64,000 nucleotides of DNA from Polyangiaceae bacterium (lineage in GTDB: Bacteria; Myxococcota_A; Polyangia; Polyangiales; Polyangiaceae), in assembly GCA_947475525.1 (NCBI GenBank), contig CANJMI010000012.1, forward strand, positions 1-64,000, in the 5' to 3' direction. The stretch's first letter is position 1; each line of letters starts with the position of its first letter. Below are positions 1-64,000 of the stretch, piece after piece. Position numbers and translations under genes: made by a program. Below the pieces are notes generated by a model. The model did no database searches, was not told the origin of the DNA, and saw only the letters and a program-made list of their open reading frames with translations.

Positions 1-201
1 CCTACGCGTACTCGCCGCTCGCCGTGAGGACTACGCGGCCGCTCGCGCGCGACATCCGAAGCGATGGAGTGGCTTACCGCGTGCCTGGGACGCGCCCGCC
101 CTCGTGGCCCTGAACCCGAGGGACTCTGCCACTCGAACTCGCGTGTCGAGTGCGCTCCGCTGCGGAGGACACTCGACAACGAGGAATCTTTCTACCAAGG
201 C

Positions 202-492
202 TCACGCAGCGTGAAGACTCATGCGGCAACTATCTTGACGCTTACCGGAAGCGGCTCCTGCGTCGGGATCGCCGGCGAGTCCGCGGTAGTTTTCGGCGAA
301 GGCGTCGGGCGCGAGGTGGCTGTACCGCGTCGTCACCGCCGATTTATGCCCGAGGATGCGTTGCAGCTTAAACATGTTGCCGCCGCTCATAACCCAGTGT
401 GACGCAAACGTGTGCCACAGCCCGTGAAACGTGATGAAGCGGCGTGCCCGCCCTCTTTCCTCGAAGGTCGGAAAGCCAGCCCGCTCGAGCAT
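202..492 (-). pseudogene. Integrase C-terminal remnant, catalytic Arg lost
   Basis: The 96-residue frame aligns over its first ~75 residues with the C-terminus of the intact integrase at 1641-2762 (shared GHKSA, RYSHL and FKLQRILGHK blocks). The HxxR catalytic motif reads HGLWH instead of HDLRH, so the second catalytic Arg is Trp. One residue is missing between GHKSA and RYSHL. The N-terminal core-binding region and the first catalytic Arg are absent because the upstream DNA (493 onward) is AT-richer and non-coding. The Met at the frame start is probably not a real start. This is a dead copy, probably from an older insertion at the same site or a duplication. Confidence 0.75.
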
Positions 493-780
493 CCAATAAA
501 GATTTTTTGAAAGATACGAATAAATAGATTGTGCTTAATACCTCGTTCCTTCGGAAAGACGACGGGCAGCAGATTCTGAAGCCGCCGCCGACGCAACTGT
601 CCGGCGAGCGAAGCGCTCAACCGGTACGACAGTCGCCCTCTCTTCGAGCTTGAGAATCGCCGCGGGCATGTGTATTTATTTATTAGGGTAAATGTGCACA
701 TATTGCTGGCGGCTCGACTTGCGGACAGCCACTGCCATCAAGTGCTTCTTGACGCCCAGCTCGGCGGCGAAGTCCTGGCC
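493..780. other. Intergenic, AT-richer than surroundings, no gene seen
   Basis: The DNA between the integrase remnant and the HTH gene is visibly AT-richer than the rest of the window, especially 500-545 and 670-705. No frame in it carries a recognisable protein. It probably marks a junction between insertion remnants. Confidence 0.5.
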
Positions 781-1023
781 TCAGCCGGTACTGAGCGGGG
801 TCGAATGTGTCGTTGCTCCTCGTGTCACCGCCTCTGGTGCGGCGATCGGCACCAGGCGCTCGGCGAGCCACCGGTCGATCTCCACCTTGGGAAACCGCAC
901 CAGCCGCCCAGAGAGTCTGATGTGCGGGATCCGTCGCGTGCTCACCATTGCGTAGAGCGTTCCGACCTTCAGCCCGGTGAGCCTTGCGACTTCGCAGTAG
1001 GTCATCATCGTGTTTTCTTGCAT
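781..1023 (-). CDS. Excisionase-like helix-turn-helix protein (AlpA/HTH_17 type)
   Basis: This 80-residue protein has the compact winged-HTH pattern of excisionase-family (MerR/AlpA-like) DNA-binding proteins. It shows an EVARLTGL recognition segment at about residues 11-18, GTLYAMV, then IPHIRL and a VRFPKVEIDRWL ending near residue 54. The last ~25 residues are unstructured. A GGAG sequence 8 nt upstream of the ATG supports the start. Such proteins bind near attachment sites to steer an integrase toward excision, or act as element regulators. Its position beside a tyrosine integrase on the same strand, 617 bp downstream of it, supports an element-control role. Whether it is functional is unknown. 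Confidence 0.65.
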   Translation of the reverse strand: MQENTMMTYCEVARLTGLKVGTLYAMVSTRRIPHIRLSGRLVRFPKVEIDRWLAERLVPIAAPEAVTRGATTHSTPLSTG

Positions 1024-1640
1024 TGATTTTCTCCATGGCCTTGTGGGCCGTTGACGTCTTGGTTGAACACCCGATCGCGCACGGAGACCCCCTCATTTCG
1101 CGACGTGTTTTTGGGCATCGCCGACGCATTGGTGATCAGCCACAGCTTGGACGATGCTGCGCTCCCGATCGGTCGAGCTGTAGCCGCAGGCCTGCGCTAC
1201 CGAGGCTGCAGGTCACCGGTGACGTCGTCGCATCAAGCGCCGAGCCGGCTCAACAGATGTCGACGATCACCGTGGCGGTGAACGTGAGCATGTCGAACGA
1301 GGTATCGACTTCGGTCTTGGTGCCAGCAGTCTCGCCCCGCTCGTCGATCAACTCGACTTCTTAATCGTCATCTGAGGCCACGCGGCCGAGGGCTTCGTCG
1401 GTGGCAAGCTCTAGCTCGGCCCTCGCCGAAAAGGCCCTAACCTTACTGGCTCTTGCAATTTGCCAACGCGGGGGACCCTCGCCCAAAAGCGTCGCGAGCG
1501 ACGAATCCCTAGGAAGTGGCGAGCGATAGGCACTTCCTGTGCCTTGAGCGAACCCGCCCGACGGGATTTGGCGCGCAGCAGCTTTTCGGCAAGGGTCTAG
1601 CTCGGCAAGCTCGTCTTCACGAAGAGCGGATGACCCGCGC
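1024..1640. other. 617-bp gap without a convincing gene
   Basis: Several short open frames exist but none shows a recognisable domain or a ribosome-binding site. The part next to the HTH gene (about 1080-1110) resembles the leader of the integrase gene (about 2790-2815): both contain the minus-strand core ATGAGGGGG in a similar context. The rest may be decayed cargo. Confidence 0.5.
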
Positions 1641-2762
1641 TCAGCTAGTCTTCCGCACCGGCAGCTCGATGACCTCGGCGAGGGCACCTGACGCATCCAC
1701 GCCAAGGCGATCGAGGTCATCTACGAAGGCCTCTGGAGAGAGGTGCGAGTACCGTTGCGTCATCGCCGCCGACTTATGCCCGAGGATGCGCTGCAGTTTG
1801 AAGATGCAGCCGCCGCTCATCATCCAGTGGGATGCGAAGGTATGCCGCAGGTCGTGGAAGCGAAGGTACGGGCGCTTCTTGCCGTTGCGTTCGACCTCCG
1901 GCAGCCCAGCCGCCTTGAGCGTTCGGTGCAACGCCTCCTGGAAGATCCTGACCGACTTGTCGAACATGTTGCCCGCGATGTTGGTGAACACAAGCCCGCC
2001 CGGGTTCGCCAATTTCCAGGGGCGGAGGATCGACAGCAGCGGTGAGAGCAACGGGACGTAGCGAACGTCGCCGGCCCTTGTGGGGCCATTCCAGGAACGC
2101 TGCACCGTGATCAGGCGTGTCGCAAAATCGACGTCGGCCCACTGAAGCCCCGCGATCTCGCCGGCACGCATGCCGGTGAACAGCGCCGCCGCGTAAAACG
2201 CAAAGACGAGCGGTGACGTCTGCTGGGCGGCCAGAAGAAAGCGTGTCAGCTCGTCCCGCGTGCGCAGATACCGGTAGTCGGCATCGAACACACGCACCTT
2301 GGGCATCGGGATCTCGGGGACGTCGGCTAGCCAGCGAACGCCGTTCTGCCTGAGCCGATGTGCCAGGCGCAGCATCGCCTTCAGCAGCGCCAGGTGGTTC
2401 AGCAAGGTCTTGTCGCTGAGGTGAACTCGGTCCGCAAGGTAGCCGTCGAAGTCCTGTTCGCTCAGCAGTCTCAACTTCCGTTCGCCGAAGGCGGGCAGCA
2501 GGTGATTCTTGATGATGCTCGCGTCGTCGGCGCCGCTGCGCTTGCGCGGCACCTTATACCGATTCCAGTAGCCGGCGATGTCGTCGAACGTTTTGTCAGG
2601 CTGGATCGGTGAGCGCAGGCCCCGCCGGATCTCGGCCACCTCCACCTTTTTCTTGTGCTCGCAGTAGGTCGCGCTCGCCTTGTTGGGGAACGTGGCGCTC
2701 TGGCGTCGTCGATTCTCGTCGAGCCAGCGCGCCCGGTAGCCCTGGTAATGTTTCGTAGCCAC
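1641..2762 (-). CDS. Tyrosine site-specific recombinase (integrase)
   Basis: A 373-residue phage-type integrase. Residues 1-50 resemble an arm-binding segment, about 55-150 a SAM-like core-binding domain, and about 165-345 the catalytic domain. Visible catalytic residues are Arg199 (TGMRAGEIAGL), His303 and Arg306 (HDLRH), His329 (LGHK) and the nucleophile Tyr338 (QRYSHL), so the enzyme looks active. It would cut and rejoin DNA between the element and the host attachment site. The gene starts ~100 bp from the 3' end of tRNA-Lys and runs in the same direction, which suggests integration into that tRNA. A related but degenerate copy lies at 202-492. Confidence 0.88.
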   Translation of the reverse strand: MATKHYQGYRARWLDENRRRQSATFPNKASATYCEHKKKVEVAEIRRGLRSPIQPDKTFDDIAGYWNRYKVPRKRSGADDASIIKNHLLPAFGERKLRLLSEQDFDGYLADRVHLSDKTLLNHLALLKAMLRLAHRLRQNGVRWLADVPEIPMPKVRVFDADYRYLRTRDELTRFLLAAQQTSPLVFAFYAAALFTGMRAGEIAGLQWADVDFATRLITVQRSWNGPTRAGDVRYVPLLSPLLSILRPWKLANPGGLVFTNIAGNMFDKSVRIFQEALHRTLKAAGLPEVERNGKKRPYLRFHDLRHTFASHWMMSGGCIFKLQRILGHKSAAMTQRYSHLSPEAFVDDLDRLGVDASGALAEVIELPVRKTS

Positions 2763-2818
2763 GCATCGTCTTTCCGACGTGCACGGCCCAGGAGCCCCCT
2801 CATTCCCCGACGCACTTG

Positions 2819-2842
2819 TGGCCCGAAAACTGGCCCGAAAAT
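2819..2842. repeat. Two tandem 12-bp copies between int and tRNA-Lys
   Basis: The sequence TGGCCCGAAAAC is followed at once by TGGCCCGAAAAT, 11 of 12 bases identical. Lying between the integrase start and the tRNA 3' end, this is where arm-type integrase or excisionase sites are often found. That role is inference. Confidence 0.45.
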
Positions 2843-2863
2843 CTGCCGACAGCGGCTAAGTAC

Positions 2864-2939
2864 TGGTGGGTCCAGCGAGACTTGAACTCGCGACCTACGG
2901 GTTAAAAGCCCGCAGCTCTACCGACTGAGCTATAGACCC
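2864..2939 (-). tRNA. tRNA-Lys (anticodon UUU)
   Basis: The minus strand reads GGGTCTATAGCTCAG at the 5' end and CTGGACCCACCA at the 3' end, giving a 7-bp acceptor stem and an encoded CCA (76 nt with CCA). The anticodon stem CGGG/CCCG closes the loop CTTTTAA, so the anticodon is TTT (lysine). The T arm has GAGTTCAAGTCTC. The gene lies next to the integrase at 1641-2762 and is the probable integration target, its 3' part being kept intact by the element. Confidence 0.95.
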
Positions 2940-3012
2940 GCGTGCAAACGAGCCGGCCGGTGCGACACCGTGTCGGCTTCATCCACTCGCATTCGCACTC
3001 CTTTGCACGAAT

Positions 3013-3048
3013 AAACGCCGGGGCCAACCAGCCCTGGCGTTTTTTTTT
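3013..3048. terminator. Strong rho-independent terminator, possibly bidirectional
   Basis: A 10-bp stem (ACGCCGGGGC with GCCCTGGCGT, one G-T pair) closes a CAACCA loop and is followed on the plus strand by nine T residues. No plus-strand gene precedes it. On the minus strand the hairpin is followed by TTTATT, so it may chiefly stop transcripts from the minus-strand genes at 3188-5239 before the tRNA. Confidence 0.75.
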
Positions 3049-3106
3049 CAAGCGTCGAGAGGACCGAGGATTTGCAGCCTCCGAGGTCCCTCCCCTAGGC
3101 TCGCAA

Positions 3107-3130
3107 CGAGGCAGCGAGGCAGCGAGGCAG
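3107..3130. repeat. Three tandem copies of an 8-bp unit
   Basis: CGAGGCAG is repeated three times in succession in the non-coding gap between the terminator and the small gene at 3188. No function is evident. Confidence 0.6.
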
Positions 3131-3187
3131 CGGACGAGCACAGCGGGGCGCAACCTTCAGGCGAGCCCGACGTGCCCGTTCAGCCTT

Positions 3188-3403
3188 TCACTTGTCCGCG
3201 ATGCAGACCGCGGACACATCCTTGCAGGTTGTGCCAAGCGCGCCACCCAGACAACCCATGCAGTCGCCCGTGCCGCCCGTACCCGTAGCCACCCAACCTG
3301 CGACAGCGAGCGTGCTCGCCGCCAAGAGGATTCGTCCAAGTTTGAGCTTCGTAGCGTTTCTAAGCCCATTAACCAGGGCAGGCGCTAGCCCGCCCATGGG
3401 CAC
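3188..3403 (-). CDS. Putative small secreted or membrane peptide (71 aa)
   Basis: The 71-residue frame has a basic segment (RNATKLKLGR) followed by a hydrophobic stretch (ILLAASTLAVAGWVA) and then a Gly/Thr/Cys-rich tail with four cysteines (CMGC, TCKD, VCIAD). This resembles a short signal-anchor or secreted peptide. It is the next minus-strand frame, 63 bp downstream of the MYXO-CTERM gene, and is followed by a terminator. The start is GTG at 3403 or ATG two codons later; no clear ribosome-binding site precedes either. No homologue is recognised. It may be a real small gene or a fortuitous frame. Confidence 0.35.
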   Translation of the reverse strand: MPMGGLAPALVNGLRNATKLKLGRILLAASTLAVAGWVATGTGGTGDCMGCLGGALGTTCKDVSAVCIADK

Positions 3404-3466
3404 GGATCTCGGGCATCAAAGTCGATTGACGAGCCGAGGCCCGCTCCGCTCGCCCGAACCCCAGGG

Positions 3467-5239
3467 TCAGCTGCGACGACGGCGCAGCGCCAGCAGTGCG
3501 ACGCCGACCAGGGCCGCAACGCCGCCGTTGGGCACGACAGTCCCGGGCACGTCGCAGCCGCAGCTCGCTTCTTCCTCAATTGGACGCAGCACCGGAGTCG
3601 GCCCCGTGCCGCCCGCGCCGCCCGCGCCGCCAGCCCCGCCAGCCCCGCCCGTTCCGGAGGCCGGCACGACGTACGCGACCTTCGTGCCTTCGGGCGTGTG
3701 CGTGTTGTGGATAGGCAGCGCCCCGGCGCACACGACGAAGCTGTGATCCCACTGCGGCTCGAAGACAAAATCTGGGCCCTCGGCCGGTGCCCCCTTGACC
3801 GCAAAGCGCATCGTCACGGTGTGAGACTCCATGACGCCGAGTTGCCCCATCTCAACGCCCTTCGGCAGCTGCGCATCGTCGACGCCATTGCCGTTCACGT
3901 CACCGGCTTTGCCGTTCGTCGTGAACTCGAGCAAGTCGAGCCCTTCGATGCTCGCCATGCGAAAAAGCACAGCCGAAGCGTACGCCTCGCCGATGTTGGA
4001 AAGCTTCGCGGTGACTTCGATCTCGTCACCAATCTCCACCTTAGCTTTGTCCGCGACGGTGTCCGAAGACGTAAAATCAGGCGATTTCACGTCGAGTTCG
4101 AGAGCGACCATCACCGGCATGTACGAGTCGCCCGTCGTGATCGTGCGGATCACCGCGACGGTCTGGTCATTCTTGAGGTGCCCGGCCTTGTCGCTCAATG
4201 GCAGGGTCGTCGTGTCCCAGCCCTGCCTGCCACCGACGACATTCGTGCCCTTGAACGCGTCGTGATTGAGCGTCCCGAAAGAGCCGGCCGTATCGAGCTT
4301 TCCATCGCCGCCGTTGACCTGCGAACAGAAGAAATTGTCCTCCGGATTGTTCACGCCACCGAGCTTCACGAAGTCGCCGTCCACCTTGCTGCCAATCAGA
4401 AGCTGATCACCTTCGAGATCCGCGTCCCCTTCGAGCGCGCTGATCGTAACGCGTCCTTCGACCACCCCCGAGCTCGGCGCGCAAAAACCAGAGAGCGTGT
4501 AGTCCTGCACCGAGTCTTCGTCGACGAACGAGCCGCCAACGAAAATAGACAGGTTGCGCAAGACTGGCAGCTTGCTGTCCCGGTAAGCGACGACGAGCTG
4601 CCAGCCCGCGGCGTTGAGCGAATTGACTTTCTCCGACTGGGTTCCGGGCACGCCGGACACCGTGTAGAGGCCGCCTCGGTGCTTGCTCACGAAGTCGGTC
4701 ACGGCAGCGGACCGCAGGTAGTAATTCGCCGCGAATCCGGCGATCGACTGCTCAGCCACCGTGAGCGACGTGGCCGCATCCGGAGCCACCGCAACGCTTT
4801 CGCCGCTGAACGACAAGGTCACGGGGGTCTCGAGGGCAGCCGAGAGGTCCTCGCCGCCATAGTTGAAGCTGCCCGCCCACACGAGCTCCGCGTAAAGGAC
4901 GTCCGCAGCCGCCGGGAGCGCGAGCGGCCCGTTCGAGCCGTTCTTAGTCCAATCCGACGTCGTCCCCGCCGCCCAGGCTGTGCCAAGCGCCGCGGGCGTC
5001 TTGTCGACACTCTTAGGGTCGAGTGCGATGAAGGTGCCGATCGAGTTCGCGGTACCGGGGCCGTTCGAGCCAGTCGCCTTGGCGAGCCCGAGCGTATTGC
5101 CGGTGCTTGCGATCGCCCCCGCCGCCGTTTTCGAGAACCGCAGAACCTGCGCCTCGGCGGTGGAGGTCAACGTGCCGCACGCAGCCGCGAAGCTTGCAGC
5201 GAGCAAGGGGGTACCGATACGCGAAAAACGAAGCGACAT
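3467..5239 (-). CDS. Secreted surface protein with MYXO-CTERM-type sorting tail
   Basis: A 590-residue protein. The chosen ATG at 5239 has GAGGAG seven bases upstream and starts an N-terminal signal peptide (MSLRFSRIG..., cleavage likely after STAEA). The frame is open nine codons further but lacks a site there. The middle has a DUF11/CARDB-like beta segment (EIEVTAKLSNIGEAY). The C-terminus has a Gly-Ala-rich linker (GGAGGAGGAGG), then CGCDVPG, a hydrophobic helix and RRRRS. That Cys, helix and Arg-cluster design is the MYXO-CTERM signal of myxobacteria, thought to be processed by myxosortase-type proteases for surface anchoring. Substrate and role are unknown; adhesion or matrix protein is plausible. 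It stands divergent to the Cys-rich gene at 5520. Confidence 0.75.
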   Translation of the reverse strand: MSLRFSRIGTPLLAASFAAACGTLTSTAEAQVLRFSKTAAGAIASTGNTLGLAKATGSNGPGTANSIGTFIALDPKSVDKTPAALGTAWAAGTTSDWTKNGSNGPLALPAAADVLYAELVWAGSFNYGGEDLSAALETPVTLSFSGESVAVAPDAATSLTVAEQSIAGFAANYYLRSAAVTDFVSKHRGGLYTVSGVPGTQSEKVNSLNAAGWQLVVAYRDSKLPVLRNLSIFVGGSFVDEDSVQDYTLSGFCAPSSGVVEGRVTISALEGDADLEGDQLLIGSKVDGDFVKLGGVNNPEDNFFCSQVNGGDGKLDTAGSFGTLNHDAFKGTNVVGGRQGWDTTTLPLSDKAGHLKNDQTVAVIRTITTGDSYMPVMVALELDVKSPDFTSSDTVADKAKVEIGDEIEVTAKLSNIGEAYASAVLFRMASIEGLDLLEFTTNGKAGDVNGNGVDDAQLPKGVEMGQLGVMESHTVTMRFAVKGAPAEGPDFVFEPQWDHSFVVCAGALPIHNTHTPEGTKVAYVVPASGTGGAGGAGGAGGAGGTGPTPVLRPIEEEASCGCDVPGTVVPNGGVAALVGVALLALRRRRS

Positions 5240-5519
5240 GCGATTCTCCTCGAACAAGAAAGCCAAAAAAGGTCAGTCGCCGGAAGGTTAGCTCCCCGCG
5301 AGGCCCAGCGTCAAAAAGGATCGCCATTCCGACCTCAAACCGCGCCGTTTGGACGTCCCTTCACCGAACGCGGGTTGCGTGAAACGGCGGATTTGTGCCC
5401 ATAGCCAAAGAGCCTTGCAGGCCCCTGTCGCTTCGCAGTAAGGGTCGCCTTCGGGTTTGCGCCATGTCGGCGCTACCTGACCCCATCCCGCCAAGCACCA
5501 AGGCAATCGAGAACCCCCT

Positions 5520-6125
5520 ATGAACGTTCGCAAACTGCTCCTCGGACTCGCCATGATCAGCCTCCCCACCGTCGCCCTGCTGCCGAGCACCGCTACGGTT
5601 GCCAACGCGGCGGACGCGGACGCGGACGAGGAAGAAGGAGTGGACGAAGAGGCCGCCGCAGAGTCGGACCTCGACGAGCTCGAGAGCCCCGAGAGCAGCT
5701 GTGCCGACGCGCTGAAGGAGTGCAAGACCAAGCACCATGTCGATAAGGCGCTCGGCGGAAGTCGGACGGCATGCAAAGCGCTCCGCGGTTGCAAAAAGAG
5801 CTGCCGCGGCGACAAAAAAGAGGCGAAGAAGGCCGCCCGTAGCTGCAAGCAGGAGTGCACGAGCAAGAAGGGCAAGGAGCGCCAAACCTGCAAGAAAGAG
5901 TGCCGCGCCGCCAAACAGGACGCGATGAAGGAGATCCGAGCTGCCCGCAAAGGCTGCGTCACCGAGTGTCGCTCGAAGAACCTGACCCCCGCATGCAAAG
6001 CCTCGAGGACCGATCTGCTCAAGGCCGGTGCCGACTGCGTCAAGGGAATGGCGACCAACAAGGACTGCCAAGAGCAGGTCAAAAACGCCTTCGACTCCTT
6101 AGCCTCCGTCTTCGAAGGCAACTGA
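5520..6125 (+). CDS. Secreted 14-cysteine helical protein with CX3C pairs
   Basis: A 201-residue protein with a clear signal peptide (KLLLGLAMISL..., cleavage near ANAAD). An acidic stretch (about residues 32-58) is followed by a Lys/Arg-rich region with 14 cysteines. Four CX3C pairs are visible (CKKSC, CKQEC, CKKEC, CVTEC), spaced roughly 18-21 residues apart in a predicted alpha-helical context, like helical hairpins stapled by disulfides. No known family is recognised. The acidic front and basic back suggest self-interaction or polyanion binding, which is inference. The next gene (6199) also encodes a secreted protein; the 73-bp gap could allow co-transcription. Confidence 0.7.
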   Translation: MNVRKLLLGLAMISLPTVALLPSTATVANAADADADEEEGVDEEAAAESDLDELESPESSCADALKECKTKHHVDKALGGSRTACKALRGCKKSCRGDKKEAKKAARSCKQECTSKKGKERQTCKKECRAAKQDAMKEIRAARKGCVTECRSKNLTPACKASRTDLLKAGADCVKGMATNKDCQEQVKNAFDSLASVFEGN

Positions 6126-6198
6126 ACGCCCCGCCCGCGAGGGGGCCGTCGCCGGTCCTCTCGGTTTGCCAATAGCGCGTTTTTAGAAATGTAATCCC

Positions 6199-6801
6199 GT
6201 GAACAAAACGAACAGCATGCTCAATCGCGTCCTCCTCTCCGCTTGCCTCACCCTCGGCGTCGCGGCTCCGGCGATCACCGTCTCGCAGACCACGTTCGCC
6301 GCGGACGCGGAGAGGTCCAAAAACGCGGGCGAACTCGACCGCCTCGTCGAGGAGCTTCAGAAACACCTCCAGAAACCCAATTACAAGGCCGCGAACGAGG
6401 ACTTCGAGAAACTCCTCAAGCTGAAGCACGTGGCTGTGCCGGCGAAGGCGTTCTTCTGGGGCGCGCAGGCGGCGATCAACCTCGGCCACATCGGCGACAC
6501 GATCGCGCGCTACGAGCAGGCCAAGAAGGCCGGGCACACGGGTGACAACATCGACACTCTCGTTTCGGACCTGAAGACCCGTTATGGCCAAGTCGACATC
6601 AAGAAGCAGAAGAAGGGCGAGCGCGCCCTCAAGGCAGTAGTGAATCCTTTCGCCCCGGACGAGAACAGAGCGATCGAGTTCGCCTCGACGACGGTCGCTG
6701 ACCACGGCAAGTTCGAGGGCTGGCTCCCGGTTGGCGAGTACCTCCTCGGCGAGCAAAAGTTCACGGTCGTGTCCGGCAAGACCGTCAAGGTCAAGCGCTG
6801 A
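6199..6801 (+). CDS. Secreted helical protein with PEGA-like C-terminus, unknown function
   Basis: A 200-residue protein with an N-terminal signal peptide (MLNRVLLSACLTLGVAAPA..., cleavage near TFAAD). The middle (about 40-120) is helical and TPR-like (YKAANEDFEKLLKL, AFFWGAQAAINLGHIGDTIARYEQA). The last ~70 residues are beta-rich and end with a PEGA-like stretch (GEYLLGEQKFTVVSGKTVKVKR). The start may be GTG at 6199 or ATG at 6217; neither has a strong ribosome-binding site. Such proteins often accompany envelope complexes, but no partner can be named. It runs convergent to the Hsp70 gene, 27 bp away. Confidence 0.6.
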   Translation: MNKTNSMLNRVLLSACLTLGVAAPAITVSQTTFAADAERSKNAGELDRLVEELQKHLQKPNYKAANEDFEKLLKLKHVAVPAKAFFWGAQAAINLGHIGDTIARYEQAKKAGHTGDNIDTLVSDLKTRYGQVDIKKQKKGERALKAVVNPFAPDENRAIEFASTTVADHGKFEGWLPVGEYLLGEQKFTVVSGKTVKVKR

Positions 6802-6828
6802 ACACTTTTTGTGCCGGTGATGCCGGGC

Positions 6829-8364
6829 TCAGAGCGTGAAGCGCTGGTTGAACCCGTCGTCAAGATCGCGGATCGTGACCGCGACGACTCCGGCAGCGTC
6901 GACTTCGTAACGCTCCTCGATGCGTGGCCCTTCCGCGTCGAGGCGTGAGACCGTGAGGGTGTCCATCGGACTCCCTCGCGCGGCGCGTGCATACGGGAAT
7001 TGAATCGTCCCGTGCGGCGTGATGTCTCCGGTCGGCTCGTCGCGATCGCTTAGGCCCGCGCATTCGACGAACCGCAGTTGACCAACGTTGTGCGCCGCCC
7101 GATAGGTGCGCGTCGCTACGAGTGGAGCTTCGCCGCCGACGGGCATTGGCGTGCCACTCGCGAAGATGCGATCGAACACCTTGCTCTGCCCCGACTCGGC
7201 CTCGCGGAACACGCCGAGATGACGCGTGAAGCGCTCGCAGATGGCGACCGAGTTGTCGGAATCGGCTTCGATCGCGAGCCCCATGGCGATCGCCCCGGCG
7301 GGGTGTGGCGAGCGATGCACGCGGCGACCAAACCGTTCACGCAAGTGCCTCGCCACAAGTGGCAGCGCAGTCGCTCCACCCACGACGTAAAGCCCCGCGA
7401 CGCCGGCTTCGCTCGCCGCATGCTCAAGATCGCGTGACGAGTGCGTCTCGGCTCCGAGCACGCCCGCAAGCGCCTCGAGGCTCTGCTCGATCCACGGGCG
7501 CAATCGCTCATAATAATCACCCACCTGCAGCGACACGGGCTCCTCGGGCGCGCCCGTACCGAGAGCCGACAAGTCGACCGTGACCCGCCGCGTGCTCGCG
7601 CCGATCCCCTCTTTGACGGAGCGGCATTCCGCAAGCAGCGCGTCATGCACCGAAGGGTGGATCGCCATAGAATTTCCTGCTTTTTCGAGTGCCATCTCGA
7701 GGAGGACGCGATCGAAATCATCGCCGCCAAGCTCCTGCACGCCCGCGGTCGAGACGACGTCGTGGCGCGTACCGGACATGCACACCAGCGCGGCATCGAA
7801 CGTTCCTCCACCGAGGTCGTACACGGCGACGTTTTCGCGACGGCTATTCAAGGTGCTGCGGTGGCGGTGCGCGAATTCGATGCCGGCCGCACTCGGCTCG
7901 TTGACCATTCGAAGCACCTCGAAGCCGGCGCGGCGAAACGCTTCGAGGGTCGCCCAGCGTTGGCTCGAATGGGCGTTGGCCGGCACCGAAACGACGGCCT
8001 CGAGCGCCGCTGTCGCCGCGCCGCCCGGGAGGTTCGAGCGCTCGAGGATCGCCACGCGGAGTGCCCGCAAAAAGTCGGTCGCGAGCGCGAGCATCGTCAC
8101 CTCGATAGCGCCGACCTGCACGAGGTGTTCCGGTCCATGCCGAGCGAGCAAGCGTTTCCACGAACGCAACTGAGGCGCGCCTTCGAGCGCCGCTTCTTGC
8201 GCCTCGAAGCCGTGGACGAGCACTCCGTCCTTTTCCGCGGTGACGGTGGGCACGTACTCGAACGCGTCTCCGCCCGTCCCGATGAACGCAAGCACCGGGT
8301 AATTACCGCGGTCGGACGCCGCGACGAGTGTGCGCGTGGTTCCGAGATCGATGCCAAGCCTCAT
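6829..8364 (-). CDS. Short Hsp70-family ATPase (DnaK-like)
   Basis: A 511-residue Hsp70-type protein starting MRLGIDLGTTRTL. The ATPase motifs are present: phosphate-1 DLGTT (6-10), connect-1 NEPSAAGIEF (155-164), phosphate-2 VYDLGGGTFD (181-190), LGGDDFDRVL (212-221) and the adenosine motif VVGGATALP. After the nucleotide-binding domain about 140 residues remain, enough for a beta-sandwich substrate domain but not the full DnaK helical lid. It is therefore a specialised paralogue, not the housekeeping DnaK, and no dnaJ or grpE gene is adjacent. The open frame extends 549 bp further upstream but that part overlaps the lipase gene in another frame. It lies 52 bp after the lipase-like gene and may be its operon partner. 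Confidence 0.85.
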   Translation of the reverse strand: MRLGIDLGTTRTLVAASDRGNYPVLAFIGTGGDAFEYVPTVTAEKDGVLVHGFEAQEAALEGAPQLRSWKRLLARHGPEHLVQVGAIEVTMLALATDFLRALRVAILERSNLPGGAATAALEAVVSVPANAHSSQRWATLEAFRRAGFEVLRMVNEPSAAGIEFAHRHRSTLNSRRENVAVYDLGGGTFDAALVCMSGTRHDVVSTAGVQELGGDDFDRVLLEMALEKAGNSMAIHPSVHDALLAECRSVKEGIGASTRRVTVDLSALGTGAPEEPVSLQVGDYYERLRPWIEQSLEALAGVLGAETHSSRDLEHAASEAGVAGLYVVGGATALPLVARHLRERFGRRVHRSPHPAGAIAMGLAIEADSDNSVAICERFTRHLGVFREAESGQSKVFDRIFASGTPMPVGGEAPLVATRTYRAAHNVGQLRFVECAGLSDRDEPTGDITPHGTIQFPYARAARGSPMDTLTVSRLDAEGPRIEERYEVDAAGVVAVTIRDLDDGFNQRFTL

Positions 8365-8416
8365 GGCCGAAGCACCGTAATCGTGCTCTCGACCGGTCGG
8401 AAAAGAATGCAGCGCG

Positions 8417-10447
8417 TCACTTGCAGGGCGTGCCCAGCGCAGCGGGCGCGACGACCTGCGCAACGCCGTCTTCGAACTCGGTCTTCGCGAAGCAGCTAAA
8501 CTGGTGGCGCACCCGATCGTCGTGGCTGTAGAGGGCGTGCGGATCGTACCCCTCGACGTTGTACGTGACGACCGCCCCGGTGAACTTCTCACCGTTTTCC
8601 GAGGTGAGGTTCTGCACGACCGGGTACCCAATCGACTGACCGCGCCCGTCGAGCGCCATCGCCGCCGCGAGCTCCGGCCATGCCGGCTCACCTGCGAGCT
8701 CGATGCCGTAGGCGAGCTCCACCGCCTCGTACGTTGCGTTGGAGAAGTAGCTGTCGCCCTCCCCGACCGGCGTGTAGATCGACCGCGCTGGCATACCGGG
8801 CAGCGGACGCAGGCCGATTCGCGGCTGCCCGGTGATCGGATCCGCCGGTTCGAGTGTCGCCTCGGCGAGCGCCGCCGTTGGATGAAAAATCGTGAGCGGC
8901 TCGTAAACCCCAAACAAGATCGGGCCTAGTCCCTTGGCGACCTTGCCGATCGTCGTCTGCTTGGGACCCGTCGTGGTGAGAAACAGCGTGAGGTAGCCGC
9001 CGGCCCCGGTGGGCACGACGGCCGTCATGCGAGGCTCGATCGGGGCTATCAAATTCGTGTACCAGGCGCCCATCGACTGCCCAGCCCCGATGAGCTTGGC
9101 CGGGTCGAAGTTGAACGCAGTCGCGTTTTGCGGGAGCGCGGGACCGTTGCACCCGGCGAGTAAGGCCGGAGAAATTTGGAGCGTCTTTAGCGCATCGAGC
9201 AGCAGCGCGGATTCGATCACGCCCTGGCGAAAAATGTCGCGGGTCGCCGGAATGTTGTTCGCGTTGACGTAAGCCTGAGGCGACGCGCCCGGTAGCCGCT
9301 CGGGGTTTACCGGCATCGCGCTGCCCGCGACCGCGATGCCCAATGGCGCGAGGTAGTGCGCAGGTCCGGCCCCTTTGCGTGGCATGTCGTCGTCGCCGAG
9401 CGGCGAGAGCAGCGCGTAGCTGTAACCTCCCGAGCCATGCACGAAAAGCTCGAGCGGGTAGCCCGCCGCGGGCATCACCTGTTTCGGAATCGCGATGACG
9501 ACGGGCGCGCGCTCAACGCGCTGCTGAACGGGCAGCCCATCCGCGCCGAGCACAAACAGCCCTTCGGTGTTGTAGGGCGGCATGCCCTGCTGAAACTGGG
9601 GGTAATCCACATGCCCCTTCAGCACGCACAAACTCGGATAGTCATCGGTCGCGTCGAGGGTCAGCCCGTCGATCGTGACCGCATGCGCGGCACGCATTTT
9701 CGTTACGAGTTCGAGATTTTCTCGCTGCACGTCACCCGTTGTAAACACCGTCGCGGCCGCGACATCGGTCCGCGCAATCGCGAGCATGTCGAGGGTCTCC
9801 CAGAGTGGCGCGTACACCGTAGCGGCCGCGGCGCCACGCGCTCCCGCCGGAGCACTGCCAGCGGCCAACGCAGCCAATCCCGCGGGTACCCCAAGACGTC
9901 GGCCGGCCGCGTCCGCAAACGCTCGGAGGACGACGACGGCGTAGCGATGGTCACCGCGGAGGACGAAACCTGGGCGGGCCGCGACCGCGAGGAGGTGCTC
10001 GGGGACGTAGTCATCTACGGTTGGCGTCATCGCGACGGTCGGCAACAACTTGCCGCGCTCGGGCGAGTTCGGGTCGATGTCGATCAGCAAGACGGACGAG
10101 GTCACTTCAGCCGGGATCACGGCGGCGGAGTCCACGGCTGCGAGCGGCGCGTCGAACTGAAAGTACGCAACGGGCAAAACCGAAGCCCCTCGACGGTCTT
10201 TTACCGCCGCCTTCAAGAGCTCGATCGTCGGCTTCTTCGTCGGATTCGGAAACCCCGAAAAATCGGCGGCGCCGTTCGCGTCCACGCGCAGATCGGACGG
10301 TTGCGGGAACGAGAAATAAGACCCTTCCGCCGCAAAGTCAGCGTCGAGTTCGAAGCGCACGGTGGCACCGCGCGGCTCCTCGGTTGCTGGGGACGAACAG
10401 CCGTAGCCAACGAATACGCTCAGCGCCAACGCTCGAAAGAATTTCAC
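8417..10447 (-). CDS. Lipase-like alpha/beta-hydrolase lipoprotein
   Basis: A 676-residue protein starting at a GTG, with a lipoprotein signal (SVFVGYGC, Cys17). The N-terminal ~300 residues resemble the N-terminal domain of large bacterial extracellular lipases. Around residue 337 the HG oxyanion turn (LFVHGSGG) begins an alpha/beta-hydrolase fold, and the nucleophile elbow GAGQSMG puts Ser458 at the active site. A C-terminal Asp and His should complete the triad (one candidate is DPHALYSHDD near the end). It probably hydrolyses esters at the cell surface; the substrate is unknown. The Hsp70 gene follows 52 bp downstream on the same strand. Confidence 0.72.
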   Translation of the reverse strand: MKFFRALALSVFVGYGCSSPATEEPRGATVRFELDADFAAEGSYFSFPQPSDLRVDANGAADFSGFPNPTKKPTIELLKAAVKDRRGASVLPVAYFQFDAPLAAVDSAAVIPAEVTSSVLLIDIDPNSPERGKLLPTVAMTPTVDDYVPEHLLAVAARPGFVLRGDHRYAVVVLRAFADAAGRRLGVPAGLAALAAGSAPAGARGAAAATVYAPLWETLDMLAIARTDVAAATVFTTGDVQRENLELVTKMRAAHAVTIDGLTLDATDDYPSLCVLKGHVDYPQFQQGMPPYNTEGLFVLGADGLPVQQRVERAPVVIAIPKQVMPAAGYPLELFVHGSGGYSYALLSPLGDDDMPRKGAGPAHYLAPLGIAVAGSAMPVNPERLPGASPQAYVNANNIPATRDIFRQGVIESALLLDALKTLQISPALLAGCNGPALPQNATAFNFDPAKLIGAGQSMGAWYTNLIAPIEPRMTAVVPTGAGGYLTLFLTTTGPKQTTIGKVAKGLGPILFGVYEPLTIFHPTAALAEATLEPADPITGQPRIGLRPLPGMPARSIYTPVGEGDSYFSNATYEAVELAYGIELAGEPAWPELAAAMALDGRGQSIGYPVVQNLTSENGEKFTGAVVTYNVEGYDPHALYSHDDRVRHQFSCFAKTEFEDGVAQVVAPAALGTPCK

Positions 10448-10511
10448 GGCGCGAAGTCTAGCGTACTCCGGGCGGCCTTGTCGCCGTGGTCAGGTAGCCG
10501 TCGTAGGCGAC

Positions 10512-10715
10512 TTGGGCGCGTCTCCGGTCAGCGGCACGACCGGCGGCGATGGTGTCATTCGCTTCGAGGTGCCTGCCACCGTCTCGGAGGTCGAATTGCA
10601 CTTGCTCGACAGCGACACGGTCCATCCGGTGCGCATCGGGCATCTCGACCCCCACGACGCGACTTCCGGCGTGGGTGGACGGCTCAGCAAACTGGGACAT
10701 CCTCAAGGACCTTGA
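10512..10715 (+). pseudogene. Fragment resembling a peptidoglycan-binding/LysM protein
   Basis: The frame encodes about 67 residues with VIRFEVPATVSEVELHL, then RIGHLDPHDATSGVGGRLSKLG. That pattern recalls the beta-domain plus 'LDP..TG...RL..LG' peptidoglycan-binding segment seen in secreted myxobacterial proteins, but this is my recollection rather than a search result. The frame has no proper start and stops abruptly where the opposite-strand pyrophosphatase-like fragment begins. It is best read as a remnant, not a gene. Confidence 0.4.
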
Positions 10716-10734
10716 GCAGCAGAGGCTCGGATTG

Positions 10735-10982
10735 AACGCGCCGCCGGCATTGGCCATGAAGAGCGCCTGGAACAGGCCGAAAAGCGCGATCGAGATGAGG
10801 TACCCGATGAAGAGGTACGGGTCAGCAAACGCGAATGCGAGCGTCCGGAAGAAGACGGTCCAGAAGATGTTGAACATGCCCTTCTGCGCGTAGATCGTGC
10901 AGATCTCGACGACCTTCTTCGAGTCTTCCATCGAGGCCTTCATGGTCGAGAGGTCGTAGACCGCCTGTGCGTTATCGGTCAC
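10735..10982 (-). pseudogene. Remnant resembling a membrane pyrophosphatase (HppA) C-terminus
   Basis: From the GTG at 10982, which overlaps the glycosylase stop codon, the frame reads TDNAQAVYDLS, then a membrane stretch (FIGYLISIALFGLFQALF) ending MANAGGAF. In H+/Na+-translocating membrane pyrophosphatases a TDNAQ segment and a late ANAGGAWDNAKK segment are conserved. Here only ~65 residues separate the two, and similarity breaks just after NAGGA. It is therefore likely a deleted, truncated relic. The frame stays open to 10458 but the rest looks like antisense of the adjoining fragment. Identity is moderately certain. Confidence 0.45.
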
Positions 10983-11821
10983 GGGCCGAGCGCGGCGGCG
11001 GAATCGGCATCCTCGGATGGGGCGCCGAGCGGTTGGCACGTGCTGCAATAGTGCACGGCGCGCGCGCGAAGGATGTACGTGAGCACGACCCCCTGACACG
11101 TGCGGCACGTCCTTCGTCGGTAGACATGCGTGCTGTCGGAGCGCGGAACCCTTTCGCGGGGTTTCGCGAGCACGAGACCTCGCGTGGTCACGATGCGCTT
11201 CTCTTCGACGCCGCGGCGAAGGAGCCCCACGATGAGCCGCCACATCGCGCGCACCGTCGCCGGCGGAGTCGACGAGCCAGGCAAGTCGGGATGAATGCCA
11301 AGGAGGTGCAGCACCTCGGCGCGGTAGACGTTCCCGACGCCGCAGATACGACTCTGATCCATCAGGATAGCGCCGATTGGCGTCTTCGAGCGCGCGACGT
11401 AGGCGTAGAAGCGACGCGGTTTCGCGTCGGCCCGCAGCGGATCCGGGCCGAGCCGAGCCGTGATCGCCTGCATTTGCTCAGGCGTAACGACGTCGCACGC
11501 GGTCGGCCCCACGAGATCGATCGTCATCGCCTCGCCCTCGAGCCGCATGCGCGTGCTCGAGCGTGGCGGCGACGCAGGCGAACGGCGCCGGTAGAACTTA
11601 CCGAAAAGACCGAGATGGACGTGGACGATGCGCTCGGACTCGAACACGTAGAACAGGTGCTTGCCATACGCTTCAACGTGCTGAAGGTGCGCGCGACCGC
11701 TCGCATCCACGAGCACGTCCGCATCGAAGCGTCCCTGAGGCGACGTGACCACAACGCGCTGACCACCGAGATCGCGCAAGTGGTCCCGCGCCGCGCGGTG
11801 AATCGTATGACCTTCAGGCAT
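10979..11821 (-). CDS. nei: Fpg/Nei-family DNA glycosylase (endonuclease VIII type)
   Basis: A 280-residue enzyme starting MPEGHTIHRAA. After Met removal Pro2 is the Schiff-base nucleophile and Glu3 the catalytic acid; the GHTIHR context is typical of Nei rather than Fpg (which has MPELPE). The central ARSKTPIGAILMDQ and GVGNVYRAEVL motifs form the helix-two-turn-helix with its conserved Lys and Asn. The C-terminus has a zinc finger (CRTC and CSTC, 17 residues apart). It removes oxidised pyrimidines and nicks the abasic site in base-excision repair. The frame extends 34 codons further upstream, but the MPEGH start is fixed by the catalytic Pro. Confidence 0.92.
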   Translation of the reverse strand: MPEGHTIHRAARDHLRDLGGQRVVVTSPQGRFDADVLVDASGRAHLQHVEAYGKHLFYVFESERIVHVHLGLFGKFYRRRSPASPPRSSTRMRLEGEAMTIDLVGPTACDVVTPEQMQAITARLGPDPLRADAKPRRFYAYVARSKTPIGAILMDQSRICGVGNVYRAEVLHLLGIHPDLPGSSTPPATVRAMWRLIVGLLRRGVEEKRIVTTRGLVLAKPRERVPRSDSTHVYRRRTCRTCQGVVLTYILRARAVHYCSTCQPLGAPSEDADSAAALGP

Positions 11822-11953
11822 CCCCGACCGCCCAACCTTCGTTCCCCGCTCTGATAGCGACCGTGTGCGCGCGCGTCGAATCCTTGCCCGAGGAGGGCAT
11901 GCGGCGGGACCGACACGAGGCACGTGACGGCCAGCCGAGGCGCGCAGCGCGCA

Positions 11954-12694
11954 TCATCGAGACCGAATTGTGCCGAGCCCACCATCAACGCCGTAATCCT
12001 GCCCGGTGATCCAGTTCTGGGCCGGGTCGAGCAAAAACTCGAGGACGCGCGCGACATCGTCGGGCTCCCCGATCCGCCCGAGCGCGTGCATGGCCTGGCT
12101 CGCACGGAGAGCTGCGTCGTTCGAGACGATGCGCTCGGCCAGTGGCGTTCTCACGAGCCCGGGTGAGACCACGTTGACGCGGACCCCGCGCGACGCGTAG
12201 GTCGCCGCCGCGCTCCGTGCCAACCCAACGACCCCGGCCTTTGCCGCTGCTACGGCCTCGTGGTTCGCGAGGCCGATTCTCGCCGCCGCCGAAGAAACCA
12301 AAACGAGCGACCCACCGCCACTCCGTCCCAGAACGGGCGCCGCCGCCCTCACGACGGAAAAGGCCGTGCCGAGATTGGCCGCGAGGACGTGCTCCCACTC
12401 GGCAGCCGAGGTAAGATGCGCGGATTTGAGCAGGATCGAGCCTGCGAGGTTCACGACGCCGTCGAGCCGTCCATGCCGCGCGAACGCCTGCTCTACGGCG
12501 GCGCTCGTCGCGTCGAAATCGCGCGCGTCGCAAGGAATCACGTGTCCATCGAGTTCGTCGGCGAGCGCCTGGAGGGGCGCCTCGCTCCGCCCAACGAGCA
12601 CCAGCTGAAACTTGCGCTGGTGCAGTCGCCTGCAGAGAGCCGAGCCAATCCCGCCGGCCGCGCCGACGACGAAAATCACAGGTTGTTCGCTCAT
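11954..12694 (-). CDS. SDR-family oxidoreductase lacking the usual catalytic Tyr
   Basis: A 246-residue short-chain dehydrogenase/reductase starting MSEQPVIFVVGAAGG; a GAGAG-type site precedes this ATG, so the longer frame is not used. It shows the Rossmann motif GAAGGIG (11-17), NLAGS (82-86) and a serine pair at 134-135. The YxxxK motif is altered: Lys152 is present but the residue four before it is Val148 (HEAVAAAK). A histidine (145) lies nearby. Other residues typical of the family (PGLVRTPL, GxDYGVDGGLG end) are kept, so the fold is intact but the chemistry may differ. Cofactor and substrate are unknown. Neighbours give no pathway. Confidence 0.85.
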   Translation of the reverse strand: MSEQPVIFVVGAAGGIGSALCRRLHQRKFQLVLVGRSEAPLQALADELDGHVIPCDARDFDATSAAVEQAFARHGRLDGVVNLAGSILLKSAHLTSAAEWEHVLAANLGTAFSVVRAAAPVLGRSGGGSLVLVSSAAARIGLANHEAVAAAKAGVVGLARSAAATYASRGVRVNVVSPGLVRTPLAERIVSNDAALRASQAMHALGRIGEPDDVARVLEFLLDPAQNWITGQDYGVDGGLGTIRSR

Positions 12695-13008
12695 TTCGAG
12701 TCTCTCTTGGAAACCGGAAGAACGTAGCAGAACATTTTGGCTCGACCAGTCCAGCTGGCAAGCCACGCCTCGCCGAGCCCAACCTCGTCATCAGGAGCTT
12801 CGCGGTGCTGACCTTGCGGCGAGCGATGAACATCCTCGGCGAGGCAAGCGTGCGTGAGGCCGTTGCAGCGCATCGAGGCTCCCTCGACACGGCGCCAGCT
12901 CCAATCTGGCGAATCTCACAGCCGACGCTGCTGGCGGAAGCGGAGTTTCGACTGACGTACGCCTGAGGCGGAGACCCGCTCGCTCGCAAGAGCTTCAGAC
13001 CGCGCGCA
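12695..13008. other. 314-bp intergenic gap, nothing recognised
   Basis: The stretch between the SDR gene and the downstream end of the PpiC-type gene has only short open frames without recognisable domains. It presumably holds the SDR promoter. No hairpin with a T-tract was seen. Confidence 0.5.
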
Positions 13009-13899
13009 TCAGGGACGCTTCCACTGCGCCGGATCGTACGCCATCGGGTCGCCGACGACCTCGACGGTGCGGAGGACCTCCTCGTCGACACGGATCGAGG
13101 TGTTTTTTCGCGCATCCTCGAGGAAGCGCGCGCGTGCGGCTTCGTAGCGCTGCTGCATCAAAAAGCGCCGAATATTGGCTTCTTCGCTGGCGAGCGAACG
13201 TGTCTGAGCCGCCGACCGGCCGACGTACGCGACGAGCCAGTAGCGGCCTTCGTGTTCAACCGGCTCGGACACGGCACCCACCTCCGCCAATTCAAACACC
13301 GCGGTGGCGAACACCGCCGGCACACGGCTTCCCGTTGCCGCGACCACTCCGTTCGGCTCCAGCGCTGGCCGGGGCACCGAGCCGAGATCCTGCGAACTCG
13401 CAAGCGGCGCCCGGCGAGCGTTGAGAGCCAGCTGGCGCGATGGAAAGTACGCGACGGCAAGGCGGCGAAGCTCGGGTGTCGAGTAGCGGTCGAGGTGCTC
13501 CCGGTAGTAACGGTCGATGTCCGCGGCGCTGATCGAGTCAATCGACGGAAGTTGTGCCGCGAGGTGCTCGAGTTCGAGCTCGGCGACGGCCGCCGCGAGC
13601 GCAGCGCCTGCAGCGGGAGAGGCACCAAATCCGCGTTTTCGCACCTCGGCGGCCAAGACTTCACGGTCGACGAGCTCGCGAAGAACGCGCGCGGTCGCGG
13701 CGGCGTCCTTGGGACGTTGGCTCTCGGGCAACTCGGCGATGCGACGCCCAAGATCGGCGGTGGTGATGGGTCGTCCATCGACGACTGCGAGTGGGCGTGC
13801 GTCAGCGAGCGGCAGAAATGCGCGTTCGTCGCATGCCGATAGGGCGATGGCGAGACCGACAGCGAGACCGAGCGTAGCGGTGGATAGGTGGCCCTTCAT
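13009..13899 (-). CDS. Lipoprotein PPIase of the SurA/PpiC parvulin type
   Basis: A 296-residue lipoprotein: MKGHLSTATLG start, hydrophobic core and lipobox ALSAC with Cys23. The N-terminal part (about 45-150) matches the SurA/PrsA chaperone region (VVDGRPITTADLGRRI, LRELVDREVLAAEVRKRGF, IDRYYREHLDRY). The parvulin-like part follows (about 150-240), and the end is helical. Such proteins isomerise prolyl bonds or chaperone outer-membrane and secreted proteins. Several parvulin active-site residues are not obvious, so chaperone activity may dominate. It diverges from the lipoprotein at 13959 with a 59-bp gap that must hold both promoters. Confidence 0.75.
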   Translation of the reverse strand: MKGHLSTATLGLAVGLAIALSACDERAFLPLADARPLAVVDGRPITTADLGRRIAELPESQRPKDAAATARVLRELVDREVLAAEVRKRGFGASPAAGAALAAAVAELELEHLAAQLPSIDSISAADIDRYYREHLDRYSTPELRRLAVAYFPSRQLALNARRAPLASSQDLGSVPRPALEPNGVVAATGSRVPAVFATAVFELAEVGAVSEPVEHEGRYWLVAYVGRSAAQTRSLASEEANIRRFLMQQRYEAARARFLEDARKNTSIRVDEEVLRTVEVVGDPMAYDPAQWKRP

Positions 13900-13958
13900 C
13901 GCGGTGTACAGACTGTTCGAGAAACGGTACCTTAATTCGAACACTTAGGAGCTCCACG

Positions 13959-15995
13959 ATGCAACGTCGTTCCCTTTGGCTGACTTTATTCGCAAGCTGC
14001 GCGATGGCGCTCTTTGCATTCCAAGGCTGCAGCGCCTCGAGCCGAAGTAAGTTCGGCGGCAGCGGCTCGACTGCCACCACCTCCAGCGACGGCGCAGGCG
14101 GTGATTGCCTTCTCTGTGGAACCGGCGGCGGAACCGGCGGAGACCAAGCCGGCGTCATCTTCGTCACGCCCGCGGTCTCGAGCCTCGCCGTGACCGGCGG
14201 CGTCATCCCGACCCAGCAATTTACGGCCAAACTGAACGGCGCGGACGTGTCGAACAACGTCACCTGGGTCGTCGAAAAGCCCGACATGGCGGCCATCACC
14301 GCGACGGGACTCTTGGCGCCCACCGGGAAGGTCGGCGGCGAAACCAAGATCCTCGCGCTTTACGGCACCTCGAAGGGCGAAGCGGTCGTCACGATCACGG
14401 TCGACGTCCTGGTCAACACCGCAAACGTGAGCGCGAGCGACCAGCAGCTCCTCGACAACGCCGTCAAGAGCGACCCAAACTTCGTGTTCACCTACCCGCT
14501 CGCTGACACCATCGTTCCGCTCCGCGTGCTCTCGCCCGAGTTCATGTGGCAAAACTCCAAGTCCGTGCAGGCGTATCGCCTCCGCCTGTCGTCGAAGAAC
14601 ATCACCTACACGGAGTACTTTACCGCAGCAAATCCCGGCCTAAAGGCGCTCCCGCAAGAGCTTTGGGAGAACATTCAATTCTCCGGCATGGGCCCCGTCA
14701 GCGATCCGCTGAAGGTCGAGCTCTCGCGGCTCTCGAACGGGCAAGCCGACGCAAGCGCTCCGCTCAGCTTCGGGATCGCCCAGGGCTTCATCTTCGGCAG
14801 CGTCTACTACTGGCAGCTTCCGTCTGGCCAAGGTGGTGGCAGCAGCAACGGCAAGGTGCTCCGCATCAAGCCGAGCTCCGACCAGACCGACGACTTCTTC
14901 CAGAGCGGGAACTGCTTCGGCTGCCACAGCGTCAGCCGCGACGGCACGAAGATGATGGCGACGTTCGAGATTGGCGGCTTCAACGGCTTTCCTCAGCAGC
15001 TGATCGACCTGACGACGAACCCCGCTAAGCTCGGGACGATTCAGAGCGCCACAGGCATTACCGGCGTCTTCTCGGCGTTCAATAACGACGGGACCAAAGT
15101 CGCCATCTCCAACAATTATTCGGGCTCGAAACCGGCGCAGATGTCGTCGATCGACATCATCGATGGCGTGACCGGTCAGCAGATCCTACCGAGCGCCATG
15201 CCAGCCGGCTGCGGCGAGCCCGCATGGTCGCCGGACGGCAAGATGCTCGCCGGGATCTGCGGCATGAACGACGGCGGAGGCTGGACGTTCGACTCGAACA
15301 ACGGCGATCTCACCGTCGCGGAGCTGAATGCGACGCAGGACCAGGTGGTCAGCTCGAAGGGCATCGTCCCGAAAGGCAACCTCCAAGGACGACCGGCCTA
15401 CCCAACCTTCACGCCGGACTCGAAGTACCTCGCATACGGGCGCCCCACCAGTGGCTCACGCTCGAGTGGCAACGGGACGCTGTGGCTGACGGACGTCGCC
15501 GGGATGAGCCCCATCGAGTTGAAGAAGGCAAGCGGCGATGGCCGCAGCTTCAACCCTGTGTTCGCGCCGAAATCCGCGGGCGGGTACACGTGGATCGTCT
15601 TCATATCGAAGCGGGACTACGGGCACAAACTCGTCAACAGCGGGATCCAACAGCTCTGGATGGTGGCGATCGACGATCCGCCGCAGCCCGGCGTCGATCC
15701 TTCCCATCCACCGTTTTACCTGCGCGGTCAGATCCCGAATCAGTTCAGCGAAAACGCGTATTACGCGCTCGACCCGTGCAAGAAGGACGGCGAGTCATGC
15801 GAGCACGGCATCGAATGTTGCAACAAGAGCTGCATCTACGACGACGGCCAGAAGAAGCACATCTGCAAGCCGCCCGAAGGTGGCAACTGCATCCCGACCG
15901 GTAGCGGACCGTGCAAGACCGACGTGGACTGCTGCGACTTCAAGGATGACGTCGTCTGCTTGAACGGCTTCTGCGAACTCAAGCCGCCGATCTGA
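13959..15995 (+). CDS. Lipoprotein with c-heme motif, PD40 propeller and twin cystine-knot-like tail
   Basis: A 678-residue lipoprotein (FQGC, Cys24). Residues ~66-135 look like a bacterial Ig-like (Big2) domain. A single CxxCH (CFGCH, 319-323) is a c-type heme site. Residues ~325-600 carry WD40-like PD40 blades (AFNNDGTKVAISN, PAWSPDGKMLAG, PTFTPDSKYLAYG). The last ~70 residues hold 12 cysteines as two modules, each in the order C-C-CC-C-C: C-x6-C-x5-CC-x3-C-x10-C, then C-x7-C-x5-CC-x7-C-x4-C. That is the inhibitor-cystine-knot spacing type. It would act at the outer membrane or surface; the reaction is unknown. A stable hairpin follows at 16009. Confidence 0.72.
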   Translation: MQRRSLWLTLFASCAMALFAFQGCSASSRSKFGGSGSTATTSSDGAGGDCLLCGTGGGTGGDQAGVIFVTPAVSSLAVTGGVIPTQQFTAKLNGADVSNNVTWVVEKPDMAAITATGLLAPTGKVGGETKILALYGTSKGEAVVTITVDVLVNTANVSASDQQLLDNAVKSDPNFVFTYPLADTIVPLRVLSPEFMWQNSKSVQAYRLRLSSKNITYTEYFTAANPGLKALPQELWENIQFSGMGPVSDPLKVELSRLSNGQADASAPLSFGIAQGFIFGSVYYWQLPSGQGGGSSNGKVLRIKPSSDQTDDFFQSGNCFGCHSVSRDGTKMMATFEIGGFNGFPQQLIDLTTNPAKLGTIQSATGITGVFSAFNNDGTKVAISNNYSGSKPAQMSSIDIIDGVTGQQILPSAMPAGCGEPAWSPDGKMLAGICGMNDGGGWTFDSNNGDLTVAELNATQDQVVSSKGIVPKGNLQGRPAYPTFTPDSKYLAYGRPTSGSRSSGNGTLWLTDVAGMSPIELKKASGDGRSFNPVFAPKSAGGYTWIVFISKRDYGHKLVNSGIQQLWMVAIDDPPQPGVDPSHPPFYLRGQIPNQFSENAYYALDPCKKDGESCEHGIECCNKSCIYDDGQKKHICKPPEGGNCIPTGSGPCKTDVDCCDFKDDVVCLNGFCELKPPI

Positions 15996-16008
15996 CGCAC
16001 GGTGCTCT

Positions 16009-16031
16009 TTGGGCCCCGGGCGCGGGGCCAA
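16009..16031. terminator. GC hairpin between convergent genes
   Basis: GCCCCG and CGGGGC form a 6-bp stem around a GGCG loop, extended by TTG/CAA past a bulged G. There is no T-tract. It lies between the convergent genes ending at 15995 and 16051, so a bidirectional transcript end is plausible. Confidence 0.35.
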
Positions 16032-16050
16032 CCGTCACGGCGCGTTCGCC

Positions 16051-16596
16051 TCAGGGAGCGGGCGCGCAGGTCGGGGCCGGCGATGTCCCGTCAGGCGGCG
16101 GATCCGAAAGCCCGGCCGCGCACGTCAGTGTGGCTGTAGCCCAAATGGGTACGTCGCACGTCGCGTAGAACGGCGCGGCAGTGGCTGCGGTCGGCGTGCA
16201 TTCCTGGGCTGCTGCGCGTCCTTTCGCTTTGCGGCACACGAAGAGCCACTGGTCCTTGTGGTCCTCGTAGCGAGCGACCTCGCATCCGGGCTCGACCTTC
16301 GGCTTGCACGCGCGCGTTCGAACTCCAGGCGTGCACCCAGACGGGCACGCAAGCTTCATGGCGTCGAGGTACCGGTAGGCGTTCGGGCAACCAAGCTCGA
16401 GGGCCCCCGCGAGCGCGCTCTCCCGAGCGGCTTCACCCGTGGCGGCCACCGCGTAACCGTTCGCCTTCCATTCCCACGCGGCCTCTTTCGGTTTGCAGCG
16501 TTCAGCGCCGCTCGCCCCTTCGGCATGACTCTCGTTGGGAACGAGTGCGACCCCGAAGGCGACGAACCCCAACACCACGCCGAAGACTCGCTTCAT
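16051..16596 (-). CDS. Secreted Cys-rich protein, unknown function
   Basis: A 181-residue protein with a signal peptide (MKRVFGVVLGFVAFG..., cleavage near ESHAE) and 11 cysteines. The cysteines are spread through the mature part (CPSGC, RACKPK, PGCEVARY, FVCRKAK, QECTP). The C-terminal part has a beta-like segment (FYATCDVPIWATATLTC). No family is recognised; it is a lone exported protein. An upstream in-frame ATG at 16608 is also possible and neither start has a strong ribosome-binding site. Confidence 0.55.
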   Translation of the reverse strand: MKRVFGVVLGFVAFGVALVPNESHAEGASGAERCKPKEAAWEWKANGYAVAATGEAARESALAGALELGCPNAYRYLDAMKLACPSGCTPGVRTRACKPKVEPGCEVARYEDHKDQWLFVCRKAKGRAAAQECTPTAATAAPFYATCDVPIWATATLTCAAGLSDPPPDGTSPAPTCAPAP

Positions 16597-16679
16597 CACG
16601 TAAATCATGCCCATGCACGCCGCCGCAAGGCCAGCATTTTGCAGCAATTGGCAGCAATTTGCCGCAATTTGCCGGCTGC

Positions 16680-17186
16680 TCAGCCTTGGGTCGAGTCACC
16701 CAGCATCGGCAGGCCGGTAAGCTCACTCAGGCGTTGCGCGAGCCCCCGAGCGTCATCCGGCGTCTCGAACTCCCGCACCGGTACCGAGCCACCTGCGAGC
16801 ATGACGAGAGACACCGCCGTCGTAGCTTGTTCGCCGTCTTGCTCGACGACTTCCGTCTTCACGGCACGAAACTCGTCGAGCTTCGCCTCTTCGACGCGCG
16901 GGCCGTCGAGCTGCCAAGGACGAAACGTCAGCATTCGAAATGCGCGCGCAGCGGGGACAAACCAGAACTCACGCCGGCAGCGAACGAGCACGAGAGCGCT
17001 CACGAAAAAAGGCAACGACGCGAGGAAATACCCCCGAGCCGCCGCCCAGATCGCGCCTGCCGAAAGTGCCCCGACAACCGAGCTCATCACACCGAGCAAC
17101 ACCGTGCCGCCACCGAAGCCGAAGGCCATGACCGCGGCGATGGTGCGACCGGTGCGACGAAAGACGAGGTAAGGCTCTTGACTCAC
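16680..17186 (-). CDS. Membrane protein with two TM helices, unknown function
   Basis: A 168-residue protein using the GTG at 17186 (SQEPYLVFRRTGR); an in-frame TTG eleven codons earlier is the alternative. Two hydrophobic helices follow (about 14-45 and 50-70: IAAVMAFGFGGGTVLLGV, GYFLASLPFFVSALVLV). After them comes a soluble part with EFWFVPAARAFRMLTFRPW that resembles a bacterial PH-like fold. No function is assigned. It diverges from the MlaE-type permease gene at 17299. Confidence 0.55.
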   Translation of the reverse strand: MSQEPYLVFRRTGRTIAAVMAFGFGGGTVLLGVMSSVVGALSAGAIWAAARGYFLASLPFFVSALVLVRCRREFWFVPAARAFRMLTFRPWQLDGPRVEEAKLDEFRAVKTEVVEQDGEQATTAVSLVMLAGGSVPVREFETPDDARGLAQRLSELTGLPMLGDSTQG

Positions 17187-17298
17187 GAGGCTTCTTAGCA
17201 CGCGGGAGCGGGTCGCCAAAGCCCCGAGCCTTAAGCCCGTGACCCCGTCGATTGTCCTTCGGCCGAGGCGCGCTTCGAATTACCCTCGACCTTCGAGA

Positions 17299-18087
17299 AT
17301 GAGTCGCGCGCTCGGTTCCATGGCTCTTCGGCTGGCGCCTCACCGCGCATTCGTCGGCACGGCCCACGTCATCGGCACGATGGGGCTACTCGCGAGCCGC
17401 ATTTTCTCGCGCGTCGCAAGCCTGCAATTTGACCGCGACGAGCTCATCCGCAACCTCTATCGGATGGGCTTCCAGTCGATGCCCATCGTGATCGTGACAG
17501 CCCTTTTCACGGGCGCGATCATGGTCGTTCAAGCGGCGCCGCTCGTGAACCGCCTCGGCGCTCACGGGTTGCTCGGCTGGGCCGCAGGTTTCGGTACACT
17601 ACGGGAGGTAGCGCCGCTGCTGACGGCGTTGATGATAAGCGGCCGCGTCGGAGCGAACAACACAGCCGAGCTCGGCACCATGGTCGTGACCGAGCAAGTC
17701 GACGCCCTGCGCATCCTCGCTATCGATCCGATATCGTTCCTCGTCGCGCCGCGATTTGTCGCGATCACCCTGACGCTCTTCATCGCAACGATCTTCGCCG
17801 ACGTGCTCGCGCTACTCGGCGCAGCGTGGATGGGTGACCTGCTGCTCGGTGTCGCGCCCGCAACATTCTACAACGGCCTCACGAGCGGTCTCCTCGGAGT
17901 CGGTGACGTCACGAGCGGCATGTTGAAGTCGATCCTCTTCGGGGGCCTGATTGGACTCTCAAGCTGTCAGTTTGGCTTGAGCGTAACCGGTGGCGCGCCG
18001 GGTGTCGGACGCGCGGTCAACGCTACGGTCGTCGCCTCGGCCACCGGGGTCTTTGTCATCGATTACTTCGTATCGTTCACGCTCTGA
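17299..18087 (+). CDS. mlaE: MlaE-family ABC transporter permease (first of two)
   Basis: A 262-residue inner-membrane permease of the MlaE/YrbE family. It has the family signature ELGTMVVTEQVDALR followed by ILAIDPISFLVAPRF, and four to five further hydrophobic helices. MlaE permeases pair with MlaF ATPase and MlaD MCE proteins to move phospholipids between membranes. The gene is followed after 11 bp by a second, divergent paralogue, so the two are surely co-transcribed. The ATG at 17299 is chosen because the region upstream is not hydrophobic; a second ATG lies seven codons later. MlaD and MlaF candidates lie 3.5-5.4 kb away. Confidence 0.88.
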   Translation: MSRALGSMALRLAPHRAFVGTAHVIGTMGLLASRIFSRVASLQFDRDELIRNLYRMGFQSMPIVIVTALFTGAIMVVQAAPLVNRLGAHGLLGWAAGFGTLREVAPLLTALMISGRVGANNTAELGTMVVTEQVDALRILAIDPISFLVAPRFVAITLTLFIATIFADVLALLGAAWMGDLLLGVAPATFYNGLTSGLLGVGDVTSGMLKSILFGGLIGLSSCQFGLSVTGGAPGVGRAVNATVVASATGVFVIDYFVSFTL

Positions 18088-18098
18088 AGGACCCGCCG

Positions 18099-18929
18099 AT
18101 GAACGCCGGCCCGACCCCCAACAACGAGGCCCCGTTTGAGGCCGCAACGCCCGTTGGCTTCATCGCGGAATTCGGCGCGACGGCGATGGCGCTCGGCCGC
18201 ACGGCACGCGAACTCTATTCGCTCTTCGTGCGCACCCTCTACTACTCGTTCAGAGGGAAGCGAGAGCCCGGCGCGGTCGTGACGTACATGTTCGAGATCG
18301 GCAATCGCTCGCTGTTCTTTATCACCGTCGTGATGGGCTTCATCGGCATGATCATGGTGTACCAAGGCGGCGCGCAGACGAAGCGCGTCTTGCCCGACCT
18401 CACCTTGCTCGGCGCAAACTTCATCGAGCTCTTGATCCGCGATTTTGCCGCTTCGATCGGCGGGCTCATGCTCGCGACGCGCGTCGGCGCGGGGATCGCA
18501 GCCGAGATAGGCTCGATGGTCGTCACTGAGCAGATCGATGCGCTGCGCATGTGCGCGGCCGATCCCGTCGACTACCTCGTGAAACCCCGATTTCTCGCAA
18601 GTATCGTGATGACGGCCGTCCTCGGGATCTGGAGCGCGGCGGTCGCGTTTCTCACCGGAATGGCCACGGCGTTCGTCTGGTTCGATGTGAGTCCCCGCAC
18701 CTTCGCGAGCCTGCTTCTGGTCGATTCGGTCGATCTCGGCACCGGCCTCGCAAAATGCATCGCTTACGGAGCGGCGATCCCAATCGTCTCGGCCCACGCG
18801 GGGCTCTCGACATTCGGCGGCTCGGAGGGCGTTGGCACCGCGACGACGCGCGCCGTCGTCAACAGCTCACTCGCTGTCATCGTACTCAACCTGATCATCT
18901 CCGCCGCGAGCTTCCTCTTGTTCGGTTGA
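18099..18929 (+). CDS. mlaE: MlaE-family ABC transporter permease (second paralogue)
   Basis: A 276-residue permease of the same family, signature EIGSMVVTEQIDALRM followed by CAADPVDYLVKPRF. It has a longer cytosolic front (about 50 residues) than the first. AAGGA lies upstream of the ATG, and the gene begins 11 bp after the first permease. Its 3' end overlaps the convergent rlmB gene by 63 bp. Having two dissimilar permeases side by side suggests a heterodimeric channel, as in actinobacterial YrbEA/YrbEB, in contrast to the MlaE homodimer of E. coli. That is inference from gene arrangement. Confidence 0.88.
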   Translation: MNAGPTPNNEAPFEAATPVGFIAEFGATAMALGRTARELYSLFVRTLYYSFRGKREPGAVVTYMFEIGNRSLFFITVVMGFIGMIMVYQGGAQTKRVLPDLTLLGANFIELLIRDFAASIGGLMLATRVGAGIAAEIGSMVVTEQIDALRMCAADPVDYLVKPRFLASIVMTAVLGIWSAAVAFLTGMATAFVWFDVSPRTFASLLLVDSVDLGTGLAKCIAYGAAIPIVSAHAGLSTFGGSEGVGTATTRAVVNSSLAVIVLNLIISAASFLLFG

Positions 18930-19661
18930 CGACGCGCGAGCGAGAGGCCCTCCGCGCTGCCGTCGAATCTCGTAGAGTGCGACGGCGGCCGCGACCGACG
19001 CATTCAGCGAATCGAGTATGCCGCTCATGGGCAGGCGCGCGCGGGCACTGCAACTCTTTCGCACGGCGCGGCCGACCCCTTTGTCCTCGGAGCCGATGAC
19101 CACGGCGGTCGGCCCACGTAAATCCAGGTCCGCGAGCGAGACCTCCGCATCGGCCTCGAGCGAAACCACGGTCATCGCGCGACCAACCATCTCCTCGACG
19201 GCGCCGCGCAGCGACGGCACGCGGCACAAGCGCGCATGCTCCACGGCCCCGGCCGATGCGCGAAACGTCGCAGCCGTGAGCGGCGCGGCCTGATTTTCGC
19301 CGAATACGACGCCACCGGAGCCGAGCGCAACCGCACTCCGAATCGTCGCCCCGAAGTTCTGCGGATCCGTCACGCCATCGAGCATCACGAAAGCGGCATC
19401 CTCGGTGAGGAGCGACTCAAACGAGAAGAGCTTCACCTCTGGCGCAAACGCGATCACGCCTTGGTGATGCACCCCGCGCGAGACTTGGTCCAGCTGCAGC
19501 CGCGTGCCCTCTTCGACGTGAATGCCTTTGTCCCGTGCCAGTCTCACCAAAGCCGCGAGCCGCGGATTTTCGGAGCGAGCCACAAGCAAGCGCTCAACCT
19601 TCACACCGTGAACGCGCACCGCCTCGCGCACGGGTTGGATTCCGACGACCACACGTGCCAT
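18867..19661 (-). CDS. rlmB: SpoU-type 23S rRNA 2'-O-methyltransferase (RlmB-like)
   Basis: A 264-residue enzyme of the TrmH/SpoU family. The N-terminal substrate-binding part (GIQPVREAVRVHGVKVERLLV) is followed by the three SpoU motifs: LDGVTDPQNFGATIRSA, GSEDKGVGRAVR and SLNASVAAAVALYE. The deep trefoil knot binds SAM. RlmB methylates G2251 in the ribosomal P loop in E. coli. The start ATG overlaps the pyrF stop (ATGA), so translation is probably coupled. The C-terminal ~30 residues are charged and unstructured, and overlap the permease gene tail to tail. Confidence 0.88.
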   Translation of the reverse strand: MARVVVGIQPVREAVRVHGVKVERLLVARSENPRLAALVRLARDKGIHVEEGTRLQLDQVSRGVHHQGVIAFAPEVKLFSFESLLTEDAAFVMLDGVTDPQNFGATIRSAVALGSGGVVFGENQAAPLTAATFRASAGAVEHARLCRVPSLRGAVEEMVGRAMTVVSLEADAEVSLADLDLRGPTAVVIGSEDKGVGRAVRKSCSARARLPMSGILDSLNASVAAAVALYEIRRQRGGPLARASSTEQEEARGGDDQVEYDDSE

Positions 19662-20437
19662 CAGCTTCGAGCCTCCAGCGCGGCATCGAGCTCCGCCGCT
19701 AGCGAGCGTGCCATTTCAGCGGGATCATGTGCATCGCGGATCGGCCGACCAACCACGATGCAATCGGCGCCCGCCTGAACAGCTCCCGTCGGAGTGCTCA
19801 CCCGCTTTTGGTCGTCGACCGCGGAACCTGCCGGGCGGATCCCCGGCGTGATCAGCACCGCCGTGGGCCCGAGTTGCTCGCGAAGCGCCGCCGCCTCACC
19901 AGGCGAACAGACGAACGCACGCACGCCTTCTTCCCACGCCATTCGCGCCAACGCCACCGCGTGCGACGCCGGGTCACGAGCGATGCCTTGGCTGGCGAGG
20001 TCTACGGTATCGAGGGAGGTCAGGACCGTCACCGCGACGACTTCGAGCTTCCCGCCGCCCGCGCGCGCTTCGGCAGCCCGCGCCGCTGCTTCTCGCAACA
20101 TCGCACGGCCACCGCTTGCGTGGACCGTGAGGTAACGCGCGCCGAGCTGCGCCGCCATCCGCACCGCACGGCTCACCGTCTCGGGAATGTCGTGCAACTT
20201 GAGGTCGAGAAAGAGCTCGAGACCGTGCTCGTGCACAAGATCCGTCGACTCTCGGCCATAGCCGACAAAGAGCTCGAGGCCGACCTTGAGCATGCCGACT
20301 TCCCCACCGACGCGCCGAACGAGCTCCCGAGCCGCGTCGAGAGTCCCCACGTCCAACGCAAAGATGAGCCGGTCACGGCCGCGCGCGTGCGGACTCAACG
20401 TCCGTGATGCGCCGGCTGGCGAAGAGCCGAGGGCCAT
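19661..20437 (-). CDS. pyrF: Orotidine 5'-phosphate decarboxylase
   Basis: A 258-residue TIM-barrel enzyme that converts OMP to UMP in pyrimidine synthesis. It shows IFALDVGTLDAA at the first strand, MLKVGLELF and the catalytic DLKLHDIP (Asp-Lys-x-His-Asp). The phosphate-binding end is ITPGIRP and GADCIVVGRPI. The ATG at 20437 lies 13 bp after the upstream gene's stop; the longer frame would overlap that gene. A ~16-residue extension (MALGSSPAG...) precedes the barrel. It is coupled to rlmB by an ATGA overlap. Confidence 0.95.
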   Translation of the reverse strand: MALGSSPAGASRTLSPHARGRDRLIFALDVGTLDAARELVRRVGGEVGMLKVGLELFVGYGRESTDLVHEHGLELFLDLKLHDIPETVSRAVRMAAQLGARYLTVHASGGRAMLREAAARAAEARAGGGKLEVVAVTVLTSLDTVDLASQGIARDPASHAVALARMAWEEGVRAFVCSPGEAAALREQLGPTAVLITPGIRPAGSAVDDQKRVSTPTGAVQAGADCIVVGRPIRDAHDPAEMARSLAAELDAALEARS

Positions 20438-20450
20438 GCGTTCGAAGCGC

Positions 20451-21209
20451 TCAGAAGTCGACGCAGGTGGGGTCGCCTTTTTTGCACTTTTTGGCGCCGA
20501 CCACTGGAGGCGGAGGCGCAGCCCCGACGGCGGGACGATAGCCAGGTACCGCTGTCGCCCCACCTTTCGCAGCTTCGAGCTCGGCAAGTTTCGCCTCGAG
20601 GCGCTTCTTATCTTCGGCCGTCGGTGCGCTCGCGAGCTGCTCCTCGAGGGTCTTTTTTTCCTCTTCGAATTGCGCGTTCTTCTTCTTCAAGACCGCGACC
20701 TCTTGCTCGCCCCGCTGCTTGTCTTGGTCGGCGGCGAGCTTCGCTTGCGCGGCTTTGTTCGATTGGTCGTACACGAAGTAGCCAAGGCCACCGAGGCCGA
20801 GGACACCGAGGGTCGACACGAAGAACAGCTGATTGCGAAGCTTGTTACGCCCGTCACTCTGCTTCAGGGCGGCGAGCTGACGTTCGTGCTCTTGGTGACG
20901 CGCGATCTCTTCCATCCGAGCGCGCTGCTCGGATTCCGCGCGGGATTTTTCAATCTCGGCGTGCCGGATCGCTTCCAGGCGTGCCTGCTCTTCGCGGCCC
21001 CGCTGTTCGTCTACGCGACGGCGTTCTTCATCGGCGCGGAGGCGCGCATCTTCCGCCTCGCGGGCCCGGTGCTCGGCGTCGACGCGCCCGCGCTCGACGT
21101 CCTGCTGTGCCTTGATTCGGTCGTCCTCCTCGGATTTGATGCGATCCTCTTCGAGGTTCATCAATTCCTTGAGGGAAAACATCACCGAGCTTTCTTCTTT
21201 GTCGGCCAT
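20451..21209 (-). CDS. Coiled-coil single-pass membrane protein, unknown function
   Basis: A 252-residue protein starting MADKEESSVMFSLKELMNLEEDR with AGGAG upstream. Residues ~15-115 form a long Glu/Arg/Gln-rich coiled coil (EERRRVDEQRGREEQARLE). One hydrophobic helix follows (LFFVSTLGVLGLGGLGYFV, about 125-143), then a second charged coil (EEEKKTLEEQLAS). A Pro-rich tail ends KKCKKGDPTCVDF. The layout resembles a cytoplasm-to-periplasm scaffold. Its role is not known. It is the first gene of a likely operon with pyrF and rlmB. Confidence 0.72.
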   Translation of the reverse strand: MADKEESSVMFSLKELMNLEEDRIKSEEDDRIKAQQDVERGRVDAEHRAREAEDARLRADEERRRVDEQRGREEQARLEAIRHAEIEKSRAESEQRARMEEIARHQEHERQLAALKQSDGRNKLRNQLFFVSTLGVLGLGGLGYFVYDQSNKAAQAKLAADQDKQRGEQEVAVLKKKNAQFEEEKKTLEEQLASAPTAEDKKRLEAKLAELEAAKGGATAVPGYRPAVGAAPPPPVVGAKKCKKGDPTCVDF

Positions 21210-21346
21210 CGTCGCGAGAGCTCCTGTATCAACCCGCCGCGTGAGCGGGTCTTGTCGGGTCAGGCAGTCTAATACGAAAGTTCGCCCCGTCGTAAACCTC
21301 TCCCGCCTCTTTCTGCTTTCGAGCGACTGTATTAGTGTCGCAACGT

Positions 21347-21568
21347 ATGGCAATCGAGGTGCGAGCGCACATCACGGGGACGGTCTGGAAGATTGAGGTC
21401 AAGCTTGGGGACGCCCTCGAGGCGGGGGATACCGTGGCCATCCTCGAGTCGATGAAGATGGAAATGCCCGTCGAGACCGATGACGAAGGAGTCGTCGAAA
21501 CGATCCACGTCACCGAAGGGCAAGCCGTGAAAGAAGGCGAGCTCTTGGTCACGTTGACCGAACCCTGA
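21347..21568 (+). CDS. Stand-alone biotinyl carrier protein (TB7.3-like)
   Basis: A 73-residue protein that is essentially one biotinyl domain. The biotin acceptor motif ESMKMEMPV carries the Lys to be biotinylated, flanked by the typical GTVWKIEVKLGDALEAGDTVAIL and VTEGQAVKEGELLVTL turns. It matches the length and pattern of the mycobacterial biotinylated protein TB7.3 and the short 'biotin carboxyl carrier' proteins of many bacteria. No carboxylase subunit lies nearby, so its partner is unknown. The start is ATG at 21347; an in-frame GTG lies four codons upstream. It is convergent with mlaD, 2 bp apart. Confidence 0.88.
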   Translation: MAIEVRAHITGTVWKIEVKLGDALEAGDTVAILESMKMEMPVETDDEGVVETIHVTEGQAVKEGELLVTLTEP

Positions 21569-21570
21569 GT

Positions 21571-22620
21571 TCATTCTTTCCAGAAGAACTTCCAAGGGTT
21601 GTGCTTCAGATCACGCGCCAATTCTTGCAGATCGTCGAATAGCTGCTCGTCCATCACGAGCGCGCCGACGCTGCCTTTGCCCTTGCGAACGTGGCTGGCG
21701 ACAACTTGCGCATCACCGACGGCGAGCTTTGCCGATTGGGTCGTCGCGTCGATGTTGGCCAAGATCACCTTGAACCGCGCGAGCTCCTCGGGGCTCGAGA
21801 AGACCGACACGATCTTGTCGACCCCTTCCACGGCGCTGCGCGTCTTCCCGAGCAACGCGGGGACGTCTTTTTCCAGCAACTGCGGGACCCCCTTCGCGGC
21901 GGACGCGCTGACGGTCTCGGCGTTCTGAAGAATTCGATCGACCTGCGGGTTATCGACGTATTTTGCCTTCGCGCCCTGCACGAGCAGCACGCCGTCTTCG
22001 CTCATCTTCACGGCATTGTCGGCGAGGCGATCGACCTTGTCGGCGTTGCGATCGAAGAATGCGCCCGTCCCCTGCAACGTCTTGGCGAGCCCTTCGAAGA
22101 CACTTTTCAACTGCGGTTTGTGCTCGCGCAGGACCCCGACCATCGTGTGCATCAGGTCGTAGGTCTCGGCGAGCAGGCGGTCGAGCCGTGGCGGATCGAG
22201 GCCTCGCACCAGCGCGCCTTCCTGAATCGTCGGGCGATCGGTCGAACCTGGATCGATCGCGAGGAACTGTTCTCCAAGGACGCCCTGCGTCGTGATGTAG
22301 AAGGTCGCGTTATCGTGAATCGCAGACTGAAACCGCTTCTCCAGCGACACTCGGGCCTGAACGAGCGGAAGCGACTCACCGCTCGTCGGGGCCGCGCCGG
22401 CAACCGAGAACTCGATCTGCTTGACCTTGCCGACCTTGACCCCTGCGATCTTCACGGGCGCGCCGCTCTGAAGGCCCCCGGGATTGTCGAAGCCAATGGC
22501 GAGTTCATAGGTCGGCTGGAAGTTGATTCCGCCCATCACCAAAATGAACGCCGCGAGAAGAACGATAGCCGCGAGGATCAACAGGCCGACTTTGACTTCG
22601 AGCGAGCGCGCACTTGCCAT
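21571..22620 (-). CDS. mlaD: MlaD/MCE-family lipid transport protein
   Basis: A 349-residue protein with one N-terminal TM helix (LLILAAIVLLAAFILVMGG) and an MCE domain. The MCE part reads YELAIGFDNPGGLQSGAPVKIAG, then GVLGEQFLAIDPG, at residues ~40-150. A long helical tail (~150-340) follows, as in larger MCE proteins that make tubes or needles. It should form a hexameric periplasmic ring anchored in the inner membrane that ferries phospholipids. ATG at 22620 starts 44 bp from the divergent mlaF start, so the two share a promoter region. The permeases lie separately at 17299-18929. Confidence 0.9.
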   Translation of the reverse strand: MASARSLEVKVGLLILAAIVLLAAFILVMGGINFQPTYELAIGFDNPGGLQSGAPVKIAGVKVGKVKQIEFSVAGAAPTSGESLPLVQARVSLEKRFQSAIHDNATFYITTQGVLGEQFLAIDPGSTDRPTIQEGALVRGLDPPRLDRLLAETYDLMHTMVGVLREHKPQLKSVFEGLAKTLQGTGAFFDRNADKVDRLADNAVKMSEDGVLLVQGAKAKYVDNPQVDRILQNAETVSASAAKGVPQLLEKDVPALLGKTRSAVEGVDKIVSVFSSPEELARFKVILANIDATTQSAKLAVGDAQVVASHVRKGKGSVGALVMDEQLFDDLQELARDLKHNPWKFFWKE

Positions 22621-22664
22621 ATGCTGGGGCGCATTATAGTCCCGCTTCACGCGAGCAGTGGCTG

Positions 22665-23405
22665 GTGATTTCGTTCCGCAACCTCAAGAAGTCCTTCGGC
22701 CCGAAAGAGATCCTTCGCGGGGTCTCCTTCGACGTGGCTGACGGTGAGGTTTTCTTCATCATCGGTCAGAGCGGAGCCGGCAAGAGCGTGATGATTAAGC
22801 ACCTCGTAGGCCTGCTTGCGCCGGATGAAGGGGAGATTTGGCTCGACGGCGAAGAGATAAGCCGCTTCGGCGAGGAGCAGATGTACGGCGTTCGCAAGAA
22901 GTGCGCGATGGTGTTTCAGCACGCGACGCTCTTCGATTCGATGACCTGCATCGACAATGTCGCCCTACCCCTTCGCAAACACCGCGGACTCTCCGTCGCC
23001 GACGCGCGCGCCGAGGCCATGAAGCGCCTCGTGCAAGTGCAGATGGAGGCCTTCGCTGAGCGCATGCCCACCGAGCTTGGCGACGGCATGCGAAAACGCG
23101 TCGCCATCGCGCGTGCGATAACCCTCGCTCCGACCTACGTGCTCTTCGATGAACCGACGACGAGCCTCGACCCGGTCAGCGCGCGGCGGGTGGACAAGCT
23201 CATCCGAGAGCTCAGCCGCTCCCTTGGCGTAACGAGCATCGTCGTCAGCCACGACTTGACGAGCATCTTCGCTATCGCTGACCGCATCGTGATGCTCTAC
23301 GAGGGCGAGGTGCGGTTGATTGGGACACCCGACGAGTTCCGTGCGTCGCAGGATCCCGTCATCGAGCAATTCATCCACGGGCGTGCCAACGGCCCCATCG
23401 CCTGA
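22665..23405 (+). CDS. mlaF: MlaF-type ABC transporter ATP-binding protein
   Basis: A 246-residue ATPase. Walker A is GQSGAGKSV, the Q-loop VFQHATLF, the signature is the Mla-type variant ELGDGMRKRVAIARA (not LSGGQ), Walker B is YVLFDEPTTSLDP, and the switch His is VVSHDL. The start is taken as the GTG giving VISFRNLKKSF; no ATG lies near. It powers the MlaE-type permeases. The gene is divergent from mlaD and convergent with the HDOD gene. Confidence 0.9.
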   Translation: MISFRNLKKSFGPKEILRGVSFDVADGEVFFIIGQSGAGKSVMIKHLVGLLAPDEGEIWLDGEEISRFGEEQMYGVRKKCAMVFQHATLFDSMTCIDNVALPLRKHRGLSVADARAEAMKRLVQVQMEAFAERMPTELGDGMRKRVAIARAITLAPTYVLFDEPTTSLDPVSARRVDKLIRELSRSLGVTSIVVSHDLTSIFAIADRIVMLYEGEVRLIGTPDEFRASQDPVIEQFIHGRANGPIA

Positions 23406-23432
23406 GGCCCGACCAAACTCGGCCGACCGGCC

Positions 23433-23469
23433 CGAATGAGCATCGGCCCGACTCGAATGAGCATCGGCC
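23433..23469. repeat. Two 16-bp direct repeats between mlaF and the HDOD gene
   Basis: CGAATGAGCATCGGCC occurs twice with a 21-bp period, in a short GC-rich gap between convergent genes. The surroundings also repeat CGGCCCGA. No hairpin with a T-tract is seen. It may be a slippage product. Confidence 0.6.
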
Positions 23470-23474
23470 GCGTT

Positions 23475-24491
23475 TCAGCGAACGCTTGCCAACTTGGTCT
23501 CTGCCGAAGCGACCGCGCGCGTAACGAGCGGCACCATTTGCTCAGGGCGCGGGTTCGGCAGACCGCAAGCGAGGGCGATCTCCACCATTCGCGGCGCGAG
23601 CGACTCGATGGGCTCGCCGTCGGGCAGGAGCATGACCTCCGGGGCGGCGATGCGTCCAAATTGCGTGACCCGCTCGAGCAGACTATGGCTCGTCGCGCCG
23701 GGGTCGTCGAACTGGCTGCCGACCGCCGCGCAGATGTGCACGGGGAGTTGATTGCGAACGAGCAGCTTCTGACCGATGCGCCAGCTCGGTGCGCCGTACC
23801 GCTTCCGCTCGAGCTCAGCCCGCACGTGCCAGGCGTTGTTCGACTCGGCGTAGATCGCCGCGAACCGTTCGGGATCGACGGCGAGGCAGGCCATCGCCCC
23901 GACTTCACTCAGCAGGCCGGCGAGAAACGCGGCGCCAGCATCGCCACGAAGTTCGGACGCCAACATGCCCGCCAACGTGCCGGCGAGCACGCTCGAGGTG
24001 TGGAAGTTGAGCGCGCGCTCCTGCTCGGTCGAGAAGGCCGCCATCATCGCGAGGGCCGATGACATCTCGCGCACCTGTGCGAGTCCGAGCGTGACGATCG
24101 CCTGACCGAGCGTATCGATCGGTTTGCCACGTCGATAGAGGGCGCTGTTCGCCACCTTCATCGCCTCTGCCGCGAGGGCGGGGTCGCCGGCTATCGCTTC
24201 GGCCACCTTGCGGATGTCGCAGTTGACGTCCGCGGTGAGCGACATCACCCGCTGCGCCGCAGCCGGTACCGGGCACACGTCCTCGACCGCCTCGAGCAGC
24301 GCCGCCACCTTTTCGTCATCGTCACCGTCACCGCTCACGCCGCGGCGCGACGGAGGTGGACCTGGTGGCGCACCTGGTGGCCGCGGTGCGCTCGGCACCG
24401 GTAGGCGCGAAGATGGCGGATCATCGGTGGCGCCGACCTCCGGACGTCGGGCCGGCGGTGGCTTCGGTGGCGGTGCCCCCATCATCGTCAT
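23475..24491 (-). CDS. HDOD-domain signalling protein
   Basis: A 338-residue protein with GGGAGG six bases before ATG at 24491, which fixes the start. The first ~60 residues are Pro-rich and disordered. An HDOD domain (about 70-270) follows: VCPVPAAAQRVMSLTAD, IAGDPALAAEAMKVANSALY, IDTLGQAIVTLGLAQVREM and LAGLLSEVGAM. The HD metal-binding residues are replaced, as is normal for HDOD. Such proteins act in signalling, motility and cell-cycle control without phosphodiesterase activity; the partner is unknown. The AT-rich sequence at 24622-24650 is a plausible promoter. Confidence 0.82.
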   Translation of the reverse strand: MTMMGAPPPKPPPARRPEVGATDDPPSSRLPVPSAPRPPGAPPGPPPSRRGVSGDGDDDEKVAALLEAVEDVCPVPAAAQRVMSLTADVNCDIRKVAEAIAGDPALAAEAMKVANSALYRRGKPIDTLGQAIVTLGLAQVREMSSALAMMAAFSTEQERALNFHTSSVLAGTLAGMLASELRGDAGAAFLAGLLSEVGAMACLAVDPERFAAIYAESNNAWHVRAELERKRYGAPSWRIGQKLLVRNQLPVHICAAVGSQFDDPGATSHSLLERVTQFGRIAAPEVMLLPDGEPIESLAPRMVEIALACGLPNPRPEQMVPLVTRAVASAETKLASVR

Positions 24492-24621
24492 TGCGGTCCT
24501 CCCTTTTTCGAGTCGTGCCACCAAGTCGCTTTCGCGGCAAGCCATGGACGCAGCCGTTCAGTATCGAGCGGCATCTCGACTCCATTCAATGGAAACCCTG
24601 AACAGCCTGTTTTGCCCATCA

Positions 24622-24650
24622 ATTTAATTAGTTAATTCAAGAAGTTGCAA
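24622..24650 (-). promoter_or_regulatory. Candidate sigma-70-type promoter for the HDOD gene
   Basis: On the minus strand TTGCAA (-35, 4/6), a 17-bp spacer and TTAAAT (-10, 4/6) lie in an AT-rich island, about 130 bp upstream of the HDOD start. The match is by eye only. Confidence 0.3.
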
Positions 24651-24662
24651 TCAACCTTGAAG

Positions 24663-25847
24663 CTAAGGCGCGAAGCATGGAACCGAGCCTTCAAGTGGAT
24701 TCGACCCGCGCCATACGTTCAGCACATGCGCAAACGCGACAAGCGCGCGCGTAATGTCGGCGTCGCTCGTGAGCTCGCCCAACGACACACGAATCGCGCC
24801 ACGAGCCCTCGCCTCTCCGGCGATTGCACGAATCACCGGCGACGGCTCGGCGGTCCCGGCGCTGCATGCCGAGCCGCTCGAAATGGCGACACCTTCCAGG
24901 TCGAGGGCCGCGCAGAGTTCGGGCCCGCTCCACGAGCCGAAGGACAGGTTCGTCACGTGAGGGGCTCGCGACGCCGTGCCATTGCGTTCGATTCGGAGCC
25001 CAACCCCCGCCCCGAGCTCGACCACCGCCGCCTCGAACCTATCGCGTAGCGCCCCGAGACGGCTGTAACGGGCCGGGCCGTCGATGGCATGAGCCGCCGC
25101 GATCCGGAACCCGGCCGCGAGGGCGGCGTCTTGCGTGCCCGGGCGCATGCCACGTTCTTGATCGCCGCCGCGCAAGACGGGGAGCACCAGGGCCCCCGGT
25201 CGCGTGACGAGTGCTCCAATTCCCTTCGGGCCGCGAAGCTTGTGGGCCGCGACACTGACGAAGTCGGCGGCCGCCCAGTGCTCACGCGAGAGTCTGCCGA
25301 CCGCTTGCACGGCGTCGCAGTGAACTTGGGCTCCGGCCGCGCGAGCGATCATCGCCACTTCATGAAGTGGTTGAACGACGCCGGTCTCGTGGTTCACGGC
25401 TTGGAGCGACACCAGCGCGACCCGTCCGAGCGCCGCGATGCACGCCGCCACGCGGTCGGGAGAAACGCGACCGTCCGACGACGGTTCGACCCAGCCGATG
25501 ACGGCGCCTTCCCGCTCGAGGGCCTCGGCGACGCGCACGACCGAGGGGTGCTCGAGCCGGCTGAGAACGATGGGACCGCGCGCGCTGCGCAAGGCGAGGT
25601 TATTGGCTTCCGTTCCGCCGGAAGTGAGGAGGACGTCGCGCGGATGCCCTCCGACGAGCGCCGCGATCGAGGCCCGGGCGCGGTCGAGCTCGGCGCGGGC
25701 GCGCTGGCCGGGGCGGTGAACGCTCGCCGGGTTGCCCCAATTCTCCAAAGCCGCCCGATGCACAGCGTCGACCGCCTCACGCAGCGGCGGCGTCGTGGCG
25801 TTCCAGTCAAGGTAGACAGGGTCCATCGCGCTCTCAGGCTTTGCCAT
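24663..25847 (-). CDS. Cysteine desulfurase (NifS/IscS class)
   Basis: A 394-residue PLP enzyme that takes sulfur from cysteine for Fe-S clusters or thiolation. It shows YLDWNATTPP at the start, TSGGTEANNLAL, the PLP lysine in SVAAHKLRGPKG and the persulfide Cys in SSGSACSAGT. The His in NHETGVVQP is also typical. The ATG at 25847 overlaps the hybrid kinase stop (ATGA), so translation is coupled. No iscU or iscA lies nearby, so the sulfur acceptor is unknown. Confidence 0.92.
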   Translation of the reverse strand: MAKPESAMDPVYLDWNATTPPLREAVDAVHRAALENWGNPASVHRPGQRARAELDRARASIAALVGGHPRDVLLTSGGTEANNLALRSARGPIVLSRLEHPSVVRVAEALEREGAVIGWVEPSSDGRVSPDRVAACIAALGRVALVSLQAVNHETGVVQPLHEVAMIARAAGAQVHCDAVQAVGRLSREHWAAADFVSVAAHKLRGPKGIGALVTRPGALVLPVLRGGDQERGMRPGTQDAALAAGFRIAAAHAIDGPARYSRLGALRDRFEAAVVELGAGVGLRIERNGTASRAPHVTNLSFGSWSGPELCAALDLEGVAISSGSACSAGTAEPSPVIRAIAGEARARGAIRVSLGELTSDADITRALVAFAHVLNVWRGSNPLEGSVPCFAP

Positions 25848-27079
25848 CAAACGCCGAGTCGGGGCGAGCTTCCTGCGTCGAGTTGCATCGGAGCGCGCTC
25901 CCCGACTGTAAGAAAAAACGCCGCGCCGCGAAACTCGACGCCACCGATGAGCTCGTTACAGGGCGAGATCACCGTGACATCACCCCCCAATCCGCGAGCG
26001 GTGCGCCGTGCAATGGCGAGCCCGACTCCGGTTCCGCCGTGCTGCCGGGTGACCGAGCCGTCGACCTGGTAGAATGCCTCAAAAATGCGTCGTTGCCGCT
26101 CGCTTGGGACGCCGCCTCCGCTATCGGCGACGCACAGCCGCAGCAGCCCATCGAGACGATCGACGCGCACGCCAACACGACCTCCTTCGGGAACGAACTT
26201 CGCTGCGTTGTCGAGGAGCTGAGCCATCGCGCGGCCCAACCGGTCGGCATCACCGACCGCCGGCAGTGACACGTCCTGCAGCTCACTGACGAGCAGCAAT
26301 CGCGCATCCTCGAATGCCGGGCGATGCACCTTCAGCACCCGCTGCACGACGTCGCGAAAGTCGTAGGGCATGTGCGCAAAATGCATCCTCCCAGTCTCGA
26401 GCCCCGTGACGTCGAGCAGGTTGTCGATGATTTGGCGGAGGCGCGTCACGCAGTCCTGCATCGACGCGAGGGCGCGCAATTGAGCCGGCTCGAGCGCCCC
26501 AAGCTCTTGGTCCAGCAGCAGCCTCACGTAACCGACGATCGGGGTCATTGGCGTCGCAAGCTCGTGCGTAACGTTGCGGTAAAACGCTGTACGCGCGGCA
26601 TCGGCCTCGCGCAGGCGCTCGTTGACCCGGGAGAGTTCGGAGACCTTCTCCTCGAGGTGGCTGACGATCCGCTGGCTCTGCTCGCGGAGCCGCAAATCAC
26701 GCTGGGGCGGCGGCGCATCGCGCGCACCGCCAAGATAACGCTCGATCGTCTCGGCAAATGTGCGGGCATCGATCGGTTTCTGGAGGAAACCGTCACAACC
26801 GACCGAAAGGCTGGTGTCGCGATCCCCCTCGGCCGTGATGGCCACGATCGGCACGCGCTCGAACCCGGGCTCTGCGCGCAGTCGCAAGGCGACCTCAAAA
26901 CCGTCGAGACCGGGAATGTTGAGATCGACCAGCACGAGCTCCGGCTTCGACGCGACCGCGACGCGCACGCCCGCGATGCCGTCCTCGGCCTCGATCACCT
27001 CGTGCCCCGCACGCACCAAGAGCTTGCGCACAAGCAGGCGATTCGCGGGGTCATCCTCGATGTGAACGATGCGAGCCAT
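25847..27079 (-). CDS. Receiver-first hybrid histidine kinase
   Basis: A 410-residue cytoplasmic protein. A receiver domain occupies residues 1-115, with acidic pocket Glu8/Asp9/Asp10, phospho-acceptor Asp52 (VDLNIPG), Thr82 and Lys101 (LQKPID). A coiled linker (~125-165) leads to an HisKA domain with the phospho-His at 172 (THELATPMTP) and an HATPase domain with LLDNAAKF, DSGGGVP and GTGVGLAIA. There is no TM segment, so it senses through its receiver. Phosphorylation of the receiver by another kinase probably gates kinase output. The cognate regulator is not adjacent. It overlaps the cysteine desulfurase start. Confidence 0.9.
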   Translation of the reverse strand: MARIVHIEDDPANRLLVRKLLVRAGHEVIEAEDGIAGVRVAVASKPELVLVDLNIPGLDGFEVALRLRAEPGFERVPIVAITAEGDRDTSLSVGCDGFLQKPIDARTFAETIERYLGGARDAPPPQRDLRLREQSQRIVSHLEEKVSELSRVNERLREADAARTAFYRNVTHELATPMTPIVGYVRLLLDQELGALEPAQLRALASMQDCVTRLRQIIDNLLDVTGLETGRMHFAHMPYDFRDVVQRVLKVHRPAFEDARLLLVSELQDVSLPAVGDADRLGRAMAQLLDNAAKFVPEGGRVGVRVDRLDGLLRLCVADSGGGVPSERQRRIFEAFYQVDGSVTRQHGGTGVGLAIARRTARGLGGDVTVISPCNELIGGVEFRGAAFFLTVGERAPMQLDAGSSPRLGV

Positions 27080-27113
27080 GTTTGGCGGTTCATGTTACTT
27101 ACCGCGGGCGAGC

Positions 27114-28862
27114 ATGAGCGACGAGCAAGAAACGCCGGCGGCCCAAGCGGCAACGCCGACCCAGGTACCCGCACTCGAACCGACCGCACTCGAACCGACC
27201 GAGCCCACCGCTCCGCCGCGCTTGCCCATCTTCGGCGGCAAGGCGGCCTTCGGCCTCGCGGCATTCGGAGCCGTCCTCGCGGCGATGGCATTCGCGGGCA
27301 TCGGGTACTGGCCGCTGACGTTCGTCGCGTGGGTGCCGATGATCCTCGCCGTGCGGGGACAGACGCCTCGTCGAGCGCTGGCACTCGGGGCACTCGGGGG
27401 CTTCATCGAGGTGTCGATCGGCTTCTATTGGCTCACGCCGATGCTCCAGACCTTCAGCGGATTTCCACTTCCGCTCTGCGTCCTTTTTGCGGCCATTCTG
27501 TCCGCCTACCAGGGCGGGAGCATCGCGTTGATGACCTGGAGCTACGCCCGTGCCGAGCGCCGTGGGTGGAACCCGGACATCGCGTTCCTCGGGGCATTCG
27601 CGCTCTCCGAGCTCGCCTATCCGCTGCTATTTCCCTGGTATTTCGGGGCCTCGTTTCATGACCAGCCGCTGCTGATGCAGACAGCCGAGCTTGGCGGCCC
27701 GATTCTCGTCAGCCTCATCTTCGTGGGCTTCAATCTCGGTGTCGCGGCCCTCGTGCGACGGCGCCTCTTCCGCGGGGCGCGGCACCCGGGCACGGCGTCA
27801 CCATCGCGCGCGCGAGACAACTGGACCGTCGGGCTCGGGTTCGGGGTCACCCTCGCGGCCATCGTGTTCGGCGACGTGCGGATGCGCCAAATCGATCAGC
27901 TTATCGCCCAAAGCCAGCCGGTGAAGATCGGGCTCGTCCAATCCAATATCGGCTTGACGGAGCGGCGCGCAGCACTGCCGGAGAGCTTGCGCCTGACGAA
28001 GCTCGCGAAAGAGAAAGGGGCGGAATTGGTCGTCTGGAGCGAGGCGACGATCCCGCAGCCCTTCGACTCGAAAAACTACGCCGCGTCGGTGGGGAGTGCA
28101 GTCGGCAAGCGACTGGGACTCCCAGGCGTCGTCGGTGGCGTGCTCTACGAGCGAATCCCTGCCGCCAATGCAACAGGAGGCCGCCTCGCGAAGTACTTCA
28201 ATTCGGCCTTTTTGGTCGATGAAAAAGGAGACGTCACGGGTCGCTACGACAAGCAATTTTTGCTGATGTTTGGCGAGTACCTGCCACTCGGCGAGATGTT
28301 CCCGATCCTCTACCAATGGTCACCGAACTCGGGCGCGTTCACCTCGGGCACATCATTCGAGCCCTTGCGTCTCGGGGAGCACCGACTCGCGACGATGATT
28401 TGTTACGAGGACATTATCCCGAGCTTCGTGAACAAACTTGTGCGTACCGGCAACCCGGACTTGCTCGTCAACCTCACCAATGACCGGTGGTTTCAAAACC
28501 CGAACGCCGGCAACCCGGGCGAGCGCGACACGAACGAACCGATTCAGCACCTCGCCCTCGCGAAGCTGCGTTCGATCGAGCACCGCATGTACCTTGCTCG
28601 CGTGAGCAACAGCGGGCTGTCGGCGCTGATCGACTCGAACGGTCGTGTGGTCGTTCAGACGCAGGCCATGCGTCCCGATGTCGTTGTCGGCGAGGCACGC
28701 TACATGCGCGTACCGACGCTCTACTCGCTGATTGGAGACTACCCGTGGTGGGTGGTCAGCGCGCTCACTGTCGCGGCAGGGTTCATCCAGGCCAAGCGGA
28801 CCAAGCGAGCCGTAAGCGGCGCTCAGGCGTCAGCCGAAGAGCCAGACAGCAACGCGCGATGA
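27114..28862 (+). CDS. lnt: Apolipoprotein N-acyltransferase
   Basis: A 582-residue inner-membrane enzyme that adds the third acyl chain to lipoproteins, the last maturation step. An unusual Pro/Thr-rich cytosolic front (about 40 residues) is followed by six or so hydrophobic helices and a carbon-nitrogen hydrolase domain. The triad is visible: Glu in VVWSEATIP, Lys in RYDKQFLLMFGEYLP and Cys in MICYEDIIP. A final TM helix (WWVVSALTVAAGF) precedes the tail ASAEEPDSNAR. The ATG at 27114 lies 34 bp from the divergent kinase gene. The DNA for the last ~12 codons is the first copy of a tandem repeat running to 29059. Confidence 0.93.
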   Translation: MSDEQETPAAQAATPTQVPALEPTALEPTEPTAPPRLPIFGGKAAFGLAAFGAVLAAMAFAGIGYWPLTFVAWVPMILAVRGQTPRRALALGALGGFIEVSIGFYWLTPMLQTFSGFPLPLCVLFAAILSAYQGGSIALMTWSYARAERRGWNPDIAFLGAFALSELAYPLLFPWYFGASFHDQPLLMQTAELGGPILVSLIFVGFNLGVAALVRRRLFRGARHPGTASPSRARDNWTVGLGFGVTLAAIVFGDVRMRQIDQLIAQSQPVKIGLVQSNIGLTERRAALPESLRLTKLAKEKGAELVVWSEATIPQPFDSKNYAASVGSAVGKRLGLPGVVGGVLYERIPAANATGGRLAKYFNSAFLVDEKGDVTGRYDKQFLLMFGEYLPLGEMFPILYQWSPNSGAFTSGTSFEPLRLGEHRLATMICYEDIIPSFVNKLVRTGNPDLLVNLTNDRWFQNPNAGNPGERDTNEPIQHLALAKLRSIEHRMYLARVSNSGLSALIDSNGRVVVQTQAMRPDVVVGEARYMRVPTLYSLIGDYPWWVVSALTVAAGFIQAKRTKRAVSGAQASAEEPDSNAR

Positions 28863-29059
28863 GGCGTCAGCCGAAGAGCCAAAAGCAACGCGCGATGAGG
28901 CGTCAGCCGAAGAGCCAAAAGCAATGAGGCGTCAGCCGAAGAGCCAAAAGCAACGCGCGATGAGGCGTCAGCCGAAGAGCCAAAAGCAATGAGGCGTCAG
29001 CCGAAGAGCCAGACAGCACCGCGGCGTCAGCCGAAGAGCCAAAAGCAACGCGGCGTCAC
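28826..29059 (+). repeat. Tandem repeat derived from the 3' end of lnt
   Basis: Seven full copies and a partial eighth of a unit beginning GGCGTCAGCCGAAGAGCCA lie head to tail. Copy starts are 28826, 28863, 28899, 28928, 28964, 28993, 29023 and 29052. Unit lengths are 37, 36, 29, 36, 29, 30 and 29 bp; the 29-bp versions lack an internal CGCGCG-type segment. Copy 1 encodes the last residues of Lnt with its TGA, and the TGA recurs in four later copies. The partial copy supplies the stop codon of the convergent DUF72 gene. It is not CRISPR-like: there are no unique spacers. Confidence 0.9.
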
Positions 29060-29715
29060 TGCACGCCGGTCTTGAGCGCCTTTTTGAAGCGCTTCGCGTC
29101 CGCAAACATGTCGACGTTCGTAAAAACGTAGGTCGCGGTGTCGTGCTTGGCCACCGATGCAATCTCGCTGAGTCGCTCGATCGCGGGGTCTTCGTAACGC
29201 GACTTGTGACCGGCTGGACCGTGGAGGCGGTAGTACGCGACATTCCGTTTGGACAGCCCCGCCTGCAGCGGGTCGCGAGCGACGAGTGCCCCGACCTCCT
29301 CAGCTAAGACGTCACAGTCGTCGAGGTCCCACCCCTCGCTCGGCTCGAAAACCACCATATCGAAGCGCTTTTTCACTTCGGCGAGAAACTGCTTCAAGAC
29401 CGCTTTGTTCCCACGGCTCGACGTGAACTCGGGGGGTGCGACGAACACCGCTGCGCGTGCCTCAAGCTGGGCGGCGATGTCATCGATGGTCTCGAGCGCG
29501 GTCTCCGTGACCTTGCCGACGCGAAACCCCTCCTGGCCAACGTTTCGCGGCCCGAGCAGGGCGAAGCGAAACCCAGGGGGTGCTTCGCGGCGCCAACGTC
29601 GGATAGTGCCGCTCCCCGGAATGGAAAGATGCGTCTCTTGCACCTCAACGAACGAGAACTCCTTGAAGTAGCGCGTCGCGGGCACGGGAAATCCAGCGCA
29701 GCCGACCGTGATCAT
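29056..29715 (-). CDS. DUF72-family protein
   Basis: A 219-residue protein with the DUF72 (YecE-like) TIM-barrel pattern: TVGCAGFP at the start, YFKEFSFVEVQETHLS, PPGFRFALLGPRNV, FEPSEGWDLDD and AYYRLHGPAGHKSRYEDP. It ends with ATYVFTNVDMFADAKRF. Members often have a loop Arg-Leu-His-Gly close to the barrel mouth, seen here. The biochemical role of the family is not settled; some members link to Fe-S or nucleic-acid metabolism. It is convergent with lnt, its stop codon lying in the tandem repeat. Confidence 0.85.
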   Translation of the reverse strand: MITVGCAGFPVPATRYFKEFSFVEVQETHLSIPGSGTIRRWRREAPPGFRFALLGPRNVGQEGFRVGKVTETALETIDDIAAQLEARAAVFVAPPEFTSSRGNKAVLKQFLAEVKKRFDMVVFEPSEGWDLDDCDVLAEEVGALVARDPLQAGLSKRNVAYYRLHGPAGHKSRYEDPAIERLSEIASVAKHDTATYVFTNVDMFADAKRFKKALKTGVQ

Positions 29716-29748
29716 CGGCGGGACCGTAGCCCAGCTCCCCCACCGATG

Positions 29749-31011
29749 CTACTTGCGCTTTCGTTCAATCTTCCGAATCAGGCGTTGTCGCCGCCGCTCG
29801 GTATCGGCCGGGCTCTCGCCTGTTCCGAGCGCAACGAGCTCCAAGGCAAGGGGCAGTTCACCACAAAAATGTTCGTAAAGCTTGGCAAGTTCGAGTCGAG
29901 CCTCGGCATCCTCGGCACGCGCGACAAGCCTCGTAAAATCGGCCATCGCCTGTGCCCTGTCGCCGCTCGACTTCGCAATCCGCGCCCGCGTCCACAGAGC
30001 ATCACGCGCGTCATCGCTCGGCTCAGCGAGCAAAGCGGGCTCATCGAGTGGCCCGAGCGCGACCGCGCGATCCGCGATCCGCGTCGCCCAGCCGAGGTCA
30101 CCGGCTCGCCGCAGCACGCGCGCCATCGCCGACAGCTCGGGCACCGCAATCCCCGACTGGAAAGCGGCGTCGGACTCGGGCGCGCGTCCGTAGTAGCCAA
30201 GCAGCGCCACGAGGCTCCACACGTCGTAGCGGTTGTGGGTGACGACCTCAGCGAGGCAGCCCTCGTCACCGCTCCAGAGATAGTGCGCGTACCGCATCGC
30301 CACTTCTTCACCGGCAATGTCGGGACCTCGCTCGAAACCCAACACGCGTTTCTCGACGACACCGAGACTCATCCGCCAACCGCGGCGGGCATGCACGCGC
30401 CGTGCGAGGTGCAAGAGGTCGAGATGCGGGCGTTCGGGAAACGGACCGAGACGCGCGAGCATCATTCTGGTGCGCAAGAGTGGGACGTCGAACGATTTGC
30501 CGTTGTAGCTCACGATGAACGATGCGGCCTCCACCCGCTCGCGGACCCGGTCGAGGAGAGCCGCCTCATCGTCGAGATCGCGGAGAAGCAGCTGCTCGAG
30601 AACGAAGGCTCCGCGCTCCGAGTCGAACCAACACATGCCCACAAGGAATGCGCGATTGCCGGTCCCGCCACCTAGCCCACTCGTCTCCGTATCCAGATAG
30701 AGCGCGTCTTTGAGCGCGAGCAGTTCGAGCGCAGGGTCGAGCGCGAGCCTAGCGAGCAAGCGCGTGTCGGCCGTGAGCGCCTCGGCCAGCGCGACCTTGC
30801 CAAAACAGCGCAGAGGCCGCTCGAGTTCTTGCCGCGTGTGCCGCACGCCGAGAGGCGCGTTGGTGGAATCAAAGTCGAGCGTTTCGCCTGTCGTACCGGG
30901 CACCCGCGCAGGCAAAGCGAACCGCGCCGCTTGAGCCGCCTCGTCGCTCGGCTCGCCGCGCGCTTCGCGCAATTGCTCGCGCCGTGCAAGCTTTCCAAGG
31001 AGCGAGTTCAC
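29749..31011 (-). CDS. MrfB/YprB-like DEDD exonuclease with TPR tail
   Basis: A 420-residue protein close in length and layout to B. subtilis YprB (MrfB). The RNase-H-like exonuclease core has all four acidic residues and the base: YLDTETSGLGGG (Asp, Glu), SYNGKSFDVP (Asp) and HNRYDVWSL (His, Asp). The last ~130 residues are helical and TPR-like (ALWTRARIAKSSGDRAQAMADF). MrfB works with the helicase MrfA in repair of mitomycin-C damage. A matching MrfA-like gene lies at 36612. The GTG start overlaps the coaE stop (GTGA), so translation is coupled to coaE. Confidence 0.85.
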   Translation of the reverse strand: MNSLLGKLARREQLREARGEPSDEAAQAARFALPARVPGTTGETLDFDSTNAPLGVRHTRQELERPLRCFGKVALAEALTADTRLLARLALDPALELLALKDALYLDTETSGLGGGTGNRAFLVGMCWFDSERGAFVLEQLLLRDLDDEAALLDRVRERVEAASFIVSYNGKSFDVPLLRTRMMLARLGPFPERPHLDLLHLARRVHARRGWRMSLGVVEKRVLGFERGPDIAGEEVAMRYAHYLWSGDEGCLAEVVTHNRYDVWSLVALLGYYGRAPESDAAFQSGIAVPELSAMARVLRRAGDLGWATRIADRAVALGPLDEPALLAEPSDDARDALWTRARIAKSSGDRAQAMADFTRLVARAEDAEARLELAKLYEHFCGELPLALELVALGTGESPADTERRRQRLIRKIERKRK

Positions 31012-31637
31012 CCGCGCCTAGCCCAGGTTCGAACGCCACTGAGGACCCGGTCGACCTCGCGCCGAAGCTCTTGGAGGGTGCCCTGGTTGTCGATCACGAA
31101 ATCGGCGACCGCCACCTTGCTCTCGAGCGGCAGCTGCGCACCGATGCGAACGTCGGCTTCGCTTGAGTCGATGGAGTCACGACGCATGAGACGCGCTCGC
31201 TGAACCTCGCGTGGAACGGCCACGACGACGAGGGGGCGAAACGACTCATAGCGGCCCATCTCGACGAGCAGCGCCGCGTCGTAGCAAACGAGAGGAACGA
31301 AGCGCGCCTCGAGTTCGGCGATTCTGCGCGCGGTTTCGACCGCAATCCTCGGGTGGATGATGGCTTCGAGGCGGCGGCGTGCGGCCTCATCCCCAAACAC
31401 GAGCTGTCCCAGTTTTTTGCGGTCGAGAGCGCCATCAACGTTGAGCACGTCGCCGAACGACGTGGCGATCTCGGCGAGCCCCGAGGTCCCTGGCCGTACG
31501 ACGTCACGCGCGACCTCATCCGCATCGACCACCTCGACGCCGAGCTCTCGCAAGCGCGCCGCCACGCAGCTCTTGCCCGAAGCCACACCACCTGTCAGAC
31601 CGAACACCCGAAATTCCATGCTCGGACGTTCAGTCAT
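31008..31637 (-). CDS. coaE: Dephospho-CoA kinase
   Basis: A 209-residue P-loop kinase for the last step of coenzyme A synthesis. It shows GLTGGVASGKS (Walker A), VVDADEVARDVV, LEAIIHPRI and PLVCYDAALLVEMG. The start could be the ATG at 31637 (MTERPSMEF) or at 31619 (MEFRVFGLT); I chose the first, but neither has a clear ribosome-binding site. The stop overlaps the MrfB-like gene start by four bases. Confidence 0.9.
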   Translation of the reverse strand: MTERPSMEFRVFGLTGGVASGKSCVAARLRELGVEVVDADEVARDVVRPGTSGLAEIATSFGDVLNVDGALDRKKLGQLVFGDEAARRRLEAIIHPRIAVETARRIAELEARFVPLVCYDAALLVEMGRYESFRPLVVVAVPREVQRARLMRRDSIDSSEADVRIGAQLPLESKVAVADFVIDNQGTLQELRREVDRVLSGVRTWARRG

Positions 31638-31683
31638 ACTCAAAGACTCGCGAAATTTCGAGCGCTTTGCTAGCACCATAAGG

Positions 31684-32529
31684 ATGTGTCGCCTCTTCGG
31701 CTTCCGCAGCGTCATTCCAAGTCAGGTGCATCGCTCACTGCTCGCGGCTGAGAACGCCCTCGGGACGCAGAGCAACGACCACCCCGACGGCTGGGGCGTC
31801 GCGCATTATGTCGATGGTGTCCCGCACGTTACGCGCGCGCCATCGACCGCGATCAACGACGCAATCTTTCAGCGACTCAGCGGCGTCGTGGCCTCCGAAA
31901 CGCTCCTTGCGCACGTGCGCAAAGCAACGATCGGTCCGAAGACGGTGCTCAATTGCCACCCGTTTCAGTACGGCAAATGGGTTTTTGCGCACAACGGCGA
32001 GATTCGTCAGTTCGAGGCGAAACGCAGCGAATTGCTGGAGCTCGTGGCGCCGCGACTGCGACGCTACATCCTCGGGGACACGGACAGTGAAGTGCTCTTC
32101 TTCGTGCTACTCACCGAATTGCTTGCGTACGGACCGCTCGCGAGTCGCCTCGGGATCGATGACCTCATCGAATCGATACGCACGACGGTATCGAAGGTAC
32201 GCGCCATCGCCGACTCGGCTGACAACCCATCGCCGCTGACGTTCGTCGTCACCGACGGCATCACGATGGCGGCGAGCCAGGGTGGCAAAGAGCTCTTCCT
32301 GTCCACCCACAAGTCGCGGTGCTCGGACCGAGACAACTGCCCCCACCTCGCGCCCGAATGCGAGTCACCGACGACGGGGGGCAACATCAATCACATGGTG
32401 TTCTCAAGCGAAGTCATTCGTGGCGACAACGTCTGGACCGAGCTCAATGCGGGCGATGTCATCGGGGTCGATTGGCGGATGCGCCTTACGCGGGCTCGCA
32501 TCGACAAGCGCGCGTTGCCCGTCGTGTGA
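31684..32529 (+). CDS. Class II glutamine amidotransferase (YafJ/EgtC-like)
   Basis: A 281-residue protein starting MCRLFGF, with AAGG just upstream of ATG. Cys2 is the N-terminal nucleophile after Met removal. Other family motifs are NDHPDGWGVAHY, LLAHVRKATIG, NCHPFQY and FAHNGEI. It resembles YafJ/EgtC-type stand-alone glutamine amidotransferases that hydrolyse glutamine or a gamma-glutamyl bond. A Cys pair near the C-terminus (SRCSDRDNCPHLAPEC) is unusual and may bind metal. No ergothioneine genes are adjacent, so the substrate is unknown. Confidence 0.82.
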   Translation: MCRLFGFRSVIPSQVHRSLLAAENALGTQSNDHPDGWGVAHYVDGVPHVTRAPSTAINDAIFQRLSGVVASETLLAHVRKATIGPKTVLNCHPFQYGKWVFAHNGEIRQFEAKRSELLELVAPRLRRYILGDTDSEVLFFVLLTELLAYGPLASRLGIDDLIESIRTTVSKVRAIADSADNPSPLTFVVTDGITMAASQGGKELFLSTHKSRCSDRDNCPHLAPECESPTTGGNINHMVFSSEVIRGDNVWTELNAGDVIGVDWRMRLTRARIDKRALPVV

Positions 32530-32552
32530 CGTTCGCGGTCGGCTGGGTTGGC

Positions 32553-33896
32553 TCAGTGGGACACCGACGCGCGCACCTCGCCGAGCAGCGCCACGAGCGA
32601 GGGTGAGAGCTGAAGCGAGGGTGCGGAACTTTCGGTTGGCGAGAACGAGTGAAACCGAGACGGCAGGCATCGGACGGCGGCCATCGTGCGCTCGCGAATC
32701 GCATCGACAGGTTCACGCTCCCCCACGCGAATCCCTGACAAAATACGCCGTTCGAGTAATCCACGCACACCCGCGGGGACCGGTTCGTCGGCAAGCGCGA
32801 GCACGTCGACAAGCTCGCCATCCACGCCCACCGACCGATAGACCTGATGCGCGCCTGGATACGTCGCCTTGCCCTCCGCAAACTTCGCGATGGCGCGGCG
32901 CTGGCCACCCCGCTCCCATTCAACGAGCTTGTATACGCCGCCAAGCGCAGGTGCATCCGTCGAGCAGACGAGCTCGGTGCCGACGCCAAACCCATCGAAC
33001 GGCGCACCCCCTCTAAGAAGCTCCGCGATCGCGTGCTCATTCAAATCACCGGAAGCAAAAATCTTCGTGGCCGTGAGCCCATGCGCGTCGAGGATCGTGC
33101 GGACGCCGCGGCTGACTTCACCAAGGTTGCCCGAGTCGATGCGGACGCCCTTCAACTTATCGCCGACGATGCGCGCCGCGCGTTCTGCACCTCGCAGTGT
33201 GTCGTACGTATCGATGAGGAGGATGGTGCTCTGCGGGAACGTGGCGGCGTAGTTCGCGAACGCCGTTTCCTCGTCGGCGTGCGCCATCGTCCAGCTGTGG
33301 GCCGCCGTGCCCATCACCGGAATGCCGAAGCGCTTGCCGGCCTCGACGTTGGACGTCCCGGCGAAGCCGACGAGATAGGCCGCGCGCGCGCAAGACAAGG
33401 CCGCGTCGGGATGAGTGCGCCGCGTGCCAAACTCGAACAGACTGCGACCCGCGGCAGCGGTCACCACGCGGGAGGCCTTCGACGCGATCATGGTTCCGTG
33501 ATTGATCGTGCTGAGCAGGAAGGTCTCCAGCATCTGGGCCTCGAGCAGCGAGCCGCGCACTTGAACCATCGGCTCACCGCCGAACACAACCGTACCTTCC
33601 GGCACGGTGAAAACGTCGCCACGATATCGAAACGCCCGCAAATACTCGACGAACGTGGGCGTCATCGCATCACGCATCGCCGGCAACTCGCGAAGATACG
33701 CGATGTCGTCGTCCTCGAAACGGAGGGCCTCGATGTAGTCGAGCGCGGATTCGATTCCGCAGGCGACGAGGTAACGCCGCGCTCGCGGCAGGTTGCGGAC
33801 GAAGAGTTCGAACGTCGCCGTCGTGTCCGCGAGACCGCGATGGAAGTACCCGGCGGCCATCGTCAGCTGGTAGAGGTCCGTCTCAAGCGCCCGCAT
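32553..33896 (-). CDS. pncB: Nicotinate phosphoribosyltransferase
   Basis: A 447-residue enzyme of NAD salvage making nicotinate mononucleotide from nicotinate and PRPP. It shows [16 protein letters not shown] at the start, [53 protein letters not shown] and [10 protein letters not shown]. The ATG at 33896 is chosen because the conserved region begins at once; an earlier in-frame codon at 33932 would overlap folD. The last ~50 residues are low in conservation. It diverges from folD with a 22-bp gap. Confidence 0.93.
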
Positions 33897-33918
33897 GACC
33901 CATGGTATACCGCGGTCG

Positions 33919-34788
33919 ATGGCTCGAATCATCGATGGTAAGGCGCTCGCATCGAAACTGCGCGAACGCGTCGCAACGGGAGTGGCGGAATTTCATGCCC
34001 TCACTGGTCGCGCGCCCGGTCTCGACGTGGTGCTCGTTGGCGACGACCCGGCGAGCGCCGTGTACACGCGCAACAAGGAGAAAGCTGCGGCTGAGGTCGG
34101 CATTCGCGGTGCCCTTCATCGCTTGCCGACGACGACGACTGAGGCCGAATTGCTCGAGTTCGTACAGCGCCTGAATGCCGACCCGGCAATCGACGGCATC
34201 CTCGTTCAGCTTCCGCTGCCGAACGGCATCGATCCGAACCGAGTGACCGACGCTATCGATCCCTCGAAGGACGTCGACGGATTCCACCCGGTGAACGCGG
34301 GCATGCTGTGTGTCGGACGCGAGGGACTCGTGCCGTGCACGCCGCGCGGTTGCATGGCGCTGCTCGATGCGCACTTGGCGGCGATCGGCGCAGGGCCGGA
34401 CCTGGGAGGCAAGCATGCCGTCGTCATCGGGCGCAGCAACATCGTCGGCAAACCGATGGCGCAGTTGCTCCTCGCACGCAACGCGACGGTGACGGTGGCC
34501 CACTCGCGCACCCGTGATCTGCCCGCCCTCTGCCGCACCGCAGACGTCCTCGTTGCCGCAGTCGGCCGTCCGAAGATGGTCGGCGCAGACTGGATAAAGC
34601 CGGGGGCGATCGTGCTCGACGTCGGCATCAACCGTACGGCCGAGGGCAAGCTCTGCGGCGATGTCGACACCGAAGCGGCCATGACCGTGGCGGGTGCCGT
34701 GACGCCGGTCCCTGGCGGCGTCGGCCCGATGACGATCGCGATGCTGCTCGAGAACACGCTCACCGCCGCGAGCCGGCGCGTTGGCTAA
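33919..34788 (+). CDS. folD: Methylene-THF dehydrogenase / cyclohydrolase
   Basis: A 289-residue bifunctional enzyme interconverting methylene-, methenyl- and formyl-tetrahydrofolate. It has YTRNKEKAA with the catalytic Lys, [32 protein letters not shown] at the NADP site and [16 protein letters not shown] at the end. The ATG at 33919 begins [10 protein letters not shown]; the longer frame would overlap pncB. The 3' end overlaps lgt tail to tail by four bases. Confidence 0.95.
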
Positions 34789-35705
34789 CGCCGCATTCCA
34801 CGCAAGCGGCTGCGATGCACGAACCCAGCCCCAATGAGCAGCGCGAGGCTTATCACCTGCGAGGTTGACAGCCCGCCCGCGCTACCGCGCTCGTCCGCGC
34901 GCAAGAACTCGAGTGCGAAACGGGCGAGCCCGTAGAGCCCGAGGAACCAGAGAAACACTTCGCCGTCGTAGCGCTTACGGCTATGCACCCACACGAGGCA
35001 AAAGGCTGCCACCGCGAGCGAAGCCAAGGACTCGTAGACCTGTGCCGGATGCACCGGCAACGAGGGCAATGACACGTGACTCAAGAGCTTCGCCTTCACC
35101 TGCGCTTCACTCGCTGGACTGTGCCGCGGGAAGATCAGCGCGAGCGGCCCGTTCGACGGCGGTCCGAAGCAGCAGCCGGCGAGCAGGCAACCGATGCGAC
35201 CGAAGCCGAGGCCGAGCGAAATTCCTGGTGCCGAGAGATCCGCGGCCTTCCAAATGTCGAACCTATCGCGCTTCAAAAGAACGATCGCGCCTAGGGTCGC
35301 GAACACGAGGCCACCGTAATACACGAGGCCACCGGCCCAGAACTCGGCCCAGCGAAAACACATGCGCTCCGCGGGGTGGCAAACACCTTTCGCCGCGTCC
35401 CAAACGCCGCGGTAACGCTCGGATGCACACGCGGCCTTCGAGACCGACCAGTCGACCTTCGACGGATCCGTGCAGAGGTGCACGTAGTCCATGAAGTATC
35501 CGTCGAAAAGAACGTGAAAGATGCGACCACCCACGACGCCGAGCAGCAGCGATGCGAGCGCGAGGTCGACGATCACGTCGGGGTTCTGACCTATCCGGCG
35601 GGCATGCACGACGGCCATCGCGGTCGCGAACGTGAAGCCTGTGATCAGCAGGACGAAGTAAGCCGGAAACGAGACGTCGAAGACGTTGAACAGCTCCGGT
35701 CGCAT
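34785..35705 (-). CDS. lgt: Prolipoprotein diacylglyceryl transferase
   Basis: A 306-residue inner-membrane enzyme that attaches diacylglycerol to the lipobox cysteine, the first step in lipoprotein maturation. It shows several TM helices, the Lgt signature region [30 protein letters not shown] and [13 protein letters not shown] loop of about 50 residues between early helices ([21 protein letters not shown]) is longer than in E. coli Lgt and holds extra cysteines. It follows lspA by 4 bp, so both are made from one transcript. Confidence 0.92.
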
Positions 35706-35709
35706 CGCT

Positions 35710-36525
35710 TCAGTTGTCGAAGTTCGTCGGAGACGGGGCCCCGGCGGCGTCCAGATGTTCGGGCACCACGCGCGTGGTCACAGGAGCCGCGCTGTCACTG
35801 ACGACGACCGCGGCCTTCGATTCTCGCGTCGTGAACATGTCGATCGCCATCAGACCCACGCCGATGCAGATCGCGATGTCGGCAACGTTGAACGTCGGCC
35901 AATGCTTCTCGTCCGCACCGACCACCGCGTAGCAATCGATGAAATCGATGACCCACCCGTAAACGATGCGGTCGACCAGGTTCCCAAGCGCACCACCGAG
36001 CACCAGCGGCAGGCCCCAGCGGAGGGCACGCTGCTCGGGGGTAAGCTTGCGGTAGAGCGAGAGAATGAACACGATCGCCGCTACCGAGACGACGAGGAAG
36101 AACGGCCGCCGCAGCGACTCCTGCTCGCCCTGCAAGATGCCCCAGGCGCCGCCCTTGTTCGTCGCGAAGATCAGGTTCACATACTTGGGAATGACCTCGA
36201 TTTTGCGCATGGCGCGCGCCGCGTGACTCGCGTCGAAGTAGCGCTTGATCCACTGCTTGGTGCCGATGTCCAAGACGAGGTTCACCACCGTCACGGCGAT
36301 GAGAAAGACGTACGACGGCTTCCAAGAAAGGACAGGTCGCGGCACAACCGCCGAGAGCGTCGCGTCCGCCGAGAGCGGCACAACCGCCGAGAGCGTCGAG
36401 ACCATCGCGTCCGTCGAGAGCGTCGAGACCGCGGGTTCCTCGGGTGAATCGGTCACGACTCCACGCTCGGAGGACTTCAATTCGTCATTGGGTTTCGGCT
36501 CGTCGCCGAGGGCGTCATGGCTCAT
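35710..36525 (-). CDS. lspA: Signal peptidase II with long N-terminal extension
   Basis: A 271-residue protein, about 100 residues longer than usual LspA. The catalytic aspartates are seen in GNLVDRIVYGW and FNVADIAICIG. Four TM helices follow the family pattern (VFLIAVTVVNLVLDIGTK first). The extra length is mainly a ~68-residue hydrophilic N-terminal stretch with a 12-residue imperfect repeat (TLSAVVPLSADA, TLSAVVPRPVLS) plus a soluble C-tail. It cleaves signal peptides of lipoproteins modified by Lgt, encoded next. If the first ATG is not used, an in-frame start closer to the first TM is possible. Confidence 0.9.
   Translation of the reverse strand: MSHDALGDEPKPNDELKSSERGVVTDSPEEPAVSTLSTDAMVSTLSAVVPLSADATLSAVVPRPVLSWKPSYVFLIAVTVVNLVLDIGTKQWIKRYFDASHAARAMRKIEVIPKYVNLIFATNKGGAWGILQGEQESLRRPFFLVVSVAAIVFILSLYRKLTPEQRALRWGLPLVLGGALGNLVDRIVYGWVIDFIDCYAVVGADEKHWPTFNVADIAICIGVGLMAIDMFTTRESKAAVVVSDSAAPVTTRVVPEHLDAAGAPSPTNFDN
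36332..36440 (-). repeat. Imperfect 36-bp repeats in the lspA 5' end
   Basis: GGCACAACCGCCGAGAGCG appears twice 36 bp apart, followed by related GCGTCCGTCGAGAGCGTCG and GAGAGCGTCGAGACC blocks. It encodes the Ser/Thr/Ala/Val-rich LspA N-terminal extension and preserves the frame. Confidence 0.6.
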
Positions 36526-36611
36526 GAAAACGCCTGATCCCTACGACATTGTGCGCGTCACGGCAAAGGCACAATCTTGAACGCCACTGAACATGCGTAT
36601 AAGGTCTCGGT

Positions 36612-39206
36612 ATGCCCGCCCCGCCATGGCACGTTCGCACAGGACTCGACGGCGTCCTCGAGAATTGGTTCTCGGGACCGGTGGGCAAGAGCCTCGTGGC
36701 GGACCGCACGTACCCGAGCGAGCCGGCTTCATACGCCCCCACACCAAGCGATCTGCACCCCGGCCTCCGCGCGGCGCTCGCGAAACGGGGCATCACGGAA
36801 CTCTACGAGCATCAGGTTGAGGCCCTCGCGTCCGCCCGCAGCGGCAAGCACACGGTCCTCGCCACACCTACGGCCAGCGGCAAGAGTTTGTGCTTCAACT
36901 TGCCGGTCCTCGATGCCATCGCGAAAGAGCCCGGCGCGACCGCGATCTACCTCTACCCGACCAAGGCGCTGAGCCGCGATCAGGAGGCGTCACTGCATGG
37001 CCTGAGCCACGATGCCGGCCTGTCGGTCGCCGCCACGGTCTACGACGGCGACACCCCGGGCGACGCGCGCCGGGCCGCGCGCCAAAGTTCGCGCATCGTC
37101 ATGACCAACCCCGACATGCTCCATGCTGGGATCCTCCCGCAGCACGCCAGCTGGTCGCGCGTGATGCAGAATCTCCGCTTCGTCGTCCTGGACGAGCTGC
37201 ACACCTACCGAGGCGTGTTCGGCTCGCACGTCGCCCACGTGATCGGTCGGCTGCGGAGGATCGCCGAATTTCACGGCGCGAAACCCATCTTCATCGGCGC
37301 GACGGCCACCATCGGAAATCCCGGCGAGCATGCCGCGCGGCTGTTCGGCGTCGACCCTGGTGAAATCAACGTCATCGGCCATTCGACGGCGCCACGCGGC
37401 GAGCGACGCGTCCTCGTCTACAATCCACCCGTCGTGAATGCGGAGCTCGGCATTCGTGCAAGCTACATGAAGAGCGCCGTGCGGCTGGTCGGCGATCTCG
37501 TGGCGGCACGCGTGCGGACATTGCTCTTCGGCCAATCCCGCAACTCGATCGAAATCATGGTCAAATACCTGCGTGATCGCTTCGCAGCCGAGCCTGCGCT
37601 CGCCGACGCGATCGTGTCGTACCGCGGCGGCTACTTGCCCGACACTCGCCGGCGCGTCGAGAGTGGCCTTCGCAAAGGAGAGCTCTTGTGTGTCGTGGCC
37701 ACCAACGCCCTGGAGCTAGGCATCGATGTCGGGGAGCTCGATGCGGTCGTCTGCGCGGGCTACCCGGGGTCGGTCGCCGAGACCTTCCAGCGCTTTGGTC
37801 GCGCCGGCCGCCGCGGCGAGTCGAGCCTGGCGGTGCTCATCGCGTCGAGTGCGCCGCTCGATCAATTCCTCGCGACGCATCCGAAGCACCTCGTAGGAGC
37901 AGCCGTTCCAAAAGCCGGTCGCGCCGCGTCGGCATCCGCGCCCGCCTCCCCCCGCGAGCTCGCCGGCGCGGGCCACTTCGAACATGCGCGTATCGATCCC
38001 GAGAACACCGAGGTGCTGCTGCAGCATCTCAAGTGCGCCGCCTTCGAGCTGCCGTTCCGCACCACCGACCGCTACGTCGCGCTGGATGAAACCGCCACGA
38101 GTCAGGCGCTCGGCTACCTCGCCGATCATGGCGTGCTGCACCGCGGTCGCGATCGATTTCACTGGGCCTCGACCGACGCCTTCCCCGCCAACCACGTCTC
38201 ACTTCGCCGCATCGGTTGGGACAATTTCGTCATCATCAACGTGGCCTCGGGGGAAGCCATCGCCGAGCTCGATTGGCACTCGACCCCGACGATGTTGCAC
38301 GAGCAAGCGATCTATCAACACGAAGGCGAGCAGTACCAAGTCGAGCGACTCGACTTCGAAAACCACAAGGCCTACGTGAGGAAGGTCGTTCCCGATTATT
38401 TCACGACCGCCATGCGCCACCAGAAAGTGCGGGTGCTCGAAGAACGTGTTCTATCGCCGCTCGCCGACAGCCAAGGGGTCGCCCGCGCGAGCCTCGGCTG
38501 GGGCGAGATAAGCGTCGTCGAGAAGGTCGTCGGTTACAAGAAGGTGAAGTTCCACACCCACGAAAATGCGGGCTACGGCGATGTCCGACTGCCCGAAAGC
38601 GAGATGCACACGACCGGATTTTGGCTCACGCTATCGGAGGAGCTGTGCACCGAACTCGGTCGCGCCGTTGCGATTGAAGGCCTCACCGGCCTCTCCAACG
38701 CGCTCGAGCTTGTCGCGACGCTGGCACTGATGTGCGACCCCCACGACATCAGTCGCGCGCTCGGTGACGCGGCTCCGCAAGAAGGCGGCGCGACCTTCGA
38801 AGCCACAGCCTATCTCTTCGACAACGTCCCGTGCGGAGTCGGCCTCGCCGAGCGCATCCACGAGCGTGCGTTCGAGTTGCTCGCTCGCGCCGCCGAGCTT
38901 GTGGCGGATTGCCCATGTGACCTCGGCTGTCCATCGTGTGTCGGTGCGACCGCGCTCGCGTCGTCGGGCGCCATGGCCTCGAACGGCTCGCCCCCGAACG
39001 AACGGACGCCTCTCCCGAATGCAGCACCCGCGAACGACACGCACGCCACGAACGCGGTCGCGCGGTCGCCGGTGGTCGATCGCAAGAGCGCGGCGTTGCG
39101 ACTAATCTTATCGCTCGACCTCGCTCGGAAGCTGCACGTCGGTGGCATTCATCGTATCCTACCCGCATGCGACGAGCCCTCGGACGCGGAATCTACGCCC
39201 TCCTGA
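36612..39206 (+). CDS. MrfA/YprA-like DEAD-box helicase with DUF1998
   Basis: An 864-residue helicase. RecA domain 1 has ATPTASGKS (Walker A) and VLDELHTY (a DELH variant of DEAD), with GATATIG (motif III). RecA domain 2 has RKGELLCVVATNALELGIDVG and QRFGRAGRRGE (motif VI). The C-terminal DUF1998 part has the cysteine cluster CPCDLGCPSCVG with CD upstream. This architecture equals B. subtilis MrfA (YprA), which acts with exonuclease MrfB in mitomycin-C repair; an MrfB-like gene lies at 29749. The last ~40 residues overlap the next gene by 40 bp in another frame. It is distinct from DISARM, which splits helicase and DUF1998. Confidence 0.88.
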   Translation: MPAPPWHVRTGLDGVLENWFSGPVGKSLVADRTYPSEPASYAPTPSDLHPGLRAALAKRGITELYEHQVEALASARSGKHTVLATPTASGKSLCFNLPVLDAIAKEPGATAIYLYPTKALSRDQEASLHGLSHDAGLSVAATVYDGDTPGDARRAARQSSRIVMTNPDMLHAGILPQHASWSRVMQNLRFVVLDELHTYRGVFGSHVAHVIGRLRRIAEFHGAKPIFIGATATIGNPGEHAARLFGVDPGEINVIGHSTAPRGERRVLVYNPPVVNAELGIRASYMKSAVRLVGDLVAARVRTLLFGQSRNSIEIMVKYLRDRFAAEPALADAIVSYRGGYLPDTRRRVESGLRKGELLCVVATNALELGIDVGELDAVVCAGYPGSVAETFQRFGRAGRRGESSLAVLIASSAPLDQFLATHPKHLVGAAVPKAGRAASASAPASPRELAGAGHFEHARIDPENTEVLLQHLKCAAFELPFRTTDRYVALDETATSQALGYLADHGVLHRGRDRFHWASTDAFPANHVSLRRIGWDNFVIINVASGEAIAELDWHSTPTMLHEQAIYQHEGEQYQVERLDFENHKAYVRKVVPDYFTTAMRHQKVRVLEERVLSPLADSQGVARASLGWGEISVVEKVVGYKKVKFHTHENAGYGDVRLPESEMHTTGFWLTLSEELCTELGRAVAIEGLTGLSNALELVATLALMCDPHDISRALGDAAPQEGGATFEATAYLFDNVPCGVGLAERIHERAFELLARAAELVADCPCDLGCPSCVGATALASSGAMASNGSPPNERTPLPNAAPANDTHATNAVARSPVVDRKSAALRLILSLDLARKLHVGGIHRILPACDEPSDAESTPS

Positions 39207-41248
39207 CGGCGTCGGTCGCGGCGTGCATCGCGTCGGCGCCCGCAGGCCTCACGCGGCGCACGGATTCTTCGGGAGGCGATGGCGGCGATTTTCTAGCTGG
39301 GGTTGGCGGTGAGGACGCCGTGGTCGACACGTCCGTGACCACGGGCTCGAACGACCCGCACGCGGTGCTCGGAGTGACGCCTCCTCACGGGCCGTTCACG
39401 GGCGGGCAGACCGTGATCGTTGCCGGCAACGGTTTCACTCCCAAGGTTCGGGTTTGGTTTGGCGACGTCGAAGCCGCGGGGCCCATCGCGATCGATCCGA
39501 ACAAGGTCCAAGTTTCGGTTCCACCCCACGCCGCGGGCAGCTTCGACGTCAGCACGCAAAACGGCGACGACTCGTCCACGCGCCGCAGCTTGCCAGGCGC
39601 CTACACGTTCGACGCCCTCTACGCCGAGCCCGACAGCGGACCGGTGGCCGGGGGGACCGTGATCACACTTCACGGGTTAGGCAACGCGTGGGACACTGAA
39701 CCGAGCGTCGAGGCCTCGATCGCCGGAAAGCCCTGCGTGACGACCACCGTGATCGGTCCCGACACCGTCACGTGCACGGCGCCCAAAGGCACCCCGGGCT
39801 CAAAGACCGTCAGCGTGAGCGCGACGAGCGGAACCGTCGTGGCCTACGACGCCTTCACCTACCAAGATAGCGCCGATGGCTTCAAAGGCGGCCTCAGCGG
39901 CAAGCCGCTCGCTGGCACGTTGACCGTCCTCGCCTTCGACAACTTCACGGGCGACGCCCTCGCCGGTGCCCACGTGATCGTCGGCGAGGCCGTGGAGTCC
40001 GGCCTCTACCAAACAGCCAACGAAAATGGCGTCGCCGTGTTCTCGCATGCGAGCCTCGGCAAGCCCGTCACCGTCACCATCGCGGCCCATTGTCACTCGC
40101 CGATAAGTTTCGTCGACGTTCCCGTCGATAGCGTCACGGTCTACCTCGATCCGACCCTCACCCCGGCATGCGCGGGCAGCGGCGACCCACCACCCGTCGG
40201 CGGCAAACCCGTGCTCGGCGGCGCCGTCCAAGGCGAGCTTGTGTGGCCCCAAGGCGGCGAGTTCAAGAAAGGCGGCTGGACCAACGTCCCCGCCCCCGCG
40301 ACCGCCGATGAGGAGCGTGTAGCGTTCGTCTTTTTCGCGACCCGCGACCGCACCCGCAAGTTCCAGTTGCCGGGCGAAGCGAACGCGGTCTTCGAGACCT
40401 CAGCGGGCGAGATCGGGTACGAGTTCCAAGTGACGACCGGGCCCGGATACCAAGCGATGTACGCGCTGGCCGGCATTCGCAACAAGGTCACGCAATCGTT
40501 CATGCCGTACGTCTTCGGCGCGACGAAAGGCGTCGGCGTTTTCCCCGGGGAGATCACGAGTTCGATCGTGATCCCGATGACGCACGCTCTCGATCAGAAG
40601 CTCGTTCTCGACCCGAAGCCACCCGCGTCGGGGCCAAAAGGTCCCGACCGATTCCACGCCAAAGTCGTCATCGAGATCGCTCAGTCGTATTACGCAATTC
40701 TGCCCAACGCGGACAAGACTCCGCTCTTGCCGCTCGCCTCCCCTATTGGGTTCGTCGGCATGCCGCCCCTCGACGCCGACCTCACCGGGCAACGCTACCT
40801 CACGCTCGCGGAAGCGGTGACCGGACCCCAGCTCGGAGTCCCACTTTCCGCCGTCAGCTCGATCGCCGCAACGAGCACCAGCGTCCCACTTATCATCGAC
40901 GGGTATGTCGGCATCCCCGAGCTCTCTACCCCCAAGGCGGCGACGAAATTCGATGGGCGGCACCTCGCGACCACCTACCCGAACGGCGGATTCCCGGCGG
41001 ACCTCACGATCTACGATGTGCTCGGCGCCAGTCGGTACTGGCAGGTCGTCGTCCCGAAGGCCGAACATGCCGTGACGCTTCCCGACCTATCGGGCTTCCC
41101 TGAGGCTGGGCTGCCGACGGGGCCGCTCTCGATTCGGGTGCGTGGCGGTCGGATTCAAAACTTCGATTACGGAAAACTGACGTACAGGCAGCTTCAACCT
41201 TTCGGCATGTCCGCGTACGCCGTCGACATCTTCAACTCGTTTCTGTGA
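39167..41248 (+). CDS. TIG/IPT-domain surface lipoprotein
   Basis: A 693-residue lipoprotein: MRRALGRGIY start and lipobox SVAAC (Cys20). Two IPT/TIG immunoglobulin-like domains follow (about 65-150 and 150-235), each with the GG-T-V hinge: HGPFTGGQTVIVAGNGFTP and DSGPVAGGTVITLHGLG. A carboxypeptidase-regulatory-like or Cna-B-like domain (about 250-320: FDNFTGDALAGAHVIV) comes next. The rest is beta-rich and unassigned. It overlaps the MrfA-like gene end by 40 bp and is followed after 7 bp by another lipoprotein gene. Likely an adhesion or surface scaffold protein; ligand unknown. Confidence 0.75.
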   Translation: MRRALGRGIYALLTASVAACIASAPAGLTRRTDSSGGDGGDFLAGVGGEDAVVDTSVTTGSNDPHAVLGVTPPHGPFTGGQTVIVAGNGFTPKVRVWFGDVEAAGPIAIDPNKVQVSVPPHAAGSFDVSTQNGDDSSTRRSLPGAYTFDALYAEPDSGPVAGGTVITLHGLGNAWDTEPSVEASIAGKPCVTTTVIGPDTVTCTAPKGTPGSKTVSVSATSGTVVAYDAFTYQDSADGFKGGLSGKPLAGTLTVLAFDNFTGDALAGAHVIVGEAVESGLYQTANENGVAVFSHASLGKPVTVTIAAHCHSPISFVDVPVDSVTVYLDPTLTPACAGSGDPPPVGGKPVLGGAVQGELVWPQGGEFKKGGWTNVPAPATADEERVAFVFFATRDRTRKFQLPGEANAVFETSAGEIGYEFQVTTGPGYQAMYALAGIRNKVTQSFMPYVFGATKGVGVFPGEITSSIVIPMTHALDQKLVLDPKPPASGPKGPDRFHAKVVIEIAQSYYAILPNADKTPLLPLASPIGFVGMPPLDADLTGQRYLTLAEAVTGPQLGVPLSAVSSIAATSTSVPLIIDGYVGIPELSTPKAATKFDGRHLATTYPNGGFPADLTIYDVLGASRYWQVVVPKAEHAVTLPDLSGFPEAGLPTGPLSIRVRGGRIQNFDYGKLTYRQLQPFGMSAYAVDIFNSFL

Positions 41249-41255
41249 GCACGCG

Positions 41256-43241
41256 ATGAAGCGGTGGGCATGCTCGTACGCGCTCGCGCTCGCGCTCTCG
41301 TCGAGCTGCAGCTTCGACGACTCGACGCGCTGGTTCCCGCCGGAGCCGAAGCCTCCGGAGCCGCCCCTTTGCGAGGTGGGCAAGCGACGCTGCGCAGCCT
41401 CGCTCGAGGAGTGCACGGAACTTACCGAAGGCATGCTCGCCTGGGTCAGCATCGACGCGTGTGAAGACCAGGGGAAACTCTGTTCGCAGAAGCTTCTGGC
41501 CTGCGCCACGTGTGAACCCGAAACCACCTTTTGCTCAGGCCAAGAGGTGCGTCGCTGCAGCCTCGATGGCGCATTGAGTACGCTCGAGACCACCTGCGAC
41601 GTGGCGAGTGGCCGCGCCTGCCGTTCAGGCGCTTGCCCCCAACTCTGCGCAGTGGCGGCCGACGAGAAGAGCAACGTCGGCTGCGAATACTGGGGCGTCG
41701 ATCTCGACAACGCGATGATCGATGAGAGCCACAATGCCGCGGCGCAACAGTTCGCGATCGTCGTATCGAACCCGCAACCCGATGTGGCTGCGACCGTCAG
41801 CGTCTATCAAGATGACGGGGCCCCAGGCGACCCGAGCGCGCCGGTGCTCGTCACCCAAGCGCTGATCCCGCCGCTGAATTTGCGCGTCTTCAAGCTCGGA
41901 CCGCGCGAGGTCGACGGAAGCCCCGAGGGCGAATACAACACCGGCACTCACACAGCGTTGACGAGGCGCGCGTACAAAGTCGTCAGCGATTTCCCTGCGG
42001 TCGCGTACCAGTTCAACCCGCTCGAAAACGTCAACGTATTCTCGAACGACGCTTCTCTTCTGAAGCCGCGCGAGGCCCTGACGTACGACGATCAGGCGGT
42101 GACCCTCGCCTATGTCGTCGCCGGGTGGCCGCAGACGATCGCGTGGACGGGCGACGCGAACACCAACTTCGACCCGTCAAACCCGATCAATCTGCGCGCC
42201 TTCCTCACGATTGTGGGAACGCAGGAGAAAACGCACGTGGTCGTCTACCCGACGACGCCGGTGCTTGGCGCGGGGCCAATCCCCGACACGCCCGTAGGCG
42301 GAAAACTCGAACTCGACATCGCGGCATTCGACGTCATCAACCTCGAGACCCCGTCGTTCGGGTCGTTCGACGCCGATTTCACAGGCACGCGGATTCTGGC
42401 AAACCGTCCGATCGCGGTGTTCAGTGGCGGAGAAGCTTCGGACGCACCCCGGTTCGATACGCTGAGCGAGCGACGTTGCTGCGCCGATCACTTAGAAGAG
42501 CAACTCGATCCTGTGCGAACGGCGGGAAAAAAATTCGCGCTCGCGCACTCCCCGAGCCGCACGCGCGCGGTGCTGGCGGCAGGCGGCAACGTGCTCGAAG
42601 CGCCCGAGCCCGAATACTTCCGGTTCGTCGCAACCCGGGACGAGGTGACGACCATTTCGACGACGCTCGAGGCTCCTTACGAGAACTTGCACCTCTTTCA
42701 CATCGGCGATTGGGTCGAAGTCGTGACGACGCGCGATTTTCTCGCGACTTCGGATGGGCCCATCCACGTCGAGCAAGTCATGGCGAGCCAAGACGGTGCG
42801 AACGTTCCGCGTGGTTTACCGGGCGGCGATCCGAGCCTGATCATCGTCCCGCCAGAAGAGCAATTCCGCAGCGACTATGTCTTCCTCACGCCCGACAAGT
42901 ACGCGTTCGACTTCATCACCGTGGTCGCCCCCTACGGCGCGAAGGTGCGGCTCGACGGCTACGAGCTCTCGAACCAACTGTGTACGGTCACCCCAACCGA
43001 TGGGCTCGACCCCGAGAAGCGCGGCGGCGACCTACCCGCCTTCTTGACGTACAGCTGCCAGCTCAGTTTTCCGAGCATCGATCCGGCTACGGGAAAGCTC
43101 ACCCCCGGAATGCAGGACGACGGCGTCCACCGCATCGTAGCGAGCCAACCCGTCGGGGTAATCGTCTGGGGATTCGACTCGTATGTCAGCTACGCTTACC
43201 CAGCGGGCACGGATCTTCGCGAGATTGCGCAGCCGCAGTGA
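41256..43241 (+). CDS. IgGFc-binding-domain-type surface lipoprotein
   Basis: A 661-residue lipoprotein (LSSSCS, Cys18). Residues ~35-145 are Cys-rich (CEVGKRRC, CATCEPETTFCSGQ, RSGACPQLC), like the EGF/adhesin-type front of many myxobacterial proteins. The rest follows the pattern known as the IgGFc-binding N-terminal domain: FAIVVSNPQPD, AYQFNPLENVNVFSNDASLL, ILANRPIAVFSGGE, CCADHLEEQL and VGVIVWGFDSYVSYAYPAG at the end. The name comes from a human mucin-like protein; antibody binding is not implied. It likely serves adhesion or matrix formation. It follows the TIG lipoprotein after 7 bp and should share its transcript. Confidence 0.78.
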   Translation: MKRWACSYALALALSSSCSFDDSTRWFPPEPKPPEPPLCEVGKRRCAASLEECTELTEGMLAWVSIDACEDQGKLCSQKLLACATCEPETTFCSGQEVRRCSLDGALSTLETTCDVASGRACRSGACPQLCAVAADEKSNVGCEYWGVDLDNAMIDESHNAAAQQFAIVVSNPQPDVAATVSVYQDDGAPGDPSAPVLVTQALIPPLNLRVFKLGPREVDGSPEGEYNTGTHTALTRRAYKVVSDFPAVAYQFNPLENVNVFSNDASLLKPREALTYDDQAVTLAYVVAGWPQTIAWTGDANTNFDPSNPINLRAFLTIVGTQEKTHVVVYPTTPVLGAGPIPDTPVGGKLELDIAAFDVINLETPSFGSFDADFTGTRILANRPIAVFSGGEASDAPRFDTLSERRCCADHLEEQLDPVRTAGKKFALAHSPSRTRAVLAAGGNVLEAPEPEYFRFVATRDEVTTISTTLEAPYENLHLFHIGDWVEVVTTRDFLATSDGPIHVEQVMASQDGANVPRGLPGGDPSLIIVPPEEQFRSDYVFLTPDKYAFDFITVVAPYGAKVRLDGYELSNQLCTVTPTDGLDPEKRGGDLPAFLTYSCQLSFPSIDPATGKLTPGMQDDGVHRIVASQPVGVIVWGFDSYVSYAYPAGTDLREIAQPQ

Positions 43242-43272
43242 GCCGTCAGCCGTAAAGTCAACCCGCGCCATG

Positions 43273-43295
43273 CCGCTCGGCAGCGCACCGAGCGG
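43273..43295. terminator. Hairpin between convergent genes
   Basis: CCGCTCGG and CCGAGCGG form a perfect 8-bp stem with a 7-base loop, between the convergent genes ending at 43241 and 43323. No T-tract is present, so a rho-independent end is uncertain. Confidence 0.4.
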
Positions 43296-43322
43296 GCAGC
43301 GCACCAGATGGCAGCGCGGGCG

Positions 43323-43697
43323 TCAGGCGAAGTCTTTCTCTTCCCGCTCTTGTTCTTCTTTGCAGCGAATGCAAAGGGTCGTCTCGGGGCGAGCCTCGAG
43401 GCGTTTCATCGAGATCTCCTCAGTGCACTCCTCGCAATTGCCGAAGTCTTCCTGGTCGATCTTTTCTATCGCCTTTTCGATCTTCGAAAGGAACGCCTTC
43501 TCACGGCCCCGAAGGCGGAACGTGAACGACTGAAGATACTCGGTCGACGCGAGATCCATTTCGTCCGGCAGCTCGGCCGAGTCGAGCGCCATGTCCTCGC
43601 TCAGCGTCTGCTGCGCCCGGCGCACAATCTCGTCCCGTTTGTCCTCAAGCAGTTTGCGGAACTTCTTGAGTTGAGTCTTGTTCATCGTGGTAGGCAT
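43323..43697 (-). CDS. DksA/TraR-type zinc-finger regulator
   Basis: A 124-residue protein. Helical coiled coil (about 5-75: LKKFRKLLEDKRDEIVRR) carries the acidic tip region (AELPDEMDLAS). A C4 zinc finger follows (CEEC and CIRC). These match the DksA/TraR family that enters the RNA polymerase secondary channel and tunes rRNA and amino-acid promoters with ppGpp. The start at 43697 has GGGAGG 12 bases upstream; an ATG four codons later is an option. The tip DxxDxA is not perfectly kept, so a DksA-like or paralogue activity is uncertain. Confidence 0.85.
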   Translation of the reverse strand: MPTTMNKTQLKKFRKLLEDKRDEIVRRAQQTLSEDMALDSAELPDEMDLASTEYLQSFTFRLRGREKAFLSKIEKAIEKIDQEDFGNCEECTEEISMKRLEARPETTLCIRCKEEQEREEKDFA

Positions 43698-43804
43698 GGC
43701 AGTCGAAAACCTCCCGTGGGTGCGAAGCGCTGGCATTTAAGATAGACACTTCTCGCCCGTCAAGCACCATGGACAATGGCGTCGAGTGAAAAAATTCTGA
43801 GCCG

Positions 43805-44656
43805 ATGTTGAACCTCGACGCCGAACGCCCTTTCTCCGCCCCGCTCGAGGCGGCGACGCTGCTCGTGCTGCGGGAAAGCCCACCTAGCGGCGCGCTCGAG
43901 GTTTTTTTCGTGAGGCGGCACGCCGCGAGCCCATTTCTAGGCGGGGCGGTCGTTTTCCCAGGTGGCAAGCTCGAGGCCGCGGACGGACTCGTCACGCGCA
44001 CCAACGGTGTCGCGCCCCGCGCGTTTGGGAGCGCGCAATTTGCCGACAATGCAGGCCATGCGCGAGCCCTTGCCGTCTGCGCGTGTCGAGAATCCCTCGA
44101 AGAGGGAGGCATTCTCCCGATGGTTCCGCGGGTATCGCCCGACTCACTGACGGCCATGCGCCGCGCGCTTGCGGCGGGGCGACCGCTCGATGCCTTGCTC
44201 GCGCAGCTCCCTGATGGGCCCGAGCTCGACACCTTGTCGCTTCACCCTTTTGCACGCTGGATCACGCCGGTTGCCGAGACGCGCCGCTTTGACGCGCGCT
44301 TTTTCCTCACGGCCCTGCCCGAAGGTCAACACGGCGACCCGGACCACCACGAGACCGTGGCAGCCGTTTGGGCCTCCCCGGAGCGCATGCTCGGCGCATT
44401 TTTCGCTGGCGACGTGTTCCTCGCCCCACCTACGCTTCGCGCACTCGAACTCCTCAAGGACGCCCGCTCGCTCGCCGACGCCTTCGCGATCGCGGCGCGC
44501 CAGTCGCTCCTGCCAATCTGCCCGCGCTTCGTTGCCGGCTCTCCCCCATTGCTTGCGATTCCCGGTGATCCGCTGCACGAGGAGCCTACTCCGCGGGTCG
44601 ATGGGCCAACCCGATTCGTGCTGCGTGATGGGCGCTTCGTCAGCGAATCGCGGTGA
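43805..44656 (+). CDS. Nudix hydrolase of the NUDT19 type
   Basis: A 283-residue protein beginning with AATLLVLRESPPSGALEVFFVRRH. The Nudix box is split by an insertion of about 40 residues (GGAVVFPGGKLEAAD, then CRESLEEGGIL), as in NUDT19-like enzymes that cleave CoA-type pyrophosphates. The WITPVAETRRFDARFF strand follows, as in that family. Substrate is inferred, not shown. It is convergent with the amidase gene, 3 bp apart. Confidence 0.8.
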   Translation: MLNLDAERPFSAPLEAATLLVLRESPPSGALEVFFVRRHAASPFLGGAVVFPGGKLEAADGLVTRTNGVAPRAFGSAQFADNAGHARALAVCACRESLEEGGILPMVPRVSPDSLTAMRRALAAGRPLDALLAQLPDGPELDTLSLHPFARWITPVAETRRFDARFFLTALPEGQHGDPDHHETVAAVWASPERMLGAFFAGDVFLAPPTLRALELLKDARSLADAFAIAARQSLLPICPRFVAGSPPLLAIPGDPLHEEPTPRVDGPTRFVLRDGRFVSESR

Positions 44657-44659
44657 GTG

Positions 44660-46441
44660 TCATCTCGTCGCGCCGAGTCCGTCGCGGTACGCACGGATAG
44701 CGTTGACGACCGCGTCAGCGAGCTTCTGGCGATAGTCAGCGGTTCCGAGCCGCGCCTCGTCCGACGGATTCGAGATGAAGGAGGTCTCGAACAAGGCGGC
44801 CGGCATCTCGGCGCCGAGCAGGACGAAAAAGGCAGCGGTCTTCACTCCGTGATCGCTCACGTTCCCGTACGGCGAGAGCGACGCCAGCGCGGAGGTCTGC
44901 AACAGCCGCGCGAACGAACGCGAACGATTCGTTGCGTCCGCCACGTTGAGGCCGGCGGCGATGCTCGCGACCTGAGCGTCGAGAACCCGCGGATCGACGG
45001 AGCGGGCGCGATCCTTGGCGTTATGGTTCTCGCGCGATACTGCGCGAACGGAAGCCGCATCCATCTGCCGCGTTGGGTCGAGCATGTAGATCTCGACACC
45101 GTCGGCGTGCCCGTCCTCGGTCGCGTTGCAATGGATCGAGACGAAGATGTCGGAGTGAAACGCGTTCGCCCGCGCAGTCCTTTCCTCAAGCGGCACAAAC
45201 ACGTCCGTGTCGCGGGTCAGCATGGTTTCGATGCCGAGCTCCGACGCGAGAGCAGGTGCAGCACGATGGGCAACATCGAGCGCGACGTCCTTCTCGCGCA
45301 GGCCGGTCGGCCCCGTGGCCCCCGAGTCCCAACCACCATGACCCGGATCGAGCGTCACGCGGGACACGCTGCGGCGGCCGCTCGTCGGTTGTTCAAGCGG
45401 GAGCGCCGCGCGAGTCGAAAGATCGATGACGATGCGGAACGGATCAGGCAAGTAAAACACGCGGTGATGCGCCTGCTCTGTAAGGTCGATGACAACGCGA
45501 ATTCCCTTGTCTCTCTTTCCTACACGGACCGCGCTGACGAGCCCGGGCATCGCCAAATCGGGCTTTGAGCCGCGCGTCTTTGCTCCCGCAACATCGATGA
45601 ACACGCGATGACCGCGGCCAGCTGCGACGTCCGGCGCAACAACGCCGACCTCGTACCGTGCGGGCCCGCTCAGGCCGAGGACGACACGGCCGCCTCCCGA
45701 ATAGCTGTAGGGTTTCACATCCCGCAACTCGACGCTCTTTGACGTGATGGTGGCTTCGTCGGGCTGGACGACCACGTCGCCAAGAGGCTTCACTTCGGGA
45801 GCCTCGAGTGCCGCGCTCGCCCCGCTCGACGAGGGTTCAGGTGCTGGTAACTTCGCACTCGCAAGCCGCGCCTCGACATCACGACGGGCTTGATTCTGAA
45901 GGTCGAGCCAGGCCTGCCCCGTCGGCCGGTACGCAGCCACAGCATCGACGAGGAGCTTGAGCCGCTCGAGGCACCCGGCGCGGTCGCCTTCGACGGCGGT
46001 CTGTCGCTCATAGGCGACGTAGAGTTCCCGAAAAGTCGCGTTGGCACTCCGCTCGAGTTCTCCCGAGAGCAGTGCTCGCCGCAGCTCCGCATCGCACTCC
46101 ACCGAAGGGGACGAGGCCCGCTCCGCGGCAGCGCCGTAAAGTTCCACGGCCTCGCGCCCGTCCGTCGCAACGCGCTCAACGCGCCAGATCCGCTCGCGCA
46201 ATTGGCCGGCGAGCCAGGCGAATTCAGAGGCGGAAGGCGCGCGACCGGACCGGCTTGCGGCGATCGCCAAGCGGTCGGTGAGCCCGACGACCTCCGCGCG
46301 AGACGGCAATCGTTCGGCCGCGAGCCACGCGCGCGCAAGACTCGAGTCGTCCGCGTCGGGCGTCGCCGACGGTTCCGATGGCGCCGGGGGGCCGGCGGCC
46401 TGACACGCAACGAGAAACAATGCCAGCGCCGAAGATCTCAT
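44660..46441 (-). CDS. AMIN-domain N-acetylmuramoyl-L-alanine amidase (lipoprotein)
   Basis: A 593-residue lipoprotein (FLVAC, Cys13). A helical, TPR-like segment (about 35-195) is followed by an AMIN domain (about 235-350: SYSGGGRVVLGLSGPARYEV, IRVVIDLTEQAHHRVF) and an Amidase_3 domain (about 370-590). Zinc ligands and catalytic Glu are seen in LDPGHGGWDSG, LTRDTD, SIHCNATED and ALFETSFISNP. It cuts the stem peptide from muramic acid, splitting septal wall in daughter-cell separation. The lipoprotein anchor differs from soluble AmiC. Confidence 0.9.
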   Translation of the reverse strand: MRSSALALFLVACQAAGPPAPSEPSATPDADDSSLARAWLAAERLPSRAEVVGLTDRLAIAASRSGRAPSASEFAWLAGQLRERIWRVERVATDGREAVELYGAAAERASSPSVECDAELRRALLSGELERSANATFRELYVAYERQTAVEGDRAGCLERLKLLVDAVAAYRPTGQAWLDLQNQARRDVEARLASAKLPAPEPSSSGASAALEAPEVKPLGDVVVQPDEATITSKSVELRDVKPYSYSGGGRVVLGLSGPARYEVGVVAPDVAAGRGHRVFIDVAGAKTRGSKPDLAMPGLVSAVRVGKRDKGIRVVIDLTEQAHHRVFYLPDPFRIVIDLSTRAALPLEQPTSGRRSVSRVTLDPGHGGWDSGATGPTGLREKDVALDVAHRAAPALASELGIETMLTRDTDVFVPLEERTARANAFHSDIFVSIHCNATEDGHADGVEIYMLDPTRQMDAASVRAVSRENHNAKDRARSVDPRVLDAQVASIAAGLNVADATNRSRSFARLLQTSALASLSPYGNVSDHGVKTAAFFVLLGAEMPAALFETSFISNPSDEARLGTADYRQKLADAVVNAIRAYRDGLGATR

Positions 46442-46561
46442 CGTAGCTCGAAGAACTTGCCACACTTCGCTCGAAACTCCACGCATTCGCTCGGGAGCAC
46501 GACGCCAACCGCGCTGCGCGTTGCGAATGCAGCGAGCCGGGTGCTAACCTCAACGAACACG

Positions 46562-47341
46562 ATGGCCACCGGCAATTCTTTCCCTCGAGTCACCGAAAGC
46601 GGCGCAGTCGCGCTGCCCGCCAACCTATCCATCGCCGAAGCGAACCGGCTCGCGGGCAGGCTCCGGCCTTCGTGGGCCGAGGTTTTCCGTCCGAGCGCGA
46701 CCACCGAGCCGATGGCTGATTTCGAGCGCCCCGCCGCACGCACGTCGGTGACGTCGGCGCAACGTGCCACGCGGGAGCAGCATCCAGAGGTCACGTCGAC
46801 GCAGCGTTCCTACCGCAGCGGCGCGCCCGCCGGAAACGCGCGTGGTTCGGCGCAGACCGACAGCGACGAGGAGATGTTCGACGATCGGGTCGTTCCGGGA
46901 GCCGCATCGGGCTTGCCGGTGGCCAAAATCGGGATGGTCATCGGAGCGCTCCTCGTTGTGGCAGTTGCCGTATTTTTTCTGACGCGGCCGTCGCCTGCAC
47001 CGAGCGCCCCGGCTGAGACTGCGACCCCGAAACGCTTCATCGTCGCCACCAGCGAGCCGACGGTCGTGGCCGAGGCGAAGCCAGAACCGAAGCCAGAACC
47101 AAAACCGGAGCCTGCGCAAACAGCCGCCGTTGCGGCTGCCGCTACCGCCGAAGCGGCGCCGCCTCCCGCCGAAGCTATCCCGCAAATCGCCGCGAAAGCC
47201 GCACCGCCGCCGCCGATCGAAACCGTCGCTCCGAAAGTCAAACCACGAGCGGCGCCCCCTGCCCCGCCTGCAGCGCCGCCGCCGCCGAAAACCAAGCCGC
47301 AAACGGGCGGCGGTGGCATAGTTCGCGACGCGCCGTTCTGA
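46562..47341 (+). CDS. Single-pass membrane protein with Pro-rich periplasmic tail
   Basis: A 259-residue protein. Residues 1-115 are hydrophilic, with Ser/Arg/Glu-rich sequence. One TM helix (MVIGALLVVAVAVFFL, about 122-138) is followed by a Pro/Ala/Lys-rich tail (EPKPEPKPEPAQT, APPAPPAAPPPPK) resembling TonB-like spacers. Only the TM and low-complexity tail are clear; no domain is recognised. The next gene, a PEGA/TPR protein, is 27 bp away and in the same orientation. The gene starts at ATG 46562; the longer open frame upstream overlaps the amidase antisense. Confidence 0.6.
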   Translation: MATGNSFPRVTESGAVALPANLSIAEANRLAGRLRPSWAEVFRPSATTEPMADFERPAARTSVTSAQRATREQHPEVTSTQRSYRSGAPAGNARGSAQTDSDEEMFDDRVVPGAASGLPVAKIGMVIGALLVVAVAVFFLTRPSPAPSAPAETATPKRFIVATSEPTVVAEAKPEPKPEPKPEPAQTAAVAAAATAEAAPPPAEAIPQIAAKAAPPPPIETVAPKVKPRAAPPAPPAAPPPPKTKPQTGGGGIVRDAPF

Positions 47342-47368
47342 CCCTTTCCGAACGACGAAGAGTATCGA

Positions 47369-48688
47369 ATGCGAACGTTTATCCGACGTGGAACCCTAAC
47401 TGCGCTGCTGGCGATCTCATTGCCGCTCGCGTCCGTGGCAATGACGACCAACGCGGTCGCACAGCAAGACAAGATCACCGAACTCGCGCGGGCGAAGTTC
47501 ATGGCTGGCGTCACAGCGTTTGACGCGAAGCAGTATTCAGAAGCGCGCGATTTTTTCCTTCAAGCTTACGCGATGAAGCGGCACCCAGCGGTTCTGCTCA
47601 ATCTCGGCCTTGCCGAGGTTCGTGTCGGTGATGGCGATTCGGGAGCGAACCACCTCCAGCAGTTCCTCCGTGACTACGAACAAGCGACGCCGCAGCAAGC
47701 CGCGAACGCACGCGGGGGCATCGCCGAAGCCAAGAAGAGCAGCGCTTACATCATCCTGATCGTGGATACCGACGGAGCCACCGTGCTCGTCGACGGGCAG
47801 GTGGTCGGGCAAAGCCCACTCACCGATCCCGTGTTCGTCAAGGCGGGAGACCACGACGTGGAAGCCCGTGCGGGCGGACGCGCCATACGGCTCAAGATCC
47901 AGGCGCGAGTCGGTGCCATGGCCTCCGCGCAGCTCAACCTCCGAACGGGAGCAACCGAGGCGGCACCCGAAAGCGAGCAGCCCGCGGAGCCGATGGCGCA
48001 ACCCACCAAACCCAAACCGGAAGAGACCTCATCCGACGATCCCGGCACAAAACACGACGAGCCGAACCGCTGGTCGAATGACGTGCCGCCCGCGGGCGAC
48101 GGTCCCTACATGAACCCGGGTTACAACAGCCCCGACGGGTTCGCCGCGCGTGCCCCTGCGCCCGAAGCGCCGAGTCGATCCGGATTCGTCTCGTGGCTGA
48201 AAGCAAAGCCCGCGGCGATCGCGACCTTGAGTGTCGGAGGTGGCCTCGGTTTGCTAGGAACCATCGGCTTCGGAGCGGCAGCGGGTAGCGCCAAAGGGGC
48301 GGCCGGGGACGTCACGAATTTGATTCTCAAGGAGACGCAGCTGCCAACGAATCCGGACGGGCAACTGCCTGCCAATTATTACAATTCAAACGGCGGGGCG
48401 ATTCCATGCGGCACGCTGAGTGATGCGACAACCGCTCATCCGTATTACCGCGACGCATGTGACCAGCTGCGCTCGAACCTGAAGGCGTACGATGTGGACA
48501 TGGCGCTGATGGCCACAAGTCTCGTCGTCATGACGCTCTCGGTAGGCGGGACTTACATCTGGTACTACCTCGATACCGACCCCAAGTCGGACGCGAAACC
48601 CGCCGACCAGACGCCGCACGCGTTCGTCACAGTCGCGCCGATTCTCTCGACCCAGCAGCAAGGCCTCAGCTTCGTCGGAACCTTCTGA
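47369..48688 (+). CDS. Secreted/membrane TPR-PEGA protein
   Basis: A 439-residue protein with a signal peptide (TALLAISLPLASVAM..., cleavage near AVAQQ). Residues ~35-115 are TPR-like (MAGVTAFDAKQYSEARDFF, HPAVLLNLGLAEVRVG). A PEGA domain (about 125-190) has the usual turn DTDGATVLVDGQVVGQSPL. A Pro-rich linker precedes two hydrophobic helices (ATLSVGGGLGLLGTIGFG and ALMATSLVVMTLSVGGTYI). PEGA/TPR proteins are frequent in myxobacterial envelopes, often near Ser/Thr kinases. Co-transcribed with the Pro-rich membrane protein and rlpA. Confidence 0.7.
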   Translation: MRTFIRRGTLTALLAISLPLASVAMTTNAVAQQDKITELARAKFMAGVTAFDAKQYSEARDFFLQAYAMKRHPAVLLNLGLAEVRVGDGDSGANHLQQFLRDYEQATPQQAANARGGIAEAKKSSAYIILIVDTDGATVLVDGQVVGQSPLTDPVFVKAGDHDVEARAGGRAIRLKIQARVGAMASAQLNLRTGATEAAPESEQPAEPMAQPTKPKPEETSSDDPGTKHDEPNRWSNDVPPAGDGPYMNPGYNSPDGFAARAPAPEAPSRSGFVSWLKAKPAAIATLSVGGGLGLLGTIGFGAAAGSAKGAAGDVTNLILKETQLPTNPDGQLPANYYNSNGGAIPCGTLSDATTAHPYYRDACDQLRSNLKAYDVDMALMATSLVVMTLSVGGTYIWYYLDTDPKSDAKPADQTPHAFVTVAPILSTQQQGLSFVGTF

Positions 48689-48704
48689 CCGTCGCGCGTG
48701 CAGC

Positions 48705-49151
48705 ATGAATCACGTCGCGTTGGTGATTTTGGCGGGGACCCTCCTCTCGGCATGTGCCCGCCCCGGCGCGGCTCCCCCTGCATCGCCTAATGCCTACGCC
48801 ACGGCCGGTGCGCCCCCGTACCAGGTTGGACTCGCGAGCTACTACCACGACAGCCTCTCCGGCAACCTGACCGCGAACGGGGAAATCTACGACCCGAACG
48901 TGGTCTCCGCGGCACACCGCGAGCTTCCTTTCGGCACGGTCGTCGACGTCGTGCGGCGCGACGGGCGAGCCCTCCGAGTGCGTGTCAACGACCGCGGCCC
49001 GTTCGTCGATGGCCGCATCATCGACCTCTCGCGCCAAGCGGCAACCCTCCTCGACTCGGTGCGGGCCGGCGTCGTAGAGGTCGCGCTGTTCATCGTGTAC
49101 GTGCCGGCAGTCCCGGAGCGAACTCGACGGGGCGAAGCCTCAGCGCGCTGA
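48705..49151 (+). CDS. rlpA: RlpA-like lipoprotein (DPBB domain)
   Basis: A 148-residue lipoprotein (LLSAC, Cys17) with a double-psi beta-barrel domain: VGLASYYHDSLSGNLTANG, HRELPFGTVVDVV and RVNDRGPFVDGRIIDLSRQAA. The catalytic Asp is in VNDRGPF. RlpA cleaves naked glycan strands at the septum in Pseudomonas. The SPOR domain usually found at the end is missing, so targeting must differ. It is near the AMIN amidase, which makes naked glycan, so a shared septal role is plausible. It overlaps the convergent OM-barrel gene by 12 bp. Confidence 0.85.
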   Translation: MNHVALVILAGTLLSACARPGAAPPASPNAYATAGAPPYQVGLASYYHDSLSGNLTANGEIYDPNVVSAAHRELPFGTVVDVVRRDGRALRVRVNDRGPFVDGRIIDLSRQAATLLDSVRAGVVEVALFIVYVPAVPERTRRGEASAR

Positions 49152-49826
49152 ATCGATCGTAAGCTTCGCGTCTCGTCGCATGACATCGAACGTTACGCGC
49201 ATGCCGACGACAAAATCGCCATAGACGGCGCCGTCGAAGAGCCGCACCCCAATGTCCGTTCCGACGTAAGGCCCAACCCCCAGCCAAGGCACGGGCGCAT
49301 GCTCAACGCCGATCGCCAACCGGACAAAATCGATGCCGTGCACCGGCGCATCGGAGACGGCCCTAGCCACCGAATCGACCGACACGATGGTGGCGCGATA
49401 ACCGGCGCCGTAGGAAATCCAAGGATCGACGGCAAATCCCTGCGTGAGATGGGCTGCCACGCCGAGCCCCGCAGACACACTCATCGCGTCGCACGAAACA
49501 CAACCCGACTGGCCCGCGGCCCGCGCGAAGTTACCTTCAGCGAACCCGACAAGATAGCCGTTCAACCCGACCCCAACTCGCAGGCGAGCTTCCCCTCCTA
49601 CCGCCGGTGGCGTGAGCCCAACCCCGGACGGAACGAAGCTCGCGCTTGGGATCCACATGCCACCGCCGACGCCGATGATCCAGTGTCGGTAGCGCAAATC
49701 TTCCGTGAGTGCTCGCGACTTGGCGGCATCTTCGGCCGGTTTCGCGGGCCGAACTCCGTCTTGCGCGGCCGCGCTTCCGACGCTGCAGAGCGTCGTCACA
49801 ATCAGCGAAAACACAAGGCCACGCAC
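49140..49826 (-). CDS. Outer-membrane beta-barrel-like protein
   Basis: A 228-residue protein with a signal peptide (MRGLVFSLIVTTLCSVGSAAAQ). The rest is alternating hydrophobic/polar beta-strands (IIGVGGGMWIPSASF, ARLRVGVGLNGYLVGFAEG, PWLGVGPYVGTDIGVRLF, YGDFVVGMRVTFDVM). It looks like a small OM porin or OmpA-like barrel. Two cysteines (GCVSC) lie in an early loop. No closer family is recognised. Confidence 0.55.
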   Translation of the reverse strand: MRGLVFSLIVTTLCSVGSAAAQDGVRPAKPAEDAAKSRALTEDLRYRHWIIGVGGGMWIPSASFVPSGVGLTPPAVGGEARLRVGVGLNGYLVGFAEGNFARAAGQSGCVSCDAMSVSAGLGVAAHLTQGFAVDPWISYGAGYRATIVSVDSVARAVSDAPVHGIDFVRLAIGVEHAPVPWLGVGPYVGTDIGVRLFDGAVYGDFVVGMRVTFDVMRRDAKLTIDSAR

Positions 49827-49963
49827 GAGCGCTGGTCTTGCACCGAATTGTCGTGGCGGCGAGGCCGAAGTTGCGTGTCACGGGCGCGCATCAGCCGTGA
49901 AGAACGAAGCATTTATGAAACCGGAAGCGGCCTCATGACGACATGTCTTCGAGGAACCAACGA

Positions 49964-50947
49964 ATGAACTCCACTGCCCATGCGCTGACCGTCGCGGCCA
50001 CGCCCCGCCAGTTCCGACAACACCTACCCCGCATGGTCGGAGACTCGGCGGCGATGCGATGCCTCGCACACACCGTAAAGCGAGCCGCCCCCACCTCGCT
50101 GCCGATTCTGCTGCGAGGCGACACCGGCAGTGGGAAGGAGCTCGTCGCCGCGGCTATCCATCGATTAAGTCTGCGTGCCGACCGTCCGTTCGTCGCGCTC
50201 AACGCTGCCACCGTGACGAGCGAGCTCGGAGCGAGTCAGCTGTTTGGACACACAACCGGGGCGTTCACCGGAGCGAGCGTGGCGCGAAATGGCGCTTTTC
50301 GTCAGGCACACGGCGGAACGCTCTTTTTAGATGAGCTCGCTTCGCTTCCACTCGACTCCCAAGCGAAACTGCTCCGGGCACTCGAGGAAGGTTGCGTCAC
50401 TCCGGTCGGACACGACCGGCCGACGCCGATCGACGTCAGGATCATCAGCGCGACCTGTGAGCCGCTCGAGAAACACGTTCTAGCCGGAACTTTCCGAGCC
50501 GACCTCTTCCAACGACTCTCGGTGATCGTCATCGAGACTCCGGCTCTTCACGAACGGCGGGAGGACATCCCCGACCTCGCGCAGGCCCTGCTTGCCGCAA
50601 GCGAACTCGCTGGCCCGAAGCTCTCCGAATCCGCGCTCGCGGAACTCGCTCGTGGCACCTATGAAGGCAACGTACGCGAACTGCGCAACGTCGTGCTTCG
50701 AGCCGCCCTCTTCTGCGACGGTCCGCAAATCGAGGCGGTGCATGTCCGCGCCGTTTTAGAGTCGCGCGCGTCGACTCGAACGGCTCCGAATCAGCACGCG
50801 CCTACGCAAGACCAGGCAGAAGAATTGCTCCGCGTTAGCGGTGGCAATGTAAGCCTTGCTGCGCGGCGCGCGAATCTTGCGAGGTCCACTTACCGCGACC
50901 TCCTGCATCGGGGGCGAGCGAGCTTTCTCACTGTTGCCCCCGAGTAG
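49964..50947 (+). CDS. Sigma-54-dependent transcription activator without sensor domain
   Basis: A 327-residue protein with GAGGAA eight bases upstream of ATG 49964. Only ~22 residues precede the AAA+ domain: Walker A GDTGSGKEL, the sigma-54 loop GAFTGA and Walker B GGTLFLDELASLPL. A Fis-type HTH ends the protein (LLRVSGGNVSLAARRANLARSTYRDLL). Without receiver, GAF or FHA domain it resembles PspF-like activators that are controlled by a separate inhibitor or are constitutive. It is tail-to-tail with the giant TPR gene and so does not lie upstream of it. Target promoters are unknown. Confidence 0.9.
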   Translation: MNSTAHALTVAATPRQFRQHLPRMVGDSAAMRCLAHTVKRAAPTSLPILLRGDTGSGKELVAAAIHRLSLRADRPFVALNAATVTSELGASQLFGHTTGAFTGASVARNGAFRQAHGGTLFLDELASLPLDSQAKLLRALEEGCVTPVGHDRPTPIDVRIISATCEPLEKHVLAGTFRADLFQRLSVIVIETPALHERREDIPDLAQALLAASELAGPKLSESALAELARGTYEGNVRELRNVVLRAALFCDGPQIEAVHVRAVLESRASTRTAPNQHAPTQDQAEELLRVSGGNVSLAARRANLARSTYRDLLHRGRASFLTVAPE

Positions 50948-50974
50948 GCGCTATTGCCGCCGTCTTTCGGACGG

Positions 50975-53900
50975 TTACTCCGGTCGAATCGCGATCCCAA
51001 GGAGCTTCCGAAGACGCCCGTAGTCCTCGCTCGCGCTGTAAAGCATGAGCTCCTTCAGGCGGTCCTGCGGAGTCAAGTCGCCAGGAATTTGCTGCTCGCC
51101 GACCAGCACAGTCTTCGCGACGGTGAGGTCACCCGCGAGGAGCAACCCGGCTCGCGCGGCGGTCGTCTCAACCGCCTGCGCCCACCGCTTGATGTTTGCC
51201 CGGGCGCCAGCCTTCATGAACTCACCTACAGCCACCTTCAAGGCTTCGCGCTGAATGGGCTCGATGTACTGACCGAGGACGTTCGTGGTGGCCTGCACCT
51301 GCACCGCGTACTCTGGTGGAGCCGGCAACTGCGCCACGAGCCGCACCGAACCGAATAGGAGCACGGTGAGCTCCGTCACGGTCGGGAACAGCGTCTTGAT
51401 GATGTGCTCTCCGCGATACATCGCCAGGTGCTTGCCGCATACGAACGCGCGCTCGAGCCCCGACAAGCCCTGTAGAGCCGACTGCCCAGCCACCGATGCA
51501 AGCGGCAAGCTTGGAACCGCCGTGAGGAGTCCGGGCTGTTCCGGTCGGGCATAAAGTTGAGGCGCCTGAAGGCCGAGCGCCTTGGCAGCCCACCAGAAGC
51601 TGCGCGGCAATGCCCCCGTCGCGGTCGCGGGATCTTGCCGCAGGTTGTCGGCCAAGACGGGACGCTGGTTTTTCGCCGTCAAGTCGGCAATCTTCGCCTT
51701 CAACGCAGCCGGCGCGACAGCCTCGAAGATCTTCCCGATGTGGAGGTCTTCGTCCTTGTGGAAAAGATGCTGCGACCACAGCGCGCCATCGAGCGTGCCG
51801 GAAAGTTGCGCAACATCTTGCGGTCGCCAGTCCTCGAAAAAGCGTAGTTCCTCTTCGTTCGCGCGCCCGATGAATGCGAGCACGCTCGCGACGCACCACG
51901 CCTGATCGTAAGACTGCTGTTGCAGGTAGATGGTGTAGATGGCGCGGTAGGCATCCACGTTCAGAGGGTCGCTCTCGAGCATCGTTCGGTACTGCTCGAG
52001 CGCTCGGCCAGCATCACCGGTGTGGACAGCGAGTTCCGCAAGGATCACGCGTTCCTCCACAGCATCCGGCTTGATCGCGACGGCACCACTGAAGGCTTCA
52101 GCCGCTTTCGTGAAGTCTTGCAGGCGGTCCCGGTAGATGAGCCCGAGCGAATGCCAGAGGTTGTATTCGAGTTCCGCGTTGCCCTTGCCCGCGACGCGAT
52201 GGATCATCTTGCGGTACGAGCGCTCGAGACGCGTAAAGTCCCCAATGCTCGTGAGGATTTTGTCGACGCGCATGAACGCATCGACGAACTCGGGATGAAG
52301 GTCGAGCGCTTGCTCGAACAAGTCGACCGCCTGGTACGGGTCCTCGAGTTTGTCGCGGTAGACCTGAGCCATCGTGAACGCGTAGCGAGCTCGTCGTTGC
52401 GGGTTCGAATCGCCCTCGGAGATCCGCTGCAAGGTCTGAACGACCTCGTGCCAGCGGGCCGTCTTTTGATAAAGGGCGAGCAGCCGATGTTGAAGTTGGT
52501 GGTCCTCCGGCTTCAGGCCGACGGCCTGCTCCATCGCCACGAGCGCCTGGACGGCGTCTCCGACCTTGGTGTCCCACGCCTCGGAGAGCTCCAAGAACAT
52601 CTTGAAGCGCTCTTCGCCGTCGAGGACCGTATCGACGACGAGCTGCCGGTACGCGCAGGACTGCGCCCAGTCGTTGAGCGACGCGTGGATCGCGGCCAGC
52701 GCCTCGAGCGTCGGCCGGTGCGAAGGCTCGAGCTGGAGCGCCTTCTCGAAGTTGTTGATGGCTTGCTTCGCTTGCCCCTGCTCGCGCTTCACGCAACCGA
52801 GGCGGAAGAGGATCTCCGCGCGCAGCGAGCCCTCGTCATCCGACAACGCCGTCAACACCTTCTGGTAGTTCGTCAGCGCTCCCGCCCAATCGCCAAGAAT
52901 GAGGTTTGCGTCACCGAGCCCGCGAATCGCATCACGATTGGTGAGGTCCGCCTTGTGAGCCGCAGCGAAAGCCCGCAACGCCTCCTGGCCCTTCCGGAGC
53001 TCCAACTCCACGCGACCATGCAGCAAAAGAAGCTCGAGTTGCTGCTCACGATCCTTGTTGCCGGCCCTCTTTTCCAACAGATCCGTGAGAGGCTCTGCTT
53101 CTGCGAACATGCCCCGTTCGACGTAGTAGCGGGCGAGCGGCAAGGCCGCGTCGTCGTTGTCTGGGTCACTTTGTTGGGCGAGCTGATAAGCCTGAAGACC
53201 CGCGTCGACCTGGCCCATCATGTCGGATCGAATCCGGCCCAACTCGACCAGCAGCTTCGCGCGTAACCGCGGCGACTCGGTGTGCTGCTGCTCCGTCTCG
53301 AGGTAGCGCGTGGCGGAGTACCAATCCGCCTCATCGACGGCGATGGCACGCATCGCACCGAGCGTCGCGAGGTGGTACGGGTTGAGGTCGAGCGCCTGCT
53401 CGAAACGAGCACGAGCCTGCGTGCGATCCCCAAGCTTTTCTTCGAGCTGTTTGCCGATGCGGAAGAACGCCTCGACACGCTGTGCCCCGTCGCTGGTCAA
53501 TTCAGCGACGCGCGTCATGCACTCGATCGCGTTCGCCGAGTCGTCCAAACGGTCATACAACTTCGCGAGCGACTCCAGCGCCGCAATATGCTGCGGGTCG
53601 AGTTCGATGATCGCGAGGTACGCGTCCATCGCGCGCTCGTGATCCTGCAACTGCCCCGACAGGACCTGGCCCTGCCACATCAGGAGCTGAATCTTCCTCG
53701 GGCGGTCGTCCACCATCTGGACGAAACGGTCGAGACACGTGATGAGCTCATGCCACTGTTGTTGCTTCTGGTAGCACCGCGCCAACGCGTCGAATGCCCC
53801 GAGGTTCGTGGGGTCGATCTCAATGACCTGCTCGAGGCGAATCGCGGCAAGCTCAGGCTTGCGGAACTCCTCCTCCTGGAGCGCAGCAATCTGCGAGAGG

Positions 53901-56900
53901 ACGTCCGCTCGTTCGCGCTCCGTTGAAGCGACATCGAGGTGCATCTCGAGGACCTCAAGCATTTCGGGCCAGCGGACCGTGGCCGTGTACACACGCTCGA
54001 GACCACGAATGGCAAGAATGTTGGCAGCGTCCTGTTCAAGGACTCCCCGATACAGCGCGATCGCCCTTTCCGGATGCGCAAGCGGCCCCTCGAGCATCGC
54101 ACCGATTCGCATGCGAATCTCGCTCCCGCGCTCGGGATCCTTAACCGCCTTGAGCTTTCGCTCGAGAACCCCGACAAGCTCGGTCTGTTGATTGCGCGCC
54201 TCGTAGATGCGCTCCAGGGCGTCAAGCGCCGCGAGGCACGTCGGATCGACCTCGACCGCACGCAAATACCTCGCAAATCCCTGCTCCGGCTGCCCTGCGT
54301 ACTTTTCGAGCAAATCGCCGATGTCGGCCAAAATCGCGGCGCGCTCTGCGTCACGCGTCGCGAACGCGAGAGCCTCCTCGAGCCGCTGACCCGCAGCGCG
54401 CCAGTCACCTTGCTTGCGCAAGAAGCTGGCTGCCTGGCGGCGAACCTGAACGTTGTTCGGCTCGAGTTGCTGCACGCGCGCATAAAACGGCTGCGCGTAG
54501 TCTTGACGATCGAGGTCGTCGCCGTACCACTTCGCCAGACGAAGACAGAGCGCGACTTGCAGGCGCGGGTCCGTGGCCTCCTCGAGCAACGTGTTCCCTG
54601 TTTGAATGAGCGCGCCCCAACGCCTCGTCTCCGCGGTGATTTTCTCGAGATAGGCGACGGTTTCGTCGTCGCTGATGTCGAGCGTAAATGCAGTCTCGAG
54701 CGAGTCGTACGCCTGACCGAGATCGAGCAACTGCTCCTGAAACACGCGGGCAACCTTGCGCAGAAGCGCCGTGCGCTCGTGCACGTCGTCACGCGTTTCA
54801 ACACGCGCCACATAGAGTTCGATCAAGGCCTCCCATCGCGCGGCGACTTTGTGAAGCTTTTCGAGCTGAACGAATGCGTCGTCGTTCGCCGGATCGAGTT
54901 CGAGCACGGCCTCGAGAGCGAGCGTCGCGCCATCGGGATCGCCCACGCGGTGCTCCCAAACCTGGGCTACCTCGAGATACTCACGAAGCTTGTCGGCCGG
55001 GTCGGCGTACGCCCGTGCTCGCATCAAGCGCACTTCGGCGACGTCACGCCAAGCGTCTTCCGCGCGAAGCAACACCTCGAGCTTCGCCATCGCGTCAAAG
55101 TCACGTGGATCGACCGCGAGCAGGTGGCGCCACGCGTCGATCGCGTCAAAACGCTGGTCCTGATGCAGATGGTGGAGGGACCCGAGCTCGCGATAAAGAG
55201 CGAGCAGGTGCTCGGCCGGAAGAACCTGGGCCGCCCGATCGGCAATCTGATGCAGTGCGGCAAGCAGGTTCGTCGCGTCGCCGCGCGAGTCGTGGGGAAG
55301 CTCACCTGTGTAACGGCGACGAGCAATGTCCGCGATCGCGAAGAGCGCTTCGAGATTTGCGAAGTCGATTTCCAGGGCGCGCGAGTAATCCTCGATCGCC
55401 ATGTCATCGCGGCGCAGCTGCTGGGAATGGAGGCGCGCACGCCGAAGCAACACGGCGACGTGTTCGGCCTCATCGACGACAGTCGACAGATGGCGCTCGA
55501 GAATTTCAGTGAGCTCGGCCCACTGGAACGTCTCCTCAAAAAGTGAACTGAGCGCGGCAAGAGCCTCGCTATCCTCGCCCTTGAATTCGAGTACGCGCTG
55601 CCAGGTCTCAATCGCACGCCGTGAGTCCCCGAGTCCTCCCGTGAGGACGCGCGCCATCTTCGCGGAGATCTCGCCCTGTTCGTAATCTCCCACCGCAGCC
55701 GTGAGCTGCCGCTCGTACACGCCGTAGAGTTCTTGCCATCGCCCTTGCTGGCCGTAGAGCCGCTCGAGAACGACTTGAGCGGTCTCGTTCTGCGGGTCGA
55801 ATTCTTCGAGAACGCGACGGTAAACCCGAATCGCATCTTCCTGAAAACGAGGCTCCGCGGCGGCGAGAACTTGCTCGTAGATCTCGCCAAGTCGCAAGAG
55901 AAGCTCGACCTTGGCGAAGGCGTCGTCAACCGTAGCCACGCGCTGTTCGAGGACAGGCGCGAGAGCCGCCGCGTGACCGGTCAACGAGTAGATGCGGTCG
56001 AGATTCTCGAGGCAGTCAATGTCCAGCGCGGCAACCGAGAGAACGTAAGCGTAGGTTTCCTCCGCCTTCTCGAGGTCTTGGAGTTCCTCCTCAAAGACGC
56101 GCGCCAGGCGCTTACCAACCAACTGCTGAACCTGGCTACCCACCTCCTGCGAGAGGACGTCCGCGTAGGCATTCGCGACGTGTTCCCAGCCGTCCTCCAC
56201 GAGGGCGGCGAGGCGCTCGAGTTCCTGCAGCACGCGCCCATCGGACGGGGACTCACCGAGCGCCCGAACGTAAGCCGAGAGCGCTGCACCTGGAATAGCG
56301 AGCCGCTGTTCCTGCAGCTCCGCGATCCGGTGGTATTGCTCGAGCCGTTCAGCGGGGTCCACCTTGTGGGCGAGAACGGCCTCGTACACTCCGCCGAGAT
56401 AGTCGTACTGACCGACCGAGTCGTAGTGAGGCTCGAGCAGCGGAGCGATAGCGAGTTGATGCTGCCCGGCGTTGAAGAGTGCCTCGAGAGCAGAGATGGC
56501 GCCTTCGTGCCCAGGCTCATCCGCGAGGACCTGCCCGTAGGTCGCAATCGCCCCAGCGACGTCACCAAGTCGGTACTGTTGAACTTGCGCCAGTCGGAAC
56601 CGAGCGCCCGTGCCACCATCGGTCGCGACCGTCGCCAAGCGGCCGAGGATTGAAGCCAACTCGGGCCAGCGCTCCGTTTGCTCGTAGAGGCGGTCGAGCG
56701 AATCGATCGCCACCGCGTTCTCGGAGTCGAGGGCGAGCACCGACGCGTAGCGCGCAATGGACGCATCCCAGTCCTCAAGTTGCTCCTCGTAGATACGAGC
56801 GAGACGAAGCGCGAGCTCGATAACCGGAGCCGGCTCAGAGGACGGGAGCGCGGTCAGTTGACGATCGTAGATCGACGCGAGCTCGACCCAACGACCAGCG

Positions 56901-59900
56901 TAAGCCGCAAGTCGTTCGTATTCGGCGAGCAGTGCCTCATTCCCACTGTCGATCGAAATCGCACGCGCATACGTGTCGAAAGCAGACCCGGGATCGTTGA
57001 GCGCCTCCTCGTAGAATGAAGCGATCCGCGTCAACATCTCGACGCGCGCGAAAACGTCCTCGGACTTCGCAACCTGGACCTCGAGGACTGCGATCAAGCG
57101 ACGGGAGTCCCCCATCGCCTGGTACACCGGCTCGAGCGCCTGAGCGGCCCCGATAGGATCGCGGTCGCCCTTCGTGAGAACCTCGAGCGCCGCCAAGGTT
57201 GGCGCGTGGTCCGGCTGCTGCGAAAGCAACTCGCGATAGAGTTCGATCGCCCGCGCCACTTCGTCGAGTTTGCGATCGTAGAGTTCGGCGATTCGGTACT
57301 GGTAGCTGACCGCCTCCACCGGGTCGGCGGCAAGATCGGCCTGGCGCTGCAACACGTTGAGCAGCTCGGGCCAGTCTTGCGCTTCCTGATAAAGGGCGTC
57401 GAGGCGGCCAAGGGCTTCGATGTCGTCGGGATCGAGTTCGAGGACCCGCTGGTAGGTCCCGATGGCATTGCCGACATCACCGAGCTCGCGCTCGTACACG
57501 GCCCCTGCCTGGTAATAGAGCCGCTTGCGCTCCTCGGGCTCGTAGATCAGTTCGGCCTTCTTCGCGTAGACCGCGAGCAATTCTTGCCAGCGCTGCAGCC
57601 CAAGAAAGAGCCGAATCAGAGCGTCAATCGCGCGCAGGTCCTCGGCATCGATGGCAAGAACTTTGCGATAGACAGCAATCGAAGAGTCAACGTGGCCGAG
57701 CACTTCCTCCTCGATCGCCGCAGCCTCCATCAGTGCCGATTTCTGCTGTTCGACATCGGCTACGAGACTTGCGCGAAGCTGAAGTGCCTGCGAATACTCG
57801 TCGTACCGTTCGTTCTGTTGGAACAGCCGCTCGAGCGCCTCAACTGCCCCAACGTGGGTCGCATCGAGCTCGAGAATCCGCCGGTAGAGCGCTACGGCTG
57901 CGTCGACGGCACCCAACTCGTCCCGCTGGAGCGAAGCGCTGATCACGTAGAGCGAGATCGCGAGTTCCTTGTCAGACAGGGCTCGGGCTTGTTCCTCGTA
58001 AACGCGCGCAAGATCGGCAAATCGGCCCGTGGCACCCGCAAGGCGCTGCAGTCCCTCTTGCGTCAGCGCGGAACCTGGTTCGAACGCCAGGGCGCGGACC
58101 AGAGTATCGAACGCCCCGCTCGGATTCGACGCGGCATCCTCGTGCAGCTGAGCCATCTCGTGCAGCAATTCGACAGCACGCGCGGGGTCCTCGGCGCGTC
58201 GGATCTGCACTTCGAAAATCCCGACGAGTTTTTGATGATTGCCGGTGGCGCGATAAATCGAACCGAGCGTTTCGGCGATCTCAAGCTCATATTCCGGCCG
58301 CCTACCGAGCGCCTCGAGCGCCGCCATCGCGGAGGCGTGGTTCGGTTGGCGTTCCAGCACGACCCGGTAGGTCTCGATCGCGGCCGGGACGAGGCCGAGT
58401 TTGCTTTCCTGCACCGTGCCGAGCCGCAGCATCAAGGCGATCTCTTCGTCCTCGGTCTCGGCCACACGCATCTGCTGCTCGAGATTTTGGGCGAGCTCCT
58501 GGAAAAGACTCTCGCGCTCGTAGAGTTCATCGAGCGCACGCAAGGCGACGCGGCTCCGATCGTCGAATCCGAGGATCTCGACGTAGGCCGTGATGGCCTC
58601 TTCGGTCTTGTCCAACTTCCCGTCGTAGATTGCGCCAATTTTTGCGAGCAACCCCTCACGCACGGCGTCAGCCTGCGCAAGGTCGAGGCGTCGGCGGACA
58701 ACGCCAATCACATCGTGGTGGCGACCGGACTGAACAAAGAGCAACTCGAGCGCATCGAGCGCTGCGGAGTCGGCGGGGTCACCGTCGAGAATCTTGCCGT
58801 AACTCTGTGCAGCCGCGTCGACATGCCCGAGGCGCCCTTGAATTTCGGCCAAACGCGTCCAATAGCGCGCCGCGAGACCGGCATCGACGATGCCTGACGC
58901 AATGCCGGCGTACACGGTCGCCAGGCCAGACCAATTCTCACTCTGCTCCGCAAAGCTCTCGAGTTCCGCCCGGACGTCGTCGTTCTCGGGCTCCTCGGCG
59001 AGCGCGCGCGACCCAGCCGCAAACGCCCGAGACGCGTCCGAAAGACGGTGGCACGTCACCCCCGCAATACGGCGGAGGAGCACGACCCGCTCGGCCGGCG
59101 TCGTCGTGGACTCAACCAACACTTCCAACGCTCCCACCAACGCGGGCCAATCCTGACGACCTTCGTAGACATCCACGAGGACGAGCGCGACTTCCGCACG
59201 AAGCTTTTCGTTGGCGAGTAAGCCTTCAAGCGCAGCACGGGCGCGGACGTCCTCCGGCTCCACAAGCAAACTTTCGCGGTAGCATTCGAGCGCCGACGCC
59301 GCATCGTCGAGGTGGTGCTCGAGCGTCTGGCCAAGTCGGTACTTGAGATCGAGCAAGTCGGCTTCGTCAACATCGCCCTCGAGGCGGCGACGCAAAATGT
59401 CAGCGTATTCAGGCCACTCGCTCCCAGCTAGGTAGAGCCGGTCGAGCGCCTCGAGCGCCCGCCCGTCGGCCGGGAGGATGTCGAGAATCTGAAGGTAGGT
59501 ATCCACCGCGCGCTCGGGCTGACCGAGTTCGAGTTCCTGCATCGACGCGATGCCGAAGAGCACGCGGCACTGCGCCTCGGGAGAATCCGCAAGCTCGCGT
59601 TGCTTCTCGTAGACCTCGAGCAAATCGCTGTGCCGTTTCGTCTCACGGTAGAGACGTTCGAGCGCCTCGAGGGCGATCGAGTTGTTCGGGTCGAGTTCAT
59701 AAACCGCCCGGTACTGCACGAGCGCGCCGTCAACGTTTTTGTTCTCATCCAGCAGAACGCGACCGAGCCGCACGCGCAGCGACGCCTCCCGCTCGGGGTC
59801 GAGCAACGACTCGAGGGTGGAGCGATACGCCGCGATCAGGCCCTCCCATGCGCCACTCGCGCGAGCAACTCGCTCCGCGCTGTCCGCCGCAACGAGGTCC

Positions 59901-62587
59901 GTCGAAAGGGCGAAGGCCGACAAGTATCGCTCGAGGGCAAGCTCTGGGGCCTTCAACTTCGTTTCGTAGAGGTCCCCGAGCTCATTGAGCAGCGGAACTT
60001 GAACGTCGGCCTCCGTGGAGTGAAGGAGCTTCACCTCGACGACCTGCGCGAGCCCCTTCGGATTGGCCGCCGCTCGGTAAATCGGGATCAGTGCTTCTGC
60101 CGCCACAAGGTGGTTCTCATCGAGCGAGAGCACCTTTTCGTAAGCTTTCGCGGCGCGGTCGCCCTTCTCTTTTTTACGCAGCCACAAATCCGCGATCTTC
60201 GCGAGCAGGCCAATCTTTGCCGGATCATCCTTCTCTTTCTGCTCCTGCGTCTCGAGCGACCGAATGAGCTCGTCCCACTTGCCGCTCTCTTCGTAGAGTT
60301 CCTCGAGGGCATCCCACTGCTGCAGTGTGAGGAGCCGCTTCTTTAGGTTTTCCTGGGCTCTACGGTCGTCCGGTGCGAGGTCGAGAACGCGCTTCCATGC
60401 AGCCGCGGCACCCGCGTCATCGTTCAGCCGATCGCCCTGAATTTGGGCGAGTTTCTGCAGCTGAACGAGCTGCTCCTTGGGATCGTTGAGTGCGTCGACA
60501 AGCTCGATCAGTACGGAGGCCAGCGCCTCGAACTCGCGTGCGCGTTCATGGAACGTGGCAAGCGCCTCAAGTGCCGCAATATTTCCGGGATCAAAACCGC
60601 GCACCATCGTCCACAGGTCGATGCAGAGCTGTGGCTTCTTGATCTTTTCAGTCGCGAGCTGAGCCATCTCCGCGTAGCGGGCGGCACGCGCGCCGGTGGG
60701 GAGCCCATCCGCTTCCGTGCGCATCAACTCAACGAGCTTTTCCCAGTCGCGGCGCTTCTCGTAATACTCCCGCAAGAAGTTCCGAGCTCCCATGTTCGAG
60801 CCATCCGTCGCCAGGATCTGCTCGAAACATTTCGCCGCCTCGGAGGCGTTGGAGAACTTCTGATAGATGTCGGCCGCTTCGGAGAACGAAGCCACTTTCT
60901 TCTCGGTATCGAGATACGCCTCGCCGAGCTTGACGAGCGTCTTGACGTAGTCGTGACTGCGCTTCGCCTTCTGTTGCTTGTCTGCTTCGTCGAGCAATTT
61001 CGCAATAAGGGCAGCATCTTCGACGTTGGAGTCCCTCGAATCGACCGACTCCAACTGCGCCACCGCAGTCGGCGCCGCGGCTGATGCCACGGCCGCCACG
61101 GGCACGGCCGCCACGGACACCGCCGCCACGGACACCGCCGCCACGGACACCGCCGCCACGGACGCGGGCTCGACGGAGGTCGGACTCGACTCCACCTCGG
61201 CGATTGACGCGTCCAGCGCGGACTCTGCCGTCATTTCCTCGACGATATTCTGGCTTACGTCGGGCACAACCGCCCCCGCGACATCCGCGTCGGCGACCTC
61301 CTCGAACGAATCGCCCATCTCGTCGTACGAATCCGCTGATTCGATAGCCGACTCCTCGACCACCTCGGCCAGAGCAACTTCCTCGGCAAGACTAGGACTT
61401 GGGGCCCCGATCGAGCCTGGGGAGTCGTCGGTGTCCGCCATCAACTCCGCTGCGCGCACGGGAGCTCCAAGCTGCAACTCGAAAGAGGCGAGGCCCGGAT
61501 GCTGCGGCGCCGTCAAAGAAAGCCGCTCGAACCAGCGACGTGCACGCATCACATCACCGAGGTGGAGCCAAGCGGTCTTTCCCGCCTCGGCTAGAACGAA
61601 CTCGGCGCACGACGCGCCACTGCGTTCGCTTGCGCCCTCGAGCAGGTCCATCACCTGACCCCAGTCGCCTTCCACGGTCCCGACTTGCTCGCGCAGATAA
61701 ACGTACGCTGCCGCATTCGATGGATCACGGGTGAGCGCGTCCCCGAGAAAGTCCCTTCCGCGAACCACGTCTTGGTGTTGCGCCCAACGACTTCCGAATA
61801 CGAAAGCAAGCCTCGCCGCGTCCTTGGGACTCGCCTCGGCGACGAGCTCGCGTTGGCGCTTCACGAGCATATCGCCGCGCTCGCCTGCCGCGGTGGCCGT
61901 ACCTTCGCTGCCCTCCAAGAAAAGTCCTTCGTAGAGCGCCGCTGCTCCCGCGTGCGCGGGATTCGATTGGTACGCCGAGAGAAGGAGCTCCTCGTATTGA
62001 TCGGCTGCCGCGAAGCGCTTCGCAATTCGCGCAGCTCGAAGAATCAAGCGGACCCGTGAGTCCGAGTCGGCCTGATCGATTGACTCCGCGAGCAACTCAT
62101 CGATGCGACTCTGGAAGCCGCCGTCGTCGACCGAGAGGTCCTCAATCGCCAGCAAAGCGTCAAACGAGGTGTCGTCGCTGTCCGCTGCGCCCTGATAGGA
62201 CTCATCGGCCGCCTCGTAGTTGCCGAGGTCCTGCAGCGCGTCACCGAGATCGAGCTGAATTTTTCCGCGCAGCTCACTCGTTGCCGACTCCAAGCTTCGA
62301 CGCAGCACGGTCTCCACCATCTTGATCCGCCCAAGGCCGAGATAGACGTCTCGAGCCTCCAGCAGCGGCGCAACGGACTCAGGCTGGAGCTTCCATGCGT
62401 TCTGGAAGAATCGCAGCGCACGCGCCCCCTGCATCAGCTGGCCGTTCAGCAAACGACCTAGCCGCAGGAGGTACTGCACCTTCGCCGCGACGTCTTGCTC
62501 CTGCTCGCTCGCTTGCTCGAGCGCCTCGGCGAGCGCGGTCCATTCAAGAGTGGTCTCGAGTTCGACGAGGCTTTGCTTCAGGTCCAT
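50975..62587 (-). CDS. Giant TPR protein, AgmK/GltI-type gliding-motility component
   Basis: A 3870-residue protein (about 0.43 MDa). There is no signal peptide or TM helix, so it is likely cytoplasmic. Residues 1-~375 are TPR-like; ~375-515 are an acidic then Ala/Val-rich linker; ~515-3560 are a dense array of TPR pairs with a period near 74-78 residues (typical: AIETYRVVLERQPNHASAM, LYRRILELDATHVGAVEAL). The last ~290 residues form a different domain (FEAVAPAALKAKI, QYIEPIQREALKVAVGEFM). M. xanthus AgmK (GltI), from memory of very similar size, is a TPR component of the gliding complex. Its neighbours, a TPR lipoprotein and an AgmX-type C-terminus, support this. Function here is inferred. 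Confidence 0.7.
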   Translation of the reverse strand: MDLKQSLVELETTLEWTALAEALEQASEQEQDVAAKVQYLLRLGRLLNGQLMQGARALRFFQNAWKLQPESVAPLLEARDVYLGLGRIKMVETVLRRSLESATSELRGKIQLDLGDALQDLGNYEAADESYQGAADSDDTSFDALLAIEDLSVDDGGFQSRIDELLAESIDQADSDSRVRLILRAARIAKRFAAADQYEELLLSAYQSNPAHAGAAALYEGLFLEGSEGTATAAGERGDMLVKRQRELVAEASPKDAARLAFVFGSRWAQHQDVVRGRDFLGDALTRDPSNAAAYVYLREQVGTVEGDWGQVMDLLEGASERSGASCAEFVLAEAGKTAWLHLGDVMRARRWFERLSLTAPQHPGLASFELQLGAPVRAAELMADTDDSPGSIGAPSPSLAEEVALAEVVEESAIESADSYDEMGDSFEEVADADVAGAVVPDVSQNIVEEMTAESALDASIAEVESSPTSVEPASVAAVSVAAVSVAAVSVAAVPVAAVASAAAPTAVAQLESVDSRDSNVEDAALIAKLLDEADKQQKAKRSHDYVKTLVKLGEAYLDTEKKVASFSEAADIYQKFSNASEAAKCFEQILATDGSNMGARNFLREYYEKRRDWEKLVELMRTEADGLPTGARAARYAEMAQLATEKIKKPQLCIDLWTMVRGFDPGNIAALEALATFHERAREFEALASVLIELVDALNDPKEQLVQLQKLAQIQGDRLNDDAGAAAAWKRVLDLAPDDRRAQENLKKRLLTLQQWDALEELYEESGKWDELIRSLETQEQKEKDDPAKIGLLAKIADLWLRKKEKGDRAAKAYEKVLSLDENHLVAAEALIPIYRAAANPKGLAQVVEVKLLHSTEADVQVPLLNELGDLYETKLKAPELALERYLSAFALSTDLVAADSAERVARASGAWEGLIAAYRSTLESLLDPEREASLRVRLGRVLLDENKNVDGALVQYRAVYELDPNNSIALEALERLYRETKRHSDLLEVYEKQRELADSPEAQCRVLFGIASMQELELGQPERAVDTYLQILDILPADGRALEALDRLYLAGSEWPEYADILRRRLEGDVDEADLLDLKYRLGQTLEHHLDDAASALECYRESLLVEPEDVRARAALEGLLANEKLRAEVALVLVDVYEGRQDWPALVGALEVLVESTTTPAERVVLLRRIAGVTCHRLSDASRAFAAGSRALAEEPENDDVRAELESFAEQSENWSGLATVYAGIASGIVDAGLAARYWTRLAEIQGRLGHVDAAAQSYGKILDGDPADSAALDALELLFVQSGRHHDVIGVVRRRLDLAQADAVREGLLAKIGAIYDGKLDKTEEAITAYVEILGFDDRSRVALRALDELYERESLFQELAQNLEQQMRVAETEDEEIALMLRLGTVQESKLGLVPAAIETYRVVLERQPNHASAMAALEALGRRPEYELEIAETLGSIYRATGNHQKLVGIFEVQIRRAEDPARAVELLHEMAQLHEDAASNPSGAFDTLVRALAFEPGSALTQEGLQRLAGATGRFADLARVYEEQARALSDKELAISLYVISASLQRDELGAVDAAVALYRRILELDATHVGAVEALERLFQQNERYDEYSQALQLRASLVADVEQQKSALMEAAAIEEEVLGHVDSSIAVYRKVLAIDAEDLRAIDALIRLFLGLQRWQELLAVYAKKAELIYEPEERKRLYYQAGAVYERELGDVGNAIGTYQRVLELDPDDIEALGRLDALYQEAQDWPELLNVLQRQADLAADPVEAVSYQYRIAELYDRKLDEVARAIELYRELLSQQPDHAPTLAALEVLTKGDRDPIGAAQALEPVYQAMGDSRRLIAVLEVQVAKSEDVFARVEMLTRIASFYEEALNDPGSAFDTYARAISIDSGNEALLAEYERLAAYAGRWVELASIYDRQLTALPSSEPAPVIELALRLARIYEEQLEDWDASIARYASVLALDSENAVAIDSLDRLYEQTERWPELASILGRLATVATDGGTGARFRLAQVQQYRLGDVAGAIATYGQVLADEPGHEGAISALEALFNAGQHQLAIAPLLEPHYDSVGQYDYLGGVYEAVLAHKVDPAERLEQYHRIAELQEQRLAIPGAALSAYVRALGESPSDGRVLQELERLAALVEDGWEHVANAYADVLSQEVGSQVQQLVGKRLARVFEEELQDLEKAEETYAYVLSVAALDIDCLENLDRIYSLTGHAAALAPVLEQRVATVDDAFAKVELLLRLGEIYEQVLAAAEPRFQEDAIRVYRRVLEEFDPQNETAQVVLERLYGQQGRWQELYGVYERQLTAAVGDYEQGEISAKMARVLTGGLGDSRRAIETWQRVLEFKGEDSEALAALSSLFEETFQWAELTEILERHLSTVVDEAEHVAVLLRRARLHSQQLRRDDMAIEDYSRALEIDFANLEALFAIADIARRRYTGELPHDSRGDATNLLAALHQIADRAAQVLPAEHLLALYRELGSLHHLHQDQRFDAIDAWRHLLAVDPRDFDAMAKLEVLLRAEDAWRDVAEVRLMRARAYADPADKLREYLEVAQVWEHRVGDPDGATLALEAVLELDPANDDAFVQLEKLHKVAARWEALIELYVARVETRDDVHERTALLRKVARVFQEQLLDLGQAYDSLETAFTLDISDDETVAYLEKITAETRRWGALIQTGNTLLEEATDPRLQVALCLRLAKWYGDDLDRQDYAQPFYARVQQLEPNNVQVRRQAASFLRKQGDWRAAGQRLEEALAFATRDAERAAILADIGDLLEKYAGQPEQGFARYLRAVEVDPTCLAALDALERIYEARNQQTELVGVLERKLKAVKDPERGSEIRMRIGAMLEGPLAHPERAIALYRGVLEQDAANILAIRGLERVYTATVRWPEMLEVLEMHLDVASTERERADVLSQIAALQEEEFRKPELAAIRLEQVIEIDPTNLGAFDALARCYQKQQQWHELITCLDRFVQMVDDRPRKIQLLMWQGQVLSGQLQDHERAMDAYLAIIELDPQHIAALESLAKLYDRLDDSANAIECMTRVAELTSDGAQRVEAFFRIGKQLEEKLGDRTQARARFEQALDLNPYHLATLGAMRAIAVDEADWYSATRYLETEQQHTESPRLRAKLLVELGRIRSDMMGQVDAGLQAYQLAQQSDPDNDDAALPLARYYVERGMFAEAEPLTDLLEKRAGNKDREQQLELLLLHGRVELELRKGQEALRAFAAAHKADLTNRDAIRGLGDANLILGDWAGALTNYQKVLTALSDDEGSLRAEILFRLGCVKREQGQAKQAINNFEKALQLEPSHRPTLEALAAIHASLNDWAQSCAYRQLVVDTVLDGEERFKMFLELSEAWDTKVGDAVQALVAMEQAVGLKPEDHQLQHRLLALYQKTARWHEVVQTLQRISEGDSNPQRRARYAFTMAQVYRDKLEDPYQAVDLFEQALDLHPEFVDAFMRVDKILTSIGDFTRLERSYRKMIHRVAGKGNAELEYNLWHSLGLIYRDRLQDFTKAAEAFSGAVAIKPDAVEERVILAELAVHTGDAGRALEQYRTMLESDPLNVDAYRAIYTIYLQQQSYDQAWCVASVLAFIGRANEEELRFFEDWRPQDVAQLSGTLDGALWSQHLFHKDEDLHIGKIFEAVAPAALKAKIADLTAKNQRPVLADNLRQDPATATGALPRSFWWAAKALGLQAPQLYARPEQPGLLTAVPSLPLASVAGQSALQGLSGLERAFVCGKHLAMYRGEHIIKTLFPTVTELTVLLFGSVRLVAQLPAPPEYAVQVQATTNVLGQYIEPIQREALKVAVGEFMKAGARANIKRWAQAVETTAARAGLLLAGDLTVAKTVLVGEQQIPGDLTPQDRLKELMLYSASEDYGRLRKLLGIAIRPE
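61091..61180 (-). repeat. Six tandem 15-bp units within the giant TPR gene
   Basis: Plus-strand units of CGCCGCCACGGACAC or close variants run head to tail, the last two or three identical. Encoded on the minus strand as VAAVS/VAAVP repeats, residues ~470-499. Since 15 bp is a multiple of three, gain or loss keeps the frame and only changes linker length. Confidence 0.85.
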
Positions 62588-62670
62588 GGATTATCGGCTA
62601 CGGGTAGGGAAGACGCGAGTGAAGTGAACCGTCCAGCCCGACCACTCGGGCGCGAGCGTGCGACGTAGGC

Positions 62671-63624
62671 TCAGGTGCCCGGGCCGCTGAGCTTTTGGAT
62701 GACCGTGTTGGCCTGGTCGCATTCTTTGCGGTACTTCGCCGCATCCTTCGTGCACGCACGGGCGACAAAGCCCTTGAGGCGAGCGAGCGCCTCCGCTTTC
62801 TTGGGAGGGTTCACCTCAGAGTAGGCCATGCCAAGATTGAACAAGAGACCAGGCTCGTCCTCGCGCACCTCGCGGGCCTTCTCCAGCGCCTTCACCATCT
62901 TGTCGGTGTCGCGCTGCTCGCCGTACACCTCGGCGAGCAAGGTGTAGACGTTGTAGAGGCGCTTGTCCTTCGGGTCGGCCATCTCGACTGCAGCATTCAG
63001 GACCTGCTCGGCCTCTTTGACGTAGTCGAGAAGAATGTAGCGGTGCGCGAGCGACGTATAGTGATTGACCGCGCACTCGATCGCCGGATCCTCAACGCAT
63101 TTCTTCGTCATGTCGCCATCGGCGGGGCGCTTCTCAATCGCATCGCTGAGCTTCTGCAGCGCTTTCTGCTCGTCGTCGCCGTGATAGAGCGCGTCGGCGA
63201 GATGTGCATGACACCGATCGTCGTTGGAATCGGCCTCGACGCACTTCGTGTAGGGGTCGACCGCGTCGCTCCACTTCGCGCCCCCTTTCTCGGGCTTTTT
63301 GGCTTGCATCTCAATCGCAAACCCGAGTTCGAACCAGTAGTTCGCGAATGACGGCGACCTCGCGACCGCGCGCTGGAGTGTCGACTGGACCTTCTCCCAG
63401 TCTTCCTTCTTTCGATACGCCTTCGCGAGCTTGAAAAGAATCGCGTGATTCTCATCGAGCTTCACGGCCTCCTCGTACTTCTGAATCGCATCCCCGGGGT
63501 TCGCATCCACCATCACATCGCCCTTGTTGGCGAGGATGATTGCCTCCTGCTTGTTGCGATTGCAGCCCGTCGAACACACGCTGGCGAGCAGCGTGAACCC
63601 CATGAGAATTGAACGTACCTTCAT
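62671..63624 (-). CDS. TPR lipoprotein, GltE/AglT-like
   Basis: A 317-residue lipoprotein; GAGG lies upstream of ATG 63624. Signal and lipobox: SILMGFTLLASVCSTGC, Cys21. The rest is TPR-like (ANPGDAIQKYEEAVKLDENH, ILFKLAKAYRKKEDWEKV, LADALYHGDDEQKALQKL, ALEKAREVREDEPGLLFNLG). In M. xanthus the gliding (Glt) cluster has a TPR lipoprotein, AglT (GltE), with the giant AgmK and the TonB-like AgmX. This gene sits between an AgmX-type gene and an AgmK-type gene, and all run in the same direction. It probably works in the periplasm. Confidence 0.72.
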   Translation of the reverse strand: MKVRSILMGFTLLASVCSTGCNRNKQEAIILANKGDVMVDANPGDAIQKYEEAVKLDENHAILFKLAKAYRKKEDWEKVQSTLQRAVARSPSFANYWFELGFAIEMQAKKPEKGGAKWSDAVDPYTKCVEADSNDDRCHAHLADALYHGDDEQKALQKLSDAIEKRPADGDMTKKCVEDPAIECAVNHYTSLAHRYILLDYVKEAEQVLNAAVEMADPKDKRLYNVYTLLAEVYGEQRDTDKMVKALEKAREVREDEPGLLFNLGMAYSEVNPPKKAEALARLKGFVARACTKDAAKYRKECDQANTVIQKLSGPGT

Positions 63625-63749
63625 CGAGCCATCACCTCTGTGCCGCCGCGCTTCGAGGCGCACGGACGTCGCAGAATAGTGTCCTCGGAGAGCTGAAGTC
63701 CAGAGCTTCGAGCCCCCTGCCCACTTGTGGTTCGAGGGGCCCAAACGAC

Positions 63750-63781
63750 GACTCCCCCGGTCGAGGTCGACCAGGGGAGTC
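63750..63781. terminator. Near-perfect inverted repeat after the AgmX-type gene
   Basis: GACTCCCC-C-GGTCG, loop AGGT, CGACC-A-GGGGAGTC: a 13-bp stem with one mismatch. No T-tract follows on either strand, but it separates the AgmX-type and TPR lipoprotein genes. It could act as an RNA processing/terminator element or protein-binding palindrome. Confidence 0.4.
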
Positions 63782-63831
63782 ACGTGCTCGTCGTCCGTCA
63801 CCGAGAACGGTGAGGCACCTCTGAGAATAGC

Positions 63832-64000
63832 TCAGCCTGGGCTGAACGAGATCGGATAGGTCACCCGCACCACGCCGCCCTCGGGAGCCGGAAAGCCGAG
63901 CCCATAAAACGCACGGGTAACGCAGCTGACAACGCCCGAATCCGGCATGCCGCCCCCGCCGCCTACGTTCGAGACGCTGCCATCGCGACCGATGACGAAC
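63832..64000 (-). CDS. AgmX/PglI C-terminal domain protein (partial, 5' end off window)
   Basis: The minus strand encodes an open frame entering from the right edge, 55 residues to a TGA at 63832. It reads FVIGRDGSVSNVGGGGG, then DSGVVSCVTRAFYGLGFP, then VVRVTYPISFSPG. This is the AgmX/PglI C-terminal (TonB-like) domain of myxobacteria, with the conserved single Cys before an aromatic-rich FYGLGFP stretch. In M. xanthus this domain ends GltG and GltJ (AgmX), inner-membrane proteins reaching into the periplasm in the gliding machine. Which of the two this is cannot be told from 55 residues. Confidence 0.8.
   Translation of the reverse strand, partial: FVIGRDGSVSNVGGGGGMPDSGVVSCVTRAFYGLGFPAPEGGVVRVTYPISFSPG

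What the first reader, a model, noticed from the sequence alone, without database searches (positions are those of the whole stretch)
13959..15995. Two inhibitor-cystine-knot-like modules on a c-heme, propeller lipoprotein
The last ~70 residues carry 12 cysteines as two modules in C-C-CC-C-C order (spacings 6-5-0-3-10 and 7-5-0-7-4). That is the cysteine pattern of knottins, mainly known from eukaryotic toxins. They are joined to a Big2-like domain, one CxxCH heme site and PD40 blades. The combination is unusual and suggests a surface redox or binding protein with protease-resistant tips.
Basis: partly seen in the sequence, partly recalled or inferred. Interest (0 to 1): 0.6.

Follow-up and report, generated by a model that had tools for sequence, protein, structure and literature searches.

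The report
Bacterial propeller protein with knottin-like tail
A myxobacterial cell-envelope protein ends in two small disulfide knots predicted to fold like those of spider toxins; it belongs to a large unnamed protein family of this bacterial group, so the pattern is real, but what the knots bind and whether the protein carries heme are still untested.

Summary
Observation confirmed: a 678-residue lipoprotein with 12 tail cysteines at the stated spacings, one CxxCH, a Big_2 domain and a TolB-type propeller. Folded alone, the tail reaches pLDDT 86; its structural matches are individually weak, but 21 of 32 are knottins and 5 are Dkk4 or colipase. Shuffling the residues between the cysteines loses most of the sequence similarity to double-knot toxins.

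It is not a one-off. The propeller-CxxCH core occurs in at least 231 of 371 Myxococcota genomes, and the two-knot tail in at least 92 of 283. Relatives have no tail, one knot, 8-11 knots or DNDCDG repeats instead. Other proteins carry up to 17 knots.

Heme is unproven. The Cys-Cys-His triad is kept in 122 of 122 sequences, but 14 have CX3CH, no distal ligand is conserved, and the model puts the motif in a strand.

Best reading: an outer-membrane lipoprotein with a fixed propeller site, to which Polyangia added disulfide-locked, probably ligand-binding knots. A new variant of a known kind.

The parts
13959..15995 (+). whole gene, 678-aa lipoprotein
   Evidence: ORF and translation; 92 distinct relatives read
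13959..14030 (+). signal peptide ending in lipobox Cys24
   Evidence: sequence; Cys24 in 83 of 88 relatives
14031..14150 (+). Gly/Ser/Thr-rich linker, residues 25-64
   Evidence: pLDDT mostly under 50 for residues 20-60
14151..14423 (+). Big_2 Ig-like domain, residues 65-155
   Evidence: Pfam Big_2 22.9 bits vs cut-off 22.8; family profile hits solved Big_2 domains of Lig proteins
14436..14858 (+). beta-rich domain without a Pfam name, residues 160-300
   Evidence: pLDDT mostly 91-98; no Pfam match there
14859..15770 (+). TolB-type beta propeller (PD40), residues 301-604
   Evidence: PD40 27.6 bits; TolB 2hqs_A Z 25.9, 3.0 A over 272 residues
14913..14927 (+). CxxCH motif, residues 319-323, at the start of a PD40 blade
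   Evidence: Cys-Cys-His kept in 122 of 122 sequences read; CX3CH in 14 of the 88 rows of A1
15777..15866 (+). knot module 1, residues 607-636 (C-6-C-5-CC-3-C-10-C)
15888..15974 (+). knot module 2, residues 644-672 (C-7-C-5-CC-7-C-4-C)

Best explanation
An N-terminally lipidated, probably outer-membrane and surface-exposed protein: flexible linker, Big_2 domain and a second beta-rich domain as a stalk, then a TolB-type propeller with an invariant Cys-Cys-His site at the start of a blade, then two tandem inhibitor-cystine-knot-type domains at the very C-terminus. The propeller site is the ancestral constant part, probably a covalently bound heme c (inferred, about 0.6). The knots are an appendage of Polyangia, expandable from one to many copies, and most likely a disulfide-locked ligand-binding head (inferred). 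Shown here: architecture, conservation, tail swapping, predicted folds. Inferred: lipidation and surface display, heme, ligand binding.
For: Full model pLDDT 88.5, tail blocks 84-96. Tail alone pLDDT 86.2, pTM 0.66; of 32 Foldseek matches at E <= 10, 21 are ICK/knottin peptides by my recalled classification and 5 are Dkk4 or colipase; VIA-align 1.1 A over 32 residues to knottin SOTI-III (4aoq_E), 0.7 A over 27 to U3-scytotoxin (5fzv). Sequence profile of 83 tails finds double-knot toxins Xt3a (E 3e-4) and Hi1a (1.8e-3) and Dkk4 (5.9e-3). With the same 36 rows, real tails give 25 PDB hits, best 0.0032; Cys-fixed shuffles give 7, best 0.11. Core in at least 231 of 371 genomes, tail in at least 92 of 283. 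Tail types differ on a fixed core: none, one knot, two, arrays, DNDCDG. Non-Cys tail residues are under purifying selection: tail dN is lower than propeller dN in 5 of 6 close pairs.
Against: No Foldseek match reaches E 0.001; the best is 0.34, and the highest Z is 3.2; the tool warns that such Z may mean only a common arrangement. Disulfide pairing was not measured. In mid-range pairs (propeller identity 0.45-0.65) the mean tail identity falls below the propeller's, so tail constraint is not exceptional. No ligand, partner or conserved gene neighbourhood was found; the divergent PpiC gene was seen only within the genus. CX3CH, the strand position and the lack of a conserved second ligand weaken the heme part.
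Confidence: 0.5

Rival explanations
1. The knots are only a structural cap or protease-resistant end of the propeller, without a specific ligand.
For: The tail starts right after the last propeller strand and can be absent or replaced by unrelated Cys-rich tails (DNDCDG repeats, 4-Cys tails) on the same core. At mid-range divergence the tail is kept no better than the propeller.
Against: Tail-less relatives do without a cap: 20 of 30 distant ORFs. Arrays of 8 and 11 knots on the propeller (L223, L228) exceed what a cap needs. Within the genus, non-Cys tail residues are kept at least as well as the propeller in 9 of 10 pairs.
Confidence: 0.3
2. CxxCH is not a heme site but a cysteine/histidine metal site or a structural element of the blade.
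For: 14 of 88 aligned sequences have CX3CH, at least 3 changes of spacing on the tree (quick tree); this genome holds both forms. The model puts C322 and H323 in strand 320-325. No other His, Met or Lys column is invariant; the best is H583 in 68 of 88. PDB relatives found by sequence include no heme propeller that I recognise (best 60 of 96 shown).
Against: C-C-H kept in 122 of 122 sequences over the phylum, the exact c-heme signature in 108 of them. CcmF is present in this genome and in 217-224 of the 231 genomes with the core (7 of the 27 genomes without CcmF were not listed). That overlap is weak evidence, because genomes without the core have CcmF too (120-127 of 140).
Confidence: 0.38
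3. The knots are a secreted toxin-like effector cleaved from the lipoprotein.
For: Closest solved structures by sequence are venom double knots.
Against: The knots are C-terminal parts of lipoproteins with a conserved propeller, with no toxin gene neighbourhood seen; sequence similarity to toxins is marginal, and the tail of this protein stays under every Pfam toxin cut-off.
Confidence: 0.03

Closest known systems
Tandem inhibitor-cystine-knot peptides (Xibalbin Xt3a, pi-hexatoxin-Hi1a, DkTx)
   Same: two C-C-CC-C-C modules on a short linker; best sequence-profile hits in the PDB; fold matches include Xt3a and DkTx
   Different: here the C-terminal domain of a bacterial lipoprotein, not a free venom peptide; no activity known; homology not shown
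Dickkopf cysteine-rich domains / colipase fold
   Same: tandem ICK-like subdomains; Dkk4 is a profile hit at E 5.9e-3 with 83 rows, and colipases are among the fold matches
   Different: Dkk4 does not appear with the 36-row profile; Pfam Dickkopf_N 8.1 bits vs cut-off 25 for this tail
TolB (Tol-Pal propeller)
   Same: propeller fold, Z 25.9 to 2hqs_A
   Different: NCBIfam TolB 17.2 bits vs cut-off 343; lipidated, Big_2 stalk, Cys-Cys-His site, knots
TfcP, the noncanonical cytochrome c of Myxococcus xanthus (PMC8833165, passages read)
   Same: myxobacterial envelope protein with CxxCH and a presumably non-respiratory role
   Different: TfcP has a cytochrome c domain with a distal Cys; here the motif is in a propeller blade and no distal ligand is conserved

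Membership tests
Inhibitor cystine knot (knottin) fold | six Cys in order C-C-CC-C-C | tested here: met
   both modules; 87 of 90 tails have 12 Cys with C2-5-CC spacing in both modules, one has 14, two are arrays
Inhibitor cystine knot (knottin) fold | three-dimensional similarity to solved ICK peptides | tested here: met
   predicted model only; 21 of 32 matches are ICK peptides by recalled classification but none at E <= 0.001; Z up to 3.2, rmsd 0.7-2.1 A over 27-34 residues for several
Inhibitor cystine knot (knottin) fold | disulfides I-IV, II-V, III-VI forming a threaded ring | not testable with these tools
   model coordinates not available; needs mass spectrometry or a structure
Dickkopf N-terminal domain (PF04706) | Pfam gathering score | tested here: not met
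   8.1 bits vs 25 for this tail; among array relatives only L228 passes (39.9 bits, no single stretch passing alone)
c-type cytochrome | CxxCH motif | tested here: met
   C319-C322-H323; 14 of 88 aligned relatives have CX3CH
c-type cytochrome | cytochrome c maturation genes in the genome | tested here: met
   CcmF_C E 6.9e-44; three Cytochrom_C_asm hits
c-type cytochrome | conserved distal axial ligand | tested here: not met
   no other invariant His, Met or Lys column; H583 in 68 of 88. Five-coordinate hemes exist, so this is not decisive
c-type cytochrome | bound heme | not testable with these tools
   needs purified protein
TolB (TIGR02800) | NCBIfam equivalog cut-off | tested here: not met
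   17.2 bits vs 343
Big_2 (PF02368) | Pfam gathering score | tested here: met
   22.9 vs 22.8 bits, barely

The most novel reading that the evidence does not exclude
Polyangia hold a bacterial repertoire of tandem knottin domains, 1 to 17 copies per protein, that works as expandable recognition heads on surface lipoproteins and shares descent with the single-knot ancestor proposed for Dickkopf and colipase domains.
Probability: 0.1. Interest if true: 0.8.

Novelty: new variant of a known kind. Interest (0 to 1): 0.5.

Why it matters
Knottins are studied as eukaryotic toxins, inhibitors and Wnt antagonists. A bacterial class with one to seventeen tandem knots, attached to a propeller with an invariant Cys-Cys-His site, gives a prokaryotic reference for how tandem knots arise. 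It makes a published proposal testable, that Dickkopf and colipase domains arose by duplication of a single-knot ancestor (PMC6078440, passages read), and offers a new source of disulfide-locked scaffolds. The same core with CX2CH and CX3CH in one genome is a natural test of how strictly heme attachment reads the spacing.

Tried and rejected
Toxin reading: rejected, see rivals. Operon logic: the divergent PpiC gene (13012-13899, -) was found beside the gene in 3 same-genus relatives (L005/L037, L006/L034, L008/L036) and in none of the other loci L002-L037 within the flank held; L007/L035 end near the gene, so cannot tell. Plasmid and phage carriers: no match. PHROGs: none. NCBIfam on 83 tails: one weak hit in one member. 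Fast-evolving recognition loops: not supported; loops are under purifying selection in close pairs and unremarkable at mid range. HZS alpha-type heme: that heme has His587 on zinc and Tyr591 as ligand (PMC12607021, passages); the corresponding +4 position here is Arg327, so no direct model. Viral structure library: no match at E <= 0.001; baculovirus conotoxin-like proteins among weak hits. Literature: searches gave no paper on myxobacterial knottins among the papers listed (15 of 59 and 12 of 515 were listed; the rest were full lists); that is not proof of absence, and subscription journals and preprints are not held. CX3CH heme search 70: no paper.

Limits: genomes outside the phylum were not searched, so the range of the tail beyond Myxococcota is unknown. 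Searches scored at most 20 and about 4 candidates per genome, so their counts are lower bounds. Homology with animal knots could not be told from convergence. The tree is a quick one with long branches meeting; counts of changes are minima on it.

Full report
CHECK. The ORF 13959-15995 (+) encodes 678 residues. Pfam gives PD40 (27.6 bits, cut-off 20.9) and Big_2 (22.9, cut-off 22.8) and nothing else at E <= 10. The protein starts with a signal peptide and a lipobox cysteine (Cys24), kept in 83 of 88 relatives. Residues 20-60 are mostly disordered in the model.

FAMILY. This genome (5.15 Mb, 59 contigs) has three copies. A profile of the tail finds only these three at E <= 1; two more matches at E 1.08 and 7.73 are noise level. 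Of 59 related genomes 47 have a match at E <= 1e-5. I read 92 distinct ORFs, taking the best loci and 60 further places picked mainly because they reached the tail. Of these 92, 88 have the two-knot tail (87 with exactly 12 Cys, L079 with 14), two have arrays (L082, L087) and two have DNDCDG repeats instead (L086, L091). The selection means this ratio is not a frequency.

WIDER RANGE. With less selection, the propeller core (alignment A3) occurs in 231 of 371 Myxococcota genomes at E <= 1e-15 and the tail (A2) in 92 of 283 at E <= 1e-6; both are lower bounds because few candidates per genome were scored. By kinship, 85 of the 92 tail genomes lie in the window's class and 7 in other classes. 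I re-searched 28 genomes, mainly with weaker core matches, and read the 30 of 45 matches that had loci: all 30 keep CxxCH; 20 have no tail, 5 two knots, 1 one knot, 2 DNDCDG-type repeats, 2 a four-Cys tail. So the Cys-Cys-His propeller is the constant part and the tail is a swappable appendage. On a quick tree of 122 core sequences, knot versus no knot needs at least 3 changes, six tail types at least 8, CX2CH versus CX3CH at least 3 (three rows without a spacing label there are CX2CH; the script labelled L198 'otherCys').

THE KNOTS. AlphaFold2 of the full protein: pLDDT 88.5, pTM 0.87, tail blocks 84-96. Tail alone: pLDDT 86.2, pTM 0.66. Foldseek against the PDB gives 32 matches at E <= 10, none at 0.001: 21 ICK/knottin peptides (my recalled classification), 4 colipase chains, Dkk4, one other inhibitor and 5 unrelated. 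VIA-align gives Z 3.2 at most, with 1.1 A over 32 residues to the knottin SOTI-III and 0.7 A over 27 to U3-scytotoxin. Z is low because the domains are tiny; the result is a consistent list rather than a strong single match. By sequence, the 83-row profile finds Xt3a (3e-4), pi-hexatoxin-Hi1a (1.8e-3) and Dkk4 (5.9e-3) among 43 hits at E <= 10. Control with the same 36 rows: real tails 25 hits, best 0.0032; Cys-fixed shuffles 7 hits, best 0.11. Dkk4 is absent from the 36-row list. So non-cysteine residues contribute, but this does not separate descent from convergence. Pfam toxin models match many tails below cut-off strength (Conotoxin_I2 57 of 83 and Dickkopf_N 39 of 83 at E <= 0.1) and pass the cut-off on 5 of 9 array proteins, partly by summing repeats.

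ARRAYS. In other genomes of the order knots occur in tandem: 17 modules in 616 residues (L227), 15 in 568 (L225), 11 in 520 (L132), and propeller-CxxCH proteins with 8 (L223) and 11 (L228) knots instead of two (module counts are by regular expression). I did not find these described (searches in Tried and rejected).

THE CxxCH. Cys, Cys and His are kept in 122 of 122 sequences (88 in A1, 4 left out of A1, 30 distant). Fourteen have CX3CH. In the model F320-V325 is a strand at the start of a PD40 blade, not a helical turn, and no second ligand column is invariant. CcmF is in 344 of 371 genomes, including this one. Of the 231 genomes with the core 217-224 have CcmF; of the 140 without the core 120-127 do (ranges because 7 of 27 genomes without CcmF are not listed). 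That is compatible with heme but hardly discriminating. I hold heme at about 0.6. Precedent for non-respiratory c-heme in myxobacteria is TfcP (PMC8833165, passages).

SELECTION. Leaving out shared cysteines, the tail is at least as conserved as the propeller in 9 of 10 same-genus pairs, and tail dN is lower than propeller dN in 5 of 6 pairs, the exception being L035-L036 (dS is near saturation). At mid range the tail falls below the propeller on average. The loops are thus constrained but not specially so.

MECHANISM. Best supported: a lipid-anchored stalk carrying a TolB-type propeller with a fixed site, and a disulfide-locked C-terminal head. Lipidation and surface exposure follow from the lipobox and linker (inference). 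A binding role for the knots is inferred from their position, copy-number expansion and constrained loops; the main rival is a plain protective cap (0.3). Which ligand is unknown.

NOVELTY. The parts are known kinds; the bacterial tandem-knot family, its swapping on a conserved propeller and the CX2CH/CX3CH switching appear undescribed in what I could search. New variant of a known kind, interest 0.5.

Noticed in passing
L227:1296-3143, L225:184-1887, L132:343-1902: Proteins with 17, 15 and 11 tandem knot modules by pattern, no CxxCH; L225 passes Pfam Conotoxin_I2 at E 1.6e-18.
   Followed up: partly
L223:2-2812, L228:1732-4839: CxxCH propeller proteins with 8 and 11 knots instead of two.
   Followed up: partly
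L003 (G000 contig C4:29542-31176) and 13 other relatives: CX3CH instead of CX2CH at the same site; at least 3 spacing changes on the tree, both forms in this genome.
   Followed up: partly
L086, L091, L198, L221: Same propeller core ending in DNDCDG-type Cys/Asp repeats in place of knots.
   Followed up: partly
window 13012-13899 (-): Divergent PpiC/SurA-like lipoprotein gene next to the finding; kept beside it only within the genus as far as the flanks show.
   Followed up: yes
window 14436-14858: Confidently predicted beta-rich domain (residues 160-300) without any Pfam match.
   Followed up: no
window 8417-10447 (-): 676-aa putative lipoprotein without a Pfam match at E <= 0.001.
   Followed up: no
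G022 contigs C1:7877-9220 and C3:1902120-1903463: Two copies of one knot-array locus with identical scores, suggesting a duplication or an assembly repeat.
   Followed up: no
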